From a virus, in the IMG/VR virus record IMGVR_UViG_3300042527_001431, positions 1-64,000 of that record: 64,000 nucleotides of DNA; one strand, written 5' to 3'. The notes beneath the pieces are model-generated. The model did no database searches, was not told where the DNA came from, and was given only the letters and a program-made list of their open reading frames with translations. The position numbers were made by a program, and so were the translations under genes. The stretch's first letter is position 1, and every line of letters starts with the position of its first letter. Positions 1 through 64,000 of this stretch are shown here, one piece after another.

Positions 1-1
1 T

Positions 2-1258
2 TTATTCGAATGTATTAAGGTTCATATCTTCAAGCCATTGTTCCATATTAAACTCTTCTTCTTCATAAATAAAATTACATAACTTTTTATTTAAATCTTC
101 TTTTCTATTTAAAAGATATTCTTTTAGTTTGTTTGCTTGACCTTTAAATCTTCCATGATCTTTAAAAAGTTCTCTCATAGCAAGTTTTGCACCAATTGGT
201 TTTACATATGCCCATTCTGATTCCGCATGTAACACACCATTCCAAACAACTTCTGGGTGGATTTTTTTTATTTCATACGGTACTTTAGAAAAAAATGATT
301 TACTCTTGCCATTAACCTCTGCATATAAAAAATCTTTATGGCCAGAGTAGTCTGGTGCAATTACCGGCAAACCGCAATAAGCTGCTTCAAACAAAGGAAG
401 CCCAAATCCTTCGCCATGACCAAAATTAACAATTGCTTTAATTTGTGGGTGATTGTAGAGATTGTGTATTTCATCATTGTTCATATCTCCATGTAGTAAA
501 TAAACTTTACACTTCCTATCAGGAAAATTTTTCAACAATTCTTCTAATGCTTTTTGGCATGTAATTTTATCAATAATGGAATTATTTGAATGATTTACTT
601 TACATACCAATCCAACTTTATCCTTTTTAAATTCTTCTAAAAACCATTGAATTGTATTTGGGAGATTTTTTCTTGGACCCCATTGTGCGACACAGAGAAA
701 ATTAAAATCATAATCTAACGGGAATTTCTCTTTGGTATATTCCTCTGTATACTTATTAAATTCTTTTACTGGATATCCAACAACCTCTACTGGAACGTTT
801 AGTTTTAGATCAAGTGTTCTACCAAACTGATCTTGTGCTTTCCAAGAAGTATTAACTAATCCATCTTTTGAATGTTCGGATACTGTAATTACTTTATCGC
901 ATTCTCTGTTGAGAATATCAATCCACTCAGGAGCAACTTTGTTTGACTCAATACCAGCTGTTACTTCAATAGTTATTGGAGCTTTTCTTTTTAATTCATT
1001 TGGGATGCCAACATGAACATAAATATCAAATTGTCCTTGTTGATGGATATATTGAACTGTTTTGTTGATAACAGAATCAAACCACTTTCTTTCTTCATTG
1101 TCTTCAAATAACCAAGAAGTTTGCCCCCAATTTACAGGAATTGCATAAATATCAAATACATCTTCTTGAGATTTAAGAGATCTCATAACAAATCTTGCAT
1201 GTTCACCATATCCTGACTGTGTAAGAATTGGTCCTTCAACTAATACTTTCTTTTTCAT
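2..1258 (-). CDS. Glycosyltransferase, GT4-like (GT-B fold)
   Basis: The 418-residue protein probably transfers a sugar from a nucleotide-sugar donor. The C-terminal half carries the GT4 donor-binding signature (GEGFGLPLFEAAYCGLPVIA, about residues 283-302), with the E-x7-E spacing of GT-B retaining enzymes. The length is normal for the family and there is no signal peptide. The stop codon lies at the window edge. The start ATG overlaps the stop of the upstream glycosyltransferase (TAATG), so the two are probably translationally coupled. Acceptor and sugar cannot be deduced; virion or host-surface glycans, or modified phage DNA, are options. Confidence 0.85.
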   Translation of the reverse strand: MKKKVLVEGPILTQSGYGEHARFVMRSLKSQEDVFDIYAIPVNWGQTSWLFEDNEERKWFDSVINKTVQYIHQQGQFDIYVHVGIPNELKRKAPITIEVTAGIESNKVAPEWIDILNRECDKVITVSEHSKDGLVNTSWKAQDQFGRTLDLKLNVPVEVVGYPVKEFNKYTEEYTKEKFPLDYDFNFLCVAQWGPRKNLPNTIQWFLEEFKKDKVGLVCKVNHSNNSIIDKITCQKALEELLKNFPDRKCKVYLLHGDMNNDEIHNLYNHPQIKAIVNFGHGEGFGLPLFEAAYCGLPVIAPDYSGHKDFLYAEVNGKSKSFFSKVPYEIKKIHPEVVWNGVLHAESEWAYVKPIGAKLAMRELFKDHGRFKGQANKLKEYLLNRKEDLNKKLCNFIYEEEEFNMEQWLEDMNLNTFE

Positions 1259-2520
1259 TATTTAACCTCTTTAAGAGTCCAGCGTTGGTATTGCTTTCTA
1301 TTTTCCCAAGATCCCTTCTCTTCGTAAACCTTGGTCATTAATTCTACCCATTTATTTTGATAATCAGCAAATCCATAGTTCTTTAAAGCGTGCTCTCTGC
1401 CTTTCTGACCAAGTTTCTTTCTCTCAGATCGTGGTAGAGTCCACATATCATAAAGAGCTTGTTTAAAATCTTTTCCAGATACCTTATCCTCATAAATGTA
1501 CGGAACTTCTTGAGATCCAATTACGTATTGGGATGCTGGTTCCATCATTATGCCAAAAGTATCTATTCCGTCTGTTACTTGTTCTTGTAGACCACCTGTT
1601 CGTGGGACAATGATTGGAGTTCCACAATTTAAAGATTCTAGAGTTGAAAGACCAAAACCCTCTGCATCAGAAGCGGATACTGTTACATCTGCCATATTAT
1701 ACATTAATCTTAGGTGTTCTGGTGGAACTCCTTGATTTGAAAACAATACTCTTCCATCATCAATTTGCAATTCTCTAACGATTGCTTCAAGATCTGGGCC
1801 ATTGGGATCTTTTGGGTTTGTATGCATCAAGAGAATTGCCTTGTCTTGACCAACTCTATCCAAAAATTCCTTAAACCACCAAATAATTGCACCAGATTGT
1901 TTACGTCTAGCGTTTCTACTGTTCCAAAAAACAAGCATTGCATCGTCTTTCATATTTGGGAAGTGGACTTTTCTCGCTCGCTTTACTTCTTCTTCTGGCA
2001 TCGGGAAGAAGAAATTAGGATCAATTGCATGAGGTAAGTAATGGCATTCTACTTCTGGCGAGACAGTGCGGACAATATCGTCTGTTACTTTACTAATAGT
2101 AGCAATTACATCATTTGAATCATAAAATGGTTTATTAAATTTTGGATAAGGATAATTATCCCAAACATGATAATAAACCAGAGGAACTAACGGTCTAATC
2201 TCGTTTGCAATGTTCCATAACCACCCATAAAATCTTGGATCTGTCATAAACCAAAGAATATCTGGTTTTTCTGATCTAACAATTGATCTAATAATATTTG
2301 GATCTCCAAATCCATCAACAGGAAAAATAGTCCAATCTTCACCAAATTCCTCTGTCCTGACTGGTTGATAATTCTGGTGTTTAATTGCACCGCCTAATGA
2401 AATTACTTTAAATTTGCCGGACTTTAATAATCCTTCAATAAAATACTTTGTTTGAGTTGCAACACCAGACGGCATCAGTGGATGATCCGAGATGGTAAGA
2501 ACCTTAATCTTCTTTTCCAT
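1258..2520 (-). CDS. Glycosyltransferase, GT4-like (second of a pair)
   Basis: The 420-residue protein has the same GT-B architecture as its downstream neighbour. A donor-site motif (AEGFGLSTLESLNCGTPIIV) sits near residue 290. The N-terminus has the early Gly/Ser loop expected of the acceptor domain (SDHPLMPSGVATQTKYF). It overlaps the next gene by one base. Sequence similarity between the two is limited to the donor domain, so they probably act in sequence in one glycan pathway and are not a recent duplication. A short 40-bp gap precedes it, with AGAGG about eight bases before the ATG. Confidence 0.85.
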   Translation of the reverse strand: MEKKIKVLTISDHPLMPSGVATQTKYFIEGLLKSGKFKVISLGGAIKHQNYQPVRTEEFGEDWTIFPVDGFGDPNIIRSIVRSEKPDILWFMTDPRFYGWLWNIANEIRPLVPLVYYHVWDNYPYPKFNKPFYDSNDVIATISKVTDDIVRTVSPEVECHYLPHAIDPNFFFPMPEEEVKRARKVHFPNMKDDAMLVFWNSRNARRKQSGAIIWWFKEFLDRVGQDKAILLMHTNPKDPNGPDLEAIVRELQIDDGRVLFSNQGVPPEHLRLMYNMADVTVSASDAEGFGLSTLESLNCGTPIIVPRTGGLQEQVTDGIDTFGIMMEPASQYVIGSQEVPYIYEDKVSGKDFKQALYDMWTLPRSERKKLGQKGREHALKNYGFADYQNKWVELMTKVYEEKGSWENRKQYQRWTLKEVK

Positions 2521-2560
2521 TTAAACCTCTAAATTTGTTTTAGTTTAGCATTGATTTTTA

Positions 2561-2884
2561 TTATTTTAAGAGTTCAGCAATCAACTCTTCTTTTTTCATC
2601 TTCATTAAATTCTTATGAGGAATTCCAAGAGTTGACTTTGCCATATTACGAAGTTGATTAATATCTAAAGTATCAAGATATTCCATCTTTTCTTCTAAGT
2701 TTTCTTCTTCTTTATCTTCTTCTGATAATGCTTTCATAGTCTCTTGATGCTCTGCTATTACTTGATCAATTTGTCTATGAAGATTTTTATCATCTTTAGA
2801 AATTCTAACTCCATAAGTTTCTTCTACGAAGTCGTCACCGCCCATTCTGTAAGCGTGTCTTAGTTTCATTTTGTTGCTAACCAT
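2561..2884 (-). CDS. Small coiled-coil protein with SAP/HeH-like C-terminus
   Basis: This 107-residue protein has a Glu/Lys-rich helical middle. Its C-terminus (LDINQLRNMAKSTLGIPHKN, then a Lys/Glu helix ending ELIAELLK) resembles the helix-extended-loop-helix of SAP or Rho-N domains that bind nucleic acids. That resemblance is by eye only. It starts directly after the zincin-like gene and is probably co-transcribed with the glycosyltransferases. Confidence 0.65.
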   Translation of the reverse strand: MVSNKMKLRHAYRMGGDDFVEETYGVRISKDDKNLHRQIDQVIAEHQETMKALSEEDKEEENLEEKMEYLDTLDINQLRNMAKSTLGIPHKNLMKMKKEELIAELLK

Positions 2885-2885
2885 T

Positions 2886-3554
2886 TTACTTTTCCGCTGT
2901 CTCCTCTAGTAGTTTAATTTTATTATACAACACTGGACACATATCTTCAATCAAATTTTGATCTCCTAGATAGTATCTTTCAAATCCATCTGAGAAATAT
3001 TCTCTTAATGAAGTCGCACTGTAAGGTGTTACGAACAGTGGTTCTGTGAAATAGGATAATGTATCATACCCTACTTTTTTATAGAAAAACTGATCTAGTG
3101 ATTTAGAATATTCTGTTTTTCTAAAATATTTGTCGTCTACCGAATATTTTTGCGATAACTCATTGTAAAGTTGTTTTCTTTTCCTAAGAAACTCTTTCTT
3201 CAATAATCCATCGCCGTATATTTGTTCTGAGTATAATTCTTCTAATGAGTGAGCAACTTCGTGAATAATGTTTTCAATAATATCTTCTTCGTCGTCTTGT
3301 ACATTTGTAAGATAAATTATTTTTTTATCATAAACAGAATCAACCGCTCTATCGTCTAATGTATCATATTGTCCAATAGAAACAGCAGAAATATTTTTAA
3401 ATAAAAAGGCAGGTAAGATATTTCCTACCCGCCGACATACACTATCCATATTTATTTTCTTTGTAAGTCCATTTTTAAAATACACAGGTATTCTGCCGTG
3501 AATCATAAAATGTGCTTTTGGTGATTGCTGTATGTATTCTACGATCTTTTCCAT
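2886..3554 (-). CDS. Zincin-like metallopeptidase (HEVAH)
   Basis: This 222-residue protein contains a clear HExxH zinc site (HEVAH, near residue 98). About 80 residues later a Glu-containing helix (REYFSDGFERYYL) resembles the third zinc ligand of gluzincins such as the anthrax lethal-factor-like group. There is no signal peptide, so it probably acts in the cytoplasm or in the virion. Its start overlaps the stop of the phoH gene (TAATG). The substrate is unknown. The fold call rests on these two motifs. Confidence 0.65.
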   Translation of the reverse strand: MEKIVEYIQQSPKAHFMIHGRIPVYFKNGLTKKINMDSVCRRVGNILPAFLFKNISAVSIGQYDTLDDRAVDSVYDKKIIYLTNVQDDEEDIIENIIHEVAHSLEELYSEQIYGDGLLKKEFLRKRKQLYNELSQKYSVDDKYFRKTEYSKSLDQFFYKKVGYDTLSYFTEPLFVTPYSATSLREYFSDGFERYYLGDQNLIEDMCPVLYNKIKLLEETAEK

Positions 3555-4906
3555 TACAATAACTTTGCTGCTAATGTTGCTACTTTGCTTCTTTCACCCT
3601 TGGTTAAACTAATGTGTCCGGTTAATTCACTTCCCTTTAACTTTTCAATCGCATAAGTCAAACCGTTTGTAGTTTCATTTAAATAAGTATTATCAATTTG
3701 TTCAATGTCACCAGTCAAAACAATTTTTGTGTTTTCGCCTACACGGGTTAGAACGGTTTTAATTTCATGCGTATTCATGTTTTGGCATTCATCGATAATA
3801 ATAAAAGCATTGTTCAAAGAACGACCACGAATATATGTCAAAGCCTCAACCTGAATGATACCCTTGTCTTTGTAGTGCTCTAGCGGATCAAGATTCTTGA
3901 ATGCCTTATTACTGAACAGAGTATCGAGATTGTCTTGGATTGGAGCAACCCAAGGTGCCATCTTTTCTTCCATTGTGCCGGGCAAGAAACCGATATCTTT
4001 ACCCATTGGCATTACAGAACGAGATACAATAATCTTCTCGTACTTCTGTCCTTCGTCCTCTCTATTGATGACGTATTCCAGAGCCGCTGCTATGGCTAGG
4101 AGCGTCTTTCCAGTTCCAGCCGACCCCATCATAGATACAACTGGTACGGACTCGTCCATGAGGAGATTTAGAGCCATTTGCTGTTCTTTGTTGCGAGGAG
4201 TTAAACCGAATATAGTTCCCTCTTTGCCTTTAACAAATTCTTTAACTTTGAGAAGTGGTTTATTAAAGGCAACAAATCTAGATAATCCAGTCTTCTTTTC
4301 ATTAGCAGAAGATACAAGAATTACGAATTGATTTGGCTTAAATTCTTTTGTATTATCATCTTCTTCTAGGAAGATTTGCTCACCAGCATAAAATCTATCA
4401 ATTAACTGATCATCAACCAATAATCTAGAGCAACCTGTATAAATATCGTTTGCTTTCTTAATTACTTGATTTTCTGTGTATGCTTCACACTCAAGTCCCA
4501 ATGCATCACAACGAACACGAAGATTGATGTCTAAAGAGACAACAATAACTTTCTTACCTGGATTTTCACTCTTCTCAGATAATGCACATGCTAATATGGC
4601 ATTGTCCGCTTGACTAGGATCAAAGTCAGCAGGAAGAGTGCTAAGGTCAGAAGATCTTGCTCTAACAATTCCAAGTCCCTTATCGATTCGCACACCCTTA
4701 TTTAAATTACCCTTGCTTCTTAGTTCGTCAAGGATTCTAATAAAGTTTCTAGCATTAAGACCTACGCCATCCTGCCTCTTCTTGTGCTTATCTACTTCTT
4801 CTAACACTTTGAGAGGAATGATAATGTCTCCAGTGCCGAATTTATATATTGCCTCGTAGTCTGTTAAGTAACAATTCGTATCCAGAACATAGATTTTTTT
4901 GGACAT
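3554..4906 (-). CDS. phoH: PhoH-like ATPase with N-terminal PIN domain
   Basis: The 450-residue protein fuses a PIN nuclease-like domain (KIYVLDTNCYLTDYEA at the N-terminus, further acidic residues to about residue 130) to a PhoH P-loop NTPase. Walker A is GSAGTGKT and Walker B is FIIIDECQN. PIN-PhoH proteins are common in bacteria and phages and are linked to RNA unwinding or cleavage; their role in infection is unsettled. A longer reading from a TTG at 4918 exists. I chose the ATG at 4906 because AGAGGA lies four bases upstream, inside that extension. Confidence 0.9.
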   Translation of the reverse strand: MSKKIYVLDTNCYLTDYEAIYKFGTGDIIIPLKVLEEVDKHKKRQDGVGLNARNFIRILDELRSKGNLNKGVRIDKGLGIVRARSSDLSTLPADFDPSQADNAILACALSEKSENPGKKVIVVSLDINLRVRCDALGLECEAYTENQVIKKANDIYTGCSRLLVDDQLIDRFYAGEQIFLEEDDNTKEFKPNQFVILVSSANEKKTGLSRFVAFNKPLLKVKEFVKGKEGTIFGLTPRNKEQQMALNLLMDESVPVVSMMGSAGTGKTLLAIAAALEYVINREDEGQKYEKIIVSRSVMPMGKDIGFLPGTMEEKMAPWVAPIQDNLDTLFSNKAFKNLDPLEHYKDKGIIQVEALTYIRGRSLNNAFIIIDECQNMNTHEIKTVLTRVGENTKIVLTGDIEQIDNTYLNETTNGLTYAIEKLKGSELTGHISLTKGERSKVATLAAKLL

Positions 4907-4942
4907 AATTCCTCTCAAGTGGATATAATAATTAGTTAGAAT

Positions 4943-5242
4943 TTACCCATTATCTGTTTGTCTTGGCATTGTTGCGACCCTTTTGTTATAAGTGCCAAGT
5001 ATGCCATAACCCGCAATATCCTGCCACGGATCTTCACTAAAAGCATTTTTATCATTTGCAATCCTAAATAATTTATCTAAAATTCTCACAACCGCAAGCA
5101 TATCACCATATTGATCTGGTTTAATACCTTGTGGAAATAATATTTTTAACATATCACCAGCATTATCAAATGCTGAACCATATGCTTGATTCTTTTTATC
5201 AACCAACGATCCAATTTCTTTACCAATTTGTTCATAAACCAT
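4943..5242 (-). CDS. Nmad1/DUF1599-like small protein
   Basis: The protein has 99 residues. The pattern KKNQAYGSAFDNAG, then DMLAVVRILDKLFRI and a late DPWQDIAGYGIL, resembles the phage family called nucleotide modification associated domain 1 (DUF1599). That family often sits near DNA-modification genes; no function is established. The start at 5242 is fixed by GGAGG four bases upstream, and five extra residues are possible upstream. It lies just downstream of a strong terminator, so a promoter must lie very close by or transcription reads through. Confidence 0.6.
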   Translation of the reverse strand: MVYEQIGKEIGSLVDKKNQAYGSAFDNAGDMLKILFPQGIKPDQYGDMLAVVRILDKLFRIANDKNAFSEDPWQDIAGYGILGTYNKRVATMPRQTDNG

Positions 5243-5254
5243 AAATCCTCCAAA

Positions 5255-5279
5255 CAAAAAAGCCCAACCGAAGTTGGGC
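5255..5279 (-). terminator. Rho-independent terminator
   Basis: On the minus strand a 7-bp stem (GCCCAAC/GTTGGGC) with a TTCG tetraloop is followed directly by TTTTTTG. It lies just after the stop of the lipoprotein gene at 5303, in the right orientation to end that transcript. Confidence 0.85.
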
Positions 5280-5302
5280 CAAAACTTTCGTTTTATTTTA
5301 GA

Positions 5303-5524
5303 TTAACCACCGACAGAAGCATCAGTTGAAGTGGAAACATCTGGTGAATCTACTCCAGTAACATCTACAGAAGCATCAACAGCGGAAACATCGTCAGCTA
5401 CATCAACTGCGTCAACTTCCGATACTGAATCTGCTGATACTGTATCAGTTGCTGGTGATTGCTCATCCTTATCGCAAGCGATAAGTGAAGCAACCATTAG
5501 ACACATTACAAATAACTTCTTCAT
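5303..5524 (-). CDS. Predicted small lipoprotein, Asp/Ser/Val/Ala-rich
   Basis: The 73-residue protein starts MKKLFVMCLMVASLIAC. This is a type II signal peptide with a lipobox (SLIAC) and Asp at +2. The mature part is low-complexity and acidic, built from repeats of D, V, S and A with no hydrophobic core. Phage lipoproteins of this kind can act in superinfection exclusion or as outer-membrane spanins, but nothing here decides that. The start at 5524 has AAAGGAG seven bases upstream. A sigma70-like promoter lies inside the preceding gene and a terminator follows. Confidence 0.75.
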   Translation of the reverse strand: MKKLFVMCLMVASLIACDKDEQSPATDTVSADSVSEVDAVDVADDVSAVDASVDVTGVDSPDVSTSTDASVGG

Positions 5525-5540
5525 AAATAAACTCCTTTTA

Positions 5541-5732
5541 TTAAACAATTGTATCATCTTCGGTGGCTTCCAGATTGAACATCCGACCAGTTCTTACTGA
5601 CCATTTGTGTGTTTCTGGACCTCCTCGATTGTTTGTGAAGGAATGATACCAAACCAACGGATTGTTGTCAAGTTGTGTTCCTTCACTATTACATAGTGGA
5701 CAACGGGTAAATTTTTTCTTGTTCTCTTCCAT
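5541..5732 (-). CDS. Small protein with one CxxC knuckle
   Basis: This 63-residue protein has a single CPLC pair near the N-terminus, later His residues and an acidic tail. It could bind one zinc. The ATG at 5732 lies one base after the TGA of the preceding small gene. Function unknown. Confidence 0.6.
   Translation of the reverse strand: MEENKKKFTRCPLCNSEGTQLDNNPLVWYHSFTNNRGGPETHKWSVRTGRMFNLEATEDDTIV
5643..5671 (-). promoter_or_regulatory. sigma70-like promoter inside a coding region
   Basis: TTGACA (5666-5671) and TATCAT (5643-5648) are separated by exactly 17 bp, inside the CxxC gene. It would transcribe the lipoprotein gene. Confidence 0.45.
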
Positions 5733-5734
5733 TT

Positions 5735-5908
5735 TCAATCCAACAATAAATCTTTTTTCTTTGACTCATTTAAGTTTTTTGATTCATATTCTTTCCAGAG
5801 TTCTTCTTTTTGAAGGTCTGCAAGGTGTGGATACTTTTTAAAAACTTCTTGAGTTGTAAGATCTTCTTCTAACTTGATCTTCTCAATCATCTCGGTAACT
5901 TTACCCAT
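5735..5908 (-). CDS. Small charged helical protein
   Basis: This 57-residue ORF begins MGKVTEMIEKIKLEED and ends NESKKKDLLLD, rich in Lys and Glu and predicted helical. AGAGGG lies six bases before the ATG. Its TGA ends two bases before the next ATG, the tight spacing typical here. Function unknown. Confidence 0.65.
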   Translation of the reverse strand: MGKVTEMIEKIKLEEDLTTQEVFKKYPHLADLQKEELWKEYESKNLNESKKKDLLLD

Positions 5909-5910
5909 TT

Positions 5911-6114
5911 TTAACCCTCTGCAGTCTCTGCAACGCCCTCACCGCTGTCTACACCGAAGGAAGCTTGGCGAACCTCTTGTAGAGACTTCTTGGCGTCTTG
6001 CAGGGCAACTCTAACTCTACGAGCAGCAGCTTTATTACCACGATCAGCCTTCTCGGCATCACCTTGTAGTGCAGTTAGTTCAGTAACAACTTGATTTAGT
6101 CTTTCTAGTAGCAT
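5911..6114 (-). CDS. Histone H1/Hc1-like basic protein
   Basis: The 67-residue protein has a core (GNKAAARRVRVALQDAKKSL) resembling the N-terminal helix of bacterial histone H1-like Hc1 proteins, with an acidic C-terminal end. It may bind DNA or help organise the genome. AAAGGAG lies six bases before the ATG. It sits directly downstream of clpP. Confidence 0.6.
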   Translation of the reverse strand: MLLERLNQVVTELTALQGDAEKADRGNKAAARRVRVALQDAKKSLQEVRQASFGVDSGEGVAETAEG

Positions 6115-6125
6115 AATTTTCTCCT

Positions 6126-6773
6126 TTAAATAATTTCATCGGCAAAGCCGTTTTTGATAATTGTCTCAGATTCCATCCAGAGATCATGTTTCATTAACTC
6201 TGTAAGTTCTTCTTCCGACATCTTACTTGTTTCCAAGTAAATCTTTTTGACAGTATGCATGATTTTTTCTTGATTTTTAAGTTCATCTTTAAATTCTTCA
6301 AATTTTCCACCCAAGACAGATGTAGAAATTTGGTGAATTAACATGAATGAGTTATTATACAAGTATCTTCTTCTACCAGCAAGGTACAGAAGAGTTGCCG
6401 CAGAAGCAGCGCAACCATCAATATATGTATGGACTGGTGTTTTGCAAGCTTTAATACAATCATAAGCAGCAATACCAGCAAAAGCAGAACCACCTTCACT
6501 TTGAATATGCAATTCAATTGGTGGTGGTGGAATATTGAATGTAAGTCCAATAACCTGCATTTCTTTATCTAATCTTCTAATCAATTTATTAAGTTCAAGT
6601 ACTTCTCTGTCTCCAACGGGACAATAGAAATAAACTTTGTTTTCATCGTGCTCTACGCCATTATTTGGCCCGCCTTGATCGGAAGACATAATAACAACTT
6701 GTTCTGGTTGAATTTCTGGTTCTTGTTTAACTTCTTCTTTCTTCTTCTTTGCGTTCCAATAATACGATCTCAT
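6126..6773 (-). CDS. clpP: ClpP-like serine protease
   Basis: The 215-residue protein has the ClpP/crotonase fold pattern. The nucleophile Ser is in GCAASAATLL, the catalytic His in FMLIHQIS, and the C-terminal helix carries the usual late acidic residues (MKHDLWMESETIIKNGFADE). A 45-residue Lys/Glu/Gln-rich extension precedes the domain. Phage ClpP homologues may redirect host Clp proteolysis or work in the head; no ATPase partner is seen here. GAGG lies before the start and a near-consensus sigma70 promoter lies 39 bp upstream. Confidence 0.9.
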   Translation of the reverse strand: MRSYYWNAKKKKEEVKQEPEIQPEQVVIMSSDQGGPNNGVEHDENKVYFYCPVGDREVLELNKLIRRLDKEMQVIGLTFNIPPPPIELHIQSEGGSAFAGIAAYDCIKACKTPVHTYIDGCAASAATLLYLAGRRRYLYNNSFMLIHQISTSVLGGKFEEFKDELKNQEKIMHTVKKIYLETSKMSEEELTELMKHDLWMESETIIKNGFADEII

Positions 6774-6811
6774 TTTACCTCATTAGGTCGGAATTTCTCT
6801 TCGACCCTCTT

Positions 6812-6840
6812 AGAATAGCATTCTATGCAGTTTGTGTCAA
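6812..6840 (-). promoter_or_regulatory. sigma70-like promoter for clpP
   Basis: TTGACA (6835-6840), 17 bp, TATTCT (6812-6817). The -10 lies in a short palindrome, TAGAAT-AGC-ATTCTA. Confidence 0.6.
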
Positions 6841-7160
6841 GTTGGGTTCTTTTTGTTTCTGTTTTTAACAGGTATTTTATATCTATACATGTTTCTTTCT
6901 AGTGTATCAATATCTAAACCTAGAAATCTTGCTGCTCCTTTCTTTGTTCCCTTCAAATCAAGAGCAAATTTTAATAATCCTTCGCTGACAACTTCTTTTA
7001 TTGTAGCATATAACTTGTAACCCATTAAATTATTTTTAAAAGTTTCATTTTCTAATTCTAAACGCAAAAAGAATATCTCTTCGAGTGTTAGGTGTTTTAA
7101 CATCACCTCAAATTCCTCGTTTGATCTTTTTTCTTCTCTTAATTTTTTGAGTAAGGACAT
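6837..7160 (-). CDS. Fis-type helix-turn-helix protein
   Basis: The C-terminal third of this 107-residue protein (TKKGAARFLGLDIDTLERNM) matches the Fis/HTH_8 pattern of two helices with a Leu-Gly turn, ending in a basic tail. It is a likely DNA-binding regulator or architectural protein. Its stop overlaps the clpP promoter -35. The start overlaps the upstream stop by one base. Confidence 0.75.
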   Translation of the reverse strand: MSLLKKLREEKRSNEEFEVMLKHLTLEEIFFLRLELENETFKNNLMGYKLYATIKEVVSEGLLKFALDLKGTKKGAARFLGLDIDTLERNMYRYKIPVKNRNKKNPT

Positions 7161-8089
7161 TAGCGTAACAAGTGAGCGAGAATTTGATCGCTTAATTTTT
7201 TTGATTCAACAAGCTTTTTTCTTGGTTTCTTGTTTTCTTGTAATGCAGTTTGCTGTCCACCAGTATAACTTTGACCAGTCTGTTTAATTTTTTCATATGC
7301 TGGCGTGGTTGGTTCTGCTACGGTTGCCTGTAGTTCTTTTTCAAACTTATCGAAATAAAGTTTAAGATTCGTTAATAAGTAATCAAAGAATATTTTTCTA
7401 TCTTTTGCATTGTCTAATAATCTATAACCATTCTTAATTGTTGTACCGATACCTCTCTTATTCCAAGTTCTTAAAGCAATATTTCTACCTGTTAAGTCTT
7501 GTCCTGGAATTGTAAAGGATTCTTCTGTTTGTTCTTCTTTAGTTTTTGCTTTATCGCTTTCTTCTTTCTTTCCTTGCGTTTCAACATCGATCATTTTTTC
7601 ATCTTCTTCGTCATCTTCTTCGTCATCATCACCAATTTTAATTTTTAGATCTTCTTGTTCTTGTAGAGTTTCAGTTGCTTCAGGTGGAAGATCTGCTTTT
7701 ACAGCAGCGGGTATCTCTTCTTTACTTAACTCACCTTCTGCTTGTTCTTCGGCAGAGAATTTAGCATCTGCTGCTAAAAGAATATCAATTGCAGCGCGAA
7801 TAATATGTGCTCTATAGGACTTTCTTTGTTCTTCACTTGTTGTGAGTTTTTTGTAGTCAGACTCAACAGCAGGAATAATAGCAGTTAATACGGATTCAAG
7901 TTCATTTTCTCCAGTAGAAGCTCCAGGGACAACAGATTCTTTTTCTTGTAATAATTTACGAATTGCTGTTCTTAATATTTTTTCTTCTTTTAATGTTTGT
8001 TTTTGTTCTTCTAGTCTCTCAACATGCTTTTGTTCAAGATACTTTCTAACAAACATTCTTAACTTTTTTTCTTCTACTTTATTAGACAT
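7160..8089 (-). CDS. Acidic coiled-coil protein, possible scaffold or virion protein
   Basis: The 309-residue protein starts with a charged helical region and has a very acidic central tract around residues 150-165. A conserved-looking globular C-terminus follows (NAKDRKIFFDYLLTNLKLYF, then a Lys-rich tail). The N-terminal YLEQ could be a prohead-protease site but the leader is unlike the EWRKY type. Composition resembles head-core or scaffold proteins; this is inference. An AGTATTTA late-motif variant lies 20 bases upstream of the ATG. Confidence 0.6.
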   Translation of the reverse strand: MSNKVEEKKLRMFVRKYLEQKHVERLEEQKQTLKEEKILRTAIRKLLQEKESVVPGASTGENELESVLTAIIPAVESDYKKLTTSEEQRKSYRAHIIRAAIDILLAADAKFSAEEQAEGELSKEEIPAAVKADLPPEATETLQEQEDLKIKIGDDDEEDDEEDEKMIDVETQGKKEESDKAKTKEEQTEESFTIPGQDLTGRNIALRTWNKRGIGTTIKNGYRLLDNAKDRKIFFDYLLTNLKLYFDKFEKELQATVAEPTTPAYEKIKQTGQSYTGGQQTALQENKKPRKKLVESKKLSDQILAHLLR

Positions 8090-8092
8090 TCT

Positions 8093-10183
8093 TTATATCC
8101 TCTTATTATAAATACTATTCACTCTACTAATTAGATCTCCAAGGTTTAATTTTGGTTGAATTGGTTGAGGTTTAGTTAATTCTTTGTTTATTAAATTAAT
8201 AATAGATGATTCTTTGAGTTCTTCCATTTCTGCTTGAACACCAAGAATATTATATGCTCTCTTTAAATATTCTGGTGAAGATAAAATTTCTTCTGGTAGA
8301 TACTCTTTAATTGTTTCTAAGTCATTATTTGATATGGCGTTTCTAAATTCTGTTGAAGCGTATTCGCCTAGTATGTCTCTTTTTTCATCTTTATCGCCTT
8401 TTAAGGCAACTGGAATCTCATAATCTTCTCCGAACAGAATTTGCCAAGGTTTATCTTTTACAAATTTTGATAAGTTAGAATAGTACCCGCGATCTTTTCT
8501 ACTTACTCCTAATAAGATTACATCACCAGGTTGTGCCTTGTCAAGATCGTTGTCAGAATTTGCGATATAATCGTAGACATCCTTGACAGGATTTTCCCGC
8601 TTTGTTACTCTTAGTTCAACTAAGTCTTGCAACCCCGCAGCATCAAGATATAGTTTAAACAACTCCATTGATTGTTTTAATGGGAACTCTTGATTAGAAG
8701 TAGAAAATCTTGCTTTGTCTCCTACTATAATAATTACTTTTTCAACTACAAAGTTCTTATTATTATATTTTGGTAGTTCAATAAAACTCTTAATAACCTG
8801 CAAATGACCACGGTGAGGTGGTTTAAATGCTCCTGCATACAAAACTTTCATTCCATTTGCTTCAATTGTTTTATTTTCGTTTAATGATTTGTATTCAAAG
8901 TTGCTCATATTAATAATCTGGTTGACAGGACCAAAAGTTGATGTTATCTTGTAAGTGTGGTCTTTATAGCGGAACACAACTCCCTCAACTGGATTGTTTA
9001 CAAGTTCTTTAAACCCGATTGTATTATGCTTTAGTTTATCCAGTTGTTTATTTAGTTTGTTTTTCTGCTCGGCGGTTCCTTTGTTGTTTATATTTTCAAT
9101 CGCATTATTTACAAGTTTAATAATATCATCTGCCGTTTGTTTATTATCTGTTATGTATCTGCTCTCGTACATATCCAGAAGAATAGACGAGCAATTAAAG
9201 ATTGTTTTATCTATTGGAGATCTTAACTGTTTGAAAATATCTCTCGCAGGTTCTTCATTTGTTAATTCTTTAATTTTACCACTGTCCTGCATACTGTTTG
9301 TTGTAAAAAACTTATTTATTCGTGGTTTCTTAACGTGCTTTGGACCAAATCCAGCGGATAAAACTGATTTAACAACAAACTCTGTTTGGTGGTTATCTAA
9401 ATTTAGTTTTTTATCTACCAAATATTTTTCTATAGATTTAATAAAATACTGTCCGACAGTATCATTCATATCTAAGCCAAATCTTCTAAACTCAGATCGT
9501 AATTTACCAAGTTCTTCTTCGAGTTTTGGCATATTTACAAGATCCATCTTGGATTCTTTGTCGTCTGTTATTTGTATGCCGTTTTCTTTGCTACTATCTC
9601 CAAAAATCTTAGATAGTTCATTAAATCTTAAATTGACTTCATCAGTATCAGAAGCAATAATCGAACCTTTTTCAGCATCAATTTTAACATTTCCCAATTT
9701 GTGGAAAATAATCATTTTACGATCATATTTTATAACATTTGGAGCATATGGATCAATTAATTCTGCATTAAAAAAGAATTGTGGATTGCCAGAAACATCT
9801 TCTCCGAATACTAATTTCTTTTGTTCTGGAGATGTAAACACTTGTGGTACAATTTTTTCAAAAAATCCAATTAAGTTTGTATACACAGAAACAACATTTG
9901 TAGGAACGGGTCTCTTTCCTGCTTGAATTCTGTTTGTAGTAAATTCACTCTTTAATTCTTGTAAGGTTATACCACCTGTTTTAATTTGACCATTATTTCT
10001 TAATAATTTTGCTTTATTCTCTTTAGCAGAATAAGACAAATAAATATTGTATCCGTCTAGTTTTTCATAGACAGGTATTTCTTTTGAATTATTAGCAATT
10101 TTTCGATATATTTTTACAATATCTTCAAGAGTAAGATTTGGGTCTTCGTATAAATGATCTATGTGTCCTGTTAGTCCGCTCAT
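8093..10183 (-). CDS. Two-domain nucleotidyltransferase: KxDG domain plus HxGH cytidylyltransferase
   Basis: The 696-residue protein joins two domains. The N-terminal region (about residues 1-420) contains YEKLDGYNIYL, resembling motif I (KxDG) of ligase-type nucleotidyltransferases and of the phage DUF6267 group. Residues about 445-640 form a cytidylyltransferase/NMNAT-like domain: MKVLYAGAFKPPHRGHLQVI holds HxGH, and EYASTEFRNAI resembles the ISSTxxR motif. Likely activities are adenylyl or cytidylyl transfer, for example in NAD metabolism or end modification. The fusion suggests linked reactions. The stop lies three bases before the next start. Confidence 0.7.
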   Translation of the reverse strand: MSGLTGHIDHLYEDPNLTLEDIVKIYRKIANNSKEIPVYEKLDGYNIYLSYSAKENKAKLLRNNGQIKTGGITLQELKSEFTTNRIQAGKRPVPTNVVSVYTNLIGFFEKIVPQVFTSPEQKKLVFGEDVSGNPQFFFNAELIDPYAPNVIKYDRKMIIFHKLGNVKIDAEKGSIIASDTDEVNLRFNELSKIFGDSSKENGIQITDDKESKMDLVNMPKLEEELGKLRSEFRRFGLDMNDTVGQYFIKSIEKYLVDKKLNLDNHQTEFVVKSVLSAGFGPKHVKKPRINKFFTTNSMQDSGKIKELTNEEPARDIFKQLRSPIDKTIFNCSSILLDMYESRYITDNKQTADDIIKLVNNAIENINNKGTAEQKNKLNKQLDKLKHNTIGFKELVNNPVEGVVFRYKDHTYKITSTFGPVNQIINMSNFEYKSLNENKTIEANGMKVLYAGAFKPPHRGHLQVIKSFIELPKYNNKNFVVEKVIIIVGDKARFSTSNQEFPLKQSMELFKLYLDAAGLQDLVELRVTKRENPVKDVYDYIANSDNDLDKAQPGDVILLGVSRKDRGYYSNLSKFVKDKPWQILFGEDYEIPVALKGDKDEKRDILGEYASTEFRNAISNNDLETIKEYLPEEILSSPEYLKRAYNILGVQAEMEELKESSIINLINKELTKPQPIQPKLNLGDLISRVNSIYNKRI
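8110..8117 (-). promoter_or_regulatory. Late-motif variant AGTATTTA
   Basis: One mismatch from the ACTATTTA motif seen elsewhere, 20 bases before the ATG at 8089 and followed by an AAGAGGA ribosome-binding site. Confidence 0.3.
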
Positions 10184-10440
10184 TCTTCATCTTCTTTGGC
10201 TTCTTCAATAATTTTAACTTGTTCTTCTAATACTTTTAATCTTTCTTCCATTAATCTTGCATGTTTTCTTGCTTTACGGAGATTTTCTCTCATAACAGCA
10301 AGACGAGAAGATTCGGAAACAGATGATGGTTTAAAATGATCAACCATTTCTGAAATTACACTTAAATATTCCATTAGGGTAGGCTCTTTCTTTTCGCCCA
10401 ATAGAAAATCTTTTGTCATTTTATGATAATCTACTTGCAT
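10180..10440 (-). CDS. Small coiled-coil protein
   Basis: This 86-residue protein has a basic central helix (NLRKARKHARLMEERL) followed by a Glu/Lys coiled coil. It overlaps both neighbours by a few bases, so it is part of the late operon. Function unknown. Confidence 0.65.
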   Translation of the reverse strand: MQVDYHKMTKDFLLGEKKEPTLMEYLSVISEMVDHFKPSSVSESSRLAVMRENLRKARKHARLMEERLKVLEEQVKIIEEAKEDEE

Positions 10441-11525
10441 ACTTTCACCAATCTTTCAAATACGAGTTTTTCAACTTGATTATGTCTATTTTTTATTGGA
10501 TCAATAAAATAATTTTTGTGTATTTTAGATTCTTCAAAAAGAGATGGATAAATATCAGAAAGTTTCATTGAAAAAAGTTTTCCAAAACTAATTCCAACTT
10601 CTTTTGCCACTTGCTTTTCAAATTGTTCTCTTTCATCGCTTTGTGAGCGACTCATTCCTCCGACTCTAAACATTATTAATTTTTTATATTTTTCACCATT
10701 TTTTCCAAATATTTCTTTTGCTTTTTTTACTGCTTCTTTACCTGAATTTCCTTCTTTCATTAAATAAGCAACAAAAAGTTTTGGTAAATCCATAAAACTT
10801 TCTTTACCTAATTTATAACTTGATGCGGATTGTCCAACTGTTTCATTTAATTCATCAAATGCTACATTTAGATCATTTAATGTTACTTTTTTCTCTTTTT
10901 CTTTTTCTGGCGTAGCTGATCCACTGCCTACTGTTGCTGGTGCTGCTGATTGTGCTGGTGCTGCTGATTGTGCTGGTGCTGCTGGTTGTGCTGGTGCTGC
11001 TGATTGTGCTGGTGCTGCTGATTGTGCTGGTGCTGCTGTTGCTGCTGCTCCTGTTGCTGCTGTTGCTGGTTGTGCTTCTTTTGCTATAGTTTGATCGTCG
11101 TATTTACCTGTTACTTGTGCTCCTATCTTTTCTTGATATTCTTTCAAAGCAGCTTCAGTATGTTTACCAAATTTACCATCGGCTCCAAAACGCAAGGGAA
11201 TACCTTTATCAATTATTTTTTGTTGTAGTTCTTCTACATTATCGCCTTTACAACCTCTCTTTAAATCTGGACCTGGACATCTTTTCCATTTAGATTTTGG
11301 TCTTACTACGACTGGAGTTCCTCTACCACCTCTTGATTCATCGTCTGCTACAGTTCCTCTACCACCTCTTGATTCATCGTCTGCTACAGTTCCTCTACCA
11401 CCTCTTGATTCATCGTCTGCTACAGTTCCTCTACCACCTCTTGATTCATCGTCTTGCTCATATAAAAGAGAGGCGGGTGAAATATTATTAGAAAATTTTT
11501 TTCTGTTGTTAAAAAATTTATTCAT
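10431..11525 (-). CDS. Peptidoglycan-binding, repeat-containing virion-associated candidate
   Basis: The 364-residue protein is modular. It has a short leader ending SLLYE-Q (possible head-protease site), four copies of DDESRGGRGTVA, a PG_binding_1 domain (GCKGDNVEELQQKI through FGADGKFGKHTEAALKEYQ, about residues 85-150), an Ala/Pro/Gln linker of repeated PAQSA units, and an unassigned C-terminal domain. It probably contacts the cell wall during DNA entry or lysis. I used the ATG at 11525; the longer reading would need a TTG. Confidence 0.7.
   Translation of the reverse strand: MNKFFNNRKKFSNNISPASLLYEQDDESRGGRGTVADDESRGGRGTVADDESRGGRGTVADDESRGGRGTPVVVRPKSKWKRCPGPDLKRGCKGDNVEELQQKIIDKGIPLRFGADGKFGKHTEAALKEYQEKIGAQVTGKYDDQTIAKEAQPATAATGAAATAAPAQSAAPAQSAAPAQPAAPAQSAAPAQSAAPATVGSGSATPEKEKEKKVTLNDLNVAFDELNETVGQSASSYKLGKESFMDLPKLFVAYLMKEGNSGKEAVKKAKEIFGKNGEKYKKLIMFRVGGMSRSQSDEREQFEKQVAKEVGISFGKLFSMKLSDIYPSLFEESKIHKNYFIDPIKNRHNQVEKLVFERLVKVCK
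10929..11040. repeat. 18-bp coding repeats (Ala-Pro-Ala-Gln linker)
   Basis: GCTGGTGCTGCTGATTGT-type units repeat about six times with small changes and encode an APAQSA/APAQPA linker. Such tracts vary in copy number by slippage. Confidence 0.8.
11317..11455. repeat. 36-bp direct repeats, about four copies
   Basis: Near-identical head-to-tail 36-bp units encode DDESRGGRGTVA. The reading frame is kept and there are no spacers, so this is a protein repeat and not a CRISPR. A related sequence encodes the C-terminus of the gene at 13029. Confidence 0.9.
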
Positions 11526-11546
11526 TTTTGGTCCCAAAATTATTGT

Positions 11547-12962
11547 TTATGATTTTTTTCTTTCTTTTTCGTATGCATCTATAATTTTTTTATCTTTTGG
11601 AATACTTGGATTAAGTTCTTCTTCCTCAAATTGTTTTTCTCCTACAGTTTCTGCTGGTAAATAATATTTACCGTTTCTTTTAATTACAGTAAATGTAAGA
11701 GTTTTTCCTTCTTTAGATACTATTTTAACTTTTAGTTCAGGCCCATTGACTTCTTCAGCTTTTTGAGGCGCTGGACTTGGAGTATAATCACCATCTTTTG
11801 GTGCTGGTTTTTCTTTTGGTGCCTCTGGAACTAAATTTTGGTTTACTAATTCATCTAATTTTCTAAGAATAACATAACCAGTATCTACAAACTGTTGTTC
11901 ATCAGCTGGACGACTTCGTAAACTTTCAGTAAATGTTTTAGAAGCCATTTCACATTTATATCTTGTTATCCAATCCCATTTTTGTGCATTTTGAATATCT
12001 CGATTACATTCTCCTATTAATTTTTTGGCCATACCATCTGGTGGAAAGTATCTAGAACCAGTATAACCAAGCATGTCAGCAAGATATGCCACAGGGCCTC
12101 CAATTGTAACGATCGCTCCAGTTCCTACAAGAGTTTTATTAAAGATTCTTTCAAACCAATTTGGTGGTGATTTAGCAGCGGCTTCAAAACCCGAAATTCT
12201 ACCTTGAACAAAACTATCAAAAAGTCTGCTATACCAAGTATTTGCATTCTTCATTAAGTCGGAATCCGACTTAACAATATAAGCTAAATCATGCACAGAA
12301 AATCCCCTAGGAAGATTTGCTTTTTTATATTCCATAAGAAGATTATAAAAACCTTTAACATAGTCATCAAAATTAACACTATTTTTCTTAAGTTGATCAA
12401 TTCGTACTGAAAAATCACGGTAAAAATCTTGAACTACTTCAAGGGAAGTAGAAGCGGGTACTGGCATTAAAGGAGGGTCTACGGGTCGAACAGTAGTTGT
12501 TCCACCAGTTTGTGCTCCACCAGTTTGTGCTCCACCAACTTGTGTACCTTGAGAAAAGTCTTTTACTGTTGGTGATTTTTGTCCAAGGCTTAAATCTTTA
12601 TTTAATTTCTTTGCAATATCAGACTTTGTTTGATTATAAACTTTTACAGCTTCTGCTGGATCCATCTGATCAACATTTTTTGCAGTTAATGTGTTTTGGG
12701 CTTCTATATAAATTCGTCTTACAATACCATCAAGATCTGCGGGAAGTGATTTTCCAGATTTTTTTATAGAAGTAATGGTATCTTGTATTATATCTTCAAA
12801 AACATCAGAAGTGCGCAAGTTACTCATATCAAGATTTTTTATTGCCGCAACAACCTCGTCCCACCAAGAAGCGCCACCTGTAACTTCTTTTAATAATCTT
12901 TCATATAAAAGTTCAGAATTTTTAACTTTTAATTTACTATAAAATTTTTCGTTAATTAACAT
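11547..12962 (-). CDS. Virion-associated candidate with leader and hydrophobic segment
   Basis: The 471-residue protein begins with a helical leader ending LLKE-V, a possible head-protease site. A Gly/Thr/Gln linker (two QTGGA units) lies near residue 150. A hydrophobic stretch (VGTGAIVTIGGPVAYLADML) lies near residue 285, and the C-terminus is Pro/Lys/Glu-rich with a small beta-rich end. It resembles ejected internal proteins in layout. No enzyme motif was recognised. ACTATTTA lies 26 bases upstream of the ATG. Confidence 0.6.
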   Translation of the reverse strand: MLINEKFYSKLKVKNSELLYERLLKEVTGGASWWDEVVAAIKNLDMSNLRTSDVFEDIIQDTITSIKKSGKSLPADLDGIVRRIYIEAQNTLTAKNVDQMDPAEAVKVYNQTKSDIAKKLNKDLSLGQKSPTVKDFSQGTQVGGAQTGGAQTGGTTTVRPVDPPLMPVPASTSLEVVQDFYRDFSVRIDQLKKNSVNFDDYVKGFYNLLMEYKKANLPRGFSVHDLAYIVKSDSDLMKNANTWYSRLFDSFVQGRISGFEAAAKSPPNWFERIFNKTLVGTGAIVTIGGPVAYLADMLGYTGSRYFPPDGMAKKLIGECNRDIQNAQKWDWITRYKCEMASKTFTESLRSRPADEQQFVDTGYVILRKLDELVNQNLVPEAPKEKPAPKDGDYTPSPAPQKAEEVNGPELKVKIVSKEGKTLTFTVIKRNGKYYLPAETVGEKQFEEEELNPSIPKDKKIIDAYEKERKKS

Positions 12963-12988
12963 TTTCTTCTCCTACCCTTGGTATATCT

Positions 12989-12996
12989 TAAATAGT
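12989..12996 (-). promoter_or_regulatory. Candidate late promoter motif ACTATTTA
   Basis: Exact motif 26 bases upstream of the ATG at 12962, before a TAGGAG ribosome-binding site. Confidence 0.55.
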
Positions 12997-13028
12997 TTTA
13001 TTTTTCTTTTATTGCCTTTGTTTCTTAC

Positions 13029-14495
13029 TTATTTAACTACAACTCCCCTTCCACCTCTTGTTTCATCATCTATTCTACTTCTTTTTCGAGGAGGTCTTGA
13101 TGCTGGAAGCCCTGTAGAACCGTATGGTCTTGTTGCCGGAAGACCTGGTGATCCAAACGGTCGCGACTTACCAGTACTTTCATCGGATAAATATTGTTTA
13201 TCATCTTTTTCTGTTGGATCACCATATTCTGTTTTATTTTGATAAAAATTGTTGTAATTATTTTGCGCTCTTTTTTGCCACATCTCAAGAGCGCTTTTAA
13301 TATCTTCAATTACTTCTTCTGATGTTTTATCATATTCTCTTCGTTTTAAATCACGAAAAACTAGACTATTTTTAATTTTTTCATCAAAAACCGAACTTGG
13401 TCCACTAATGTTCAATTCTGGAATTTCAATTGTAATCTTTTCTTTATTTATAACTGCAAATTTATTACAAAATTCAATGTTTGCTCTTTCTTTACACCAG
13501 TTTTTTATACTGGCATATGCTTTTGCTTTTCTTTCTTCTTCCTTCTTTTTTGCTAGTTCATCAGAAGATGTAAGACTTGCAGTAGAAGTAGCAGCGCCAG
13601 CAACTTGTAACACTCTCATGCCTGTAGAAATTGGTTGTCCACTTTTCATGTTATCTATAACATTTTGATATCTATTGGCACTAGTTGCATCATATTTTGA
13701 TATACTGTCACCAATAATCTCTTCTAACTTTCTAATACCATCTTGACCATCAGGGATGTTTTTGCCAGATTGTATAATTTGCTCCGCTTTTTTGTGGGCA
13801 TTGTTTAAACTTTGACCCGCAGATCTAAACTGAGGTGAATTACTCTTTTCTAATCTGCTAACTACTTTTTTAATATTAGGATTTGCTAATAGACGTAAAG
13901 TATCCATTATTTTTCCAGATCTTATCATCGTCTTTAGTCCAATGATGGTAACTTTTACTCCAACAGCTCCCAATATTCCGACACCAGTTTCGGCAGCGGC
14001 GATATTTGAAGCGACTTGGATAGATCCAAATATTAAAGGCAAAAGTCCAATTTTTTGACCTTGACTTAAAAGAACAACTCCTTGAGTTAAATCCGCAAGC
14101 CCAGTTGGATCAGCAATACTCAATATATCTAGTCCATATGTAATAGCAGCAACGGGATCGTTTTTTAAAACCCACATGGTATCTTTTCCCATCATTTCAA
14201 ACATTTTTTTTATAGATTCGTAGTTTGCTCCCTTAAATGCTTTATAAAATTCCACCCAATTATCATAAAGAATAAATTTTGTTGCATTATAAAAGATTGA
14301 TGGTTGACAATTTGGATCATTTGGATTTTTTTTACAAAATCTTTTTGTTACTTCAGTTGGAGAATTTGGATCTTCTGGTGGCATTTCTACATAAAAATCA
14401 TCAAAAGGAGACCACTCATTTAATAAAAAATTTAATTCATTAAGAATTTGTTTTTTTAATATTGATTGTTTTAATCTTCTTTCGGACAAAAACAT
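13029..14495 (-). CDS. Virion-associated candidate with hydrophobic core
   Basis: The 488-residue protein starts with a leader ending NFLLNE-W, a good match to the [LI]-x-E cleavage rule. A Cys/Pro/Asn-rich stretch follows, then a long hydrophobic and Gly/Ala-rich core (around residues 150-200, with LLPLIFGSIQVASNIAAAE) that could insert in membrane. The tail has two SPGLPATRP-like repeats and ends DDETRGGRGVVVK, related to the repeats of the gene at 10431. An ejected membrane-penetrating protein would fit. This is inference; no family was recognised. Confidence 0.6.
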   Translation of the reverse strand: MFLSERRLKQSILKKQILNELNFLLNEWSPFDDFYVEMPPEDPNSPTEVTKRFCKKNPNDPNCQPSIFYNATKFILYDNWVEFYKAFKGANYESIKKMFEMMGKDTMWVLKNDPVAAITYGLDILSIADPTGLADLTQGVVLLSQGQKIGLLPLIFGSIQVASNIAAAETGVGILGAVGVKVTIIGLKTMIRSGKIMDTLRLLANPNIKKVVSRLEKSNSPQFRSAGQSLNNAHKKAEQIIQSGKNIPDGQDGIRKLEEIIGDSISKYDATSANRYQNVIDNMKSGQPISTGMRVLQVAGAATSTASLTSSDELAKKKEEERKAKAYASIKNWCKERANIEFCNKFAVINKEKITIEIPELNISGPSSVFDEKIKNSLVFRDLKRREYDKTSEEVIEDIKSALEMWQKRAQNNYNNFYQNKTEYGDPTEKDDKQYLSDESTGKSRPFGSPGLPATRPYGSTGLPASRPPRKRSRIDDETRGGRGVVVK

Positions 14496-15712
14496 TATTT
14501 TTTACCTCTGTATTTATAATCGTCTTCCCAGTCTCTAAAAGTCATATTTCCTTTTAAATACGCTTCTTTTTCCATTTTTCTTAAATGTGGATTTTGTTGT
14601 GCATAACCATGAATCGTTGGTTGATTTTTCTTAAATTCTCCGCGAATGTTTTGTCTATGATGAACCATCTCGTGAGCAAGAGATCTTAAAACGTCTTTTA
14701 CGTGTCTATTGGTCACAAAGATATGAATTTTGTTTTCTTGATTTACATATCCACCAGTTCTACCTAAAACTTTTTTAGAATTTTTTTCATCCTCTTCAAG
14801 GATAATTTTAACTGGTTTTGTTATTTTTAGTTCTTTTTTTAAGAACATTAAAAGTGAATCAAAATATTTCTTATTATTTTCATAAATTTTATTTTTGGAT
14901 TTATCTTGAACATGAAATAATTTTTCATCAATTGATTCTGTAAATACAGATTTAACTTTTTCCCAAGCAGAAGATCCAATATCTTTTATATAATCATAAG
15001 CCTTTGATAAAACTCCAGGCTCTTCATCATCAGAAGTGGATAGTAAACTTGGTAGATATGTTTCAGGGTTACTAATATCAAATTTAGTTAAATTTTCAGG
15101 ACCGCTTGAAACTGAAGAACCTCCAGATGCTAATTGATCCATCGGAAAATTTTCAGGACATCCAGTATTAACAAAATTTCTATGTCTAAACAAAGTATAT
15201 CCGCCACCTTCTTTCTGCCACTCGGGCCATCTCATTGGTCCTTTATCTGGAGCAACAACTAATCCAAAATTATATTTTTTTGCTAACGCTTGAACAAGTC
15301 TTCTTACTGCATCTATTTGAGCAGGAGGCCATTTTGCTCCGCTTAGGTGTGTTAAATCTATTCCTATTGTATGTTCATTTGCCCCACCACCAGTTGCCCA
15401 AGAAACTCTATCTGCTGGGATATATTCGTAAATTGTTCCATCTTTATCTACTTCGTAATTTGTAGATTTTGGACTTTTACTGTATTTTAAGGTTGCAAAA
15501 GTGGCAGAAGGAGTATTGCCAGCAGTATGATGAATTACGACGCCTTTTATTGGTTTAGTTCTTTCAGAAGATCTAAATTCTAAACCATGTTTAACAATTA
15601 CGTTAACATCACCAATTTTTTTTGTTTCTTGTTCTTTTAATACAAGTTTATTTGCCTCTTTGTGTTCGGCAACAAAGTCTAACCAATCATGAGTTAAATT
15701 ATCATTTCTCAT
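14495..15712 (-). CDS. N-acetylmuramoyl-L-alanine amidase fused to a zincin-like domain
   Basis: The 405-residue protein carries an amidase_2 domain (IKGVVIHHTAGNTPSATF, ANEHTIGIDLTH, then a late NTGCPENFP) at about residues 38-195. This domain cuts the bond between muramic acid and the peptide. A C-terminal domain holds a second metal site, LAHEMVHHRQ (HExxH, near residue 350). The leader (LDFVAE-H or LVLKE-Q) suggests head packaging. A two-enzyme virion lysin or cell-entry protein is likely. It overlaps the next start by one base. Confidence 0.8.
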   Translation of the reverse strand: MRNDNLTHDWLDFVAEHKEANKLVLKEQETKKIGDVNVIVKHGLEFRSSERTKPIKGVVIHHTAGNTPSATFATLKYSKSPKSTNYEVDKDGTIYEYIPADRVSWATGGGANEHTIGIDLTHLSGAKWPPAQIDAVRRLVQALAKKYNFGLVVAPDKGPMRWPEWQKEGGGYTLFRHRNFVNTGCPENFPMDQLASGGSSVSSGPENLTKFDISNPETYLPSLLSTSDDEEPGVLSKAYDYIKDIGSSAWEKVKSVFTESIDEKLFHVQDKSKNKIYENNKKYFDSLLMFLKKELKITKPVKIILEEDEKNSKKVLGRTGGYVNQENKIHIFVTNRHVKDVLRSLAHEMVHHRQNIRGEFKKNQPTIHGYAQQNPHLRKMEKEAYLKGNMTFRDWEDDYKYRGKK

Positions 15713-16092
15713 TATCTCGATTTCTTATATTGTTGATATTCTAGGTAGTGATAAACATCGCTAATTTTTGAGGTTGCTTCTACAATTTTTTCTTGTACCC
15801 ACTCTTCAGTATCACAACCCTCTTCCATTAAATCATGGAGTTTGGCAGCATAAACGGAGAGTTGAAAAAGATTTTGTTTAATCATTTCTTGTTCTTCACC
15901 ACCATCTGTGTGTCCATCATCCATATGCATTTCATAATCATGACTATAGTTGTGATCTTCTTCAAAATCATCATGACCGAAAGAACTGTGAGAACCTTGA
16001 TGAACCTCAACTGGCTCAGCAAATCCAACAAATTGCTCAGAAACAAGTTTTTGATTAACTGCTTTTCTTAGTGTATTAATGTCTAACTTCAT
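15712..16092 (-). CDS. Small virion-associated candidate, His/Asp/Glu-rich
   Basis: In this 126-residue protein a His- and acid-rich middle is followed by a helical domain (QNLFQLSVYAAKLHDLMEEG, then EEWVQEKIVEATSKISDVYH). I recognise that domain as recurring in marine T4-like phage proteins, where it has no assigned function. The leader ends KLVSE-Q. It overlaps the HAD-like gene by four bases (ATGA). Confidence 0.65.
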   Translation of the reverse strand: MKLDINTLRKAVNQKLVSEQFVGFAEPVEVHQGSHSSFGHDDFEEDHNYSHDYEMHMDDGHTDGGEEQEMIKQNLFQLSVYAAKLHDLMEEGCDTEEWVQEKIVEATSKISDVYHYLEYQQYKKSR

Positions 16093-16880
16093 TTTTTCTC
16101 TCCATGTTGTTTGCCTGTATACTTAATTGTCATACTAACTAGTTCTCTTGGTTCGCCAAAGTGTTTCTCAATGAGATCAATATTTTTTCCATCGTCGTCA
16201 GAAAAACCAACTTTAATTGGCATATATTTATTTATTTTTTGACAATAATCAATAAATTCACCTAATGCTTGAACTTTTGCTTGTTCTGGACTTGCCATTG
16301 ATGCCATTGGTCCAAAAGAAACAGGATAGAATTTACAAAGATCTAAGTATCCCTGAATTGAACTATCTTTATTAGTTTTGTTAAAAAGTTTATTGTATTT
16401 TTGAATATTTCTTTTTACTTCCCCAGAATTAATTCCATCATGATTCGAGATTATATATTTATATACCGCTCTTTTAAGGGTAGATGGTTTGTGTCCTCTT
16501 GCTGTAATAATAGCAAAAATTGATGCTGAATTAATACATTCGACAAAATCATTCCAAGAAGGAGCAGGTTCCGCAGAACGAATATCTTTTAAGAATTGTC
16601 CATCACCTGCAACTCTAAAGTTTCTAAATGGATTTGAGGCGAAGTCTTTTACGACAACACCTTCATAATCAAATTCTTCTTTGCCGATCATTCCTCTATA
16701 GTGAGCAAAATCTTCTGTTCCCATGCCAACTTCATTACCAGATTTATCTAAAAGAATAATTTTTGTTGGCATTTCAACAATATTATCATCCCAGTCAAAA
16801 GCATAATATTTGAAGTTGTGCTCTCCATCTTCAATACCTTCTTCAATATAATTTTGCCAATTTTCTACAATTAATTTCAT
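16089..16880 (-). CDS. HAD-superfamily phosphatase-like protein with head-targeting leader
   Basis: The 263-residue protein begins MKLIVENWQNYIEE-G, a clear member of the shared leader set. The body has HAD motifs in order: YAFDWDDNIVEM (nucleophile Asp), FAIITARGHKP (motif II Thr) and VGFSDDDGKNI (motif IV acids). It should hydrolyse a phosphate ester; the substrate is unknown. If packaged, it would reach the host with the DNA. The ferritin-like gene ends five bases upstream of its ATG. Confidence 0.75.
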   Translation of the reverse strand: MKLIVENWQNYIEEGIEDGEHNFKYYAFDWDDNIVEMPTKIILLDKSGNEVGMGTEDFAHYRGMIGKEEFDYEGVVVKDFASNPFRNFRVAGDGQFLKDIRSAEPAPSWNDFVECINSASIFAIITARGHKPSTLKRAVYKYIISNHDGINSGEVKRNIQKYNKLFNKTNKDSSIQGYLDLCKFYPVSFGPMASMASPEQAKVQALGEFIDYCQKINKYMPIKVGFSDDDGKNIDLIEKHFGEPRELVSMTIKYTGKQHGEKK

Positions 16881-16885
16881 TTTGC

Positions 16886-17245
16886 TTAATCCAATGTTAG
16901 TAGATATTTGAGTTTATTTACTTCTCCAAGCATTTCGTCTCTAATATTCAAAAGATCACTATCTTTTGTCGAATCATATTCTTCGCTCATTTCAATTAAA
17001 AATTGCTCTATTTCTTCAAGATAATCTTTAATTTGAACATCATTCATGTTTGAAACTTGGATTGAACCATCAGTTTTTACTCTACCATATTTGCCCATTT
17101 GGGTTTCAACAAATTGATCGATTAAATCACCCATAGTAGAATAAAAGTCTCCATATGCGTTATGACGAGCATAAGACTTAGTCTGCCAGTGAAGAATTCT
17201 GAATTGTTGTTCGTATTCTATTAATTTATCAATAATATTATTCAT
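16886..17245 (-). CDS. Ferritin/Dps-like phage protein (DUF5856-like)
   Basis: In this 119-residue protein the signature FRILHWQTKSYARHNAYGDF followed by MGDLIDQFVETQMGKYGR has the His and acidic spacing of a four-helix ferritin-like bundle. I recognise it as a recurring T4-like phage family. Iron binding is not proven. The 5' leader holds an ACTATTTA motif inside an 8-bp inverted repeat. Confidence 0.65.
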   Translation of the reverse strand: MNNIIDKLIEYEQQFRILHWQTKSYARHNAYGDFYSTMGDLIDQFVETQMGKYGRVKTDGSIQVSNMNDVQIKDYLEEIEQFLIEMSEEYDSTKDSDLLNIRDEMLGEVNKLKYLLTLD

Positions 17246-17263
17246 ACAATAAACCTCTCTAAC

Positions 17264-17271
17264 TAAATAGT
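17264..17271 (-). promoter_or_regulatory. Candidate late promoter motif ACTATTTA
   Basis: Exact motif 18 bases before the ATG at 17245. It lies in the loop of an inverted repeat, CTCTCTAA (17255-17262) and TTAGAGAG (17275-17282). Confidence 0.55.
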
Positions 17272-17284
17272 CGCTTAGAGAGAA

Positions 17285-17518
17285 TTAAGCTTCTGCTGGC
17301 TTTTTATTGTATGCTTGTTTGTAAGATTTTAAATTTTTTAATGATTCACTGATTACTTTATTACCATCTATATTACTTTGTTCTAATTCTTCCAACATAA
17401 ACCAAAGTGATTCGTTTTCATCTTTCAGTTTTTCTATCTCAAACATAAGACGAGAAATCAGTTTTTTTACCTGTTTCTCGTCTAAATATTCGTAATCTTC
17501 CTCTTCACTTTCTATCAT
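17285..17518 (-). CDS. Small coiled-coil protein
   Basis: This 77-residue acidic protein is predicted helical (KLISRLMFEIEKLKDENESL). It overlaps the holin-like gene by four bases. Function unknown. Confidence 0.6.
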   Translation of the reverse strand: MIESEEEDYEYLDEKQVKKLISRLMFEIEKLKDENESLWFMLEELEQSNIDGNKVISESLKNLKSYKQAYNKKPAEA

Positions 17519-17955
17519 TTATCCTCTTTGGATTTTGTTGGAACTGGTTCTGGCATTTTGACTTCAATAGCATCTTGCGGAGGAGATACCAACAATGTAT
17601 CTGATTTTGGAGTTCCTGGTGGGTCGTCCTCTTCATCAATCTTTTGTAGCATTATCTGATCTCTTTGGGAATTATTAAACCAGAAGTCAATGACTCTATT
17701 GTAGGAACCAATGAAGGCACCAAGTATTAGAAGTAGTATCTCTTTCCATTCTTGTTCCATTGTTGCTTTTACCATAATGGAAAGAACGATACCACAGAGA
17801 ATGGCGAGCAATGTAACCATTGTGATAAATGTAATGTACCATCTAACACTCATCATTCTCTGAAAAAGAATGTTGAAACGGTTTGATTTATCTTGTGGAA
17901 CTTGCACTTGACCCTCTGACTTTATTACGTTTGCTAATGCATCTTTTATTGACAT
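17515..17955 (-). CDS. Two-TM membrane protein, holin-like
   Basis: This 146-residue protein has two hydrophobic segments, about residues 38-62 (YITFITMVTLLAILCGIVLS) and 72-92 (ILLLILGAFIGSYNRVIDFW), then an acidic/Pro-rich cytoplasmic tail. Position decides the call: it directly follows the endolysin and spanin-like genes. Holins form the inner-membrane lesions that release endolysin. Other small membrane proteins cannot be excluded. Confidence 0.6.
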   Translation of the reverse strand: MSIKDALANVIKSEGQVQVPQDKSNRFNILFQRMMSVRWYITFITMVTLLAILCGIVLSIMVKATMEQEWKEILLLILGAFIGSYNRVIDFWFNNSQRDQIMLQKIDEEDDPPGTPKSDTLLVSPPQDAIEVKMPEPVPTKSKEDK

Positions 17956-17967
17956 TCATTTAATCTC

Positions 17968-18399
17968 CTATAAAATCTTTGCTATGCTTATAACTAGTCC
18001 AGTCGTAACGATAACACCAACTCCGGCACCAATTCCAAACCACAAACCTCTGCTGACTGGCTTGTGACCATTGATTATTTCATTTAATCTTGTTATCTCG
18101 CTATTCTTTGTATCGAGTTGAATCTTGAAGGTTTTTTCAAGCGCTTCCTTTTCATTTTTGCAAGTATCATTTATGAATTTACATTCGCCATCACACTTCT
18201 TTACTAAGAACTCTTTGTCTGCCTCACACTTCTTTATTAACAACTCTTTATCTGTTTCTATTGTGGCAAATGCAGCAGGGTCAAATAGATAACCGGTAAA
18301 TGGAGCCTTCTGACCCTCCTTGATACTTGCTACTTTTCCATCAGCAAATGCTGGCGAAGCAAACATAAAGCATAGAATAATGGCGATTAGTTTGTTCAT
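17968..18399 (-). CDS. Signal-peptide protein with C-terminal TM, spanin-like partner
   Basis: In this 143-residue protein a cleavable signal peptide (MNKLIAIILCFMFASPAFA) is followed by a periplasmic coiled coil with Cys pairs and a C-terminal membrane helix (GIGAGVGVIVTTGLVISIAK). With the neighbouring N-terminal-TM coiled-coil protein it probably forms the envelope-spanning lysis pair, although there is no lipobox. It overlaps the neighbour by four bases. Confidence 0.6.
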   Translation of the reverse strand: MNKLIAIILCFMFASPAFADGKVASIKEGQKAPFTGYLFDPAAFATIETDKELLIKKCEADKEFLVKKCDGECKFINDTCKNEKEALEKTFKIQLDTKNSEITRLNEIINGHKPVSRGLWFGIGAGVGVIVTTGLVISIAKIL

Positions 18400-18809
18400 G
18401 GAACATCCTCTGTTATTGGAACAACTTCAAAACCAAACTTGTGAGCAAGGTTGTCGAGAACAACTTCTGGGTCTTGTTTGATTTTCTTTGTGAGTTCTTG
18501 AATCTTTGTAACACGCAAATCTTCTAACTCTTTTACCTTTTGATCGTATTCAAGTTGTAAAGAGTCAAGATGGTTTTTGTATTCTTCCATCAATAACTTC
18601 TGCTTTGCTATTGTTTCAGCATTTACTTTATTAATTTGTTCTACTTGAGCATCATAAGCTTTTCTCTGTTTTTCTAGTTCTAAAACATGTTGATGTTGTG
18701 CTTCTTCAAGCGCATCTTTATCAAACTGATTTTTAAACCAGAGACAAGTAGCTAGAATAATTGTAAATACTGCCAGTGTGGGTAGGTTGTCTTTTAACCA
18801 AGTTTTCAT
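18396..18809 (-). CDS. i-spanin-like (Rz-like) protein
   Basis: This 137-residue protein has one N-terminal membrane anchor (LPTLAVFTIILATCLWF) and a long periplasmic coiled coil rich in Lys, Glu and Gln. This is the layout of inner-membrane spanins that disrupt the outer membrane at lysis. It lies immediately downstream of the endolysin gene, which supports the call. Confidence 0.7.
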   Translation of the reverse strand: MKTWLKDNLPTLAVFTIILATCLWFKNQFDKDALEEAQHQHVLELEKQRKAYDAQVEQINKVNAETIAKQKLLMEEYKNHLDSLQLEYDQKVKELEDLRVTKIQELTKKIKQDPEVVLDNLAHKFGFEVVPITEDVP

Positions 18810-18818
18810 TTATACCTC

Positions 18819-19757
18819 TTAGAACCAGTTGACGCCATAAACGTTATCTTTTACTTCGCTCCAGTATACAAACTTTTGAGCTTCATTTAAGGAGTAAACT
18901 TTTAATAATTCTTCACCAAACTTAGAAACATTCTTTGTTAGGGCTTTGTCATATTGGAAATGCCACCATTCAGCACCACCATAGGCTCCACCCTCAAAGA
19001 AACTCTTTCTTGCTGAAATGTTTACGAAACCATGCTTGGCTGCGACTTCTGTGAAATTGAAGGCTTTTACAGTCATCTTCTTTGTTTCTAGAACGGTTTT
19101 ACCGCCTTTTGTTCTACAAACAACGGCATCTAGTGTAACTTCTGGAGCATTTGGTGATTTGCACCACACGGTCCATTTACGAGTTCCTTCAACTCTTACA
19201 CAGAGATAAGGATCTGTATCGAAGTTTTGCATACCAGTTGCCAATGACATATCAAAAGCTAAACCAGTATAATGCATGGAGGTCTTTGATCTTGCAGGAC
19301 CAGCACCAGAGCTTAGGGCACGACGACCACCAGCAGAGGTTACGACACCACCAAGGGCATTTACTTCGGCTTTTAGATTCTTATAAACCACGGAAGCATC
19401 GGTTCTTAATACTGTTGAACCGTAACCGTCTTTACCAGCGACTTTATCGGCGGGGCATGTAACCCAGCCCATCTTTACAGCAGCTTCTTGAACAACTGCG
19501 GGGGGTTCTTCTGGTTGGTCATCAAACTCTGCGCCTTCTTTACCAGCAGCTTTTAGAGCAGCATCAATTGCTTGTAATGTTTTTGGACCAACAACACCGT
19601 CTGCACCAAGACCTTTCTTTGTTTGAAAATCTTTTACAGCGGCTTCTGTATTCTTACCAAATGCTCCATCTACATTGCCCAATTCATAACCTAGATCTTC
19701 TAGGTTTTGTTGCAAAGATGCAACCACTGGACCTGTCATACCTCTTTTAATTAGCAT
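18819..19757 (-). CDS. Endolysin: peptidoglycan-binding domain plus M15 peptidase
   Basis: The 312-residue protein has an N-terminal PG_binding_1 domain (MTGPVVASLQQNLEDLGYEL through GADGVVGPKTLQAI, residues 6-70). A C-terminal M15 D-Ala-D-Ala peptidase-like domain follows, with zinc site motifs SMHYTGLAFDMS and GAEWWHFQYD. It cuts peptidoglycan cross-bridges or stems. There is no signal peptide, so it should need the holin. Start has GGAGG and an ACTATTTA motif upstream. It heads the lysis cassette. Confidence 0.88.
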   Translation of the reverse strand: MLIKRGMTGPVVASLQQNLEDLGYELGNVDGAFGKNTEAAVKDFQTKKGLGADGVVGPKTLQAIDAALKAAGKEGAEFDDQPEEPPAVVQEAAVKMGWVTCPADKVAGKDGYGSTVLRTDASVVYKNLKAEVNALGGVVTSAGGRRALSSGAGPARSKTSMHYTGLAFDMSLATGMQNFDTDPYLCVRVEGTRKWTVWCKSPNAPEVTLDAVVCRTKGGKTVLETKKMTVKAFNFTEVAAKHGFVNISARKSFFEGGAYGGAEWWHFQYDKALTKNVSKFGEELLKVYSLNEAQKFVYWSEVKDNVYGVNWF

Positions 19758-19780
19758 AAATTATCCTCCGTTTGGTATTA

Positions 19781-19788
19781 TAAATAGT
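19781..19788 (-). promoter_or_regulatory. Candidate late promoter motif ACTATTTA
   Basis: Exact motif 23 bases before the endolysin ATG at 19757, followed by a GGAGG ribosome-binding site. Confidence 0.6.
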
Positions 19789-19790
19789 TT

Positions 19791-20699
19791 CTAAATGTCG
19801 AAGAAGATTGGAATATCTGAATTCGGTCTGAATCCAAAGTTTCCACTATGTAGATCCAGTGTTACGTGATAACCGTTTTTAACAAATGCTTCGTCCATAA
19901 TTTTATATAATTGTAAACAAATACCTATAAATTGTTTTTCAGATAATTGACGAAGCAAATTTCTAATATCAAAAATGCTGTACAAAAGTCTAAAAAGATT
20001 TTTATTATCACCTATTTTTAAAAGGTGTTCTATTCTTTCTCCTTCATAATCTGATGCACGTGTATCTTCTTTTATTTTTTTTGTTATACTTGTTTTTCTA
20101 AAATCTTGTGTTGCATGTTTCAAATCTACAATATTCATAATTATATATTTAATTCTTGTTCTAATAATATCATTCATTACATCATCAGTGGTCATTGGTT
20201 TTCCTGTTTTACCAGATATACCAGTTTGCGCTGCTTTCGCCATAACTGTAGCGGAGATAAATATCTTATCGTTGCTTCCTATAGTTGCAAATCCTTTTTC
20301 AGAATCTAAAACTCTTAATTCTTTGGGATCAAAATCATCTTGTTCTTGTTTTTTGTAAAGATGAGTGATGTATTCAGTTCCAACTTCTCCGCCTTCATGT
20401 ATAGCATCTTCATCAAGAATTTGAAATTTTAAAATATAATTTTCATGTGGATCTTTTAATGTAAAGGCAAGACCCATTGCTCCTTTACCTAAAAGTTCAT
20501 CAATCTGGTATTCACTCATTATTTTTATAGTATTTGATTCTTTTAATGCATTTATAAATTCTTCTTCAGTATAAAATCTTGATAAATTTAATAAAGTTGC
20601 ATTACCTCTTTCTGGAGATATAAATGAAATATATCGAAGATTATGATTAAGGAAGTTTCTTGTTCCTTCGTTTAATAAAAATTTATACCAATTAATCAT
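19791..20699 (-). CDS. Protein-kinase-like protein with head-targeting leader
   Basis: The 302-residue protein begins MINWYKFLLNE-G, a near-ideal head-targeting leader. The body has a Gly-rich loop (LLGKGAMGLAF), a Lys strand (YILKFQILDE), a catalytic-loop-like VTLDLHSGNFGF and a metal-binding-like IPIFFDI. These are the order and spacing of eukaryotic-like kinases or aminoglycoside phosphotransferases. It ends directly at the DFG-like position, so the usual C-terminal part is missing. It could be delivered into the host as an effector. Activity is unproven. Confidence 0.65.
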   Translation of the reverse strand: MINWYKFLLNEGTRNFLNHNLRYISFISPERGNATLLNLSRFYTEEEFINALKESNTIKIMSEYQIDELLGKGAMGLAFTLKDPHENYILKFQILDEDAIHEGGEVGTEYITHLYKKQEQDDFDPKELRVLDSEKGFATIGSNDKIFISATVMAKAAQTGISGKTGKPMTTDDVMNDIIRTRIKYIIMNIVDLKHATQDFRKTSITKKIKEDTRASDYEGERIEHLLKIGDNKNLFRLLYSIFDIRNLLRQLSEKQFIGICLQLYKIMDEAFVKNGYHVTLDLHSGNFGFRPNSDIPIFFDI

Positions 20700-22921
20700 T
20701 TAAGTATTCTCCAAGTTGCCCCGTCTAATTTAAATAACCTATTTTTCTTTTCTTCAATATATTCTTGATATTCTTGACCATCGCGACCTTTTAATGTTTG
20801 AGTAAGTCTTCTTTGCGATAAGTCTGCAGGAATATACCCGCCTTTATCTCTTAAAGATTTCATGTTTTCTATGATTTCTAACATTTTTTCTTTTCTCATT
20901 TCGTTTGCTTGTATAACAATCGATCTAAAAGCTTGAAAAATTTGAGCATAATTGTTATTTAAATAAGTTAAAAATTTAATAAATACTTCTCTATTTTTAT
21001 TTCTGTCTTGACCAGCGGTTAACTCTTCTTCATCATCGTATTGAATAATTGATCTAAATATGTAATAGTCTGCAATTGGTCCAATTTCCATGTTAAAATT
21101 AATATTAAACTTTGAAAGGTTATTTAAACCAGCTTGTAAATCAGATCCAGTTTTTTCTTGTGATAAAAATAAATCTGGTTGTTTTGGTGTAAATGAATTT
21201 CCACTAAGAAAGTTTTCTTTTATTTGAGAAACAGTGTTTAACATCGCCTCTTCTAAATAATCTCTTCTTATTGCATAGGTAATGTTAGGATCTCTATCAT
21301 AAAGTGTTGTATCAATTTTTTCTCTTGTTTCTTGAGGTTGTTGATTAACAATTTCATTTTTTATTTTTTCAAAATCATTTAGAAATCTCATTTCTTTTAA
21401 TCTTGTAAAAATAATTCCGTCTTTTATTTCAATATTTTCAAGTTTATTTAGATTTAAATTTTTTATTTTTTCAAAATATTCATTTTCTATAACTCCGTAA
21501 GTTATATATGCTGATTTAATAGATAACAAAGCCGATGAGTAATCTTCTTCAGCATAAAATAAATCGCGAGCAAATATTTCTAAACCATCTACGCTGGTTT
21601 CATAATCCTCATCTAAATCAATTAAAAATCTAAATTCTGGAAAATATTTTCCAGGTTCTTTTTCAAAATATTCTACACTCATGTCGCCACGAAACATATA
21701 TTTAAAATTAGTTAATTTATCTTGTACTAAATTTTCAACTGCTTTTGCTTTGGCAACATCAACTGCTTCGTTAAAATCAATTACAAATCTTGCAGTTGCA
21801 TTAACTATAATTTCTTCTTCTCCAACATCAACATCGGCAGATAGAGAAGCATGTTTGCTTTGATTATTAAAATTTTCTACTATTTCTGCAACTCTTCCTT
21901 CTACTTCTTCCCTTTCTGATGTAGATGCTCTATAACTTGTCTCATATTTAAACTTAAATTCATTTCCATAAAACTCTTCAAACAATTCTCTTCCTGGATG
22001 ATCTTGATATGATCCTCCGGTTAGAAAAAAATAATCCAATCTTACAACAGGATCTCTTGATTTGCTTACAACATCTTTAAGTTTCGATGTCATATCAGTT
22101 TGTTTTTGTTGAACAAAACTAGCAATTGCTTCGTAGAAACCTTCAAAAGATTGTCCATAAACTCTTTGCTCTGGTATTCCTAGTTCAATTCCTTGATATT
22201 TATCAGTTCCAACAAATCTTCTGATTCTTAATCTTGATAGAGGCTTGATACCAGAAACTTGTCTTTCCCAGTCGGCAAATATTTCTGCTTTTGTTAAATC
22301 AAGTCCTTGAACATCATCGTTATTAACAACGTATGCAATTGCTCCGCCATCAACCGCTTCTGAGACAGCACACTTAAAATAACTACCGTGTGTTCCGTGA
22401 CAAGAACTCCAACCATCATGATCAGACATTCTTAAAATATCCATTGGAACTCTAGAAATTATAATTGTATATTTTTTATTAAAATAAAATTCATTCTCTT
22501 TTGTTGTATAAAACTTATTATGTTTTTGCCAAAACTCACTTGCTTCTCTGCCCATTTTGGCGAACAAAGGACCAAGTCGTTCTTTTCTTTTTGTTTCAAA
22601 TGTTTTGCCACCATATTCAGATTTAACAATTTTTGTGGCATAACCAAATGGTTCATTAAAATCGATTGTCCAACCTTCGTTCCTTAACATATTGATATAT
22701 TCAATCATTTCGGCATCTCTGCCTGTATAATTCGTTCCCGTATTAAAAGGAATTAATATACGATTTTGCCCTTCAAATATGTGATTTAATTGAGTTGTTA
22801 CATCTTCTTTTTTAGAAATATAAGTTTGTAATTTTGTGCCTCTAAGTTTTTCACGAGTAATCTCATTTAATTGATTATCGATTGCTTCCAATAATTTTTG
22901 ATAAAGACTTTTCTTTTTCAT
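20696..22921 (-). CDS. Large virion-associated candidate, unknown fold
   Basis: The 741-residue protein has a leader (MKKKSLYQKLLEAIDNQLNE-I) fitting the head-protease rule. A striking segment near residues 185-215 (MSDHDGWSSCHGTHGSYFKC, then GGAIAYVVN) has clustered Cys, His and Asp and may be an active site. The C-terminal half is helical and charged. I do not recognise the family. The ATG at 22921 is chosen over an upstream TTG. It overlaps the kinase-like gene by four bases. Confidence 0.6.
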   Translation of the reverse strand: MKKKSLYQKLLEAIDNQLNEITREKLRGTKLQTYISKKEDVTTQLNHIFEGQNRILIPFNTGTNYTGRDAEMIEYINMLRNEGWTIDFNEPFGYATKIVKSEYGGKTFETKRKERLGPLFAKMGREASEFWQKHNKFYTTKENEFYFNKKYTIIISRVPMDILRMSDHDGWSSCHGTHGSYFKCAVSEAVDGGAIAYVVNNDDVQGLDLTKAEIFADWERQVSGIKPLSRLRIRRFVGTDKYQGIELGIPEQRVYGQSFEGFYEAIASFVQQKQTDMTSKLKDVVSKSRDPVVRLDYFFLTGGSYQDHPGRELFEEFYGNEFKFKYETSYRASTSEREEVEGRVAEIVENFNNQSKHASLSADVDVGEEEIIVNATARFVIDFNEAVDVAKAKAVENLVQDKLTNFKYMFRGDMSVEYFEKEPGKYFPEFRFLIDLDEDYETSVDGLEIFARDLFYAEEDYSSALLSIKSAYITYGVIENEYFEKIKNLNLNKLENIEIKDGIIFTRLKEMRFLNDFEKIKNEIVNQQPQETREKIDTTLYDRDPNITYAIRRDYLEEAMLNTVSQIKENFLSGNSFTPKQPDLFLSQEKTGSDLQAGLNNLSKFNINFNMEIGPIADYYIFRSIIQYDDEEELTAGQDRNKNREVFIKFLTYLNNNYAQIFQAFRSIVIQANEMRKEKMLEIIENMKSLRDKGGYIPADLSQRRLTQTLKGRDGQEYQEYIEEKKNRLFKLDGATWRILK

Positions 22922-22933
22922 ATTAAATTCCAA

Positions 22934-23659
22934 TTAAAATTTTCTTAAAAATCTTGACAACATATCTTCTTCTGGTTCTTTTGGATCAGATTTTTGAGGA
23001 GAAGCAGAAGAAATCGGTTTAATTTCCCCTGGAGGAGTTACTGTTCCCTTACTAATATTTCCTGAACCAGGAATTAAATACATATTTAATTCTTCTCTTC
23101 TTCTCTTTTTTAATCCTAAAGAAACTTTTCCTCCAACAGTTGCAACTTCATCAGATAAAAAAAGATCTTTTACTTTTGGATCATCTGGATTTAAACTTGC
23201 TACCGTAAACAATTCTGTGTCTAAAAATCCTTTATTTCCCATATTATACATAACAGAGGCAAGAGCATCTATTTGATTTTGTGTCAATGGTTTATCTTTA
23301 AGGTATCGATTCAAACTAGGCATAACAATCTGGTTTAAATAATCAAGCATTAATTGATTTGCTTGTTGCTCTGTTACTGGTTTGTCATCTAATGTAACAG
23401 CAACTTCTTTACCATTTTTTACATAATAAGTTGTCCCATAACCAATTGTTGGTCTATCGCCCTTCTTTTGATATGGACTACTTTTAAATGCCTCTCTTGA
23501 TTTTAAAAAGGAAATTAATTTTGGACTATAAGTATATGAGAATTTACCAGGAGTTGGAGCCTGTGGGGTTTTAACTTGTGGTTTAACTTTTGGTTTGATT
23601 TGTGGTTTAACTTCGTTTAAAATATGTTTATGCCATTCTGTTAATAATTGTTTCATCAT
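22934..23659 (-). CDS. Virion lysozyme, GH24 (T4-lysozyme type), with head-targeting leader
   Basis: The 241-residue protein carries the leader MKQLLTEWHKHILNE-V, a Lys/Pro/Gln linker, and a GH24 domain. The catalytic Glu is in LKSREAFKSSPYQ, followed by GYGTTYYV and the helical LTQNQIDALASVMYNMGNKG. It should cleave the glycan backbone, probably during entry, since the cytoplasmic endolysin is encoded elsewhere. ACTATTTA lies only five bases before the first ATG and no Shine-Dalgarno is present. Confidence 0.82.
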   Translation of the reverse strand: MMKQLLTEWHKHILNEVKPQIKPKVKPQVKTPQAPTPGKFSYTYSPKLISFLKSREAFKSSPYQKKGDRPTIGYGTTYYVKNGKEVAVTLDDKPVTEQQANQLMLDYLNQIVMPSLNRYLKDKPLTQNQIDALASVMYNMGNKGFLDTELFTVASLNPDDPKVKDLFLSDEVATVGGKVSLGLKKRRREELNMYLIPGSGNISKGTVTPPGEIKPISSASPQKSDPKEPEEDMLSRFLRKF

Positions 23660-23664
23660 ACCAA

Positions 23665-23672
23665 TAAATAGT
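23665..23672 (-). promoter_or_regulatory. Candidate late promoter motif ACTATTTA
   Basis: Exact motif five bases before ATG 23659, with no ribosome-binding site between. A degenerate second copy (TCTTTGACTTTTAT) lies about 30 bases further upstream. Confidence 0.55.
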
Positions 23673-23760
23673 CAAAGAACCTAGAAACAGGATAAAAGTC
23701 AAAGACCAAAATCGCGAAATTTTTCCAAAAATTTTTTTTGAATTTGTTTATTAAAATTTG

Positions 23761-24351
23761 TTATTGTTGCTGCGCTTTTCTCGCAAGATCTGTTATTGCT
23801 CTTGAAATTGCAGCATCTCTTGCAAGACCAAAATTTTTCATACCAGACACCTTGCCAACACCAACTATTCCTGGTGCATCTGGACTTGTAACCGTAGCTG
23901 TTACAGTACCATCATCGTCCACTTTTATTTCTGGTGAGTCAATCCTGCCTTTAAATCTATATTCAGTTACTTTTGGCTGTGAGGCTGGTTGATCTTTTGC
24001 TTGTTCTTGCGCTTGTGTTGAAGGTTTGGAACGAATTGAATTCAAGAATTTTGCAACATCCATGTTTCCATAACCTTTCCAAAAATTAAACAATTCAGGA
24101 TCTTGTTGTGCTGTATCCCTTGCTTTATTTAACGCAATTGTTGAAACCTTTTGACTTAATGCTGATTTGGGATTTGTTCTATAAGCAACAAGTTCATTAA
24201 TTGCTGGTTCAATAGAAGATAATTTATTTGGATTATCTTTTACATATGTCATCAAATATCCAAGAGCACTAGCAATGACATCTTGACTTGGAGCTTGTTG
24301 AGCAGTTTGCTCGTTAATATATTTTCTCCACTCAGCAATTAATTCTTTCAT
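23761..24351 (-). CDS. Head-targeted protein with LPP20-like C-terminal domain
   Basis: The 196-residue protein has leader MKELIAEWRKYINE-Q. A Gln/Ala-rich helical middle is followed by a C-terminal domain (VTATVTSPDAPGIVGVGKVS, then ARDAAISRAITDLARKA). Its sequence rhythm resembles LPP20-type lipoprotein domains, though no lipobox exists. Function unknown. ACTATTTA lies 18 bases before its ATG, with AGAGG after it. Confidence 0.65.
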   Translation of the reverse strand: MKELIAEWRKYINEQTAQQAPSQDVIASALGYLMTYVKDNPNKLSSIEPAINELVAYRTNPKSALSQKVSTIALNKARDTAQQDPELFNFWKGYGNMDVAKFLNSIRSKPSTQAQEQAKDQPASQPKVTEYRFKGRIDSPEIKVDDDGTVTATVTSPDAPGIVGVGKVSGMKNFGLARDAAISRAITDLARKAQQQ

Positions 24352-24369
24352 TTAAAATACCTCTTTGTA

Positions 24370-24377
24370 TAAATAGT
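24370..24377 (-). promoter_or_regulatory. Candidate late promoter motif ACTATTTA
   Basis: Exact motif 18 bases before ATG 24351, touching the stop codon of the GNAT gene. Confidence 0.6.
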
Positions 24378-24907
24378 TATATTTTTTTATAGTTCTTGTT
24401 TCTAAAAACCTCACAATCAACATAATTACAATAATTATCGGTTGTTTCATAACCGCGCTTTTTTAACATTTTAACAGGAACTCTTGAAGCAACAAGTTTT
24501 TTCCAATGTCCAGAATTTTCCAATGCTTTATCAATAACTTTGCTTGCCAAATCAAGACCACGATACCAAGAATCTACATATACATTTATCAAACCATATG
24601 GACTATACTTATCCTGTGTTATAGCAGCAATTGCAACAGGTCGATCTCCATCATATGCAACCGCAGCAATATCATTTTCTCCAGGATTTAAATATGCATC
24701 TGTTTGCAAAGACCAACTTGGAACTCTTAATTTTTTTATCTTTTTATCATCTACCAATAAGTCTCTTAACTTTCCAAACTTAATTTTAAAATCAACTTTG
24801 TTTATGTCGAATCCTGGAAATCTTGGATATTTTTGTTCCTCCGGAACGACCACATCCGTTAATTCCTCATTGACATACTTTCTCCACTCTGTTAAAATTT
24901 GTTTCAT
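24377..24907 (-). CDS. GNAT acetyltransferase with head-targeting leader
   Basis: The 176-residue protein has leader MKQILTEWRKYVNE-E. It then shows the GNAT core: strand AVAYDGDRPVAIAAI, a YGLINVYVDSWYRGLDLASK segment that carries the acetyl-CoA loop and following helix, and a C-terminal strand region. GNAT enzymes acetylate amines on proteins or small molecules. Packaged delivery would let it act at the first moments of infection. It overlaps the upstream gene by one base. Confidence 0.75.
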   Translation of the reverse strand: MKQILTEWRKYVNEELTDVVVPEEQKYPRFPGFDINKVDFKIKFGKLRDLLVDDKKIKKLRVPSWSLQTDAYLNPGENDIAAVAYDGDRPVAIAAITQDKYSPYGLINVYVDSWYRGLDLASKVIDKALENSGHWKKLVASRVPVKMLKKRGYETTDNYCNYVDCEVFRNKNYKKI

Positions 24908-25524
24908 TATTTAAGTCCAATTAGTGTTAAACAAAGATCATCATTATTTCTAAAATAATTTATGTTCTGAATTTCTTGAGGTGCTCCTACATATTTTTTA
25001 ATAAGATTTTGTTCAAGAACGTTTATATTTTGTTCCACCCAATCTGGATACTCTTGATTTGGAAATTGTTTTTTATATTTATTGTATTCTTGATTAATAG
25101 CAATTAATATAGTATTATTAATTTGTGCATAATTATAAGCAGTTCTTGGATCTCTTGGACACTTTGCTTTTAATTCTTTAAGATATTGTTCTGGTTCCAA
25201 GATTTCAGATCCCGATTCTTGTTCATATGCAAAAATTGATTTTGAATCATTTAGCATTTCCAAAACTTTTTTTATATTTTCTGGTTTAAAGTATGATTCT
25301 TGTTTTGCAACACTTGCTTGTTTAGGATCTGGTTCAAACATTGTTACAACAATTTTCTTACCATTCTTCTTTTGAAGGAACTTCATGCAAGTTCCTTTTT
25401 GACCCTTATAAGCACAAGTTGTAGGAGAAAGATCTGAGTCTCTTGTTTCTGGTTCTTCTTTGATTCGAATCCAATTCTCTTTGAGAATAAAATTACGCCA
25501 CTCTGTTAATAATGATTTCATCAT
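24907..25524 (-). CDS. Head-targeted protein of unknown function
   Basis: The 205-residue protein has leader MKSLLTEWRNFILKE-N. The body has scattered Cys residues (CAYKGQKGTC) and helical regions, with no motif I recognise. It is the first gene of this late block in transcription order. The ACTATTTA motif is four bases before its ATG and no Shine-Dalgarno is visible. An MM start allows either Met. Confidence 0.65.
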   Translation of the reverse strand: MMKSLLTEWRNFILKENWIRIKEEPETRDSDLSPTTCAYKGQKGTCMKFLQKKNGKKIVVTMFEPDPKQASVAKQESYFKPENIKKVLEMLNDSKSIFAYEQESGSEILEPEQYLKELKAKCPRDPRTAYNYAQINNTILIAINQEYNKYKKQFPNQEYPDWVEQNINVLEQNLIKKYVGAPQEIQNINYFRNNDDLCLTLIGLK

Positions 25525-25528
25525 AGAT

Positions 25529-25536
25529 TAAATAGT
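25529..25536 (-). promoter_or_regulatory. Candidate late promoter motif ACTATTTA
   Basis: Exact motif four bases before ATG 25524. If transcription starts about six bases downstream of the motif, the mRNA is leaderless. Confidence 0.55.
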
Positions 25537-25570
25537 GTGAGACTTGACAAAAAAGTTCAAATCTGGGAAA

Positions 25571-25597
25571 ATTATAGGCGCGTTGAAAGAGGGTCAA
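25571..25597 (-). promoter_or_regulatory. Possible sigma70 promoter upstream of late block
   Basis: TATAAT (25571-25576) is perfect; TTGACC lies 15 bp upstream (25592-25597), a short spacer. It would read into the late genes. Confidence 0.4.
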
Positions 25598-25661
25598 GCA
25601 AACCGTTTATTCGCGATACTGCGCCTTGAAACATAAATTCCGGTTTCCATTCGGTTTAGAA

Positions 25662-25678
25662 GGGGGAGGGGGAGGGGG
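25662..25678 (+). other. G5-A-G5-A-G5 tract
   Basis: Three runs of five G separated by single A on the plus strand, in an otherwise mixed non-coding region. It could form a G-quadruplex or similar structure. Confidence 0.8.
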
Positions 25679-25847
25679 CATTGTTTGTGCCCTGAACGAT
25701 GTTTGACTTTGCTGCAATGCTTTGCTGTTAAACGTTTATTCATTAATCATTTAATCGAAATGAATATTCCTTATGCTGGTCTGCAATGTTTAAACAGGGT
25801 TGATTAACATTTCGCTAGGCGCTGATAGAACCTTATCACACGTTTGG

Positions 25848-25876
25848 TTGACAACCTTAACCGTTTGTTATATAAT
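25848..25876 (+). promoter_or_regulatory. Perfect-consensus sigma70 promoter on the plus strand
   Basis: TTGACA (25848-25853), 17 bp, TATAAT (25871-25876). It is the only perfect plus-strand promoter I see, and no plus-strand gene follows. Its product would be a non-coding RNA. Confidence 0.7.
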
Positions 25877-25952
25877 GCGTTGTGCCCTGAGGTATTCAAC
25901 TTTCGCTGGGTGTTAGAAAGAAACGTAATCGTTGTCCACCCATAATCTACCC

Positions 25953-25981
25953 TTGACTGAATAGATGAAGTGTGATACCCT
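25953..25981 (+). promoter_or_regulatory. Possible second plus-strand promoter
   Basis: TTGACT, 17 bp, TACCCT, ending just before the structured element at 25984. The -10 is weak. Confidence 0.35.
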
Positions 25982-25983
25982 AT

Positions 25984-26054
25984 GGCGGAGGGGTCATGCT
26001 TGATAATACAGATCCAGGGGTCTAGTCCATACCCACTGTTTGGGTGCCTCCGCC
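25984..26054 (+). ncRNA. Structured RNA candidate
   Basis: An 8-bp closing stem (GGCGGAGG at 25984-25991, CCTCCGCC at 26047-26054) encloses 55 bases with an inner hairpin ACCCA-CTGTT-TGGGT and a GATCC/GGGTC pairing. It is tRNA-sized but lacks a T-loop. The stem is equally possible on either strand; a plus-strand promoter lies upstream and a minus-strand promoter lies on the other side. Confidence 0.4.
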
Positions 26055-26123
26055 TATGCTGTTCACCTACCCGTGGTAGAGGAGTGTTGCTATGTAATCC
26101 AGCAGGGGAGCAGTACCACATGC

Positions 26124-26152
26124 ATAATAACGCATTTAACGATGGTTGTCAA
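26124..26152 (-). promoter_or_regulatory. sigma70-like promoter, convergent to the plus-strand one
   Basis: TTGACA (26147-26152), 17 bp, TATTAT (26124-26129). Confidence 0.6.
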
Positions 26153-26335
26153 CAGGTCGGGATAGTGTATTTGGCTGGTTCACTGGTCATCCATTTCCTG
26201 CCCATTATCTATTCTCTCCTACCACGATTATTTAACAGCATCGTTTAGGCTTCTCTATCTCCCCTGCTATCTACTGATTACCTATTCGTATACCATGTGT
26301 GAATGTATGTGATAGTGCAATCTATCTAACACCAT

Positions 26336-26542
26336 TTACTTACCCTCTGACTTCTTCTTTGGTCTAGGTGGTTCTGGTGTCTTTGGATAGGGATAGGTTA
26401 CTCGTTTATCCAGCAGGACTGATTGCTTATCTACTTTCTCTACCCACTGGTTTAGTTTGTGCATGTGGTATGCCATCCATCCCATGGGAATGAATACAAC
26501 AATGCTGAGACCGATAATGAGAATGAGTTCGTTCCTAGTCAT
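26336..26542 (-). CDS. Small single-TM protein
   Basis: This 68-residue protein has one membrane segment (LILIIGLSIVVFIPMGWMAY) followed by a Lys/Pro-rich tail. It overlaps the upstream gene; GGAGG precedes the start. It is the last gene of the early block. Function unknown. Confidence 0.65.
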   Translation of the reverse strand: MTRNELILIIGLSIVVFIPMGWMAYHMHKLNQWVEKVDKQSVLLDKRVTYPYPKTPEPPRPKKKSEGK

Positions 26543-26702
26543 GCGATTGTTCCTCCCTCAGTAGATTGAGTGTGTGTCTTGCAATGTTCTCTGCCATTGA
26601 AAACTCACCCTCATTCATTCTAGTGTTTGCTCTTTCTCTATCCGCAAGGTAACGTGCTAGGTCAAGGATCAAATACAAACTCTTCTTATCTTCCAGTGCC
26701 AT
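26535..26702 (-). CDS. Small helical protein
   Basis: This 55-residue protein starts MALEDKKSLYLILDLARYLA. The ATG at 26702 has GGGAGG upstream; a longer frame exists but lacks such a site. Function unknown. Confidence 0.65.
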   Translation of the reverse strand: MALEDKKSLYLILDLARYLADRERANTRMNEGEFSMAENIARHTLNLLREEQSHD

Positions 26703-26742
26703 GTTTATTCCTCCCGATTGGTTGTTATGGTTCATCTATTCG

Positions 26743-26961
26743 TTATAGGCTTCCGTCTTCCATTTCATCGGAGTAGTCCCATTCTTCATCGTCATCAATG
26801 TCATAGGGATACTGGTCGTCGTTCCACCCTTCTTCTTCCACGAATAGATGTTCGCGACATAGCTTACCATTCTGATCAATATACAAACGATCGTAATGCT
26901 GTCCTCTTGCTTCCGCAAGGAACTTGTATTGTTCGATATGACGGCGCATCCATGCGATCAT
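26743..26961 (-). CDS. Small acidic protein
   Basis: This 72-residue protein has a basic/aromatic N-terminal half and a C-terminal Asp/Glu/Tyr-rich tail. GGAGG precedes the ATG and it overlaps its upstream neighbour by four bases. Function unknown. Confidence 0.6.
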   Translation of the reverse strand: MIAWMRRHIEQYKFLAEARGQHYDRLYIDQNGKLCREHLFVEEEGWNDDQYPYDIDDDEEWDYSDEMEDGSL

Positions 26962-27176
26962 TTGACACCTCCGTTTAATGATTTGATTGCGCTGTATAGA
27001 AAGCCAACCACAACCCCAACGAATAGCACGGGCCAGAATAGACCGAGAACAGAAATGGCAAAGAGTTTATCCCTTGCTTTGTATTGCGAATAATCCTTCG
27101 TATTCTCTGATAGATCAATCGCGACGTAGCAAGTCGTAATCAGCACACATAGGGCATACATTGTATAGAAAGACAT
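26958..27176 (-). CDS. Small two-TM membrane protein
   Basis: This 72-residue protein has two hydrophobic segments (MYALCVLITTCYVAIDL and LGLFWPVLFVGVVVGFLY) separated by a charged loop. GGAG lies upstream. Function unknown. Confidence 0.65.
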   Translation of the reverse strand: MSFYTMYALCVLITTCYVAIDLSENTKDYSQYKARDKLFAISVLGLFWPVLFVGVVVGFLYSAIKSLNGGVK

Positions 27177-27193
27177 TCGCTATCTCCGTTTAT

Positions 27194-27346
27194 CTATCCT
27201 GCCCACAGGTGGTCAAGAGTATCTGAATAATCGAAACCGATCTCATCATCGTTTGAACGTGAAACATCAACGGATGGATCATAGTCGTTGTCCTCGCAGT
27301 AATCATATGCATATTCAAACAACTCGATTAGATCATTTCCATTCAT
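27194..27346 (-). CDS. Small acidic protein
   Basis: This 50-residue protein begins MNGNDLIELFEYAYDY and is rich in Asp and Glu. GGGGG lies before the ATG. The same frame stays open into the tRNA-Thr gene, which I treat as spurious. Function unknown. Confidence 0.55.
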   Translation of the reverse strand: MNGNDLIELFEYAYDYCEDNDYDPSVDVSRSNDDEIGFDYSDTLDHLWAG

Positions 27347-27370
27347 GTTTCCCCCATTCACGATTGTTCG

Positions 27371-27448
27371 TGGTGCCAGCAGGTGGACTCGAACCACCAT
27401 CACAATCCATACCAAGGATTGGCTCTATTCCAATTAAGCTATGCTGGC
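27371..27448 (-). tRNA. tRNA-Thr(GGT)
   Basis: Cloverleaf with acceptor GCCAGCA/TGCTGGC, anticodon loop TTGGTAT and T-arm GGTGG-TTCGAGT-CCACC; the 3' CCA is encoded. Reads ACC codons. Confidence 0.9.
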
Positions 27449-27544
27449 GAATGTGCTAGGGCAGGACTTACAGAACCGTACATTCCAATCGGGTTCATGC
27501 CTAATACCATTGGGTTCGTGGTTGCCCTAGCGATCGTGGGAATG

Positions 27545-27573
27545 ATTATAGCAAGTCCCACGATTTCTGTCAA
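27545..27573 (-). promoter_or_regulatory. Perfect-consensus sigma70 promoter
   Basis: TTGACA (27568-27573), 17 bp, TATAAT (27545-27550). It drives tRNA-Thr and the 26.3-27.3 kb gene cluster. The -35 overlaps the stop of a small peptide gene. Confidence 0.85.
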
Positions 27574-27665
27574 GCTCGATTCTCAACCTTCGTTGCCACC
27601 AAACCAATGGACATGGTGAGCGGAAGGATGGAAAGCATAAGCAGAAGCAGTTGAGAGGTATTCAT
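27570..27665 (-). CDS. 31-residue membrane peptide
   Basis: MNTSQLLLLMLSILPLTMSI followed by a short polar tail; AGGA lies upstream of the ATG. A single hydrophobic helix. Possibly a real micropeptide of the early block. Confidence 0.45.
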   Translation of the reverse strand: MNTSQLLLLMLSILPLTMSIGLVATKVENRA

Positions 27666-27689
27666 TGTTCGTCCTATCTGTTTAGGTGT

Positions 27690-27764
27690 TTATTCTTTCT
27701 CGGACATATAAAGAGTGAAGGAAGCCCAAACGAAAGTGACTCCGATCACAAGCAACCAATCCAT
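27690..27764 (-). CDS. 24-residue membrane peptide
   Basis: MDWLLVIGVTFVWASFTLYM plus a charged end. A strong GGGAGG site five bases before the ATG is the main support. Confidence 0.5.
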   Translation of the reverse strand: MDWLLVIGVTFVWASFTLYMSEKE

Positions 27765-27780
27765 TCTATCCTCCCGCAGT

Positions 27781-27900
27781 CTATTGAATGAACCAAACCC
27801 ACTTTGGACTGTAACGGCTGGATACTGTTCGATGAACCAAGCCACCGCTGAAATGTGTGATTACTTTATTGTAGGTCGGCACTTTCAATTTGAACGTCAT
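27781..27900 (-). CDS. 39-residue small protein
   Basis: A Thr/Lys/Val-rich N-terminus ends in a Trp-rich tail (SPKWVWFIQ). AAGGAG lies upstream of the ATG. It lies directly after tRNA-Ile in the transcript. Function unknown. Confidence 0.55.
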   Translation of the reverse strand: MTFKLKVPTYNKVITHFSGGLVHRTVSSRYSPKWVWFIQ

Positions 27901-27917
27901 GTTGTCTCCTTCGTGTG

Positions 27918-27994
27918 TGGTAGGGGCAGGTGGACTTGAACCACCGACTTTCGCCTTATCAGAGCGATGCTCTAACCAACTGAACTATGCCCCT
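27918..27994 (-). tRNA. tRNA-Ile(GAT)
   Basis: Acceptor AGGGGCA/TGCCCCT, anticodon loop CTGATAA, T-arm GGTGG-TTCAAGT-CCACC, CCA encoded. Confidence 0.9.
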
Positions 27995-28562
27995 GTTGAG
28001 TCTGCTGAATATTCACAAACACTTCATCAAACGTTCCATCAAATACCTTTGTGCAGTTGGATGTGATCTGTGGACTCAGCGCACCCCATCCAATGCGTGG
28101 GCGACGTTGAGCTTTGCATTGATCGCCATACGTTTGCTTCTTGCTAATCTGCACGGCTTCCCATAGCGGGTCATTGTTTGCAAGCGAAACACCATACATA
28201 ACGAAACGATCATTCCGCCAATCTGTTGCATCAAGGAACAGTAGCGTATCCCATGCTTCGGTTGGACCGAATGAGATCGGGCCAGTTGAAGTGAAACACT
28301 TGACTTCCAGCCTGCCGAATGAATCTGAACGGAGATCGCCTGGAAGTTTGACCTTTCCCTTCGTGCCCTTGGGCCACAACGCAGTCTGATCATTCATATG
28401 ATTCTGAACGATAAACTTGGCGATGTTTTCGCTAACTTCCTCTGGCATGTTGGGCAATCGGCTTTTCAATCCAAGCCTCTTGTTTCGTTTCTCAATTTTC
28501 AGTGCATAGTCCTTGAAGTCTGCAAACGACTCTCTCAGTTCTGCCTCTGTGTAAACATCCAT
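27972..28562 (-). CDS. Type II restriction endonuclease-like protein (Bsp6I-like)
   Basis: The 196-residue protein contains SFGRLEVKCFTSTGPISFGP, a likely PD-(D/E)xK core with E-V-K. It continues with WDTLLFLDATDWRND and KKQTYGDQCKAQRRPRIGWG. This pattern matches my recollection of Bsp6I-type endonucleases (GCNGC cutters). No methylase is adjacent; a C5-cytosine methylase lies at 42625. The last 23 bases run into tRNA-Ile, so the true C-terminus lies within a tRNA gene. It may degrade host or competing phage DNA. GGAGA precedes the start. Confidence 0.55.
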   Translation of the reverse strand: MDVYTEAELRESFADFKDYALKIEKRNKRLGLKSRLPNMPEEVSENIAKFIVQNHMNDQTALWPKGTKGKVKLPGDLRSDSFGRLEVKCFTSTGPISFGPTEAWDTLLFLDATDWRNDRFVMYGVSLANNDPLWEAVQISKKQTYGDQCKAQRRPRIGWGALSPQITSNCTKVFDGTFDEVFVNIQQTQQGHSSVG

Positions 28563-28600
28563 TCGTATCTCCGCTCGGTCTATTGTTTATTCATTATCGG

Positions 28601-28672
28601 TGACCTTGCCGGGACTCGAACCCGGATTTAGAGATTGAAAGTCTCTCGTCCTAACCTTTGGACGACAAGGCC
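28601..28672 (-). tRNA. tRNA-Glu(TTC)
   Basis: Anticodon stem GAGA/TCTC with loop CTTTCAA; T-arm CCGGG-TTCGAGT-CCCGG; acceptor closes with one G-T pair. The 3' end reads CCG, so CCA must be added by enzyme. Confidence 0.9.
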
Positions 28673-28701
28673 GATTGTGGGATTGTTAGTCCCGTTTGTT
28701 C

Positions 28702-28860
28702 CTACCACTTGAAACCAATGACTCTTTGCTCTTGCGACTTCGCTAGAAGTTCCTGCCTTTTCTTGTATTCAGAAACCGCTTTAGTCCAGTCTTCCTTTTC
28801 CTGAACAACTGTTTCACGAACCTTGTCCTTGATCTGCTTCACCACTTTAGTTGCATCCAT
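28702..28860 (-). CDS. Small charged coiled-coil protein
   Basis: This 52-residue ORF (MDATKVVKQIKDKVRETVVQ...) has GAGG before a double ATG and is predicted helical with a Trp-containing end. Function unknown. Confidence 0.55.
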   Translation of the reverse strand: MDATKVVKQIKDKVRETVVQEKEDWTKAVSEYKKRQELLAKSQEQRVIGFKW

Positions 28861-28872
28861 CATTTACCTCAA

Positions 28873-29085
28873 TCAGTTGGGGAGTTGGTGCTCGAATAGA
28901 AGTTCGCCCTGTGGACTCTGAATGATTTTTACCTTGCCCGACAGAACGAGAGACACAAGGGCAACACCAATCTGAAACTTGTTCTCGTCCTTTTCTACTT
29001 CAGTTTCCCGTAGCAGTCTAGCGAACAAAGGATCATGCTTGTTATGAAAATCAATCAGTTCTTCATTCGTGTGAACATCATACAT
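28873..29085 (-). CDS. Small protein, unknown
   Basis: This 70-residue protein begins MYDVHTNEELIDFHNKH. AGGAGG six bases before ATG 29085 decides the start. A Val/Leu/Gly-rich central strand may form a small beta domain. Confidence 0.6.
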   Translation of the reverse strand: MYDVHTNEELIDFHNKHDPLFARLLRETEVEKDENKFQIGVALVSLVLSGKVKIIQSPQGELLFEHQLPN

Positions 29086-29103
29086 GATGACCTCCTGCAT
29101 TTG

Positions 29104-29163
29104 TTAGTCCCAGAAACTTTCGTCGTAGATCCAAGAACGAAGTTGCCAATCAATAACGATCAT
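29104..29163 (-). CDS. 19-residue peptide
   Basis: MIVIDWQLRSWIYDESFWD, Trp-rich, with GGAGGG seven bases upstream. It lies directly behind tRNA-Lys. The strong ribosome-binding site is the only support. Confidence 0.4.
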   Translation of the reverse strand: MIVIDWQLRSWIYDESFWD

Positions 29164-29194
29164 TTGTTCCCTCCGTCTATTGTTTATTCGTATC

Positions 29195-29270
29195 TGGTGG
29201 ATCAGGAGGGGATCGAACCCACGACCTACGGATTAAGAGTCCGCTGCTCTACCGACTGAGCTACTGATCC
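29195..29270 (-). tRNA. tRNA-Lys(CTT)
   Basis: Acceptor GGATCAG/CTGATCC, anticodon loop CTCTTAA, T-loop TTCGATC; CCA encoded. Confidence 0.9.
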
Positions 29271-29281
29271 ATTTATTCGTT

Positions 29282-29357
29282 TGGCTCCCCGAGTGTGAAT
29301 CGAACACACGACAAAGTGATTAACAGTCACTCGCTCTACCAACTGAGCTATCGGGAA
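29282..29357 (-). tRNA. tRNA-Asn(GTT)
   Basis: Anticodon loop CTGTTAA on stem GTGA/TCAC; acceptor TTCCCGA/TCGGGGA with one G-T pair; CCA encoded. Confidence 0.9.
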
Positions 29358-29373
29358 ATTGAACACCTATTCA

Positions 29374-29694
29374 CTACACAGAGCGAATGGCGTCGATGAC
29401 ATCTTGAATATTCGATGTATTGTAAACCACCTTGCTGAAGATTTCGACAACCCGATGTGTATCGGCCAGTTGATCGTTGAGGTCATCCAGTTTGCCGTTC
29501 ATAACCCACCGACGAATGTCCATTCGTTGGAGTTCGCCATCATCGCGATTTTCCATATCGTCAAGTTCCATACAACGATCACTAATATCGTTACACTTGA
29601 CTTCCGTCTCTTCGATTTCCTGTCGCAGGGCGATCATGTGTTCCTGCGCCTTTTGCATAACCTCAGCAATCGTCATCTTGCTTGCATCAAACAT
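29374..29694 (-). CDS. Coiled-coil protein
   Basis: This 106-residue protein is almost wholly helical and charged (MIALRQEIEETEVKCNDISD). GGAGG precedes the ATG. It is co-transcribed with tRNA-Asn and tRNA-Lys. Function unknown. Confidence 0.6.
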   Translation of the reverse strand: MFDASKMTIAEVMQKAQEHMIALRQEIEETEVKCNDISDRCMELDDMENRDDGELQRMDIRRWVMNGKLDDLNDQLADTHRVVEIFSKVVYNTSNIQDVIDAIRSV

Positions 29695-29721
29695 ATGGAA
29701 CCTCCGTCTATTGATTGGGTG

Positions 29722-29919
29722 TTATGGGCGAACCCAACCACGCTGAAGCAACTCCCTTACCTGATTATCAAATAGCCTTGCATTTTCTTGTTGAACTTTG
29801 CGAACCAACGCAACATCGCTGGGGTTTTCGGATTCGTAAATGCTTTCGCTAAGGTTTACCTGTTCAATCCAGAACTGTTTGAACCGCTTGGTATCTTTGT
29901 GAATGAAACAGAACAGCAT
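29722..29919 (-). CDS. Small basic helical protein
   Basis: This 65-residue protein begins MLFCFIHKDTKRFKQFWIEQ. The frame remains open upstream through the irregular tRNA, but AGAGG before ATG 29919 marks the likely start. Function unknown. Confidence 0.55.
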   Translation of the reverse strand: MLFCFIHKDTKRFKQFWIEQVNLSESIYESENPSDVALVRKVQQENARLFDNQVRELLQRGWVRP

Positions 29920-29941
29920 TGTGAAACCTCTGTCTATTGAT

Positions 29942-30016
29942 TGGCTTGCACAAGCGGGAGTCGAACCCGCATCACGCGTATATTCACGCGCACTTTCCAT
30001 TTAGACGATTGTGCAA
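29942..30016 (-). tRNA. Irregular tRNA, anticodon uncertain (GAA possible)
   Basis: The acceptor (TTGCACA/TGTGCAA) and T-arm (GCGGG-TTCGACT-CCCGC) are perfect and CCA is encoded. The anticodon arm is odd: CGCG/CGCG stems leave an 8-base loop TGAATATA, and the D-stem does not pair well. GAA (Phe) is the most likely anticodon if the loop is refolded. Confidence 0.6.
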
Positions 30017-30229
30017 GTAGCCGTGCTTGTCATCCACGGTTGGATGGGTTAGCTTCCAATCGGCGTAACCGTCGCCTGCTGTGCTGTTCAACCACAGCGG
30101 GATGGGTTCACTTCCAATCGGTGGAACCACACCGCGAATGGTGGCTTGCGTCCAACTGCATTTCCCTACAGCGGGAAACCGTTGATTGAACCCCATTCTG
30201 TTTGGGGTCTATCGCAAGCCACCGTTTGA
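30017..30229. other. Non-coding stretch with direct repeats and a hairpin
   Basis: Two imperfect 22-bp direct repeats (30042-30063 and 30100-30121; GGATGGGTT, then CTTCCAATCGG) and a hairpin ACCCCA/TGGGGT (30190-30208) lie here. A frame on the minus strand (29984-30196) lacks a ribosome-binding site and runs into the tRNA, so I do not call it. Confidence 0.5.
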
Positions 30230-31045
30230 CTACTCGGCGTCGGTCGCCTCAATCTCGTCATCGGCATCGACCGACTCAGCATCGAGATCGAGGTCATCGC
30301 CGTCATCCGAATCCGCTTCAGCGTCAACCGAAGCGGTATTCAGCGAACCGAGGACACCGGCGAGAGTGTCGCGAGCGGCGATTGCCTCGTCACGCTCGGC
30401 GCGAACCTTACGGAGCAGATCGAGCAACTCAGCCTTGGTCAGCTTATCTTCCGACTTGCCACCCTGTTGAGCGAACGCAAGCGCCGCCTGCGGATTGAGA
30501 TACTGACCATCGGCGTTGCACTCGAACGCCAACTTTGCCTTGGACGGACGACCAGCGCCAAACGGCTCAACCTTGCTGGTCTCAGGGTTAACGAACAAAC
30601 GAGGAGCCTTCTTGGTAGCAGTCTTGGTAGCCATGGTATTCACCTTCTTGGTATTGGTATTGATATTGGAAACAACCGCCGAAACCTTTTCAGTATTAGC
30701 GCAGTCAGCGGTACGCTGCACCAACCTTTCAACAATCTTACCACCCTCAGAGATTAGCGTCAAGGCCACATCCTTATCCGCAATCTTGTAAACCGAGAAC
30801 GAACTTCCGGGTTGCTGAGTCTCAAAGATAACCGAACGCATACGCAGACTCGACAGGATCGACTTGACCTTCTGTTGCGAACGAGCAACATCGTTGTTGA
30901 ACTGCGACATGATTTGCGGTTTACCCGCAACAGTGATGAACGACGCACCCTTGGGGTTTTCGTTCAGGATCGACAGGACTTGCGAATAGAACGGCAAGTC
31001 AGCGTTCGTGTAGAGGAAATTTCCGATCTTGGTGTTCGTGCTCAT
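30230..31045 (-). CDS. DNA-binding-like early protein, basic middle and acidic tail
   Basis: The 271-residue protein has an N-terminal domain (ENPKGASFITVAGKPQIMSQ through SLRMRSVIF) that may be a winged-helix. A Lys/Thr-rich linker (TKKVNTMATKTATKKAPRLF) leads to a globular part, a coiled coil and a strongly acidic Asp tail. It is more GC-rich than the late genes. It is the first protein gene downstream of the six-promoter array and tRNA-Arg, so it is probably made early and in quantity. GAGG precedes the start. Confidence 0.6.
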   Translation of the reverse strand: MSTNTKIGNFLYTNADLPFYSQVLSILNENPKGASFITVAGKPQIMSQFNNDVARSQQKVKSILSSLRMRSVIFETQQPGSSFSVYKIADKDVALTLISEGGKIVERLVQRTADCANTEKVSAVVSNINTNTKKVNTMATKTATKKAPRLFVNPETSKVEPFGAGRPSKAKLAFECNADGQYLNPQAALAFAQQGGKSEDKLTKAELLDLLRKVRAERDEAIAARDTLAGVLGSLNTASVDAEADSDDGDDLDLDAESVDADDEIEATDAE

Positions 31046-31087
31046 TGTAACCTCGCATGGTTAGGGGTTTGCTTCACACTTACTCGG

Positions 31088-31161
31088 CCCGCCTTGCAAG
31101 ACTCGAACTTGCGACCCTCTGCTTAGAAGGCAGATGCTCTATCCAACTGAGCTAAAGGCGG
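31088..31161 (-). tRNA. tRNA-Arg(TCT)
   Basis: Anticodon loop CTTCTAA, acceptor CCGCCTT/AAGGCGG, T-loop TTCGAGT. The 3' end reads CCG. First RNA gene behind the promoter array; reads AGA. Confidence 0.92.
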
Positions 31162-31351
31162 ATTAATCGTACTCACTCTACGTCACGCACTTATTGCGTG
31201 TCGTCTTGATTGCGATGTGGAAGGTCTCGTGACTTCGCAGACCACGGCAGTCCATCATCTTTGCAGAGCAACTCTGTGCTCGCAATCGTTATTCAGTTAT
31301 CAAAGATCCGATGCGGAGTGGGTGAACGCGAAGCTCACCGCCGACTTAGGG

Positions 31352-31380
31352 ATTGTACACCAAGTAGATTCGCTTGTCAA
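31352..31380 (-). promoter_or_regulatory. Array promoter P1
   Basis: TTGACA (31375-31380), 17 bp, TACAAT. The transcript would begin with hairpin GGTGAGC-TTCGC-GTTCACC (31321-31339). Confidence 0.8.
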
Positions 31381-31457
31381 GAGCTTGCAGTATCACGTTT
31401 CCGATTTCTGCTTCTCTCCGTCGTTTCGCGAACCGCTCAGGCTCGCTCACATTCAGG

Positions 31458-31486
31458 AGTTTACCACAACTTCGAACCGTTGTCAA
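31458..31486 (-). promoter_or_regulatory. Array promoter P2
   Basis: TTGACA, 17 bp containing GTTGTGG, TAAACT. Followed by hairpin GCGAGCC-TGAGC-GGTTCGC (31428-31446). Preceded by the shared block ACTGCGAGG. Confidence 0.8.
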
Positions 31487-31561
31487 GCCCTCGCAGTATC
31501 GCGTTTCTCAGTACCGCGTTTCTTAATCTCGGCAACCGCTCAGGTCGCCGTCACAGTCAGG

Positions 31562-31590
31562 ATCTTACCACAACTCGGAACCGCTGTCAA
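31562..31590 (-). promoter_or_regulatory. Array promoter P3
   Basis: TTGACA, 17 bp ending GTTGTGG, TAAGAT. Followed by hairpin CGGCGACC-TGAGC-GGTTGCCG (31530-31550). Confidence 0.8.
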
Positions 31591-31618
31591 TACCTCGCGG
31601 TCTCACGTTTCGGTTCAG

Positions 31619-31699
31619 TTAGCCGTTCAGCAGAATAACCAATTTGGCAATCGTCAGACCAAGAACAATACCCTTCAGTGCGTCATTCGTAATCGACAT
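31619..31699 (-). CDS. 26-residue membrane peptide between promoters P3 and P4
   Basis: MSITNDALKGIVLGLTIAKL and a short hydrophobic end, with AAGGAGG four bases before the ATG. The P4 5' hairpin ends one base before this ribosome-binding site. A strongly expressed micropeptide is likely. Confidence 0.6.
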   Translation of the reverse strand: MSITNDALKGIVLGLTIAKLVILLNG

Positions 31700-31732
31700 T
31701 TCGCCTCCTTGCGGAACCATTCCGCGTTTAGT

Positions 31733-31761
31733 AGTCTACCACAACCAGATTCGGTTGTCAA
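31733..31761 (-). promoter_or_regulatory. Array promoter P4
   Basis: TTGACA, 17 bp ending GTTGTGG, TAGACT. Followed by hairpin GCGGAA-TGG-TTCCGC (31711-31725) and the micropeptide gene. Confidence 0.8.
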
Positions 31762-31854
31762 GCCCTCGCAGTATCACGTTTGCGAATCTACTCGGTTTTC
31801 AAGGAGCGTTTGCGGTTTCAGAGCGCGAAGCCCGTTTCCCGCGTTGACCTTAGT

Positions 31855-31883
31855 AGCTTACCACAACTTGGAACGGTTGTCAA
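31855..31883 (-). promoter_or_regulatory. Array promoter P5
   Basis: TTGACA, 17 bp ending GTTGTGG, TAAGCT. A weaker hairpin GGGC-TTCGC-GCTC lies downstream. Confidence 0.78.
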
Positions 31884-31961
31884 GACCTCGCAGTCTCGCG
31901 TTCCCCGGTTTGCCGTTTGCCGTTTCGAGAAACCGCGCAGGTCTCTCGCTTTGACTTAGGT

Positions 31962-31990
31962 ATCTTACCCGATCTGTTTGCTGGCGTCAA
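31962..31990 (-). promoter_or_regulatory. Array promoter P6
   Basis: TTGACG, 17 bp, TAAGAT. Followed by hairpin CGAGAGACC-TGCGC-GGTTTCTCG (31926-31948). Confidence 0.72.
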
Positions 31991-32167
31991 GACCTCTCAG
32001 TCTGCCGTTTGGCTTTCAGTCCCTCATATACAAAGTGAGGCATAAAGATCTTTTTTTTCAGTGTCACATATGCTTTCAGCGGAATATGCTGAGGAAGTTA
32101 AATGCCTACTTTATCGAGAATGATTATTAAGTAATAAAGTATTCAACAATCAAATAAATAGAACTAT

Positions 32168-32201
32168 TAATCTTTATTAAGTTCTAATCTTTATTAAGTT
32201 T
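32168..32201. repeat. 17-bp tandem duplication at a stop codon
   Basis: TAATCTTTATTAAGTT[CT] occurs twice head to tail (16 of 17 identical), spanning the stop codon of the gene at 32184. Confidence 0.85.
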
Positions 32202-32522
32202 TAAAGGTATTAACTCTTCATATCTTAAATAATCAAGAACAATTCTTGGATTCTCCAGAGCAACTATTTTATAAGAGTATCTGTGATCCCGAATCATATG
32301 TGATGATGATTCAATAGGTTTTTCCTTAGACGAGACTACAAATAATACTTCATTACTTGCTGTTTTATAACCAGATAAAATTTTATACATGTACCAAACA
32401 TGTGGAGCGGTTAAAACAATGTCTCCAACCTCATATTCGTATTCATCATACAAGATAGTTATTCCGTTTTCGATTTTTTCTTTTATACCATGAATATTGT
32501 TTGCCACGGAATAATTTGACAT
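32184..32522 (-). CDS. Small protein, unknown
   Basis: This 112-residue protein has a beta-rich middle (YEVGDIVLTAPHVWYMYKIL) like a small SH3/RNA-binding barrel, but no family was recognised. GAGGG precedes the ATG. The C-terminus is duplicated beyond its stop codon at DNA level. Confidence 0.6.
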   Translation of the reverse strand: MSNYSVANNIHGIKEKIENGITILYDEYEYEVGDIVLTAPHVWYMYKILSGYKTASNEVLFVVSSKEKPIESSSHMIRDHRYSYKIVALENPRIVLDYLRYEELIPLKLNKD

Positions 32523-32611
32523 ATCGCCCTCTCTCTCGTATATGCGGGCAGGGGTATAGGGGTGTAGTAGTGGGGTGGAGTAGTACTATCCCACTATATG
32601 TCTACTACCTT

Positions 32612-32803
32612 TTACCAATCTCGCATGGACGAAGCAACATCACGATAATAACCAAGATCAACATCCAAATCGTCAACATCATAGATTTCGATTAGATCAT
32701 CTTCTTTGTCTCCGCTGGACTTCGATTCCTTAGAAACAATCTGCTTCTTTGGTTTCTTTCGTTTCACTACCTTTTCTGCGAAAACTGAATCAGTATCAGT
32801 CAT
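32612..32803 (-). CDS. Small Lys-rich/acidic protein
   Basis: This 63-residue protein starts MTDTDSVFAEKVVKRKKPKK and ends with an acidic Tyr-containing tail. It overlaps the upstream gene by eight bases. Function unknown; ATG 32812 is an alternative start. Confidence 0.55.
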   Translation of the reverse strand: MTDTDSVFAEKVVKRKKPKKQIVSKESKSSGDKEDDLIEIYDVDDLDVDLGYYRDVASSMRDW

Positions 32804-33239
32804 CTTGTTCATCTTCTTCTTCATCTTTGATTCCTCTTTGATCGCAATACTTCTTCTGACATTCATCACACCGACAAGTATTCCAACTGGTGTATCTAAT
32901 CTTCCCAGGGTTTCCGCATTGTTCGCAAGTAACAATTGCCATGTTCTCGGCAAAAACGATTAGGTTATTAACTACTTCATCGGCACCGCTGGTATAAACT
33001 CGCAGACCACCAAACTTTTCCTTGATCTGGAAGAACTCAACCTGTTTGTATTCTGGATTCTTTCTCTGCTGGTAATCAACATGATTTTGAATCGTCCAGC
33101 AAAGGACATTCATAATGTTATACCAACCATCACCAACACCAATCCCATACGACATAAGACTAATCGTATCAGGAAGGTTCCTTTGGGCAAAGAGTTTGGG
33201 ATACTTTTCATACAATTTGTTTTCGAGTTCTTCTCTCAT
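32796..33239 (-). CDS. Conserved phage protein with zinc ribbon
   Basis: The 147-residue protein contains QIKEKFGGLRVYTSGADEVV followed by CEQCGNPGK and CRCDECQ, a four-Cys zinc site. I recognise the whole pattern as a widespread phage protein without assigned function. The start at 33239 overlaps the preceding stop (ATGA) and has AAGGGA upstream. Confidence 0.7.
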   Translation of the reverse strand: MREELENKLYEKYPKLFAQRNLPDTISLMSYGIGVGDGWYNIMNVLCWTIQNHVDYQQRKNPEYKQVEFFQIKEKFGGLRVYTSGADEVVNNLIVFAENMAIVTCEQCGNPGKIRYTSWNTCRCDECQKKYCDQRGIKDEEEDEQDD

Positions 33240-33478
33240 TTTGGTTCCCTTACTTGAAATCCTAATTCGTAGTATGTGTGAAACTCTGTACAAACATCAA
33301 GAGTTTCTTTATAAAATGAACAATAAGAGTAAGCAGGACCAGTTTCTGGATCTCTATGAGTGAGTTCTTTCCAATACCAAACTTTCTCTATAATGAGAAT
33401 ATCTTTGCGATCTTTTGGTTCGCTATTCCTGATTCTCAGGGTTTTCGTTGTCTTCGGTCTTTGGTTCTCCCCAGACAT
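33236..33478 (-). CDS. Small protein, unknown
   Basis: This 80-residue protein begins MSGENQRPKTTKTLRIRN, with an aromatic-rich centre (VWYWKELTHRDPETGPAYSY). Its start lies 56 bases inside the upstream gene; GGAG lies nine bases before the ATG. Function unknown. Confidence 0.55.
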   Translation of the reverse strand: MSGENQRPKTTKTLRIRNSEPKDRKDILIIEKVWYWKELTHRDPETGPAYSYCSFYKETLDVCTEFHTYYELGFQVREPK

Positions 33479-33752
33479 ATCGGACTGCTCCATACTTGAG
33501 AGAGATTGTAAACCCTTCGTCATTTCCTGTCAACTCGGTTGATTTCGGCCAATTCAAATATGAATATTGACCTTCTTTAATTTCATCCCCACTAAATTTA
33601 ACAAAAGTGGTTGAGATGCCAGCAACAACTCTTCGCTTTTTAACTGGAGTTCCATGGAAATCAACCATGGTCAATACTGCTCCCTCTGTCATTCGCCGTT
33701 TGAGTTCGGCAACTGTAAGTTTCTTTTGTTTAACTGCTTTAACCCTCGGCAT
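33423..33752 (-). CDS. Small basic beta-rich protein
   Basis: This 109-residue protein has a Lys/Arg-rich N-terminus (MPRVKAVKQKKLTVAELKRR) and a strand-rich body. AGGAG precedes the ATG. Possible nucleic-acid binder; no family recognised. Confidence 0.6.
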   Translation of the reverse strand: MPRVKAVKQKKLTVAELKRRMTEGAVLTMVDFHGTPVKKRRVVAGISTTFVKFSGDEIKEGQYSYLNWPKSTELTGNDEGFTISLKYGAVRYVWGEPKTEDNENPENQE

Positions 33753-33930
33753 TGTATTCTCCTGTTAGAAATTTTTCAACAATCTCTTCTGCTTCTTCTT
33801 TCGTTCGACAAGGGATGGATCGCTCTTCACTTTTTCCATCCTTCCATTCCGTAACCAAGTGAGCATAATAACCTGCCCACATTTCACTAATATCTGCTGA
33901 AATGAATCCTTCTCTGTGAACCATCGTCAT
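33739..33930 (-). CDS. Small protein, unknown
   Basis: This 63-residue protein has a WKDGKSEERSIPCRTKEEAE segment. Start overlaps the HNH gene stop by four bases (ATGA). Confidence 0.55.
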   Translation of the reverse strand: MTMVHREGFISADISEMWAGYYAHLVTEWKDGKSEERSIPCRTKEEAEEIVEKFLTGEYNAEG

Positions 33931-34445
33931 AAATCACCTATGTAATCCTTCCATTCTTCCGGCCAAGTTATATTGGCTCTGGACTTGTTTAGTATTTCAA
34001 AACTATCCGGAACATAAGGTTCTCGAATAAGTTTCATTCCTGATTGATAAGGTGTTCTATCTTTTTTCTTTTGATTACAAGGAACACAACAAGCAACAAT
34101 ATTCTTCCAATTTGTCTTTCCGCCTTGAGAAACAGGCAGGACATGATCAAATGTAAAGTTCTTTCGTTCCAATTTAACACGGCAATACTGACATTCACTA
34201 TTGTCGCGGAGCAATACATTTGCTCTATTGAATTTTGCTGACTTCGATTGTTTGCTTCTTCTAATCACACCCTTTACAAAGCGGACAATTGAAGGAACAT
34301 TAAAGGTTTCACTGATGGTGTTTACCACCTTGTCTTTGTGGAACTCAATGACTTCAACTCGACCAGAGAACCAAAGGCAAAATGCCTCTTTCCAGTCAAC
34401 ATAGCGCATAGGCTGATATGCTGTGCTTAAAACCAGTGTGTCCAT
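33927..34445 (-). CDS. HNH endonuclease
   Basis: The 172-residue protein carries an HNH_5-like domain: VLLRDNSECQYCRVKL, then FTFDHVLPVSQGGKTNWKNI and ACCVPCNQKKKDRTP, with two CxxC zinc pairs around the DH and N motifs. It may be a homing endonuclease or a nuclease against host or rival DNA. A strong promoter lies 35 bp upstream, and GGGG before ATG 34445 supports this start over an in-frame upstream ATG that would fall at the transcript start. Confidence 0.85.
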   Translation of the reverse strand: MDTLVLSTAYQPMRYVDWKEAFCLWFSGRVEVIEFHKDKVVNTISETFNVPSIVRFVKGVIRRSKQSKSAKFNRANVLLRDNSECQYCRVKLERKNFTFDHVLPVSQGGKTNWKNIVACCVPCNQKKKDRTPYQSGMKLIREPYVPDSFEILNKSRANITWPEEWKDYIGDL

Positions 34446-34479
34446 AACATCCCCGTATCTCACTCACAAGTAGGTAGGT

Positions 34480-34508
34480 AGTATGGCACCTCTCTTCTAC
34501 TCTGTCAA
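34480..34508 (-). promoter_or_regulatory. sigma70-like promoter for the HNH operon
   Basis: TTGACA (34503-34508), 17 bp, CATACT. Confidence 0.65.
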
Positions 34509-34816
34509 GTCTGTTTATCTCTTCTTATTCTCTTCCAATCACGATATGCATCATCAAGATATATCCAAGATTTTACTGGAACTACTTCTTGAAATTCAAA
34601 CATAGTGTATGATGGAGAAAAATGATCGCTTTCATAATCTTTGGTAAAGACTTTTCGTGCAAATTGATCTCTGTAATCAATGTAATAAACTCTTCCATTT
34701 TCAACAAATGATTCACCAGTGGATAAACGAAACAATTCAACTGGTTTTTCTAACCTAACTTTGAGCACAATGATCTTAGTCCTTGCCTTTGTATTCGTAT
34801 CCAATAACGCCCCCAT
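34505..34816 (-). CDS. Small protein, unknown
   Basis: This 103-residue protein begins MGALLDTNTKART. Since its first 40 bases overlap a better-supported gene in another frame, the real start may be the GTG at 34768, just before the core VRLEKPVELFRLSTGESFVE. Function unknown. Confidence 0.5.
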   Translation of the reverse strand: MGALLDTNTKARTKIIVLKVRLEKPVELFRLSTGESFVENGRVYYIDYRDQFARKVFTKDYESDHFSPSYTMFEFQEVVPVKSWIYLDDAYRDWKRIRRDKQT

Positions 34817-34946
34817 CTTTACACCACCACTTTCTACCATCTGAATAAATAATAGCAGGCTTACCGTAATCTCTATGTAAGAGACTGTTTCTAAACCACA
34901 GCTTACTTCCTTCCCGATCAATTCTTAATAAGAAGACATTAATCAT
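34776..34946 (-). CDS. MORN-like repeat protein
   Basis: The 56-residue ORF reads REGSKLWFRNSLLHRDYGKP, then AIIYSDGRKWWCKDGGVIGY. This matches the W-x-x-N-G-x-L-H-R-x-x-G-P-A-I...D-G-x-K-x-W repeat common in phage proteins. Its ATG overlaps the upstream stop by four bases (ATGA). The competing frame across the same bases has no comparable pattern. Confidence 0.65.
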   Translation of the reverse strand: MINVFLLRIDREGSKLWFRNSLLHRDYGKPAIIYSDGRKWWCKDGGVIGYEYKGKD

Positions 34947-35140
34947 TTGAATAAATTTCCCTTAATTTGGACCACTTGATTTTCTTTTGCTTCGATAAAG
35001 TTTTTACATTCGTTCTTGTCTTGATTTAATCCACTTTCAGCATGAAAGTATGCTTGCCATTTGCTGGATGGGGCCAAATATCGCCAACACTTATCTTTCA
35101 TTGGGCAATCAGTTCCACGGCATTTTGATATATCAGCCAT
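34943..35140 (-). CDS. Small Cys-rich protein
   Basis: The 65-residue protein starts MADISKCRGTDCPMKDKCWR and has a later Cys, a probable one-zinc module. I recognise the N-terminal pattern from other phages. AAGGAG precedes ATG 35140. Confidence 0.65.
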   Translation of the reverse strand: MADISKCRGTDCPMKDKCWRYLAPSSKWQAYFHAESGLNQDKNECKNFIEAKENQVVQIKGNLFK

Positions 35141-35151
35141 GTTTCTCCTTA

Positions 35152-35328
35152 TTATAGAATCCACTTGGTTCCATAAATCTCTTCATAAAGTTCTTCTGGA
35201 ATTGTCAAAGCATAATCTTGGCTATCTGTTTCTCCGCACTTGGGACAAAACCAACGCACCACATCTTCGCTAATCTTTTCACAATTATATTCCGCTCTAC
35301 ATTTTACGCAAATTTGTGGCCCTAACAT
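35152..35328 (-). CDS. Small zinc-ribbon protein
   Basis: This 58-residue ORF has two Cys pairs (ICVKC and FCPKCGE) about 25 residues apart, a rubredoxin-like zinc knuckle. GGTGGG precedes the ATG. Function unknown. Confidence 0.6.
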   Translation of the reverse strand: MLGPQICVKCRAEYNCEKISEDVVRWFCPKCGETDSQDYALTIPEELYEEIYGTKWIL

Positions 35329-35330
35329 TC

Positions 35331-35489
35331 TTAACCCACCAAATAATTATCGCTCTTGTATTCCGTGATCACTTGCCACAGCAATCTTAGCAGAGACTCG
35401 TCTGCGTGTAAATAGCACGAATAGCAACAAACCCACATAGGTTTATCGCCAATGACTCCTGCTTTCTCACGACGGATTGGGAATTTCAT
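35331..35489 (-). CDS. Small protein with Cys cluster
   Basis: This 52-residue protein has VCCYSCYLHAD, a possible metal site. Its ATG overlaps the preceding stop by four bases (ATGA), which supports it being real. Confidence 0.55.
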   Translation of the reverse strand: MKFPIRREKAGVIGDKPMWVCCYSCYLHADESLLRLLWQVITEYKSDNYLVG

Positions 35490-35737
35490 TTTGTCTCTAA
35501 CTCTTTTAGAATCTCTTCTGATTCTTTTGTGATCTCTTTATAATATTCAATTCGTTCTTCAAGCTCTTCTGGACTACCAACGCGAGGTACGCCATGATCG
35601 CTTGCAACAAGAATCTTATCACCGTTTGAGTTCTGCGTCAAGTACCATTCAGAATCACAAGCCCAAGCTCTCCAAAGAACAGGAAATGATTTGATAAGTG
35701 TCAATTGGTTTTGTTGTAGGAATTGATCAATGTTCAT
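35486..35737 (-). CDS. Small acidic protein
   Basis: This 83-residue protein begins MNIDQFLQQNQLTLIKSF and ends in a Glu/Lys coiled coil. ATGA overlap at 35737 fixes the start. Function unknown. Confidence 0.6.
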   Translation of the reverse strand: MNIDQFLQQNQLTLIKSFPVLWRAWACDSEWYLTQNSNGDKILVASDHGVPRVGSPEELEERIEYYKEITKESEEILKELETK

Positions 35738-35925
35738 TTTGACCTCACTTTGACTGGATAATGCCACACACCATTTACATACGCAGAAGTCCAGAGTTCT
35801 CCACCAATACATTTATGAATTGGTACTTCTCCTGTTTTCTTATCGTAATCAAAGTCTTGTAAGCATCGTTTGCACTCTACTTTACCAAAATAACTTCTTC
35901 CCTCATCATCAGACCAGTTAGGCAT
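35734..35925 (-). CDS. Small zinc-binding-like protein
   Basis: This 63-residue protein has VECKRCLQDFDYD and a later HKC, enough for one zinc. GGAG lies before the ATG. Confidence 0.6.
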   Translation of the reverse strand: MPNWSDDEGRSYFGKVECKRCLQDFDYDKKTGEVPIHKCIGGELWTSAYVNGVWHYPVKVRSK

Positions 35926-36079
35926 TTGATTTCTCCGGATTGTTCTTCATCTCATCAAGATCTTTTCTCATGATCTCGGCAACTTGCTTCAGTTCTTCTT
36001 CCGAAAGGTGATCCAACTTCTGGATGATTTCAGGATCTCTGATGATCAGTTTTCCGTCAATTAATTCGTAGGGTTTCAT
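35918..36079 (-). CDS. Small helical protein
   Basis: This 53-residue protein (MKPYELIDGKLIIRDPEIIQ...) ends in a charged helix. ATG 36079 is preferred over an upstream TTG. Function unknown. Confidence 0.5.
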   Translation of the reverse strand: MKPYELIDGKLIIRDPEIIQKLDHLSEEELKQVAEIMRKDLDEMKNNPEKSNA

Positions 36080-36092
36080 TTTTACTTCTTGT

Positions 36093-36299
36093 CTAATCTT
36101 CAACGCAGTTTCTATTTTTTAGATAATCACGCACGCCGTCTGCATAACCTTCCTCAAAAGCAACAGGGTCAAAAGATACAGGAATTAAAAGAATGTCTAC
36201 TCCATCAGCCCATTGCTTGTATAGTATTTCAACGGGAACGTTGTGGTATTCAGTGTTCAGACCTCTGTGATAACCAGCATTGTAAGAATAAGCACTCAT
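36093..36299 (-). CDS. Small protein, unknown
   Basis: This 68-residue protein begins MSAYSYNAGYHRGLNTEYHN and ends with an EEGYADGVRDYL helix. The start sits in a repeated junction sequence (GGAATCAAAATGAG). Confidence 0.55.
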   Translation of the reverse strand: MSAYSYNAGYHRGLNTEYHNVPVEILYKQWADGVDILLIPVSFDPVAFEEGYADGVRDYLKNRNCVED

Positions 36300-36484
36300 T
36301 TTGATTCCTCTTGCTCCTGCTCTACAATTCCATCCATTTCTAGAATGAATCGTTTCAGGTCATTTTTGGTAATGTTCAGAATTTCATGGGCAGGTTTTTC
36401 AAAAAGAATACTTTGTTTGAGGGCTTCAATGATAATGAATTCATCAAAAATCGTGTCGCTTTTGCATACGAATTTTTTGCTCAT
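36296..36484 (-). CDS. Small protein, unknown
   Basis: This 62-residue protein (MSKKFVCKSDTIFDEF...) is mostly helical and ends QEESK. It begins and ends at the same repeated junction. Confidence 0.55.
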   Translation of the reverse strand: MSKKFVCKSDTIFDEFIIIEALKQSILFEKPAHEILNITKNDLKRFILEMDGIVEQEQEESK

Positions 36485-36648
36485 TTTGATTCCTTGTCGT
36501 TGGTGATTTCAATTTTGCTGATTTGTAAAGGGATGTAAGGAGCGTAGATCCCTAATGGACTAAAAAGATCGCAATCGCAAGTTGTGTCATCTTGATACCA
36601 AGAACACTCCTTTAAGTGTTTGGATCTGATTCCTTTTTCATCAGTCAT
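36481..36648 (-). CDS. Small Cys-containing protein
   Basis: This 55-residue protein starts MTDEKGIRSKHLKECSWYQD and ends ITNDKESK. ATG 36648 overlaps the previous stop by eight bases. Longer starts would lie deep in the previous gene. Confidence 0.5.
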   Translation of the reverse strand: MTDEKGIRSKHLKECSWYQDDTTCDCDLFSPLGIYAPYIPLQISKIEITNDKESK

Positions 36649-36865
36649 AACCACTCTCGCAATAAACCATCCAGTAAGGAGTTTTATTTTGATATCCGCC
36701 AGCATATCCGTTAGGTGGAATGAATGTGTGTCTTGGAAGTTCAACCTCTACCGACCACTCGACAAATTTTTCCAAAGAAGGAAACTCCATAGGCGTTGAT
36801 TGTGATGGATATTTCCACCCTTTGTAGGTTTCGTTACCATCCCTGTCCAAAAAAATAAACTTCAT
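36641..36865 (-). CDS. Small protein, unknown
   Basis: This 74-residue protein begins MKFIFLDRDGNETYKGWKYP. AAGGA lies eight bases before the ATG. Function unknown. Confidence 0.55.
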   Translation of the reverse strand: MKFIFLDRDGNETYKGWKYPSQSTPMEFPSLEKFVEWSVEVELPRHTFIPPNGYAGGYQNKTPYWMVYCESGYD

Positions 36866-36867
36866 TC

Positions 36868-37152
36868 TTAGTCCTTCACAATCTTGCGAACCTTATCGGC
36901 AATAGAATTTCCATCATCATCCTCAAAAGCCCAATCACGCAAACAATCAGTTTCATAAATGATTTTGAGAAGTTCTTTCATCTCTTCGTTTTGTTCTTCA
37001 AGAACATTAATCTTCAAATACAAATCTCTTTCCATTTCCATCATATTCTTTTTGGTCTTTTCAAGAGCGTCTTTGTATTGTTGAATTTGAACTCCACGAC
37101 CTTGAAATGTATCGCGGTTATTTTCTGGGTTCATATCAGGCATTTGATTCAT
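36868..37152 (-). CDS. Coiled-coil protein
   Basis: This 94-residue protein has a central coiled coil (KTKKNMMEMERDLYLKINVL). Met residues at 37152, 37143 and 37134 are possible starts; 37152 overlaps the upstream gene and has AAAGG before it. Confidence 0.55.
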   Translation of the reverse strand: MNQMPDMNPENNRDTFQGRGVQIQQYKDALEKTKKNMMEMERDLYLKINVLEEQNEEMKELLKIIYETDCLRDWAFEDDDGNSIADKVRKIVKD

Positions 37153-37405
37153 TCATCCTTTCCATAAAGGACTCTTCACTATGATCGCCAGAATAGAGAT
37201 AATCAATGTGTCTCATTTCTTCTGCGATCTTGCGGAGTTCAACAACTTTCTGTCGAAGGTAGTTTAGGGTTTCTTCACTAAGTTCAGGAGCATAACCCCA
37301 TTCATCCTTAGTGTTATTCCGTTCGATTTCATTATCGAGTTCATCAGCAAACTGATATACTTGATAATAGATGTATCCGTTTCCGTTAAAGTGTCCGCCA
37401 CTCAT
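37136..37405 (-). CDS. Conserved phage protein (MSGGHF family)
   Basis: The 89-residue protein begins MSGGHFNGNGYIYYQVYQFA, continues with a helical region and ends LYSGDHSEESFMERM. I recognise this MSGGHF...D-x-L-x-S-G-D-x-x-E-x-S-F pattern in many phages; its role is unknown. Confidence 0.7.
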   Translation of the reverse strand: MSGGHFNGNGYIYYQVYQFADELDNEIERNNTKDEWGYAPELSEETLNYLRQKVVELRKIAEEMRHIDYLYSGDHSEESFMERMNESNA

Positions 37406-37728
37406 TTTGATTCCTTACATGTGCATTGCTGATCTTCATAACCAGCATCACACTTGGCACAATCGTACCACTTGGAAGGTTTCTTGTCAAACGCTCCACA
37501 ACTACAATCATGCCAATCTTTATGCCAACCACAAGTTGGAGAATGTTTCGGTTGTTCGTTCTTGACACTCATCTTACCATCCACAATAGCACAAGTCAAG
37601 GAGCAATAAGCATCGCCTTCATGATCATCTTTGACCTCAACCATTCGGTGAGAGCGGGTTTCATCTGGAATAGAAAAGTGAACTCGTCTTTGGTCGCAAT
37701 CTTTGTAAGAGCAGGGAATGGTTTTCAT
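37402..37728 (-). CDS. Cys-rich zinc-binding-like protein
   Basis: The 108-residue protein has clusters PCSYKDC, YCSLTC, TCGWHKDWHDCSCG and DCAKCDAGYEDQQCTC, enough for two or more zinc sites. AGGAA precedes ATG 37728. Function unknown; it ends KESK at the repeated junction. Confidence 0.6.
   Translation of the reverse strand: MKTIPCSYKDCDQRRVHFSIPDETRSHRMVEVKDDHEGDAYCSLTCAIVDGKMSVKNEQPKHSPTCGWHKDWHDCSCGAFDKKPSKWYDCAKCDAGYEDQQCTCKESK
37462..37490 (-). promoter_or_regulatory. Possible internal sigma70-like promoter
   Basis: TTGACA, 17 bp, TACGAT inside the Cys-rich gene. Confidence 0.3.
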
Positions 37729-37736
37729 GGTGTTTC

Positions 37737-37874
37737 CTATTCTAGATAGAAGCATTCATTCTTTTTGTATGGAAATAAACCTTCTGCTTTTGTGATATTC
37801 CACACCTTAGATATTGAATTATCTGAACCATATCGAATATATAACTCAATTTTATTCTTATAAGATTTCTTCAT
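37737..37874 (-). CDS. 45-residue small protein
   Basis: MKKSYKNKIELYIRYGSDNS..., with a short beta/alpha look. It overlaps the previous small gene by 17 bases and ends nine bases before the next start. Confidence 0.5.
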   Translation of the reverse strand: MKKSYKNKIELYIRYGSDNSISKVWNITKAEGLFPYKKNECFYLE

Positions 37875-37992
37875 CCAACTCTACCCAAACCCTAACCCTT
37901 TTTGCCTGATTCTTTAAGCCAAACCATTCATAACGAAGGTTTCTGATTTTGTTATAATAAAAAATTTCAACTTGCAATTCAATTGTTCTCAT
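37858..37992 (-). CDS. 44-residue small basic protein
   Basis: MRTIELQVEIFYYNKIRNLR..., basic and strand-rich. The ATG overlaps the deaminase stop by four bases, supporting a real coupled gene. Confidence 0.5.
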   Translation of the reverse strand: MRTIELQVEIFYYNKIRNLRYEWFGLKNQAKRVRVWVELDEEIL

Positions 37993-38396
37993 AGCTTCAT
38001 CACTTCAAAGTGCCCGTATTCAGTTGAGTAAAATACTCTCTTGACTCCACAGAATCTCATTGCCTCTTGACACATTGGACAGGGCTTGGAGTTTCTGTAT
38101 TGATTCTCGTAATTCACTCTCACCACATAAATATCAGAACCTTCGGTTGACTCACGGGGCATATTGAGGATTGCCCCAAGTTCAGCATGGAGAGTTGCCT
38201 GACCCTTTGATCTACAACGGAATCTGCTTCCAAACGAACAAGGCTTATCCTTGTTGTGGGAAGCATTAAGGACAACACCATGGTGAACCAAAACAGCACC
38301 ATGACGAAACTTCCCGTAACTGGAAAGTTCCGCCATTCTCTTTGCGAATCCAAAGAGTCGCTCGTTTCTTCTGGTAAGTTCTATTCTGTTTGCCAT
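37989..38396 (-). CDS. Cytidine/dCMP deaminase-like enzyme
   Basis: The 135-residue protein has the zinc deaminase signatures LHAELGAIL (H-A-E) and SKPCPMCQEAM (P-C-x-x-C). The fold is that of cytidine/deoxycytidylate deaminases. Phage versions usually convert dCMP to dUMP to feed thymidylate synthesis, but base or tRNA editing is possible. No allosteric extension is present. GGATG precedes the start. Confidence 0.8.
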   Translation of the reverse strand: MANRIELTRRNERLFGFAKRMAELSSYGKFRHGAVLVHHGVVLNASHNKDKPCSFGSRFRCRSKGQATLHAELGAILNMPRESTEGSDIYVVRVNYENQYRNSKPCPMCQEAMRFCGVKRVFYSTEYGHFEVMKL

Positions 38397-38399
38397 TTT

Positions 38400-38537
38400 T
38401 CATCCAATAACTGCGACTGCTTTAGTTTTCCAGATTTTCCCGTCAGTCAGCCAGTTGTAATAAAGCATATACTTACAAGAAGAACGAGAGGGAATATATG
38501 TATTGTCTATTTCAACTTTAAGATGATAAACTTTCAT
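38400..38537 (-). CDS. 45-residue small protein
   Basis: MKVYHLKVEIDNTYIPSRSS... resembles the neighbouring 44-residue protein in layout (short basic strand-rich). It ends three bases before the deaminase start. Function unknown. Confidence 0.5.
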   Translation of the reverse strand: MKVYHLKVEIDNTYIPSRSSCKYMLYYNWLTDGKIWKTKAVAVIG

Positions 38538-38539
38538 TG

Positions 38540-38812
38540 TTAAGCAATCATATCCGATTCTGGTTCCAACATTTCTTCGATCTTATCAAGATCAATTTCT
38601 TCTCCTGCCAGCACAAGCAGACACCCAATAGTAGCAGGGTCGTCAATATCTGGCAAGCAGTTTTTAATTTGTTTAGAATTCCAATTATCCACAAGTGGAG
38701 GAGTTAGACGAATGGGATGCCATTCATCCTCAACAGGAATGTAGGCGAGCATACCTTCCATCCAAATAAAGTTCTTGGAATTAACAATTCTAATCGCCTT
38801 CCTTTGGTTCAT
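38540..38812 (-). CDS. Small protein, unknown
   Basis: This 90-residue protein begins MNQRKAIRIVNSKNFIWMEG and ends in an acidic helix. GAGG six bases before ATG 38812 decides the start; it overlaps the previous gene by 23 bases. Confidence 0.55.
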   Translation of the reverse strand: MNQRKAIRIVNSKNFIWMEGMLAYIPVEDEWHPIRLTPPLVDNWNSKQIKNCLPDIDDPATIGCLLVLAGEEIDLDKIEEMLEPESDMIA

Positions 38813-39191
38813 CTTTTTCCTCGCTTGGTTCATCCTTCTTTGGGAAGAAAGGTGAAATATCATCAGAAAATATATCCTGTTTCATATCATTTACAATTTC
38901 CCAATAACGATCATTATCTCTAGCACAATCTTCTGGATAAGTATTGTATGTATGAATCACATGGGGAGGAACAAATTCCAAGTTCTCTCGTAGTTCTTTT
39001 TCACTAACAGAGAAATCATAATGCATCTCCATATCATAAGCGATACTGCCTCTAACTTCATCTGTCGATGAGAAGTCAAGAGAACCAGAATAGATTTCAT
39101 CTTCATTCGCAAGACTAATCTCATGAACAACTTCCAACAACTTTTCTCTCAACTCTTTCGCAGTATAAGTTGTCAATCTGATATAAGGCAT
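38790..39191 (-). CDS. Small protein, unknown
   Basis: This 133-residue protein begins MPYIRLTTYTAKELREKLLE and has a very acidic C-terminus. GGAG precedes ATG 39191. The frame extends upstream into the tmRNA, which I treat as spurious. It lies 14 bases behind the tmRNA 3' end. Confidence 0.6.
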   Translation of the reverse strand: MPYIRLTTYTAKELREKLLEVVHEISLANEDEIYSGSLDFSSTDEVRGSIAYDMEMHYDFSVSEKELRENLEFVPPHVIHTYNTYPEDCARDNDRYWEIVNDMKQDIFSDDISPFFPKKDEPSEEKDEPKEGD

Positions 39192-39204
39192 TTTATTCTC
39201 CGCT

Positions 39205-39563
39205 TGGTGGATCTGGCGGGAGTCGAACCCGCGTCTCACATAGTTTTTATGATTACTCATTCACAGGAATAGTCAAGCACCCAACCTACCCTTGACAAAA
39301 CACCTGGGTTACAGGGACTTCATACTGATTTATTCAGGGCAAAACCAGTTAGAAAAGCCGATGAATCTTGTTTTCGATAAGATTCCAACCTATCCAAACT
39401 TATTTTACAGAGTGTTTGGAGACTCCGTGATTTAAGCCGCTACGGCGTAATCAAAAGCAACGTTGTCGTTGGCAATTAAACATTTAAGCGTTTTTACGAT
39501 GCCTCGCTCCCCATCGTCCTGCATAATCATAAAACTCTACCCGATCGATACCATTTCAGACCC
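39205..39563 (-). ncRNA. ssrA: tmRNA (transfer-messenger RNA)
   Basis: A 359-base one-piece tmRNA. The 5' end GGGTCTG pairs with CAGATCC near the 3' end, followed by A-CCA; the T-arm is GCGGG-TTCGACT-CCCGC. The tag reading frame at 39432-39473 encodes ANDNVAFDYAVAA and a TAA stop, a proteobacterial-type degradation tag ending in AA. Pseudoknot-like segments lie between. It should rescue stalled ribosomes and mark products for proteolysis, perhaps replacing the host RNA when host transcripts decay. Confidence 0.92.
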
Positions 39564-39572
39564 GTTAATTGT

Positions 39573-39827
39573 TTAATCAGACTTCTCTTCCAGAGAAAAG
39601 AACTCGCCATTGTCAATTGAATTCTCAACTTCCCTTAACAACTTAAGGGCATGAATGAGCTTGATAAAATGTGGAGGACACGAAATCATATTCGGACCTT
39701 CCACCTCAATCAAATCAGTTGACAACATTCTTTCAGATTCTTGGCAGAACAACGATTCCAAATTAGAAATGTTGGTGCCAAGATTGTGCTTTACCGATGA
39801 CTTTGTAGACCAGTAATATTTGCTCAT
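39573..39827 (-). CDS. Small protein, unknown
   Basis: This 84-residue protein begins MSKYYWSTKSSVKHNLGTNI, mixed helical. It lies directly upstream of the tmRNA and is probably co-transcribed with it from the promoter at 40061. Confidence 0.55.
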   Translation of the reverse strand: MSKYYWSTKSSVKHNLGTNISNLESLFCQESERMLSTDLIEVEGPNMISCPPHFIKLIHALKLLREVENSIDNGEFFSLEEKSD

Positions 39828-39829
39828 AT

Positions 39830-40033
39830 CTACCTCGTTCTCATACCCTTAGCATAGCAAGGCAGAGATTTCCAGTCAAATTGTTTATGAAAGTAGTTAT
39901 AGAAATACTTTTGATCCTGCTGAAACCTAACCATCTCAACAGATTCTCTCTGTTCACACCAAACACAAAATCCGTTGGAGTTAATGTCTCTCGAATCGTG
40001 TTCGACTTTACACTTTTTACATACGACAAGCAT
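39830..40033 (-). CDS. Small zinc-ribbon protein
   Basis: This 67-residue protein has VVCKKCKVEHD and FCVWCEQ, a four-Cys zinc site. GAGGAGGG lies upstream and forms part of a large hairpin. Confidence 0.65.
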   Translation of the reverse strand: MLVVCKKCKVEHDSRDINSNGFCVWCEQRESVEMVRFQQDQKYFYNYFHKQFDWKSLPCYAKGMRTR

Positions 40034-40040
40034 AGCAAAA

Positions 40041-40077
40041 CCCTCCTCTCTATATACCTAACTATAGCAGAGGAGGG
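40041..40077 (-). promoter_or_regulatory. Long hairpin hiding the ribosome-binding site
   Basis: CCCTCCTCT and AGAGGAGGG pair across 19 bases. The 3' arm is the ribosome-binding site of the gene at 39830 and is followed by TTTT. Only transcripts arriving from upstream can form the stem. Confidence 0.6.
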
Positions 40078-40089
40078 TTTTTGTGTCAA
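40061..40089 (-). promoter_or_regulatory. sigma70-like promoter overlapping the hairpin
   Basis: TTGACA (40084-40089), 17 bp, TATAGT (40061-40066), the -10 lying in the hairpin loop. Confidence 0.68.
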
Positions 40090-40118
40090 GTGGGCGAATA
40101 ATCTTCTTTAGTTTGTTT

Positions 40119-40883
40119 TCATTTCTTCTTTGAAAGACTTTCTTCTATTGATCTAATATCTTTATTAAGTTTCATAATCTCAGCATTAAGAACTTTAACT
40201 CTCTTATTAAACTCTCTATCTTCCTTGATCTCAATTCTATTTGCTGGACTGGTATTTACAATCTCTTCTGTCATAGCGATTGAGGACTTAACACCATCAG
40301 ATTTGGAATTGCATTTGGTCTGCTCTTCCTTTTCCTTCTGCTCCCGCTTCTGTGAGTCTTGCGATCTTTGTGAATTTTCCATTTTCTTTGCTCTTCTTGC
40401 TTTTGTCGATGAAGATGCTACGGAAGAAACAACAGAGGCAATAGCAGCGGTTGCGATTGCTCCAGCAACGATTGGATCAATTACACCAGAGTTAACTGGG
40501 TTTATATCTCTACCTGTTGTTGGAGGAATAAGGGTAGATTCCACCACAGGTATTGTAGGTATGGTGGGGTCGTGTATGGGTGGTGTGGTGTCGGTGGGTA
40601 ATACGACAGCAGTTTCAGTTTTATGAATCTTTGGTTTTGGTTTCTCTCTTTTAATAGCGATCAATTTTTCCTCCTTTGGTTCTTCTTCTCTATAAACCAA
40701 CTGAGATCCACTTTGTAAATCGCAATCCGATATGTCGCTTATGATTGAACCATCAGGCATTCTGTATTTGCCCGATGATAATATCTCAACTTTCTCACCA
40801 GATTTGACAACACAAGCGGTTCCTTGTTTATCTTTGGTAAGTGTAGCAGAGGTTGCTTCTTTTGGCAAGAGAGTTTCATCCAA
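40119..40883 (-). CDS. Single-TM, Pro-rich protein, possible virion/late protein
   Basis: The 254-residue protein has a small beta domain (about residues 20-65), a Pro/Thr linker, one Ala/Val-rich membrane-like helix (IDPIVAGAIATAAIASVVSS, near residue 140), a Lys/Gln-rich stretch and a C-terminal coiled coil. It follows the gene at 40887 by three bases and shares its ACTATTTA motif. Function unknown. Confidence 0.55.
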   Translation of the reverse strand: MDETLLPKEATSATLTKDKQGTACVVKSGEKVEILSSGKYRMPDGSIISDISDCDLQSGSQLVYREEEPKEEKLIAIKREKPKPKIHKTETAVVLPTDTTPPIHDPTIPTIPVVESTLIPPTTGRDINPVNSGVIDPIVAGAIATAAIASVVSSVASSSTKARRAKKMENSQRSQDSQKREQKEKEEQTKCNSKSDGVKSSIAMTEEIVNTSPANRIEIKEDREFNKRVKVLNAEIMKLNKDIRSIEESLSKKK

Positions 40884-40886
40884 TTC

Positions 40887-41360
40887 TTATTTCCCCTTCT
40901 TGGTTGATTCTACCTGCTCCTCAAGTTTTTTAACTTTCTTCTTTACTTTCTTTACGGCATCTTCAATTGATTCAAGTGTTTCTTGATTGGAGACTTTGAT
41001 TTCTTCTGCTTTCTTTTCTGCCGTTGTTGCTTTTGATTCAATATCAGAGATTTTTCCTTTTAACCCTGAAACTTGTGATTCTAGTTCTTGTTGTTTGGCG
41101 ACACATTGTTCGTGTCCCGTTCCAACAGAAACCTTTGATGCTTCAATTTCAGCCATCTTTTGTTCGTGTTGTTGTTCTTGTCGTTGTTTGAGCCAATCCC
41201 AAACTTTTTTACCGCCCAAAACGGCAATAGCACCTAGTGCAACAATCATCATAGGATTGCCTCCACTTAGGTGCGCCAATTGGTTTATGTCGATTTCGCC
41301 GTTTGATACGGCGCTAGAAACATGATTTGCTAAGTCAACTTGTGCTAATAGGTTTAACAT
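40887..41360 (-). CDS. Membrane-anchored coiled-coil protein
   Basis: The 157-residue protein has a short N-terminal part, one membrane helix (NPMMIVALGAIAVLGGKKVW) and a long coiled coil with a Lys-rich end. GGGAGGG precedes the ATG and ACTATTTA lies 24 bases upstream, so it is probably expressed late despite its early-block position. Confidence 0.6.
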   Translation of the reverse strand: MLNLLAQVDLANHVSSAVSNGEIDINQLAHLSGGNPMMIVALGAIAVLGGKKVWDWLKQRQEQQHEQKMAEIEASKVSVGTGHEQCVAKQQELESQVSGLKGKISDIESKATTAEKKAEEIKVSNQETLESIEDAVKKVKKKVKKLEEQVESTKKGK

Positions 41361-41384
41361 TCATAGATCCCTCCCATTATATAA

Positions 41385-41392
41385 TAAATAGT
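41385..41392 (-). promoter_or_regulatory. Candidate late promoter motif ACTATTTA
   Basis: Exact motif 24 bases upstream of ATG 41360. Confidence 0.58.
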
Positions 41393-41399
41393 ATAACAG

Positions 41400-41715
41400 A
41401 AGGGAACAAACACTGGGATTTCGGAATTATCAAGTTCCATGATACCCTGAATCTTTTTAACATGTAGGATTTGAACCTACATCGCCCGGCAATCCGGGAA
41501 TTTACCACTTTAAACTAATGCAAGCTTTCTACTTCCAGTGTTTGTTGGTTATCCAGGATTGCGGTTAAGAGTTATTTTGTTACAGGGACCATATATTGAT
41601 GTTGTTAAAAACTAATCTCACTGGTTGAGCCTTCTTTAACCTACCTAACGGTCAGGATCCTATTCAATCCAATCATTCAAAGTGATTTTAACCAATCTTT
41701 CGGCTACTTCTGGAT
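41400..41715 (-). ncRNA. Unassigned structured RNA with tRNA-like and tmRNA-like parts
   Basis: No gene is present in 315 bases behind tRNA-Thr. An inverted repeat ACAAACACTGG/CCAGTGTTTGT closes a 145-base domain. Inside is a perfect T-arm (GTAGG-TTCAAAT-CCTAC), a D-arm-like AGTTTAAAGTGGTAAA and a CCCGG/CCGGG stem with a loop too short for an anticodon. TTTTTAACA and TGTTAAAAA could form an acceptor-like stem. GGTCCCTGTAAC matches AGTCCCTGTAAC of the tmRNA at 11 of 12 positions. A decayed or second tmRNA-like RNA is possible. Confidence 0.45.
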
Positions 41716-41791
41716 TGGTGCCGTCGAAGGGAGTCGAACCCCTGACCGCCTGATTACAAATCAGATGCTCTACCAACTGAGCTACGACGGC
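41716..41791 (-). tRNA. tRNA-Thr(TGT)
   Basis: Acceptor GCCGTCG/CGACGGC, anticodon loop TTTGTAA, CCA encoded. Reads ACA. Confidence 0.9.
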
Positions 41792-41922
41792 ATATCTAAA
41801 TCTACTTCTCTAAATTTTACCTTACAAGTTTTTCTCTTATTACCATTAGAATATATCCAAGTTTTTCTTATCCAATCTCTTGGTTCTGGAAAATAATCAA
41901 TTTTTAGTTTAATTACTTTCAT
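41782..41922 (-). CDS. 46-residue small basic protein
   Basis: MKVIKLKIDYFPEPRDWIRK..., basic and similar in layout to the other 44-46-residue proteins near 38 kb. Its ATG overlaps the previous stop (ATGA) and its stop codon lies inside tRNA-Thr. Confidence 0.5.
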   Translation of the reverse strand: MKVIKLKIDYFPEPRDWIRKTWIYSNGNKRKTCKVKFREVDLDMPS

Positions 41923-42119
41923 TCTTTTACTATACGAGATCCGTGTTTATTTTTTAAGATCTCAAACAAACTTTTTGAAACCATACGAACTTCTTTGATA
42001 TTCATTGCTTGTTTAAACCAAAGAAATCTAGCATTACCTTCGAAAATGCTCATTCCGAGTTCTCGGTGAGATAGAATGTAGTAGTCTTTGCCGTCAAAAA
42101 CGAATTCTACTGCTTTCAT
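41919..42119 (-). CDS. Small protein, unknown
   Basis: This 66-residue protein begins MKAVEFVFDGKDYYILSHRE. GAGG precedes the ATG. Function unknown. Confidence 0.55.
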   Translation of the reverse strand: MKAVEFVFDGKDYYILSHRELGMSIFEGNARFLWFKQAMNIKEVRMVSKSLFEILKNKHGSRIVKE

Positions 42120-42136
42120 AACTCACCTCTTTTTAG

Positions 42137-42220
42137 TGCTCCCGGTGAGACTCGAACTCACATAACTAAATAGTTGGCAGATTTTAAGTCTGCTGCGTCT
42201 ACCTGTTCCGCCACAAGAGC
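42137..42220 (-). tRNA. tRNA-Leu(TAA)
   Basis: Anticodon loop CTTAAAA on GCAGA/TCTGC, long variable arm AACTATTTAGTT, T-loop TTCGAGT. CCA not encoded. The variable arm contains the ACTATTTA string by chance. Confidence 0.9.
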
Positions 42221-42228
42221 ATGATGCT

Positions 42229-42257
42229 AGTCTACACTAGCTGGAGGTTCCTGTCAA
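42229..42257 (-). promoter_or_regulatory. sigma70-like promoter for tRNA-Leu
   Basis: TTGACA, 17 bp, TAGACT, directly upstream of tRNA-Leu. Confidence 0.7.
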
Positions 42258-42616
42258 CCTGCCTCTTTAATTGCCTCTACGATAGAGATTGGTTCACAAT
42301 CATAATCAAAACATTTCCAATATCCATTGTCGTATAGGTAATAATATTCTATCCAACAATTCTTGCCTCTATCAAAAAACAAATCAATATTGCTGTATTC
42401 TCCGATAGATCCATCTTGATAGAATGAGCAAGTATCTATTGTTTCTCCTAAAACAGAGAGATCTCCTTTCGAAAGCAACGAATCAACTTTATCATCTGTT
42501 TCATAATTCTGAAGAAGGATTTTTCCATTGTGAGAAGGATAACCATCCCAATGACAATAAATAGCGCTGATAGTTTGATCTTGATTAACTTTTCCGATAT
42601 AAGATCTAGTTGCCAT
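42254..42616 (-). CDS. Conserved phage protein (MATRS...CHWDGYPS family)
   Basis: The 120-residue protein begins MATRSYIGKVNQ and continues ISAIYCHWDGYPSHNGKILL and KGDLSVLGE. I recognise this pattern from many phages; function unknown. It is followed by a promoter overlapping its stop codon. Confidence 0.7.
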   Translation of the reverse strand: MATRSYIGKVNQDQTISAIYCHWDGYPSHNGKILLQNYETDDKVDSLLSKGDLSVLGETIDTCSFYQDGSIGEYSNIDLFFDRGKNCWIEYYYLYDNGYWKCFDYDCEPISIVEAIKEAG

Positions 42617-42624
42617 TTTATCCT

Positions 42625-43581
42625 CTATGCGTCATTTGTTTCTTCATAAAGACCAACGATTCTGTTTGCGATTAGTTCTACTACTGGGTATGATACAGCA
42701 TTTCCAGCTAGTTTGTAAAGTCCACTGTCAGAAATATTTGATGGAACAATATATGTTTGTGGAAAGCCTTGGAAATTAAAACACTCTTTTGGAGTGAGTT
42801 TTCTAATCCCGTTTGAATCAAGCAAGATTGGAACATTATGTCCGCCACTACCCATGTTATAAGTTAATGTTGGACATACATTACTCTTGTTTTCTCTGAC
42901 ATAATATCTACGGTATTGATAGATCACATCTTTTTTAACAACATCTGAGACTAGTTTCCCATAGATTTTAACATTGTTTCCATAATAATACTTACCTAGA
43001 ACGCTTGTTTCCAATAGAGAACCAATTTTCAGGTTTGTTTGAGATGGAAAATCAAGATTGAACTTGTCAGCCATTTCTTTTTGCTTAAACCCAACAATGT
43101 AAATTCTCTCTCTATTCTGTGGAACTTGTGTAATTTCTGAGGTATTCAACACTTTGTAATGAAGATGATAACCTCTGTTTACAAGATTTGATTTGATAAC
43201 GGAGAAAGTATTACCACCATCATGAGAAGTTAGATTTTTAACGTTCTCTAGAACAATACAAGATGGAGAGTGCTTGTCGATAATCTCAAGGATTTTCCAG
43301 AAAACGTTTGATCTTTTATCAGAAAATCCTTGTTGTTTGCCAGCGATACTGAAAGGTTGGCACGGAAAGCCACCTGTCAGAATGTCATGAGAAGGGATTA
43401 GATTAACATCAAACTTATCAATATCTGCAAGAGTTAGTTTGTGATTAAAGTTAAGATCATAAATTTGCTTTGAAGTTTTTTCCATGTCATTTGCAAAAAC
43501 AACGTCAACTTTTTTTGTTGACTCAAATGCCAAAGAAAAGGCTCCAGTTCCAGCAAATAGATCAATCATCTTTAAATTCAT
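42625..43581 (-). CDS. DNA (cytosine-5) methyltransferase
   Basis: The 318-residue enzyme shows the C5-MTase motifs in order: motif I MIDLFAGTGAFSLAF, motif IV GGFPCQPFSIAG with catalytic Cys, motif VI CIVLENVKNL, motif VIII QNRERIYIVGF, and late motifs KLTPKECFNFQGFP and LYKLAGNAVSYPV. The length is normal. It may protect phage DNA from restriction, possibly as partner of the endonuclease-like gene at 27972. GGAG precedes the start. Confidence 0.92.
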   Translation of the reverse strand: MNLKMIDLFAGTGAFSLAFESTKKVDVVFANDMEKTSKQIYDLNFNHKLTLADIDKFDVNLIPSHDILTGGFPCQPFSIAGKQQGFSDKRSNVFWKILEIIDKHSPSCIVLENVKNLTSHDGGNTFSVIKSNLVNRGYHLHYKVLNTSEITQVPQNRERIYIVGFKQKEMADKFNLDFPSQTNLKIGSLLETSVLGKYYYGNNVKIYGKLVSDVVKKDVIYQYRRYYVRENKSNVCPTLTYNMGSGGHNVPILLDSNGIRKLTPKECFNFQGFPQTYIVPSNISDSGLYKLAGNAVSYPVVELIANRIVGLYEETNDA

Positions 43582-43582
43582 T

Positions 43583-43726
43583 CTATACTCTCCTGTTTAC
43601 ATTCTTCTTTTTGTTAGAAAGATAAATTGGTTTACGATCTGCCAAAGCCTCTTTGTCTTTTGTAAGACCCGCTAGGATCGCGAAAAGAAGAAAGGCAAAA
43701 CCGAAACCATAAAAAAAGGTAATCAT
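43583..43726 (-). CDS. 47-residue membrane peptide
   Basis: MITFFYGFGFAFLLFAILAG followed by a Lys-rich tail, one membrane helix. Its ATG overlaps the previous stop by four bases. Function unknown. Confidence 0.6.
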   Translation of the reverse strand: MITFFYGFGFAFLLFAILAGLTKDKEALADRKPIYLSNKKKNVNRRV

Positions 43727-43938
43727 TTCTTCTCCCTGTTGTTCCTAATAGAGTTTAGCCAATCCGATGTAGAAGTCAAGTCGAAAGGTTTTGGGATTGG
43801 AAGGAATGGAAAGACTGCGTGAAAGAAGAAGATTATTGCTGAAACACCAAGCCTGTAAGTTCCTTTCCAAGCAATCAGCAAGTGTTCAATATATGTTTCG
43901 CCTACTGATTGTGGATGTTGTGTAAATGGATTCTTCAT
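43723..43938 (-). CDS. DUF6356-like small membrane protein
   Basis: This 71-residue protein begins MKNPFTQHPQSVGETYIEHL, then a hydrophobic AIIFFFHAVFPFLPIP. I recall the HP-x-S-V-G-E-T-Y-x-E-H signature as DUF6356, a phage/bacterial family of unknown role. AGAGG precedes the ATG, which overlaps the hydrolase stop. Confidence 0.65.
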   Translation of the reverse strand: MKNPFTQHPQSVGETYIEHLLIAWKGTYRLGVSAIIFFFHAVFPFLPIPKPFDLTSTSDWLNSIRNNREKK

Positions 43939-44768
43939 CTAAAAGCCTCTGACATCATTATCACTGATGATCCAATCTTACCATGATACCAAGGGGAAGT
44001 CAAGGGGTAAAATTCAACAAGTGGATTTCCTTTTGCTTGCATTCTTTTTGCTGATGCCTGAGTTTCAGTTCCCCTCATGTAGAATACTTCCATACGAACA
44101 GGGCTATTCCCCAAGCAAGCATCCCAAGCTGTATCTAACCATTTGCTATAACTAGAATCAGACCAGAGAACCCAGTTTGGTAAAATATCACAGAGTCCAC
44201 CATGTTTAGCAGCATCACGAATTGACTTGCCTCCACGAGAATGTCCAGCAACGACAAAGACAAGTTCTTTATTCGGCTGAATACCAGTTGTCATAAGTGG
44301 AGTTGCATCCATCGCTGATTTAACAAATATCTTGAAACTATCTTTTTTGCTCCAAGATGTTCTTCCATCAATTCCGTTTACATTCTTGCTCCAAGGAAGT
44401 TCTGGAGCAATCCAAGTGAAACTCTTTTTGTTTTCATATAACCATTTTAGGAATGGATAAGTATTGGAGGAGAAGTTTCTGAAACCATTCATTCCATGAT
44501 TCCAAATGACAACATAATGCTTTTTGGCATCTTTGTTCTCATGATGAGCGAGAAAGGTTGCTCTCACTTTATTCGCGTGACGGGGATCTAATTCGTCATT
44601 ACCTTTGATGATTGCAACCTTTGTCCAAATCGGCAGAGCAAAACTCTTGTCTGCCTTCTTTACATCTTCCGCTGTCGGCTTATAAATCTTATCTTCGATT
44701 GAAAGAGCATCTGCTCTCGAAGCAACCAAGCCCAGCGATAATATTAAAGATGTAAATATTTTTCTCAT
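43935..44768 (-). CDS. Secreted alpha/beta-hydrolase-like protein
   Basis: The 277-residue protein has a cleavable signal peptide (about 20 residues, cut near SRADA). The alpha/beta-hydrolase core shows VVIWNHGMNGF (oxyanion region), a nucleophile elbow VAGHSRGGKS, LWSDSSYS (possible acid) and PWYHGKIG (possible His). It should act in the periplasm as an esterase, lipase or peptidase-like enzyme. Exporting a hydrolase from an early operon is unusual for a phage. AGGAG precedes the start. Confidence 0.7.
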   Translation of the reverse strand: MRKIFTSLILSLGLVASRADALSIEDKIYKPTAEDVKKADKSFALPIWTKVAIIKGNDELDPRHANKVRATFLAHHENKDAKKHYVVIWNHGMNGFRNFSSNTYPFLKWLYENKKSFTWIAPELPWSKNVNGIDGRTSWSKKDSFKIFVKSAMDATPLMTTGIQPNKELVFVVAGHSRGGKSIRDAAKHGGLCDILPNWVLWSDSSYSKWLDTAWDACLGNSPVRMEVFYMRGTETQASAKRMQAKGNPLVEFYPLTSPWYHGKIGSSVIMMSEAFR

Positions 44769-44779
44769 TTCCTTCTCCT

Positions 44780-44880
44780 TGGCGGAAACAACAGGATTTG
44801 AACCTGTGCGGGACTTTCGCCCCCTAGCGGTTTAGCAAACCGCCCCCTTCAGCCTCTTGGGTATGTTTCCAGATTGATCT
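44780..44880 (-). tRNA. tRNA-Ser(GCT)
   Basis: Class II tRNA with a long variable arm; anticodon loop TTGCTAA on GCGGT/ACCGC; T-arm ACAGG-TTCAAAT-CCTGT; CCA encoded. Confidence 0.9.
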
Positions 44881-45075
44881 ATAATAAGAGTTCAGCACAC
44901 GAATTGACCATATTTCGTATTCTACGGAACTAATGTGCCTGTTCTTTTTGCTTCGGGACCACTTCCCCCTAAAGGTTGTAGCATCTGTCCCCTTTGACAG
45001 GGTTATTTAAGTACTACACGACCTGGTTAATTATTTTATCCTTTCTTACACTAGAAGAATTACTTATTATAGATC
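44881..45075 (-). other. Non-coding spacer with several hairpins
   Basis: Between tRNA-Ile and tRNA-Ser there is no open frame. Possible stems are CTGTC-AAAGG-GGACAG and ACGAA...TTCGT. It may be a processed RNA or a tRNA precursor spacer. Confidence 0.4.
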
Positions 45076-45153
45076 TGGTGCGCCCGGTTGGATTTGAACC
45101 AACATACCATCGCTTATAAGACGAATGCCATTAACCAGTCGTGCCACAGGCGC
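45076..45153 (-). tRNA. tRNA-Ile(TAT)
   Basis: Anticodon loop CTTATAA, acceptor GCGCCTG/CGGGCGC, T-arm GTTGG-TTCAAAT-CCAAC, CCA encoded. Reads ATA, a rare codon in many hosts. Confidence 0.85.
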
Positions 45154-45165
45154 GTTGTTGGAGAC

Positions 45166-45194
45166 AGTATAGCGTGTCTCCGTTCGCTTGTCAA
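45166..45194 (-). promoter_or_regulatory. sigma70-like promoter for the tRNA pair
   Basis: TTGACA (45189-45194), 17 bp, TATACT, 13 bp upstream of tRNA-Ile(TAT). Confidence 0.75.
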
Positions 45195-45197
45195 ACA

Positions 45198-45482
45198 CTA
45201 TTCTTTATCTTCTTTCTCAATTAATAGAACTGGTCGCATTGTTTTTAGGAAAGCAACAGCATTTGAAGCAACCGCTCTTGCTTCTTCTTCTGAGGCAACA
45301 CAAAGATCAATGCTGGAATAATTCGAATCATCAATAAACTCAGCGGTTACTCGCCAATCAGTTTCCTGATTATACTTTTTTGCTTTACGATCCCACTTAC
45401 GATTTTCAACACAAGTTACAAGAATACCATCAGTTTCTGCTTCGAGTCTTGAAACCAGTTCTCTTACCTTAAAGTCCAACAT
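45198..45482 (-). CDS. Small protein, unknown
   Basis: This 94-residue protein begins MLDFKVRELVSRLEAETDGI, alpha/beta in look (DLCVASEEEARAVASNAVAF). It overlaps the upstream gene by 14 bases. Function unknown. Confidence 0.6.
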   Translation of the reverse strand: MLDFKVRELVSRLEAETDGILVTCVENRKWDRKAKKYNQETDWRVTAEFIDDSNYSSIDLCVASEEEARAVASNAVAFLKTMRPVLLIEKEDKE

Positions 45483-45819
45483 CTTTCTTATCCTCTGGAA
45501 GCTTTCCTTCCTTTTTCAGTTTGGCGTAAACCCCTGCGTCATAAAGAGCATTATGAAGATCCAAATAACCGCAGTCCATTCCAATTACATAAGCATCTGA
45601 TTCGAAACCGAACACATCGTATAAAGCATATCGGTATGAGCCTCGTTCTTCGATTTCAGCCTTACAAATTCGCTTTACAACCGCGTGAAACACTTTCAAC
45701 TGATCGTCGTAGGGTAAAGAGTTCCAAAGAGTTTCTGAGGCATTGTCGTAAGCAATACGGGCATCTTCAAACTCTTTTCTAATCTTCTCCAACTGCTCTG
45801 TGTCCATCAGCTTAGGCAT
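45469..45819 (-). CDS. Helical protein, unknown
   Basis: This 116-residue protein has a coiled N-terminus and a core (FHAVVKRICKAEIEERGSYR, then VIGMDCGYLDLHNALYDAG) that may be a small alpha domain. AGGG precedes the ATG. Confidence 0.6.
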   Translation of the reverse strand: MPKLMDTEQLEKIRKEFEDARIAYDNASETLWNSLPYDDQLKVFHAVVKRICKAEIEERGSYRYALYDVFGFESDAYVIGMDCGYLDLHNALYDAGVYAKLKKEGKLPEDKKDVGL

Positions 45820-46195
45820 TGTACCCTACATGAATATACTTGTCAAACCCGCCATTATCATTCATCCACTTAAGAACCTTTTCTTGTTCTTCTGGATTCA
45901 GGGTTTCCATCGCCTGATCAAGTTCCTTCTTGGTAAATCGCATCTTGGAACCCTTGATCAAGGAGTATTCGTAATAATGCTCAATGCGGAAGATTACATT
46001 TTCAGCAGAAGGCATTCTTTCCTTTGCCTCTTGTTGAGCAAAATTAACACGATTGTATCTCGACATAACCGCTTCTCTACAAATCTTTTCCAACTCTTCA
46101 AATAGATCTGCCTTACAGAACTCTGGATAATGAGACTTTAATACATCCCGAGTGTATGGCGAAATAAACTTGATGTTTTCAATTAAAATGCTCAT
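45812..46195 (-). CDS. Helical protein, unknown
   Basis: This 127-residue protein is mostly helical with a Lys/Glu-rich C-terminal half and an aromatic end (GGFDKYIHVGYNA). It overlaps neighbours by 4-8 bases. Function unknown. Confidence 0.6.
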   Translation of the reverse strand: MSILIENIKFISPYTRDVLKSHYPEFCKADLFEELEKICREAVMSRYNRVNFAQQEAKERMPSAENVIFRIEHYYEYSLIKGSKMRFTKKELDQAMETLNPEEQEKVLKWMNDNGGFDKYIHVGYNA

Positions 46196-46548
46196 CTTTC
46201 TCCTTCACTTCGTCCTTGTTCGATTCCTTCATCGTATCCGGCATCATATCCTTCTTCGTATCCGCTATCTCTTCCGTCTTTCCAACCTCTATTGTAACAA
46301 TCTTCTTGTTCATCCTCTTTTGCTTTCTCAATCGTAGATTCGATTGCTTCTTTTAAAGAGCGAACATAATACAAATAACTTTTGGAAATACTATCGCCTG
46401 ATTTTTCTTTCTCAAGAAAGTTTTTTCTTTCGCATTCAAAGATTGCTTCATCATAATCAAAATAGAGGTCTTGTGTATTGCTCACGGGATCTATGATTGG
46501 ATCAAATCCCTGTAGAATGACATAGATTTCACTAATATCTAAAATCAT
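46192..46548 (-). CDS. Protein with Gly/Tyr/Asp C-terminal repeats
   Basis: The 118-residue protein has an acidic N-terminal domain and a C-terminal stretch of G-x-x-x-G-Y-D/E repeats (GWKDGRDSGYEEGYDAGYDE), like the GxxxG-rich helices of FliH-type proteins. Function unknown. Confidence 0.6.
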   Translation of the reverse strand: MILDISEIYVILQGFDPIIDPVSNTQDLYFDYDEAIFECERKNFLEKEKSGDSISKSYLYYVRSLKEAIESTIEKAKEDEQEDCYNRGWKDGRDSGYEEGYDAGYDEGIEQGRSEGER

Positions 46549-46572
46549 AACGAACTCTTGGTTGTTTATTGT

Positions 46573-46646
46573 TGGTGGACAGTGAGGGAATCGAACCCTC
46601 GATCTCGGCTTGCAAAGCCGATGTTATCCCGTTTAACTAACCGCCC
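46573..46646 (-). tRNA. tRNA-Ala(TGC)
   Basis: Anticodon loop TTTGCAA on TCGGC/GCCGA, T-arm GAGGG-TTCGATT-CCCTC, acceptor with two G-T pairs, CCA encoded. Confidence 0.9.
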
Positions 46647-46654
46647 GTAATGAT

Positions 46655-46731
46655 TGGTCGGTGTTGGGGGATTTGAACCCACGACCCTCTGCTCCCAAAG
46701 CAGATGCGCTACCAGACTGCGCTAAACACCG
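46655..46731 (-). tRNA. tRNA-Pro(TGG)
   Basis: Acceptor CGGTGTT/AACACCG, anticodon loop TTTGGGA, CCA encoded. Confidence 0.92.
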
Positions 46732-46741
46732 ATTGTCTCAG

Positions 46742-46813
46742 AGCGGGTAATGGGATTCGAACCCATGACGAACAGCTTGGAAGGCTGACACTCTACCCCT
46801 GAGTTATACCCGC
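46742..46813 (-). tRNA. tRNA-Gly(TCC)
   Basis: Acceptor GCGGGTA/TACCCGC, anticodon loop CTTCCAA; CCA not encoded. Three tRNAs lie in a row, 46573-46813. Confidence 0.92.
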
Positions 46814-46851
46814 ATACAACGATCCTACCATAAGTAGGATCATATTTTAAG

Positions 46852-47313
46852 TTAATCCCACCAGTGTCTCATGCGATTCTTCAACAGATCCATCGCTCTC
46901 TCCCAACTATCTTCCTCGATCTGCTGAACTCTGTCAAGCAGGATTTTATCTTTTATTCTGCCCTCTTCGGATTCAGACCACAGCGGAGAGAAATCATAAC
47001 CAAGTTCATCAATTCCAACTCCAACATGGTTGTTGAAATTATCAATCGCATTCAGGAAATCATCAATCTCTTCTGCCGTTTGGTTTGAAGATTCACAAAC
47101 AGCATCGGAACTTGCCATAAAGTCTCTGGTATGCTCCAGAGAACGGCAGAAAAGATCCATGTTATACTTGTAATCAAAAGTTCGGAAGTTCCACAACTCT
47201 TTACGGAAGAGCCAAATGTTTTTGAGGAACATAAAAAGTGGATTGTAAATGGTAAGTCTCTTGATCTTACGAATCAGATTCATTCGAAAAACCATGTTTT
47301 TCATCTTCTTCAT
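46852..47313 (-). CDS. Unknown protein with basic N-terminal helix
   Basis: This 153-residue protein has a Lys/Met-rich start, an aromatic helix (NPLFMFLKNIWLFRKELWNF) and an acidic C-terminal half. GGAGG precedes ATG 47313. Function unknown. Confidence 0.6.
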   Translation of the reverse strand: MKKMKNMVFRMNLIRKIKRLTIYNPLFMFLKNIWLFRKELWNFRTFDYKYNMDLFCRSLEHTRDFMASSDAVCESSNQTAEEIDDFLNAIDNFNNHVGVGIDELGYDFSPLWSESEEGRIKDKILLDRVQQIEEDSWERAMDLLKNRMRHWWD

Positions 47314-47465
47314 TTGATCCTCCGATACTTTTTGATTAGGTGAACAATCCAACTACCAACCAATTTCTTTGGAAGCAAAGCACTTCCACTTACTTTCGTA
47401 TTTGAAAGGCTTACGACAACATCGGCATCTTCTTTATCGTCGCTCCACAAAATAACGATTCGCAT
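47310..47465 (-). CDS. 51-residue small protein
   Basis: MRIVILWSDDKEDADVVVSL..., with alternating hydrophobic strands and a basic end. The stop overlaps the next ATG (ATGA). Function unknown. Confidence 0.55.
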   Translation of the reverse strand: MRIVILWSDDKEDADVVVSLSNTKVSGSALLPKKLVGSWIVHLIKKYRRIK

Positions 47466-47467
47466 TT

Positions 47468-47722
47468 TTACCACGGGAAATCGTCCCAATCTTTGTAGTG
47501 GACGCCGTGTTCCATTATCATTGGCATAAGTGATTCCAAAGAATAACCAACTGCTCCACCAACTTCATTCCAATTTTCAACTCTTCCTGCTTCATCGCAT
47601 TCAAAGATCATAGTCTCGACTGGTTGAATATGCTCGCTGGATTCAGAAACAAGATAGAACTTATCATCTTGCCGAACAACGATCTGCCTTGGATTAAGTT
47701 TCTTAAGAATTAGAACCATCAT
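47468..47722 (-). CDS. Small protein, unknown
   Basis: This 84-residue protein begins MMVLILKKLNPRQIVVRQDD. GGGGG lies upstream and the start overlaps the previous gene by 20 bases. Beta-rich; function unknown. Confidence 0.6.
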   Translation of the reverse strand: MMVLILKKLNPRQIVVRQDDKFYLVSESSEHIQPVETMIFECDEAGRVENWNEVGGAVGYSLESLMPMIMEHGVHYKDWDDFPW

Positions 47723-47993
47723 CTGAATCCCCCACTTTGTAGACTTGGAACATAGCAATCTCTTCCTTGCGGAAGGTATTTGGAAAAACTACATCATAAT
47801 AAATAAAGTCTGCTTCACGAATGCTTGAGACAATCCCCCAACGATTCAAACCATTTGGATCGAAATAAATAATATCTCCGATCTTAACATGGGCGGGATC
47901 AACGAAAGTCCATGGTTCGTCGTTGAGGAAATAAGTCTTATTACCAGTTTCCTCTTCAACAAGAATTTTGTATACAATGTCTCTCGGTTCCAT
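47703..47993 (-). CDS. Small beta-rich protein
   Basis: This 96-residue protein begins MEPRDIVYKILVEEETGNKT; WTFVDPAHVKIGDIIYFDPN suggests a small barrel. GAGG precedes ATG 47993; the longer frame runs into tRNA-Ser. Confidence 0.6.
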   Translation of the reverse strand: MEPRDIVYKILVEEETGNKTYFLNDEPWTFVDPAHVKIGDIIYFDPNGLNRWGIVSSIREADFIYYDVVFPNTFRKEEIAMFQVYKVGDSDDGSNS

Positions 47994-48017
47994 AATAATC
48001 CTCAATAACAAAGTAGT

Positions 48018-48108
48018 TGGCGGGAAGAGGGGGATTCGAACCCCCGGAACGCTATTCACGTTCGATCGCTTTCCAAGCGATTGCCATAAACCACTCGACC
48101 ATCTCCCC
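48018..48108 (-). tRNA. tRNA-Ser(GGA)
   Basis: Class II tRNA, long variable arm (GAACG...CGTTC), anticodon loop TTGGAAA on ATCGC/GCGAT, CCA encoded. Confidence 0.92.
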
Positions 48109-48121
48109 TCGACACTCCACC

Positions 48122-48150
48122 ATTGTAGGCGAAGTGAGCTTGCGTGTCAA
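48122..48150 (-). promoter_or_regulatory. sigma70-like promoter for tRNA-Ser
   Basis: TTGACA (48145-48150), 17 bp, TACAAT, 14 bp upstream of tRNA-Ser(GGA). Confidence 0.75.
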
Positions 48151-48152
48151 GC

Positions 48153-48371
48153 CTATTTATAATCACCGCACTTAAAAATACCTTTTACTTGTTCAGTGCT
48201 GGCGACATAAGTGTATGCTCCCTTGTTATATGCGGGAGCGGTACATCTTGCCTTGAATGCTTTCTCTGCTTCTGCCTGTCTGCCACCGCAATCAAGACAA
48301 GAGATATAACCAAGCTCAAATCGCTTGATCGAATAATCATCACCACAAAAACGACAAATAGCAGTATTCAT
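48153..48371 (-). CDS. Conserved phage zinc-ribbon protein
   Basis: The 72-residue protein begins MNTAICRFCGDDYSIKRFEL, then ISCLDCGGRQAEAEKAF and later AYNKGAYTYVAS. I recognise it from several phages; two CxxC pairs form a zinc ribbon. It starts one base after the preceding stop. Confidence 0.7.
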   Translation of the reverse strand: MNTAICRFCGDDYSIKRFELGYISCLDCGGRQAEAEKAFKARCTAPAYNKGAYTYVASTEQVKGIFKCGDYK

Positions 48372-48372
48372 A

Positions 48373-48576
48373 TTAAAACCAATCAGCAAAGAGTTCAGTG
48401 TGATCAAATTCAGTTACTTCCCACGACATGGGATCAATTGGCAAATCAATGGAACCGGTTTCACTAACATAACCTTCCCCGTCTTTTGCCTTAACCATTG
48501 CTTCCCACTCATCATTTGCCTCAACGACAAATGGAGTGATCTTCTGTTCAATAACATTTACGACAAACCGCTTCAT
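48373..48576 (-). CDS. Small protein, unknown
   Basis: This 67-residue protein begins MKRFVVNVIEQKITPFVVEA; the EANDEWEAMVKAKDGEGY part resembles small phage proteins of unknown role. AGGAGA precedes the start. Confidence 0.6.
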   Translation of the reverse strand: MKRFVVNVIEQKITPFVVEANDEWEAMVKAKDGEGYVSETGSIDLPIDPMSWEVTEFDHTELFADWF

Positions 48577-48584
48577 TGTGTCTC

Positions 48585-48851
48585 CTAAAATAGAGTGAGT
48601 TGATCCTCTGGGATGCTGAACATCTTAGTCTCTAGCGAGTTCTCTGTCAACACCTGGTACAAATACTCATTTGATCTCTTAACATATTCAACATTAACAA
48701 CAACCATACCTTCGTCGCCAACAAGCAGAACCTCATCAATTTGAAGCTTCTTTTCGCCTTCCGCTGGCTCTTTTAGATTAACTGCCATTGTTGGCATGAC
48801 AACTCTAACAACATCGCCCATTTGAAATTGTGGTTCTGCTTGCTTCTTCAT
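48585..48851 (-). CDS. Small beta-rich protein
   Basis: The 88-residue protein (MKKQAEPQFQMGDVVRVVMP...) has strand-rich repeats typical of a small barrel, with a D-V-V-R-V start like KOW/SH3 domains. Function unknown. Confidence 0.6.
   Translation of the reverse strand: MKKQAEPQFQMGDVVRVVMPTMAVNLKEPAEGEKKLQIDEVLLVGDEGMVVVNVEYVKRSNEYLYQVLTENSLETKMFSIPEDQLTLF
48622..48650 (-). promoter_or_regulatory. sigma70-like promoter inside a coding region
   Basis: TTGACA, 17 bp, TAAGAT inside the gene at 48585, reading into 48373 and 48153. Confidence 0.4.
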
Positions 48852-48880
48852 TGTGTCCTCGTTGGGTCATTGATAGAACA

Positions 48881-48909
48881 AGTCTACCACCCCTGAGATT
48901 TCCTGTCAA
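48881..48909 (-). promoter_or_regulatory. sigma70-like promoter
   Basis: TTGACA (48904-48909), 17 bp ending GGGGTGG, TAGACT, upstream of the gene at 48585. Confidence 0.72.
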
Positions 48910-49661
48910 TCCGGATAATAACTAATCGTATTCAAACGGTTTGAATATACAATTGCGCTCGTAGATCCGCACTTGCTATTATCCTCGATAATCTCTAGCA
49001 AATAGAAATCCTCATCGGTATTACAAACTTCATCAAGTTCACTATCCCAATCTCGGGCATCGGAGTTAAAGATCCCTAGATTGTTCTTTCTAAGTTCACT
49101 CCAAGGAACAAACTCATGACTGAGATAAATAATGCTATTACCTTCTCGGTTTGTTCCAATAACATCACCATTCTTCAGACTAGAAAAATCAAGATCATTT
49201 TCCAAATACACATCGACCGAATCATAAGTTAGATTTCTTAGAAGATTGAATGCCTTATCGCCATTTGGAATATCTTCACAATCATCAACTCCATCGGAAT
49301 AAGTTCCAACGAAACCTGCTCCTGGTTCATAATAAGAAGCCTCTACGGAGAATCCTTTTTCGGTCATAAAGTTATAGAACCCAACCGGAGGTGACCAAGC
49401 AGTCTCCTCGTAGAAGTCAATAACACCTTCTTCTGGATGGACATTGTCTTTGCTAAGACTTACATCCCACTTGGTTCCCCAATTATCAATGTTCCATCTA
49501 TACCAGTTTTCTGCTTGATCTTCTGGCATAGGATAAAACCAACCAAAGAACTTTGGTTCTTCTGGTGCTGAATCCAGATACTCCTTAAACTGCTTTAGCA
49601 GTTCCTTTGCTTCATCAGTTACAGGAATGAATGTTGCTTTGTTATTACACCAATTAGGCAT
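48906..49661 (-). CDS. Api92/DUF1281-like protein
   Basis: The 251-residue protein begins MPNWCNNKATFIPVTDEAKE, the MPNWC-x-N start typical of Api92-like proteins (ferredoxin-like domain, DUF1281), followed by FFGWFYPMPE and GTKWDV segments. Found in phages and mobile elements; function unknown. AGAGGA precedes ATG 49661. Confidence 0.7.
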   Translation of the reverse strand: MPNWCNNKATFIPVTDEAKELLKQFKEYLDSAPEEPKFFGWFYPMPEDQAENWYRWNIDNWGTKWDVSLSKDNVHPEEGVIDFYEETAWSPPVGFYNFMTEKGFSVEASYYEPGAGFVGTYSDGVDDCEDIPNGDKAFNLLRNLTYDSVDVYLENDLDFSSLKNGDVIGTNREGNSIIYLSHEFVPWSELRKNNLGIFNSDARDWDSELDEVCNTDEDFYLLEIIEDNSKCGSTSAIVYSNRLNTISYYPD

Positions 49662-49662
49662 T

Positions 49663-49911
49663 TTAATCCTCTGCTCTTCTAACAAGAAAGTCTTCGTGAA
49701 ATGCTAGATCATACCAACATTCCTCATTGGAGGGGTCATCCAGCAGTCTTAGAGTATAGGTCTTGAACTTTTGTGTGTCAACTGGAAGCTGAACAATTAC
49801 AAAGGGTCTCCCAATATAAGTTGCCATCTTCCAGTTAATATCAGTCACAAAAGCGGAAAGATAAACAATATCACCAACATTAAACTTTGGTTTGATAAGT
49901 CTAGTCTTCAC
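49663..49911 (-). CDS. Small beta-rich protein
   Basis: The 82-residue form begins at a GTG just after the preceding stop (VKTRLIKPKFNVGDIVYLSA). An ATG at 50040 would give 125 residues but overlaps the better-supported zinc-ribbon gene by 125 bases. The F-N-V-G-D-I-V-Y core resembles the gene at 48585. Confidence 0.5.
   Translation of the reverse strand: MKTRLIKPKFNVGDIVYLSAFVTDINWKMATYIGRPFVIVQLPVDTQKFKTYTLRLLDDPSNEECWYDLAFHEDFLVRRAED
49753..49781 (-). promoter_or_regulatory. sigma70-like promoter inside a coding region
   Basis: TTGACA (49776-49781), 17 bp, TATACT, about 90 bp upstream of the Api92-like start. Confidence 0.45.
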
Positions 49912-49915
49912 CTTA

Positions 49916-50113
49916 TTAACGACAGAATGCCCGTGTGAGACAAGGGTCGCAAGTGAAAGACCTTCCGGAAAGAGACTTTCGGACATTGGGATAGTATTCT
50001 CCGCAATACATACATGACTCTCCGGTTCTGCTTGCTTCATAACTTGCCTCTGCCCTTGAAAGGGAAACATTATATCTGCCTTGTTCTGCTTTTACATATC
50101 GCTTCTTAGCCAT
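49916..50113 (-). CDS. Small zinc-ribbon protein
   Basis: The 65-residue protein begins MAKKRYVKAEQGRYNVSLSR and holds CMYCGEYYPN and CDPC, a zinc ribbon, ending in basic residues. It overlaps the preceding gene by eight bases. Confidence 0.6.
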   Translation of the reverse strand: MAKKRYVKAEQGRYNVSLSRAEASYEASRTGESCMYCGEYYPNVRKSLSGRSFTCDPCLTRAFCR

Positions 50114-50738
50114 TTTGACCCTTCTTGTTCTTAATAACATTAAGATCCGCTTCTTTGACTTCAACAATCCTTTGATCTTCCATCAGAGCGGTACAAATAA
50201 CCTTGTAGTAATTTACAAAGTTGGTTGAAACTGGCTTCATCTGCTCAAGAATCAGAATGGGATTTTCCCTGTATTCCTTAGCAAAACCAGAACGATTCTT
50301 CTGTGTATCTCGCAGAACAACGAGATCTCCAACTGAAAAACGAAATGGTGTCTTGTAATTCTTGATAGTAGTTTTTGCCCATTGAGATTCGCAAGACTTC
50401 TCATAAATATCCTTGCTGGGAATCCAGTTAGGATCTTTGTAAAACTTTGCGATACGAGAATTTGGATAGTGATACTCGTAATACATACCAGTAATCTTCA
50501 AGTTCTCTTTCATTTCGGGAGTAAATGAGTTTTTCCAAGACTCCTCCGCATCCACCACTTCCTGCGGAGGATAACACTCCTCCCAAAACTTATCAACATA
50601 CGTAATCTGCTTTTCGGACAGATCACGATTCTTTGCTTGTGCGAGCAGAGATTCCACAAAGGACTTGCTCGATTCACGCAGACGAGGGGAAACCAAAATT
50701 TTCTCAAGCTTATCAATCGTATTCAGTTCATACAGCAT
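50106..50738 (-). CDS. Unknown protein
   Basis: The 210-residue protein has a helical N-terminal half (SKSFVESLLAQAKNRDLSEK, ITYVDKFWEECYPPQ) and a beta-rich C-terminal domain (FRFSVGDLVVLRDTQKNRSG). I chose ATG 50738 because the promoter leaves no room for earlier starts. The second half resembles the small barrel proteins nearby. Confidence 0.6.
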   Translation of the reverse strand: MLYELNTIDKLEKILVSPRLRESSKSFVESLLAQAKNRDLSEKQITYVDKFWEECYPPQEVVDAEESWKNSFTPEMKENLKITGMYYEYHYPNSRIAKFYKDPNWIPSKDIYEKSCESQWAKTTIKNYKTPFRFSVGDLVVLRDTQKNRSGFAKEYRENPILILEQMKPVSTNFVNYYKVICTALMEDQRIVEVKEADLNVIKNKKGQNG

Positions 50739-50776
50739 TGGAACACCAGAAAGGCTGACACCCAGCCAACACACAT

Positions 50777-50805
50777 AGCATAGCCAACGTGAGGTTGAGT
50801 GTCAA
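50777..50805 (-). promoter_or_regulatory. sigma70-like promoter with 5' hairpin
   Basis: TTGACA, 17 bp ending GTTGGC, TATGCT; hairpin GGCTG-GGTGT-CAGCC (50753-50767) begins a few bases after the expected start. Confidence 0.72.
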
Positions 50806-50817
50806 GCGGGAGGGAAA

Positions 50818-52047
50818 CTACTTTTGCTTCTGTCGCTCTTCAATAACAATCATCATCTCATTCGGACGAGGATCGAAGTAAGGACGCTTTGCGTGACGAG
50901 CGGAGGTCATCCACATTCTCTGCTTCTTGGAGGCAACAGGCTTCTCTGCACACATATCGGTTAGAATGATGTGTCCGTCAAAGTTACGCTCATTCACATA
51001 CTTGGTCGGAGCACTGAAGTTCGTACCACCGTGAAGAACTCGCTCACGCTGACGCTTATCGCCCTTCTTCCAGACATAGACCTTCTGCTCGAAAACCTGA
51101 TCGTCAAACGGAATCACAGTGAAAGTTGCCAACTTGGAAAGACTATTCAACTCGGCATAGAACGCACCAAGCAAATCATCGTCAACAGAACCAGACTGAT
51201 CAATCGACACAGCGATATTGGCAATCTTGTTGATCTTACGACCTGGATTGATTGAGACAACATCAATACCCTGAGCATAACTGTGAGTACGCTTATCAAT
51301 CTTGCGACGAGTATTGGACTTGTCCGCACGCTGGGCGCGACCAATAAACATACGCAGAACCTTACGCCAGTCAACATACGACTCAAGGAACTTCTTGATT
51401 TCCTCGCGGGTCTTGCTGGTCATGGAACCCCAACCCTTAGCATCAGCCTTTTCGGCTGCTTCCTTCAGGTATTCCTTGACTCGCTCGTTGGCGGTCTCGG
51501 CTTCCATTCCGTCACCGGAACCTTCTGCCCAATTGCCGTGATCGTCAAACTGACCAGAACCGTCAACACCATCGCCACCGCCACCATTCGGATCCATTTC
51601 CACCTTCTCAAGAATCTTGCGGAAATAGAACTCAGCAGACTCCATCGAGGGGAAATTCTCAAAGGACTTACCGCCGGGAATACAGCAATTCTCGGGCAGG
51701 TTCTCTGCTCCAATCAAGCAGTTGATCGACAAGTCAGTAGCGATGTTCCAGAACTTGAAGAATCGCTCTGGTTCACGAATAACCTGAGCAGGACGACGAT
51801 TAGCAACATGGCGGAAAACCAAGTGATAGAACTCGTGGACGATTACACCACGACGCTGACCTTCGGTAAGCTTCTCAAAGAACTCTGGATTGTAAAGGAA
51901 CTCATACTGCATAGCTTCACGGTTAAGACCAACAGCAGCAGTAGGAATAGAATTGGTGGAAATCTTCTCGATGCGACGAGAAAGAGCAGCAAAGAAAGGC
52001 TCATCCTTGAGCAGACGAGCAATATCAATATTGAGATCGTAAGACAT
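50818..52047 (-). CDS. VWA-like protein with HExxH (DUF2201-like), MoxR partner
   Basis: The 409-residue protein has an N-terminal putative metallopeptidase region with VIVHEFYHLVFRH near residue 90. A Gly/Asp-rich middle follows, and a C-terminal VWA-like domain starting IANIAVSIDQSGSVDDDLLG, a MIDAS-like D-x-S-G-S. This VWA-plus-HExxH pair matches DUF2201-type partners of MoxR ATPases, thought to act as metal-insertion or complex-remodelling chaperones. AGGTG precedes ATG 52047. Confidence 0.78.
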   Translation of the reverse strand: MSYDLNIDIARLLKDEPFFAALSRRIEKISTNSIPTAAVGLNREAMQYEFLYNPEFFEKLTEGQRRGVIVHEFYHLVFRHVANRRPAQVIREPERFFKFWNIATDLSINCLIGAENLPENCCIPGGKSFENFPSMESAEFYFRKILEKVEMDPNGGGGDGVDGSGQFDDHGNWAEGSGDGMEAETANERVKEYLKEAAEKADAKGWGSMTSKTREEIKKFLESYVDWRKVLRMFIGRAQRADKSNTRRKIDKRTHSYAQGIDVVSINPGRKINKIANIAVSIDQSGSVDDDLLGAFYAELNSLSKLATFTVIPFDDQVFEQKVYVWKKGDKRQRERVLHGGTNFSAPTKYVNERNFDGHIILTDMCAEKPVASKKQRMWMTSARHAKRPYFDPRPNEMMIVIEERQKQK

Positions 52048-52084
52048 AACATCACCTGTGAGGTGGAGGGTTGAACATGATAGA

Positions 52085-52113
52085 AGCATACCACCCTGAC
52101 AGTTTCCTGTCAA
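52085..52113 (-). promoter_or_regulatory. sigma70-like promoter for the VWA gene
   Basis: TTGACA, 17 bp ending AGGGTGG, TATGCT. Confidence 0.75.
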
Positions 52114-52140
52114 GGTGGCATACTAAGTTGTTAATTGATT

Positions 52141-53208
52141 CTAACCGACCTTCTTACCAGTCAGGATCTGAACCGCATACAGCGAAGCAAGACCCTTGCT
52201 GGTGGTCTGCTTCATGATCAGCGGGTTGTTCAACTTACCGAACACACCTGCGATCTTGGTTGCCGCCTCGGAAGGCAGATTGACATAGTACTCCGCGACA
52301 TGCTTTGCCTGATCGGCATCGAGTTGCGAATCAAATACCTTGCTTGCACCCAACTTCTCGATCAGAGCGAGGTGTTCGTTCAGCGAGAACTTCTTGGTCA
52401 TCTTGAGAGCCTTGCCGTTCAGAACGTCCTCAACCTTAACCTGACGGTCATAGTTACGAACGAAGTCGGTGAAGGCAGTCGAAGCCTCGAAACCAACGAA
52501 ACCCTGAACGATTGCCTGAAGTTCAGGAGTTGCACCCTTCTCAATCAACTTGCTCTTGCTGATTGCAGTCGAAGCACGCGCCCAAGAACGACGAGAAGGA
52601 TACTTCTTGTTCGGCTCAAAGGTATCGGTGTGCTCCAAGTGACCACGGTTGTTGTTGATAAAGTCCCACACTTCGCCAGCGACGTTATCCTTAGCCCACG
52701 TCAGCCAATCCTCAACGGTCGGCTCGACATCGAAAGTGGTGTAACGATCCAACTCAGCGGGATCCATGTCCGAAACCTGATAGTTGGAACCGTGGATACC
52801 ACCGTTGACTGCGGCGAACATCAAAGTACCGGGGTGAATGTGCTTACCCGCCAACTTGCGGGAGTCCATCAACTCGAACAGACCCTGACGAACCTCGGTC
52901 GCACCACGGTCAACCTCGTCGAAGAACAGAACCACAGGACGCTCACAGGCATCTTGAAACCAATCCGACGCAGCCCACTTGGTCACAGTCGCATTAACGC
53001 GTTGCTCAAGAGTAGGCAGACCGATCAGATCGCCTTCGGTCATCTGCGAAGCACGACGCTCGATAACGTCCAGAGTGCGACGACCAGCGAACTGATAGAC
53101 AAGTTGCGACTTACCAATACCGTGACGACCACGGATAAGGACGGGGAAACCAGCGTCAATCACGCTGTCAACGATTGCATTGAAAGTACCGAACGAAATA
53201 GTAGCCAT
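52141..53208 (-). CDS. MoxR-like AAA+ ATPase
   Basis: The 355-residue ATPase has Walker A VLIRGRHGIGKSQLV, Walker B VVLFFDEVDR and sensor-like LMFAAVNGG. The layout is that of the MoxR/RavA family (a helix-2 insert after QMTEGDLIGLP), which works with VWA proteins. It lies immediately upstream of its VWA partner but has its own promoter. Both genes are more GC-rich than the late genes, which may reflect recent acquisition. GAGG precedes ATG 53208. Confidence 0.85.
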   Translation of the reverse strand: MATISFGTFNAIVDSVIDAGFPVLIRGRHGIGKSQLVYQFAGRRTLDVIERRASQMTEGDLIGLPTLEQRVNATVTKWAASDWFQDACERPVVLFFDEVDRGATEVRQGLFELMDSRKLAGKHIHPGTLMFAAVNGGIHGSNYQVSDMDPAELDRYTTFDVEPTVEDWLTWAKDNVAGEVWDFINNNRGHLEHTDTFEPNKKYPSRRSWARASTAISKSKLIEKGATPELQAIVQGFVGFEASTAFTDFVRNYDRQVKVEDVLNGKALKMTKKFSLNEHLALIEKLGASKVFDSQLDADQAKHVAEYYVNLPSEAATKIAGVFGKLNNPLIMKQTTSKGLASLYAVQILTGKKVG

Positions 53209-53272
53209 TGTAGAAACCTCAAAGTAAATAGGAACCAAGTAAAAAGTGCCTTGAACCGTTCAAGACACCCAC

Positions 53273-53301
53273 ATCATACCGCACCTTAACGATCCTGTCA
53301 A
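53273..53301 (-). promoter_or_regulatory. sigma70-like promoter for the MoxR gene, with 5' hairpin
   Basis: TTGACA, 17 bp, TATGAT; hairpin CTTGAA-CGG-TTCAAG (53250-53264) starts a few bases into the transcript. Confidence 0.78.
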
Positions 53302-53367
53302 GCACGGTTAAGAACCAGAGGCAGAACGAAACCATATCGAACTGCTCTCTGTCCTTTCTACTCTCTA

Positions 53368-53396
53368 AGCATAGCCTGCCCAGAGTTTGCTGTCAA
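53368..53396 (-). promoter_or_regulatory. Second sigma70-like promoter, 95 bp upstream
   Basis: TTGACA (53391-53396), 17 bp, TATGCT, overlapping the end of the zinc-knuckle gene. Confidence 0.72.
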
Positions 53397-54106
53397 TTGT
53401 GGATCTTAATGATCTTGGGATTTTTGCTCTTGCCAGTCTCAAATCTGTATCCCGATGAAAAGAAATCATCTGAGTCTGTATAATCATTTAGCGGACTTGA
53501 TAATGAAGGAAGAAAGTTCTTAATCTTTTCAATGTCTTCATCGTTTGAACGATGAATAATCTGAACCTTCATGGAAGTTGGTTTCGGAGAAAAGACTGGA
53601 TGGAACGGAAGATAAATGTTTCGGATTGTTTCATTGGTTGTGTCTACAGCACAAACTGGAAACCAGTTTCTTTCTTTGCCGTAGAGCAACTCAGACACAA
53701 ACCTTTCTCCAGTAATCTTATTAAATTCTTCAATTACAACAATTCTATCTCCCTTCTCTCTTGAACTCCAAGATGAAGTTCTGCCCATACCAGAAAGCAT
53801 TGCTCCTGGTCCAAACCCAATTTCCTTCAACCATTCAAATGCTTTCTCTGCAATTTGTCTCTCAGAGACAACGGTTCTACGAGAATCCTCAAATCTTTTT
53901 GGACAAATACCGGAAGTATGATTCTCATCACCACAGTACCCACATAGGCGACCAGTAGAACCACTCAATCTTTTGTCGTATTTGATGGCAGCGACACTAT
54001 TTTGACCGACCGAATGTTTAAGATTTGGACAATCTTGAGCCTTATGTGATCTGCTATAGCACCAACCACAACCACCATATTTATTTTGCCCTGTAACTGA
54101 TCTCAT
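53393..54106 (-). CDS. Zinc-knuckle (CCHC) protein A
   Basis: The 237-residue protein has two CCHC knuckles at the N-terminus (CGWCYSRSHKAQDCP and CGYCGDENHTSGICP). A basic helical segment, a beta-rich middle and an acidic C-terminus follow. CCHC knuckles bind single-stranded RNA or DNA. It lies 13 bases behind its likely paralogue and is preceded by GGAGG. The role in the phage is unknown. Confidence 0.75.
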   Translation of the reverse strand: MRSVTGQNKYGGCGWCYSRSHKAQDCPNLKHSVGQNSVAAIKYDKRLSGSTGRLCGYCGDENHTSGICPKRFEDSRRTVVSERQIAEKAFEWLKEIGFGPGAMLSGMGRTSSWSSREKGDRIVVIEEFNKITGERFVSELLYGKERNWFPVCAVDTTNETIRNIYLPFHPVFSPKPTSMKVQIIHRSNDEDIEKIKNFLPSLSSPLNDYTDSDDFFSSGYRFETGKSKNPKIIKIHN

Positions 54107-54119
54107 TCGTCCTCCGTGT

Positions 54120-54878
54120 TTATTGTGCTTCTTTCTTTCTCTTTCTCATTTCCGACTGATACGGCTTTCGTTCAGTGAAATCAACGATTACCGGCTTTTC
54201 CATGAGCAGAGACTCAACCGCCTTATTGACTTCCTCGTCGGATGCTTCGACAAGCACATTATAGTTTTCTTCGTAAACGCGGTTAATTCTTGAATCAGCA
54301 AGACCGGAAACACGATCTTGGTGAGCATTCCAAGTATCAACTGCCTCCTTCATTGTGGAAGAAAGGTTTTGGACCTCGTTGTGAATACCGGGCAACGGCA
54401 AACTGGTACGGAAATATCTAGCATCACCACTTGGTTCAACAAGTGTTTCAAATCCGTAGCATGGAGAATAAGGAGTGCTATCATTGTAAGCAATATGCTT
54501 TACACAATAGTTACCCAAATCATAGTTTCTTGGTTCACCATCGTAAGTGTTGTATGGAACATCATTCCAACGATGAATGATTGGACCATAGATAAATGCT
54601 CCGTTCGCAATCTTCTTGGTTTTGATCACATTGATCATGGCATTCAAATGTGCCCACTTGACCAGACCTTCGTTTCTTTGATCACTAAACAACTTATCAC
54701 AACCTGCCTTGTTGTGATCGGTTCCACGGCAATAAGAACACTGCTTGACACTTGAACTTTCAAGCAATCTCTTCGCATAAGAATCACCATTCGCAGCCTC
54801 TGCCTTTACCTTAGGACAAGAAGTGCGATTGTGACCAGACTGCCAACAATAACTACAACGAACTTGACGCTTGCTCAT
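54120..54878 (-). CDS. Zinc-knuckle (CCHC) protein B
   Basis: The 252-residue protein has two CCHC knuckles (CSYCWQSGHNRTSCP and CSYCRGTDHNKAGCD) about 25 residues apart, then a globular region. It shares its knuckle layout, neighbourhood and length with the gene at 53393, so the two are probably paralogues. Nucleic-acid binding is the likely role; an early RNA-management function is inference. Confidence 0.75.
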   Translation of the reverse strand: MSKRQVRCSYCWQSGHNRTSCPKVKAEAANGDSYAKRLLESSSVKQCSYCRGTDHNKAGCDKLFSDQRNEGLVKWAHLNAMINVIKTKKIANGAFIYGPIIHRWNDVPYNTYDGEPRNYDLGNYCVKHIAYNDSTPYSPCYGFETLVEPSGDARYFRTSLPLPGIHNEVQNLSSTMKEAVDTWNAHQDRVSGLADSRINRVYEENYNVLVEASDEEVNKAVESLLMEKPVIVDFTERKPYQSEMRKRKKEAQ

Positions 54879-54879
54879 A

Positions 54880-55197
54880 CTATCCCTCTACTTCCTGATC
54901 AATTAAGTCTTGTAGTGATTCAACAACTTGCTGAACATCACCCACTTCATACTCCATAGGATGCCCCACCGCTGGTAAAACTGCAAGTGAGTCAAATAAG
55001 TATGGTTCGAAGTCGCTCTTTAAGATAAAAAGAATATCTTTCTCTTTGGCGTTACAATAAAAATAACCGTCTTCATACTGCCAACCAAATCGGGTGAGGT
55101 TTCCACTCAACTCGTTTAGTTGGTCTAGCATTTCTTTCTTAACTTTTCTGTGAAATTCTAGTTTTCTTGTCTCAAAAAACTCACGAAAATTATTCAT
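54880..55197 (-). CDS. Small acidic protein, unknown
   Basis: This 105-residue protein begins MNNFREFFETRKLEFHRKVK and carries GWQYEDGYFYCN. It is the first gene behind the promoter at 55226. Function unknown. Confidence 0.6.
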   Translation of the reverse strand: MNNFREFFETRKLEFHRKVKKEMLDQLNELSGNLTRFGWQYEDGYFYCNAKEKDILFILKSDFEPYLFDSLAVLPAVGHPMEYEVGDVQQVVESLQDLIDQEVEG

Positions 55198-55225
55198 CTT
55201 CCACTCCCGCTGTCAATGTCCCTAC

Positions 55226-55254
55226 AGTCTACAGGAGTGGAAGATTTCTGTCAA
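55226..55254 (-). promoter_or_regulatory. sigma70-like promoter at the late/early boundary
   Basis: TTGACA, 17 bp, TAGACT, next to an inverted repeat CCACTCC/GGAGTGG (55201-55240). Confidence 0.72.
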
Positions 55255-55267
55255 GTCGTATTAAAAA

Positions 55268-56341
55268 CTAACCAATATCAGATGGTTTTGGTTCTGGTAA
55301 GTTTAATTGACTACTAACTTTCTTCTCTCTTGGTTTTGGTTCTGGCTCTGGTTCTAATGAAGATAGGTCAGTGCGAACATCCAAGAAGTTAATAACTGCT
55401 TTTAGAACATCCAAAAGCATTGTCACATCGGCAAGAGCATCATGCCAGCCCTTGTTTTCTACGTCAAATGCCTTAATAATCTTTCCTAAGGATACAGTTA
55501 GTTTACCCTTATCTGAGGTTAGAGCATCGAGAATCTTTGAATCTTCTGGACTTAGTTCTTCTCCTGCTTCTCTGGTCGCCTTAAACATTTTTAGTGCAGG
55601 GGTTAAGAACTTTCTGAAAATCATAACTGTGTCAACAACAATGTCATCAGGCGGAACTTCTCCAATTCTTTGATACATGTTATTTAAGAATCCATTATCG
55701 AATGGAGCATTTTGAGCAACTAGAATTCTATCTGGATATCTATCTAGAAATTCGTTGAATTGCTCTAGTGCTGGAACAAGTCTCATAAATGTAGCGGACT
55801 CTGGTACATCTTCCATTGAGATATCTTCTTTTCCAGGCATTTCTCTTGCCTGTAAGAACGCTTTTCTTCTTGCCTTTTCTGGATCTCTTGATACACCATA
55901 TTGTGTCATAGAGAAAATATCAGAAATGCCTTTGAACTTCTCTGGTTCTTGTCTTATACGCTTAATGCCGGGGGCTACCTCTACCCCAGCAGCACGGGCG
56001 GCGGCTCGTTTCTCTGCTTTCTTACTACGATCCCAATCCATAAAACCACGGGTTCTATCTCCCAACTGGATCTTAACATTAAATTTCTCTAGAATCTCTG
56101 GTTCTTCATCAAAGTTTTTAACATCGACAGCGATTGCTGCTATTTGAGTAACTTGGTGGAAGTCCTTTTCAGCAGAAAGACCTGTTGTTTCTGTATCAAA
56201 GAATATCCATGTCTTATCTGATGCATCTTTGATAAGTTCTCTCATTTCTTGAAACGAGGAACCATATTCAGAATAACGCATTACGTCTTCTTTAATTACT
56301 TTTTTGTAGTTTCTCCAATTCTCAAATAACTTTTGATACAT
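55268..56341 (-). CDS. DnaQ-type 3'-5' exonuclease with head-targeting-like leader
   Basis: The 357-residue protein has the leader MYQKLFENWRNYKKVIKE-D. A DEDDh exonuclease fold follows: ExoI TWIFFDTETTGL, ExoII LVAQNAPFDNGFLN and ExoIII KGWHDALADVTML. A 60-residue insert lies between ExoI and ExoII. It would degrade DNA or RNA from 3' ends. Packaging is inferred from the leader and the ACTATTTA promoter motif 21 bases upstream of the ATG. Confidence 0.82.
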   Translation of the reverse strand: MYQKLFENWRNYKKVIKEDVMRYSEYGSSFQEMRELIKDASDKTWIFFDTETTGLSAEKDFHQVTQIAAIAVDVKNFDEEPEILEKFNVKIQLGDRTRGFMDWDRSKKAEKRAAARAAGVEVAPGIKRIRQEPEKFKGISDIFSMTQYGVSRDPEKARRKAFLQAREMPGKEDISMEDVPESATFMRLVPALEQFNEFLDRYPDRILVAQNAPFDNGFLNNMYQRIGEVPPDDIVVDTVMIFRKFLTPALKMFKATREAGEELSPEDSKILDALTSDKGKLTVSLGKIIKAFDVENKGWHDALADVTMLLDVLKAVINFLDVRTDLSSLEPEPEPKPREKKVSSQLNLPEPKPSDIG

Positions 56342-56361
56342 TATCGATCTCCTTGCTATTA

Positions 56362-56880
56362 CTAAATAGTATGCGAAATCGATTTCATCGCTTCTGCCAT
56401 CAAAATTCCGCTTGCTGTACCAACATTGAGACTTCTAACTGAACCAATCATTGGGATATAAACATAATCTTCGCAGAGATCGAGTATCTCGTCGCTCAAT
56501 CCCTTTGACTCTTCGCCAAAGATAAACATGGTATTCGGTTCAATTTTATAATCAAAGAGAGAAACACAATTTCTTTCGATGTTGCATTCAATCGCAACAA
56601 ATTTATACTTGGACTTTAATGCTTTAATCGCATCAATATCCTTCAAATGAGATACGAGGGAGTAGTGGTGTGTACCCACCGACCCCCTCTTGTCCCATCG
56701 CTTTTGTCCAAAGTAAAATAGTTCTTTGCAACCAAATGCATTAGCATTTCTTACCGCCGTGGACATATTGAAATCACCCTCGACATGCGACATTAAACAC
56801 GCATACGGGAGGGTGTTTCTTTGTACATCTTCTTTGATTAAATCAACTGACCACTCTGCATACTTACTCTGAACATTCAT
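56362..56880 (-). CDS. SpoU/TrmH-type RNA 2'-O-methyltransferase
   Basis: The 172-residue protein shows the SPOUT motifs: FNMSTAVRNANAFG, IFGEESKGLSDEIL and SLNVGTASGILMAEA (trefoil-knot signature). It should methylate ribose 2'-OH of a tRNA or rRNA. The N-terminus is uncertain; ATG 56880 avoids most of the overlap with the upstream gene. A phage RNA methylase beside a large tRNA set suggests tRNA modification, but this is inference. Confidence 0.85.
   Translation of the reverse strand: MNVQSKYAEWSVDLIKEDVQRNTLPYACLMSHVEGDFNMSTAVRNANAFGCKELFYFGQKRWDKRGSVGTHHYSLVSHLKDIDAIKALKSKYKFVAIECNIERNCVSLFDYKIEPNTMFIFGEESKGLSDEILDLCEDYVYIPMIGSVRSLNVGTASGILMAEAMKSISHTI
56363..56370 (-). promoter_or_regulatory. 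Candidate late promoter motif ACTATTTA
   Basis: Exact motif 21 bases upstream of the exonuclease ATG at 56341, inside the end of the SpoU gene. Confidence 0.58.
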
Positions 56881-57085
56881 CTTCATACTCATAATTGGAA
56901 ATGTAATCGTTTGAATTAACTTTAGAAACAAATTCTCCACAGGATTGGTCAAAGTAAACAAATGGCCAAAATCCACCACTTTGTATATCACCTGCTCTTG
57001 GAGCATATCGAATGCAATTACCAGCCCATTGTGCAGAATTAGGAACTACGCTTTTGAAATATATACAATTTTCACACTTAATCAT
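56864..57085 (-). CDS. Small Cys-rich protein
   Basis: This 73-residue protein begins MIKCENCIYFKSVVPNSAQW, with four or more Cys (CENC, NCIRY, CGEF). It overlaps both neighbours, by 4 and 17 bases. Pattern known from other phages; function unknown. Confidence 0.6.
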   Translation of the reverse strand: MIKCENCIYFKSVVPNSAQWAGNCIRYAPRAGDIQSGGFWPFVYFDQSCGEFVSKVNSNDYISNYEYEDECSE

Positions 57086-57291
57086 AATACCTCTAATTCA
57101 GAAATGTCGTTCACATGAAACCAGTGAGAGATCGGCTTCTCATCTTCAATGTACGACACCTCAAAGTTCTCGTCAAACAGGATTGAAGTGACCAAACCTT
57201 CACAAGTAAAAGTCCTGAATTCAAGAGGGCGAATACTACGAACTAGTTTTACTCTTACGAACTGCCCTACTTTTGGTTGTTGATTTTTCAT
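57082..57291 (-). CDS. Small beta-rich protein
   Basis: This 69-residue protein (MKNQQPKVGQFVRVKLVRSI...) resembles a small barrel. Its start lies 56 bases inside the previous gene. Function unknown. Confidence 0.55.
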   Translation of the reverse strand: MKNQQPKVGQFVRVKLVRSIRPLEFRTFTCEGLVTSILFDENFEVSYIEDEKPISHWFHVNDISELEVL

Positions 57292-57598
57292 TCTTGACCT
57301 CGTTTTTATCAGCTACGAGGACTTTAACTGTGCATCTTGCTCTGCAACTATTGAACACGGTTGGGAACTCAATAGTTGATTTCACCCATTTGATTACTTC
57401 ATCCTCAGATGAAAAATATCTTGAAAAGATTAAAGTCTCTGTAGCTTTTTTGTAGTTTACACCAGAACCAACTTCTTTCCAATCTTTAAAGACTGGATCA
57501 ATTACCTTAGTATAAACTCCTCTTTTAATTCCGTCAATCTGGAATCTATACTCTACACTGTCTTTATCTCTTACATACGCCCAAATTGAACCTTTCAT
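57236..57598 (-). CDS. Small protein with basic tail, unusual start
   Basis: This 120-residue protein begins MKGSIWAYVRDKDSVEYRFQ and ends in a Lys/Ser/Arg-rich tail, suggesting nucleic-acid contact. The AGGAGG site is separated from the start by a perfect 11-bp hairpin; folding brings it to nine bases from ATG 57598 (or three from ATG 57604). Confidence 0.6.
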   Translation of the reverse strand: MKGSIWAYVRDKDSVEYRFQIDGIKRGVYTKVIDPVFKDWKEVGSGVNYKKATETLIFSRYFSSEDEVIKWVKSTIEFPTVFNSCRARCTVKVLVADKNEVKNEKSTTKSRAVRKSKTSS

Positions 57599-57607
57599 TT
57601 TCATACA

Positions 57608-57638
57608 GAAGGGAAGTTGTTAACTTCCCTTCCCTCCT
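57608..57638 (-). promoter_or_regulatory. Ribosome-binding site with bridging hairpin
   Basis: AGGAGG (57633-57638) is followed at once by GAAGGGAAGTT-AAC-AACTTCCCTTC, then TGT and ATG. In linear form the spacing (28 bases) is too long for translation; the hairpin shortens it. Confidence 0.7.
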
Positions 57639-57664
57639 CTACTATAAGTATAGTGTTGTTTTTG

Positions 57665-58018
57665 TTAATTCACTGCGATAGTTCTAGTTCCCTGCTTTTG
57701 AGATTTTTGCTTTGGAACAACAACAGTTAGCAATCCGTCTTTTAGATCTGCTGTAATGGAATCAAAATCAACTTCATTTAGTTTCCAATACTTAGAAAAT
57801 GACGGAGCATAAATGTTCTTCTGACTTGGGTTGTAGGAAATTTCTAGTTGATTTCCAGTTACAATAACTTTCACATCCTCTCTCTTAGCACCCGGCAGGG
57901 GTGTAGTAAGGGAGTAGTGGTCCTTTTGATCAACAAATGCAATCTTGTTTTGGACTGGCAGACTCTGATCAAAGAGTTGATCAAGTGCTTTATCTACAAT
58001 ATCGTAAGTGTAATACAT
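57665..58018 (-). CDS. Hsp20-type small heat-shock protein
   Basis: The 117-residue protein has an alpha-crystallin domain: SLTTPLPGAKREDVKVIVTG, NQLEISYNP, ITADLKDGLLTVVVPK and a C-terminal TIAVN (I-x-V-like tail). It should bind unfolding proteins without ATP. It sits in the late block with GroEL. GGAGG precedes the start. Confidence 0.88.
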   Translation of the reverse strand: MYYTYDIVDKALDQLFDQSLPVQNKIAFVDQKDHYSLTTPLPGAKREDVKVIVTGNQLEISYNPSQKNIYAPSFSKYWKLNEVDFDSITADLKDGLLTVVVPKQKSQKQGTRTIAVN

Positions 58019-58063
58019 TCTTTTTCCTCCATTTGTTATATCCCTCTAGGGGGTAGTGGTGGT

Positions 58064-58092
58064 ATAGTAGGATGGTGGTAGTACTCTGTCAA
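58064..58092 (-). promoter_or_regulatory. sigma70-like promoter for hsp20
   Basis: TTGACA (58087-58092), 17 bp, TACTAT. Confidence 0.6.
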
Positions 58093-58829
58093 GTCTCGTC
58101 TGGAAATTTTCCTTTAAACCCTGCGTCTCGATACATTTGTTTAAATAATCTTGCTTTTTTTGCAACCAATGGGTATTTTTGATAATATATTTTAAGTAAA
58201 TCTGGATGCATGAATAAGTGTTCCGCATAAACATTAAAATCATTTTCATCATCGGTCGTTGAATAGTTTAAAAGATAACCTTTATATAATATTTCATCAT
58301 TACTTGCATTACCAAAGTTTATATTATCTAAACATTTTTTTAAAAATTGTAGTGAATACTCGTAACCTGGACTAATTTTTTTCCAAATTAATGTTTTATC
58401 AAAAAGACTTGGTTGTTTATATATAACGCTGGAAAATTCATGATGAAGAATCTCTTGATATATAATTGGTATTTTTTCTTCAGGATAATTTCCAATTGTT
58501 AACCATACGTGTCCTGCATGATGAAGACCGCCTGCCCGAGAACCTCGAAAAGTTATTTTATTAAATAAATTTAAAGACTTTATTTTTTCTTTGATAAAGG
58601 ATTTGTCATATCTTAAAAGAAATAATTTAACTGGATTACTTGATTTATTTATCATCTCATCATTTGCTTCTTTAAATGTAATTTCCGTATTATAATCTGC
58701 AATAGATTGTTCTTTGCAAATTATTTTAATTTCATATTCTCTTGCTAACCTATCTATTTCCTCATTACATTCATAAGCATATCCAAAATTTGGAATCAAA
58801 AGACTAAGAGCAAATAAAAATCTAAACAT
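58089..58829 (-). CDS. Secreted zincin-like protein with altered zinc site
   Basis: The 246-residue protein has a signal peptide (MFRFLFALSLLIPNFGYA). A region TIGNYPEEKIPIIYQEILHH runs into H-E-F-S-S, and a later NDFNVYAEHLFMHPDLL resembles a third-ligand Glu helix. The HExxH second His is replaced (HEFSS), so catalysis is uncertain; the preceding His-His may compensate. It probably acts in the periplasm. Function unknown. Confidence 0.5.
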   Translation of the reverse strand: MFRFLFALSLLIPNFGYAYECNEEIDRLAREYEIKIICKEQSIADYNTEITFKEANDEMINKSSNPVKLFLLRYDKSFIKEKIKSLNLFNKITFRGSRAGGLHHAGHVWLTIGNYPEEKIPIIYQEILHHEFSSVIYKQPSLFDKTLIWKKISPGYEYSLQFLKKCLDNINFGNASNDEILYKGYLLNYSTTDDENDFNVYAEHLFMHPDLLKIYYQKYPLVAKKARLFKQMYRDAGFKGKFPDET

Positions 58830-58832
58830 TTT

Positions 58833-59183
58833 TCACCTGTGATAGAATTGAGTTAATATAATACAGATAGCAAAAAATAGAGTTAGGAGATTCTTTATAT
58901 TAAGAAATGAATCTCCAAACATCGTGGTTGTTAAAACAAACATTGGCGGGAAACTCATGGCAAACAATAACCATCTAACCTGCCAAGGGTCCGCCATTCC
59001 TTCTCGAATGGACTTTGAAGCAAACCAAAACACAACATTAGACGGTATACCAAATAAAACTGCTGTTAAGAATGGTCTTGTGCTCCAGAACTCCCACAAA
59101 AACTGGGAGTTCATAGCAAACCAAGAGATCGAATGGCCTATTGTACCAAGCAATAGACCAAATAGAATTAAGTTATAGTTCAT
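58833..59183 (-). CDS. Multi-TM membrane protein
   Basis: This 116-residue protein has about four hydrophobic helices and the motif GMADPWQVRWLLFAMSFPPM, which I recall from membrane proteins of other phages. Function unknown. Confidence 0.65.
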   Translation of the reverse strand: MNYNLILFGLLLGTIGHSISWFAMNSQFLWEFWSTRPFLTAVLFGIPSNVVFWFASKSIREGMADPWQVRWLLFAMSFPPMFVLTTTMFGDSFLNIKNLLTLFFAICIILTQFYHR

Positions 59184-59512
59184 TAATGAATCCTTAAACT
59201 ATACTTTGGAGAACTATTTATCTCCTCCTCGATGCTTGTGATAATCTTTTTATAGTTATTCAGTTTATCCATCAACTCTTGAGAAATTAAATAGTATTTT
59301 CCCTCTTGAAGAATTAGTTTTTCTATCTCATGCATGTAGTTAAAGATAGAATTATAGTAAAGACTCAATAGATCATAATAATATGATTCGAATGGAGACT
59401 CCATAACAATATGAGCCTTGACAAACTTTGCTTTTATTGAACAATTTTTAAGTACAGCATAAACTTCTTGTAATATATCTTTATCTAATTTATACTTTTT
59501 TGTTTTCACCAA
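59183..59512 (-). CDS. Helical protein, unknown
   Basis: This 109-residue protein has no ATG; TTG 59512 or GTG 59509 serves as start, with AAGGA upstream. It is helical (NYMHEIEKLILQEGKYYLIS). It overlaps the upstream gene by 23 bases. Confidence 0.55.
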   Translation of the reverse strand: MVKTKKYKLDKDILQEVYAVLKNCSIKAKFVKAHIVMESPFESYYYDLLSLYYNSIFNYMHEIEKLILQEGKYYLISQELMDKLNNYKKIITSIEEEINSSPKYSLRIH

Positions 59513-59897
59513 GAGAGTCCTTCATTTCTTTAAGAGATTTCATAGCTTCTAATAGAGTTGTAAGTTGTTTTGTATCGGGTGTTTGACTTGAAACATTTTC
59601 TTGCTTTTCTTCTGTTTCTTTTTCCTCTTCCACTGTCCTTTGTGGCAACAAAGAAAACAAGTAAGATTCGTAGTTAGATTTTAAATTTGAAGTCATCGTA
59701 GATACTACTTTTGATAATTCTTCTGCTTCTAAAATTAATTTTTGAGCATTTTCTAAATCTCTAGTATCACAAGAATTTACAAATTCCTTTACAAGGCAAA
59801 CAAGATCATTAGACATACTGGATAGTTCTTTGCCATCATTTGATAATCTTCTTACTAAATCCTCTTTCTTTACCAAGCTCGTATAATATGCCAACAT
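59490..59897 (-). CDS. Coiled-coil protein
   Basis: This 135-residue protein is almost wholly helical with an acidic Glu-rich linker. It lies one base after groEL in transcription order. A GroES-like sequence is not visible. Function unknown. Confidence 0.6.
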   Translation of the reverse strand: MLAYYTSLVKKEDLVRRLSNDGKELSSMSNDLVCLVKEFVNSCDTRDLENAQKLILEAEELSKVVSTMTSNLKSNYESYLFSLLPQRTVEEEKETEEKQENVSSQTPDTKQLTTLLEAMKSLKEMKDSLGENKKV

Positions 59898-59898
59898 T

Positions 59899-61467
59899 TT
59901 AAACCTCCACGATTGCGTTGTTTGTTGTAATCAAAGTAGAAACAACTGATACAGAATTCTTGACCGCAGAAGTTGTCACACGAACAGGATCTATCACGCC
60001 TGCCTCATACAAGTCTACCACCCTCAGGGTCTTTACGTCAAGTCCATATCCATCCTTTGACTTGGTGACTCGTTCTGCCAAAGTTTGTGGAACAAGGTCA
60101 AGATTCTCGCAGATCTTTTCAAACGGAGCAGATAAGGATCTAATAACAATGTTATATCCGTCAACTTGATCTTGTGGTAACTTTGGGGCCTTAAGGGTTC
60201 TAGAAGCTCGTAGAAGCGTTACACCTCCCCCTGGGTGGGTTCCCGCTAGTTGGGCGGATCTAACCGCCTCTAAGGCGTCTTCAATGCGATGTTTCTTCTC
60301 AATCACCTCTACTTCGCTTGAACCACCGACTCTAATTGAAACGACTCCACTTGCTAGTCTAGTAACACGATCTTGAATTCTCTTACATTCCTCAAGATCA
60401 TTTGTTTCTTTGATTAGTTGTTTTAGTTCTTCTGAACGATTATCAATTGCTTCAGCGGATCCTTTTCCGCCGATGATTGCTGTCTGAGACTTTCCAATCT
60501 CGACTCCTTTACAACGTCCAAAATCCGCGAGAGTAAAGGAACTGAAATCCAAACCAGACTCGCGAGTAAAGAACTTACCACCAGTAGCAACAGCAAGATC
60601 AGCCAGAACATTTCTTCTCTCTTCTCCATAGTAAGGGGCTTTTACAGCAACAACTTTCATTGAATTACGAACAGCATTAACAATAAGTGCAGCAAGCAAT
60701 TGACCTTCAATATCATCAGCAACAATTACTAATGGTTTCTTTTCTCTTGATGCCAACTCTAACACTGGGAGGATTGGTTCAACATGTTCCAGTTTCCAGT
60801 CTGTAATAAAGACAAGACAATCATTATGCTTTGCAACCTTCCTCATCTCGTCAGTAATGAATTGAGGAGATAGATAACCGGATTCAAAGATAAACCCTTC
60901 TGTCAGATCAAGTTCTGTCTCGTAAGATCTTGAATCTTCAATTGTTATTGCTCCGTTCTTTCCCGCCAGATCAACTGCCTTGGCAATCAACTTACCAATA
61001 ACTGGATCGTTATTGGCCGAAACTGTCGCAATGTTCTCAATATCTTCGATTGACTGAATAGTTTTTGCTTTTGACTGAACAAACTCAATAACATCCTTTG
61101 ATGCTCTTTCCATTCCTCTTCTCATTTCAGTTGGAGAAACTCCAGCAGAAATAAATCTTTGAGATTCTTTAAGCATTCTATGTGCTAGGAGGGTACTAGT
61201 AGTTGTTCCGTCACCTGCTTCGTGAGCAGTAAGAGCCGAGACTTGCTTGAGAATCTGTGCTCCAACATTTTCAAATGGATCTTCAAAATCAACAAAACGA
61301 GCAACGGTTACTCCGTCCTTTGTAATGATTGGTCTTTTATCTTTTTGTTGTAGGATTACATTTCTACCACCAGGTCCAAGGGTAGAACTTACAATGTTAG
61401 AGAGTTTTTCCACTCCGTTTAGAACTTTTTCTTGAAGAATCTTGTTTCCTTCGTATGCCTTCGCCAT
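59899..61467 (-). CDS. groEL: Phage chaperonin GroEL
   Basis: The 522-residue protein is a full-length group I chaperonin: VEKLSNIVSSTLGPGGRNVI, DGVTVARFVDFEDPFENVGA, AGDGTTTSTLLAHRML (ATP site), VSANNDPVIGKLIAKAVD and late PGGGVTLLRA. It lacks the Gly-Gly-Met tail of bacterial GroEL. Phage chaperonins fold phage proteins, sometimes without GroES; no co-chaperonin is near. ATG 61467 has GAGG upstream. Its first 71 bases overlap the DUF192 gene. Confidence 0.93.
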   Translation of the reverse strand: MAKAYEGNKILQEKVLNGVEKLSNIVSSTLGPGGRNVILQQKDKRPIITKDGVTVARFVDFEDPFENVGAQILKQVSALTAHEAGDGTTTSTLLAHRMLKESQRFISAGVSPTEMRRGMERASKDVIEFVQSKAKTIQSIEDIENIATVSANNDPVIGKLIAKAVDLAGKNGAITIEDSRSYETELDLTEGFIFESGYLSPQFITDEMRKVAKHNDCLVFITDWKLEHVEPILPVLELASREKKPLVIVADDIEGQLLAALIVNAVRNSMKVVAVKAPYYGEERRNVLADLAVATGGKFFTRESGLDFSSFTLADFGRCKGVEIGKSQTAIIGGKGSAEAIDNRSEELKQLIKETNDLEECKRIQDRVTRLASGVVSIRVGGSSEVEVIEKKHRIEDALEAVRSAQLAGTHPGGGVTLLRASRTLKAPKLPQDQVDGYNIVIRSLSAPFEKICENLDLVPQTLAERVTKSKDGYGLDVKTLRVVDLYEAGVIDPVRVTTSAVKNSVSVVSTLITTNNAIVEV

Positions 61468-61927
61468 TAATCGCCTCATTTAAGTAATGTATTAACTGCT
61501 CTTGAAGCATTCTTTTATCTCTGTATGCTTGAGCCTTCTCCATTGTATCAAAGAATCTCATTTTTGCAAGAGCTTTTTCTTTTATTTCGTCCTTTAAATC
61601 GTTCCCTCTAACTTCCAAAACAAACTTACACTTCTCTTTTGGGGAATATGGTCCAGCGGTGAGTGGTTGAACATTTGGTATGTAATCAACAATCTGTCCG
61701 TATTTTCCAATAAATACCATATCAAGCGGTATGTATGTTTCTTTCATTTGGAAAGAATGAACATCTTCCTTTGGCATATCAAATAACATGCCGAGTCCTT
61801 CGTCAAGATTATGTCTCTTGGAAAGTCCTTTGTGACGAGATTGATCATCCATAGCAACTTCCACAACATAATGCTTCGAACCTATGCTAACATGACCAAA
61901 TGGTTTTGTCAAGATCTTTTTTTTCAT
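61397..61927 (-). CDS. DUF192 domain protein
   Basis: The 176-residue protein carries a DUF192 domain: VEVAMDDQSRHKGLSKRHNL, GLGMLFDMPKEDVHSFQMKE and IPLDMVFIGKYGQIVDYIPN (residues 15-105). A basic C-terminal extension runs 71 bases into groEL in another frame. DUF192 is often exported in bacteria, but here no signal peptide is seen. Function unknown. Confidence 0.8.
   Translation of the reverse strand: MKKKILTKPFGHVSIGSKHYVVEVAMDDQSRHKGLSKRHNLDEGLGMLFDMPKEDVHSFQMKETYIPLDMVFIGKYGQIVDYIPNVQPLTAGPYSPKEKCKFVLEVRGNDLKDEIKEKALAKMRFFDTMEKAQAYRDKRMLQEQLIHYLNEAINGEGIRRKQDSSRKSSKRSGKTL
61884..61912 (-). promoter_or_regulatory. sigma70-like promoter inside the DUF192 gene
   Basis: TTGACA (61907-61912), 17 bp, TAGCAT near the 5' end of the DUF192 gene; it could give groEL its own transcript. 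Confidence 0.4.
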
Positions 61928-61930
61928 TAT

Positions 61931-63232
61931 TTATCCTTCCGAGTCAGATACTCCAGGTGTTGCTTTGGTTGTGAATTGTCTAAATCCTTTTCTAACCTTT
62001 GTCATCGCTTGAAATGTATTTTCTGCGCTTTCTTTATTCATTGTTGAAAAATATGAGTTCATGCTTGATAGCACTTCTTGGTTGTCCTTAAGAATTTGAT
62101 TCATTTTACCAACAAGAGTTTTTTGATACTCATTTGAAATTTGTTGCAATCTTTCGTCTGATAAATTAAATTCTCCTATTAAAGCTTCGGATCCTTTTAT
62201 GTTTGCATCGATAACACCTTTTGATATACTAAATTGAGTTTCTAGTGAAAAAGAATCAGCATTTGTAAATAAGTCTTTGTTGTCTTCTATAAATTGTAGA
62301 TTCCTAAACCTATCGACCATTGCCTCTCCGGCATTTCTGTAAGTGTTGTTCTCATATCCTGATTGTATTCTGCTCAAAATAGCATCAGATTCTCTTTCTG
62401 TTAAAACCGGGAAGTGTAAATAATAAACATTTTGATTCGAAGAAATCTTTAGACTTAGTCCTTCTTTCTGTATTAATTTGTTAATTGCATTTAAATCTAC
62501 GCCATCTTTAAAAATAAAATTACCATTGTTTCCACCAGCCTCAAGAAAACCTTTTGGATAAGTTATTTGCGTAAAAAAGTTTTCATATGGTAAGACCCAT
62601 TCATAAAATCTATAAATACCATTTTTAACATCTTTTGTGATAATTAAATACTCATATTCTTCGTTTCTATCAAGATTAGCAAATTTCTTACAGAGATTTA
62701 AAAAACTACCTTTGATTTTTAAACTGGTTGCTGATAAAGTTTTTATTGAATAATCTCTCACAAATTCTTCTCCGCCGGAAGACTTTTGAACTTTAATAAC
62801 GTCAACAATTGAGTTATTTGCTAATTTTGAACCTTGAATGATTTGTGCAATAATTGTTTCCATTTGGAAACCGGCAGAACTTGCCTCTAGTTTTTCAAGC
62901 GCTTCTTTAAGTTCTTGAATTAACAATATCGATGAAAACGCAACATTAATTGGAAAACTCTTTACCTGTGCTTTGTCAGCGGTTAAGAAACTATTAACGG
63001 TTGATAAACGATCAGATAATAACTCACCTTGACCTTTAAACAATCCGGAGAATAATGATTGCAATTCTCTATATGCTTCTGTATCTGGATCTCCTGATAA
63101 TAGATTTATTCTTGATTTTGAATAAATTGGACCAAATGCTTGCTCATTCAATTTTGATTCAATCATTTCAATTAACAATTCGTTTCCTTTTTTTGGAGCG
63201 AAATGTTTTTCAATTAACTTCTCAAGATTCAT
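61931..63232 (-). CDS. Nuclease-like virion candidate
   Basis: The 433-residue protein has a leader ending IESKLNE-Q. A central region (FQMETIIAQIIQGSKLANNS, then IVDVIKVQKSSGGEEF and RDYSIKTLSATSLKIKGSFL) has an E...D...(S)-I-K pattern. It resembles PD-(D/E)xK nuclease folds, although a match is not certain. The helical C-terminal third has repeated charged segments. A head-packaged nuclease or core protein is plausible. GAGG precedes the start. Confidence 0.5.
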   Translation of the reverse strand: MNLEKLIEKHFAPKKGNELLIEMIESKLNEQAFGPIYSKSRINLLSGDPDTEAYRELQSLFSGLFKGQGELLSDRLSTVNSFLTADKAQVKSFPINVAFSSILLIQELKEALEKLEASSAGFQMETIIAQIIQGSKLANNSIVDVIKVQKSSGGEEFVRDYSIKTLSATSLKIKGSFLNLCKKFANLDRNEEYEYLIITKDVKNGIYRFYEWVLPYENFFTQITYPKGFLEAGGNNGNFIFKDGVDLNAINKLIQKEGLSLKISSNQNVYYLHFPVLTERESDAILSRIQSGYENNTYRNAGEAMVDRFRNLQFIEDNKDLFTNADSFSLETQFSISKGVIDANIKGSEALIGEFNLSDERLQQISNEYQKTLVGKMNQILKDNQEVLSSMNSYFSTMNKESAENTFQAMTKVRKGFRQFTTKATPGVSDSEG

Positions 63233-63270
63233 TGTTTTACCTCTGGAGTAATTAGGTTCTTAATAAAGAT

Positions 63271-63296
63271 GAAGCCCAGTTTTTAGGCTGGGCTTC
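63271..63296 (-). terminator. Hairpin, possible terminator
   Basis: A 9-bp stem GAAGCCCAG/CTGGGCTTC follows the gene at 63326. The T-tract behind it is poor (ATCTTTATT), so termination is uncertain. Confidence 0.4.
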
Positions 63297-63325
63297 ACTT
63301 GATTTCTTGGAGATTGCTTACCTGC

Positions 63326-63998
63326 TTATTTCTTCTTAGCCATTGCTGCTTTCTTTTTCTTCATCATCATTTCTTTTTTCTTGGCAGCTTCTTCTTTCTC
63401 TTTTTTCTTTGCAGCCATTTGCTTTTCTTTCATCATTTTCTTAGCTTTTGCTGCAGCTTTTGGATCTTTCTTTGCTTCCATTAAACGAGCCTTAACTCTG
63501 AGAGCAACTTTATTAACTAGGCGGTCAATTGCCTCTTGTAGAGCGGCTGGTGGTGGAGGTGATGCGCCTGCTGGTTCTTCGCCCTCTCCGCCTTCTGCTG
63601 GCTCCATTTCTTCTTCACCTTCTTCCTCAACCTTAACTTCCACGCCTAGTGTTTCTTGTACTAATTCACCAAGTTTCTTTACGAACTCTTTAATCTTTGC
63701 TTCCATTTGATCTCCACCTTCCATTGCTGGTGGTGGTTCTGCTGCTGGTGGTGGTGGCGCATCGGTTTCTGCTTGTTCTAGAAGTCTCTTTAATCTACTC
63801 ATGCTTCTACGAATACTTTCCTTCATCGCCCCACAATCTCCTTCGTGGATTTTATGGCAGTGTGGGCATTTTTCTTTTTTCTTTGCTTCTTCTAGATCTT
63901 CGTCTTCTTCATAATCATCACTATCATCACCATCGCCATGTGGTTTTTTCTTTGCTTCTTCTAGGTCTTCTTCGCCTTCATAGAGATTTTCTTCCATC
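63326..63998 (-). CDS. Acidic/Lys-rich protein, partial, possible head scaffold
   Basis: The frame stays open to base 64000, so the N-terminus may be missing; an internal Met at 63997 gives 223 residues. Two DLEEAKKK repeats flank acidic tracts, then a CPHCHKIHEGDCG zinc knuckle, a Pro/Glu-rich middle and a Lys/Met-rich tail of KKK blocks. The composition resembles head-core scaffold or internal proteins. No family recognised. Confidence 0.6.
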   Translation of the reverse strand, partial: MEENLYEGEEDLEEAKKKPHGDGDDSDDYEEDEDLEEAKKKEKCPHCHKIHEGDCGAMKESIRRSMSRLKRLLEQAETDAPPPPAAEPPPAMEGGDQMEAKIKEFVKKLGELVQETLGVEVKVEEEGEEEMEPAEGGEGEEPAGASPPPPAALQEAIDRLVNKVALRVKARLMEAKKDPKAAAKAKKMMKEKQMAAKKKEKEEAAKKKEMMMKKKKAAMAKKK

Positions 63999-64000
63999 TC

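Follow-up and report, generated by a model that had tools for sequence, protein, structure and literature searches.

The region upstream of the tRNA-Arg gene of a large tailed phage carries six tandem promoters, several of them followed by hairpins with a common tip, then a boxA-like sequence and a structured RNA that is conserved, and related phages have a homologous array at the same place. We consider it probable that this region is a phage version of an rRNA-operon leader, in which stacked promoters together with Nus/boxA antitermination would drive an operon of tRNAs and a winged-helix protein.

The window, that is, the whole stretch of DNA analysed, comprises 64 kb of the 77,468-base virus record IMGVR_UViG_3300042527_001431 (G000 in the comparisons below). 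It encodes a GroEL-type chaperonin, PhoH, glycosyltransferases, an endolysin, an HNH endonuclease and a MoxR-like ATPase as well as about 15 tRNAs and one tmRNA, and nearly all of its genes and promoters lie on the minus strand. The tmRNA gene (39205-39563, minus strand) specifies the tag ANDNVAFDYAVAA, which recalls alphaproteobacterial tags and is a lead to the host.

Stacked promoters upstream of a tRNA operon

An earlier note on this DNA had described six strong promoters in tandem, aimed at tRNA-Arg and the gene at 30230. All six –35/–10 pairs are present on the minus strand between 31990 and 31352, each with a 17-bp spacer and the –10 hexamer that had been quoted, and their position and direction support the proposed targets. 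The array and the operon below it consist of the following features:

31962..31990, minus strand: promoter P6, TTGACG-17-TAAGAT, first unit of the array
31855..31883, minus strand: promoter P5, TTGACA-17-TAAGCT, extended –10 (TGG)
31733..31761, minus strand: promoter P4, TTGACA-17-TAGACT, extended –10
31619..31699, minus strand: small ORF MSITNDALKGIVLGLTIAKLVILLNG (26 aa, hydrophobic) between P4 and P3, after the hairpin GCGGAATGGTTCCGC and an AAGGAGG ribosome-binding site
31562..31590, minus strand: promoter P3, TTGACA-17-TAAGAT, extended –10
31458..31486, minus strand: promoter P2, TTGACA-17-TAAACT, extended –10
31352..31380, minus strand: promoter P1, TTGACA-17-TACAAT, last of the array
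31086..31161, minus strand: tRNA-Arg (TCT), first stable-RNA gene of the operon, also found in both relatives that span this place
30230..31045, minus strand: ORF271, with a winged-helix N-terminal domain and an acidic C-terminal tail
27371..30016, minus strand: downstream tRNA genes (a tRNA with an odd anticodon loop, Asn, Lys, Glu, Ile, Thr)

From P1 to P6, the start-to-start distances are 106, 104, 171, 122 and 107 bp, in agreement with the intervals of 100-170 bp described before. The interval between P4 and P3 is longer because the small ORF, which was not seen in the arrays of the two relatives, is located there. Further shared features had been recognized correctly: GTTGTGG precedes the –10 region of P2 to P5, and five of the six promoters show a ACTGCGAGG-like block before the –35 region with 0-1 mismatch; P1 has ACTGCAAGC. 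P2 to P4 were flagged as extended –10 promoters, and P5 carries the same TGG before its –10 region; the –10 hexamers of P2 to P6 agree with the TATAAT consensus at three to four of six positions. The units are not an assembly duplication, since the copies are just 64-81% identical to the reference copy. We also rejected the possibility that the array is coding sequence of the opposite strand (ORF 31217-31954), because the repeats would be read in different frames (spacings modulo 3 of 2, 2, 0, 2 and 1).

Promoters of this type are common in the window: the pattern TTGACR-N17-TANNNT has 35 matches, whereas shuffled sequences give 1.72 on average and never more than 5. This indicates that the entire phage relies on host-type promoters and keeps their spacer rigidly at 17 bp. 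The array upstream of tRNA-Arg is the densest promoter place; if promoters were only as frequent there as elsewhere in the record, the chance of finding five more within 640 bp would be about 3e-6. The G+C content is 45-53% across the tRNA operon and the array (window 26000-32000) compared with 37% in the record, and 58% in the array of the relative G003 compared with 40% in its record.

Inverted repeats enclose many promoters of this phage group, with the left arm lying in the spacer or the –10 region and the right arm in several cases covering the ribosome-binding site just 5′ of the ATG. Such promoters occur in the window at 40089-40030 and 55254-55190 (both minus strand), at 65981 of the record, and in the relatives G002 (91633, 107456), G003 (14688, 40412) and G004 (53628). 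Eight strong stems (score ≥24) were found at promoters, compared with 0.3 expected, and both arms change in the relatives. By this arrangement, the start site would be hidden in read-through transcripts and accessible in those that begin at the inner promoter. Such hiding and freeing of a start site has been described for the T4 genes e, soc, 49 and I-TevI (PMC3014915); in this phage group, it would involve σ70-type promoters and many genes.

The operon contains seven tRNA-like genes. A weak terminator-like site is located near 27077 on the minus strand, beyond tRNA-Arg, ORF271 and five or more further tRNA genes, and no minus-strand terminator-like site was found between the array and this position. 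The suggestion of the earlier note that the units may make several short RNAs is not supported, as terminator-like sites between the units are lacking.

Structure prediction for ORF271 gave a winged-helix domain at residues 1-115 with high confidence and an acidic C-terminus with low confidence. The structures that it matches best are MarR-type regulators (E ∼6e-3 to 5e-2), which is enough to support a fold class but nothing beyond that. ORF271 and its homologues in all three phages contain a conserved internal ATG (in the window at 30634, frame 30634-30230, minus strand) with a AAGGTGAA-like site upstream that resembles a ribosome-binding sequence. Because this ATG heads the most conserved half of ORF271, a second, shorter product is likely, and a gene within the gene could possibly encode an acidic protein of about 134 amino acids. 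Just below ORF271 lies the tRNA-like gene with an odd anticodon loop, to which ARAGORN assigns no amino acid (window 29942-30016, minus strand; a counterpart is found below ORF271 in a second phage, contig L014 at 1191-1266, minus strand). Direct repeats GATGGGTT.ACTTCCAATCGG are located beside it near 30040-30130.

Relatives were reached via the ATPase gene (52141-53238), which yielded records of the same phage group. Two of them span the place of the array: G003 (IMGVR 3300007735_001031) and G004 (IMGVR 3300007734_000755). The array is known from three phages only, since the contigs of the two closest relatives (G001 and G002) end before it. ORF271 homologues are 48% identical in G003 and 40% in G004, tRNA-Arg(TCT) lies 5′ of each, and the same neighboring genes flank the array in all three phages. 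Both relatives carry four promoters above the tRNA, at intervals of 122-192 bp in G003 and 112-119 bp in G004 and with a 17-bp spacer in every case. The absence of such an array from relatives would have spoken against the interpretation of the earlier note; instead, homologous arrays are found at the same place in both phages.

These arrays were detected solely by promoter pattern and synteny: blastn revealed no DNA similar to the array in the relatives, and exact motif scans were likewise negative. The 25-mers upstream of the –35 regions are 64% identical within a genome compared with 40% between genomes. The architecture of the array is therefore conserved, whereas each lineage renews the sequence for itself, as tandem duplications that are selected for their function would do. 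Searches with ORF271 alone found no relatives in viral contigs, with the single sequence as query, and none in annotated phages. Among 80 further phage loci that have the neighboring 147-165-aa protein in common, promoter clusters were limited to weak groups of three members (L075, L082).

Hairpins with a shared tip

Most units are predicted to give transcripts that begin with GTSA followed by a hairpin. The hairpins with a common tip that had been noticed after P2, P3 and P6 are present as described:

31926..31948, minus strand: P6 hairpin CGAGAGACC-TGCGC-GGTTTCTCG, shared tip
31530..31550, minus strand: P3 hairpin CGGCGACC-TGAGC-GGTTGCCG, shared tip
31428..31446, minus strand: P2 hairpin GCGAGCC-TGAGC-GGTTCGC, shared tip

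Other 5′ hairpins had been assigned to P1, P4 and P5; those of P1 and P4 were recovered, and the one of P5 is not convincing (z 0.01). The shared tip can be written as C[CT]-T[GAC][AC]GC-GG[T] with a 5-nt loop, and it follows 7 of the 11 upstream-unit promoters checked (three of five in the window, two of three in G003 and all in G004, with one duplicate).

The earlier note had interpreted the differing stems as compensatory change. We examined this by a covariation test on seven distinct hairpins from the three phages, aligned without gaps on the tip. In this alignment, 90.5% of the cells are paired, compared with 69.1% (sd 3.8) after shuffling. Both sides have changed in five of nine base pairs, and there are 13 doubly changed cells compared with 3.3 in the shuffled sets. 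The shuffles ignore relatedness; a control that retains it, in which the partner is slid by 1-3 columns, reduces pairing to 24-48%. On the basis of this covariation, we regard the shared-tip hairpins as real RNA structures.

The five records contain 13 copies of the tip motif, each of them placed 8-20 nt below a –10 box. In the window and in G001, G002, G003 and G004, one copy lies in the leader of the ATPase gene, where the tip letters pair in a shifted register, so that either structure or sequence may be recognized. The hairpins are not terminators, because they lack T tracts. Combinations of tip and promoter in other viral contigs (L231, L234-L236, L238, L239) were judged to be chance matches, as their number is about that given by the specificity of the pattern and none is accompanied by an array. 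In 0.79 Mb of bacterial boxA loci, we found three tip motifs, none of them at an rRNA gene as inspected by eye. The tip hairpin may serve in protection of the 5′ end, as a protein site or as an element that modifies the polymerase. It is not simply part of a boxA system, since it is absent from the last unit and present at the ATPase gene.

The last unit and a three-way-junction RNA

In all three phages, the promoter nearest to the tRNA lacks the shared tip. The earlier account was incomplete here: the last unit is special in that it is followed by a hairpin of another kind and, below this, by a boxA-like sequence and then a structured RNA that is conserved:

31321..31339, minus strand: P1 hairpin GGTGAGC-TTCGC-GTTCACC, no shared tip, in boxB position
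31290..31308, minus strand: boxA-like GATCTTTGATAACTGAATA, a sequence match
31208..31287, minus strand: conserved structured RNA with outer stem GATTGC/GCAATC, hairpin GAGCA/TGCTC, a TGCAAARATGA-like single strand and a third stem

The boxA-like elements of the relatives read GCTCTATGACAACTGAAA in G003 and GAACTTTGATAATTGAATA in G004, and the distance from the last promoter to boxA is 30-75 nt in all three phages. BoxA is a short motif, with one exact match in the window and weaker ones in the relatives (G003: CTCTATGACAACTG); G003 shows a second boxA-like element, GCTCTTTGACAACTG, below its first promoter. The order promoter-hairpin-boxA includes a clear hairpin in the window and in G004, and the fold in G003 is not better than that of shuffled sequence (z 0.34).

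In the leaders of rrn operons, promoter P2 is followed by boxB, boxA and boxC, with boxA as the essential part (PMC10250234), and the boxA sequences of rRNA operons are highly conserved (PMC5725501). We scanned bacterial genomes with the pattern GMWCTTTGAYAAYTGAATA, which may not be the consensus of the host, and obtained at least 80 matches. Among the matches listed, a 16S/23S end marker was nearby in 19 of 80 cases, at a distance of no more than about 450 nt in 17 of these, and the majority of the 80 had no rRNA marker in their vicinity; by chance, we estimate proximity to an rRNA gene for well under one in 80. The rRNA-adjoining elements among the matches listed stem from Planctomycetes, Nitrospira, Alpha-, Delta-, Zeta- and Gammaproteobacteria and others. 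In Firmicutes, the pattern precedes a repeated element, CTCTTTGACAACTGAATAAAGCAGACAGATACGTTTGTGAGATAG..., that is not rRNA (L136, L151, L193, L125, L133 and similar genome contigs) and is perhaps another untranslated RNA using boxA.

Folding each phage sequence separately gave the same three-way junction directly below boxA in all three phages. The outer stems are GATTGC/GCAATC, GGTTGC/GCAACC and GATTGT/GCAATC, the first hairpins GAGCA/TGCTC, GAAGTC/GACTTC and GAGAAC/GTTCTC, the single strand reads TGCAARRAYGA and the third stem varies in length. Read from the folds of three sequences, these changes are suggestive of covariation. Single-sequence fold energies are not exceptional (z –0.21 in the window, –1.01 in G004). 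A covariance model built from these two elements finds the one of G003 as the third match in 767 kb, at the expected place and with an E value of 9.2e-6, to which sequence conservation contributes; the next match has an E value of 0.7. The model holds only 12 shared pairs because the MAFFT columns mis-stack parts of the junction. In an Rfam scan, only tRNA families passed the gathering score and the structured RNA had no match; it was not found in more distant phages. Taken together, the last unit without tip, the boxA-like sequence and the structured RNA give the whole region the appearance of an rRNA-operon leader.

Comparison with known leaders and possible functions

Like the E. coli rrn leader (P1/P2, boxB-boxA-boxC; rrnTAC), the phage region combines tandem strong σ70-type promoters with a hairpin and then a boxA, by sequence, below the last promoter and with an untranslated stable RNA downstream (PMC10250234). 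In contrast to the two promoters of rrn, the phage arrays have six or four, and each upstream unit can carry a hairpin of its own. The phage operon consists of tRNAs and a protein gene with no rRNA in the region, and instead of a boxC or a leader-trailer helix, neither of which was recognized, we found a local three-way-junction RNA. We therefore propose that the region works like an rrn leader without being a member of this family. Fast-growing mycobacteria likewise have multi-promoter rrn operons, in which a single stable-RNA operon is served by a series of promoters; here, the genome is that of a phage, and the units are recent duplications with their own hairpins.

According to this model, six stacked promoters for the host primary σ factor would load polymerase at a high rate onto one transcript. 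Transcripts from the upstream promoters would begin with, or run through, the 5′ hairpins with their conserved tip, whose most likely role is to bind a common factor or to shield the 5′ end. A single boxA would then be common to all transcripts; there, the polymerase would be modified by host NusB and S10 and thereby become resistant to Rho while reading mostly untranslated RNA. The structured RNA, tRNA-Arg, the winged-helix gene and the further, distal tRNAs would then be read out in this order.

The most serious competitor attributes the effect to the tip. In a put/nut-like system of the phage's own, the tip would bind polymerase or a phage protein and make the transcripts antiterminating, including that of the ATPase gene, with boxA being incidental. 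In HK022, the put sites close below PL and PR are two-hairpin cis elements with which phage transcripts begin, and a lambda nut site likewise combines a phage boxA and a hairpin with a 5-nt loop near the transcript start. The position of the tip favors this idea, since it adjoins the start of transcription both in the array and, in all four related phages, in the ATPase leader and is found nowhere else in the five records, as does the combination of a variable stem and a fixed tip, the look of a protein- or polymerase-binding hairpin. However, no array has the tip in its last unit, which would leave the P1 transcript unmodified, and the ATPase leader folds the tip letters in a shifted register. 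Compared with put RNA, each unit has one shared-tip hairpin rather than two stem-loops, repeated with the promoters and joined by boxA. In lambda nut, boxA precedes boxB, whereas the array hairpins precede boxA and differ in loop sequence; N protein is part of the lambda system, and none is known for this phage. We consider this explanation unlikely. A combined reading is at best a tentative possibility: the shared-tip hairpin could be the binding site of a factor, phage-encoded or on RNA polymerase, that makes transcripts terminator-resistant and is common to the tRNA operon and the ATPase gene, and together with the boxA-linked three-way-junction RNA it would define a new class of phage antitermination leader. 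Tandem strong promoters for host polymerase are themselves familiar in phages from T7 A1-A3 and the SPO1 early clusters, for which we know of no conserved hairpin at each promoter and no boxA or tRNA operon as a hallmark.

The predicted winged-helix domain of ORF271, with its resemblance to MarR-type regulators, raises the idea of an autoregulated switch in which this protein binds the lineage-specific block before each –35 region and represses or activates its own promoters. Co-evolving operators would indeed be alike within and unlike between genomes (64% and 40%, see above), but concerted turnover of tandem duplications gives the same pattern, the blocks lack clear dyad symmetry and the structure match is weak (best E 6e-3), which makes such a switch quite improbable. 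The long multi-hairpin leader could also be the product itself, a sponge titrating a host RNA-binding protein with the tRNA and the ORF as passengers. A single P6 transcript would hold as many as three copies of the tip, all three phages repeat the hairpin and further structured RNA follows; against these points stand the strict synteny with tRNA-Arg and ORF271, the single tip copy in the ATPase leader and the lack of a terminator or processing site that would mark the end of the RNA, and we regard a sponge as very improbable. Transcription-primed origins are known in T4, and the direct repeats of the array adjoin an AT-rich stretch (32100-32210), as would suit initiation at iteron-like repeats. 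A GC-skew turn is absent from the site, the repeat sequence is not kept between the phages, and what is conserved are promoter hexamers, the 17-bp spacing and RNA hairpins rather than a protein-binding iteron; a replication origin is thus the most far-fetched of these explanations.

Large phages carry many tRNA genes, and how these are strongly expressed is poorly described. In the rRNA-operon-like leader proposed here, selection would keep the layout while the sequence turns over, and two of its parts, the tip hairpin and the boxA-linked three-way junction, are short RNA elements without a curated family. If our interpretation is true, the phage uses the stable-RNA machinery of its host, stacked promoters and Nus antitermination, for its own tRNAs.
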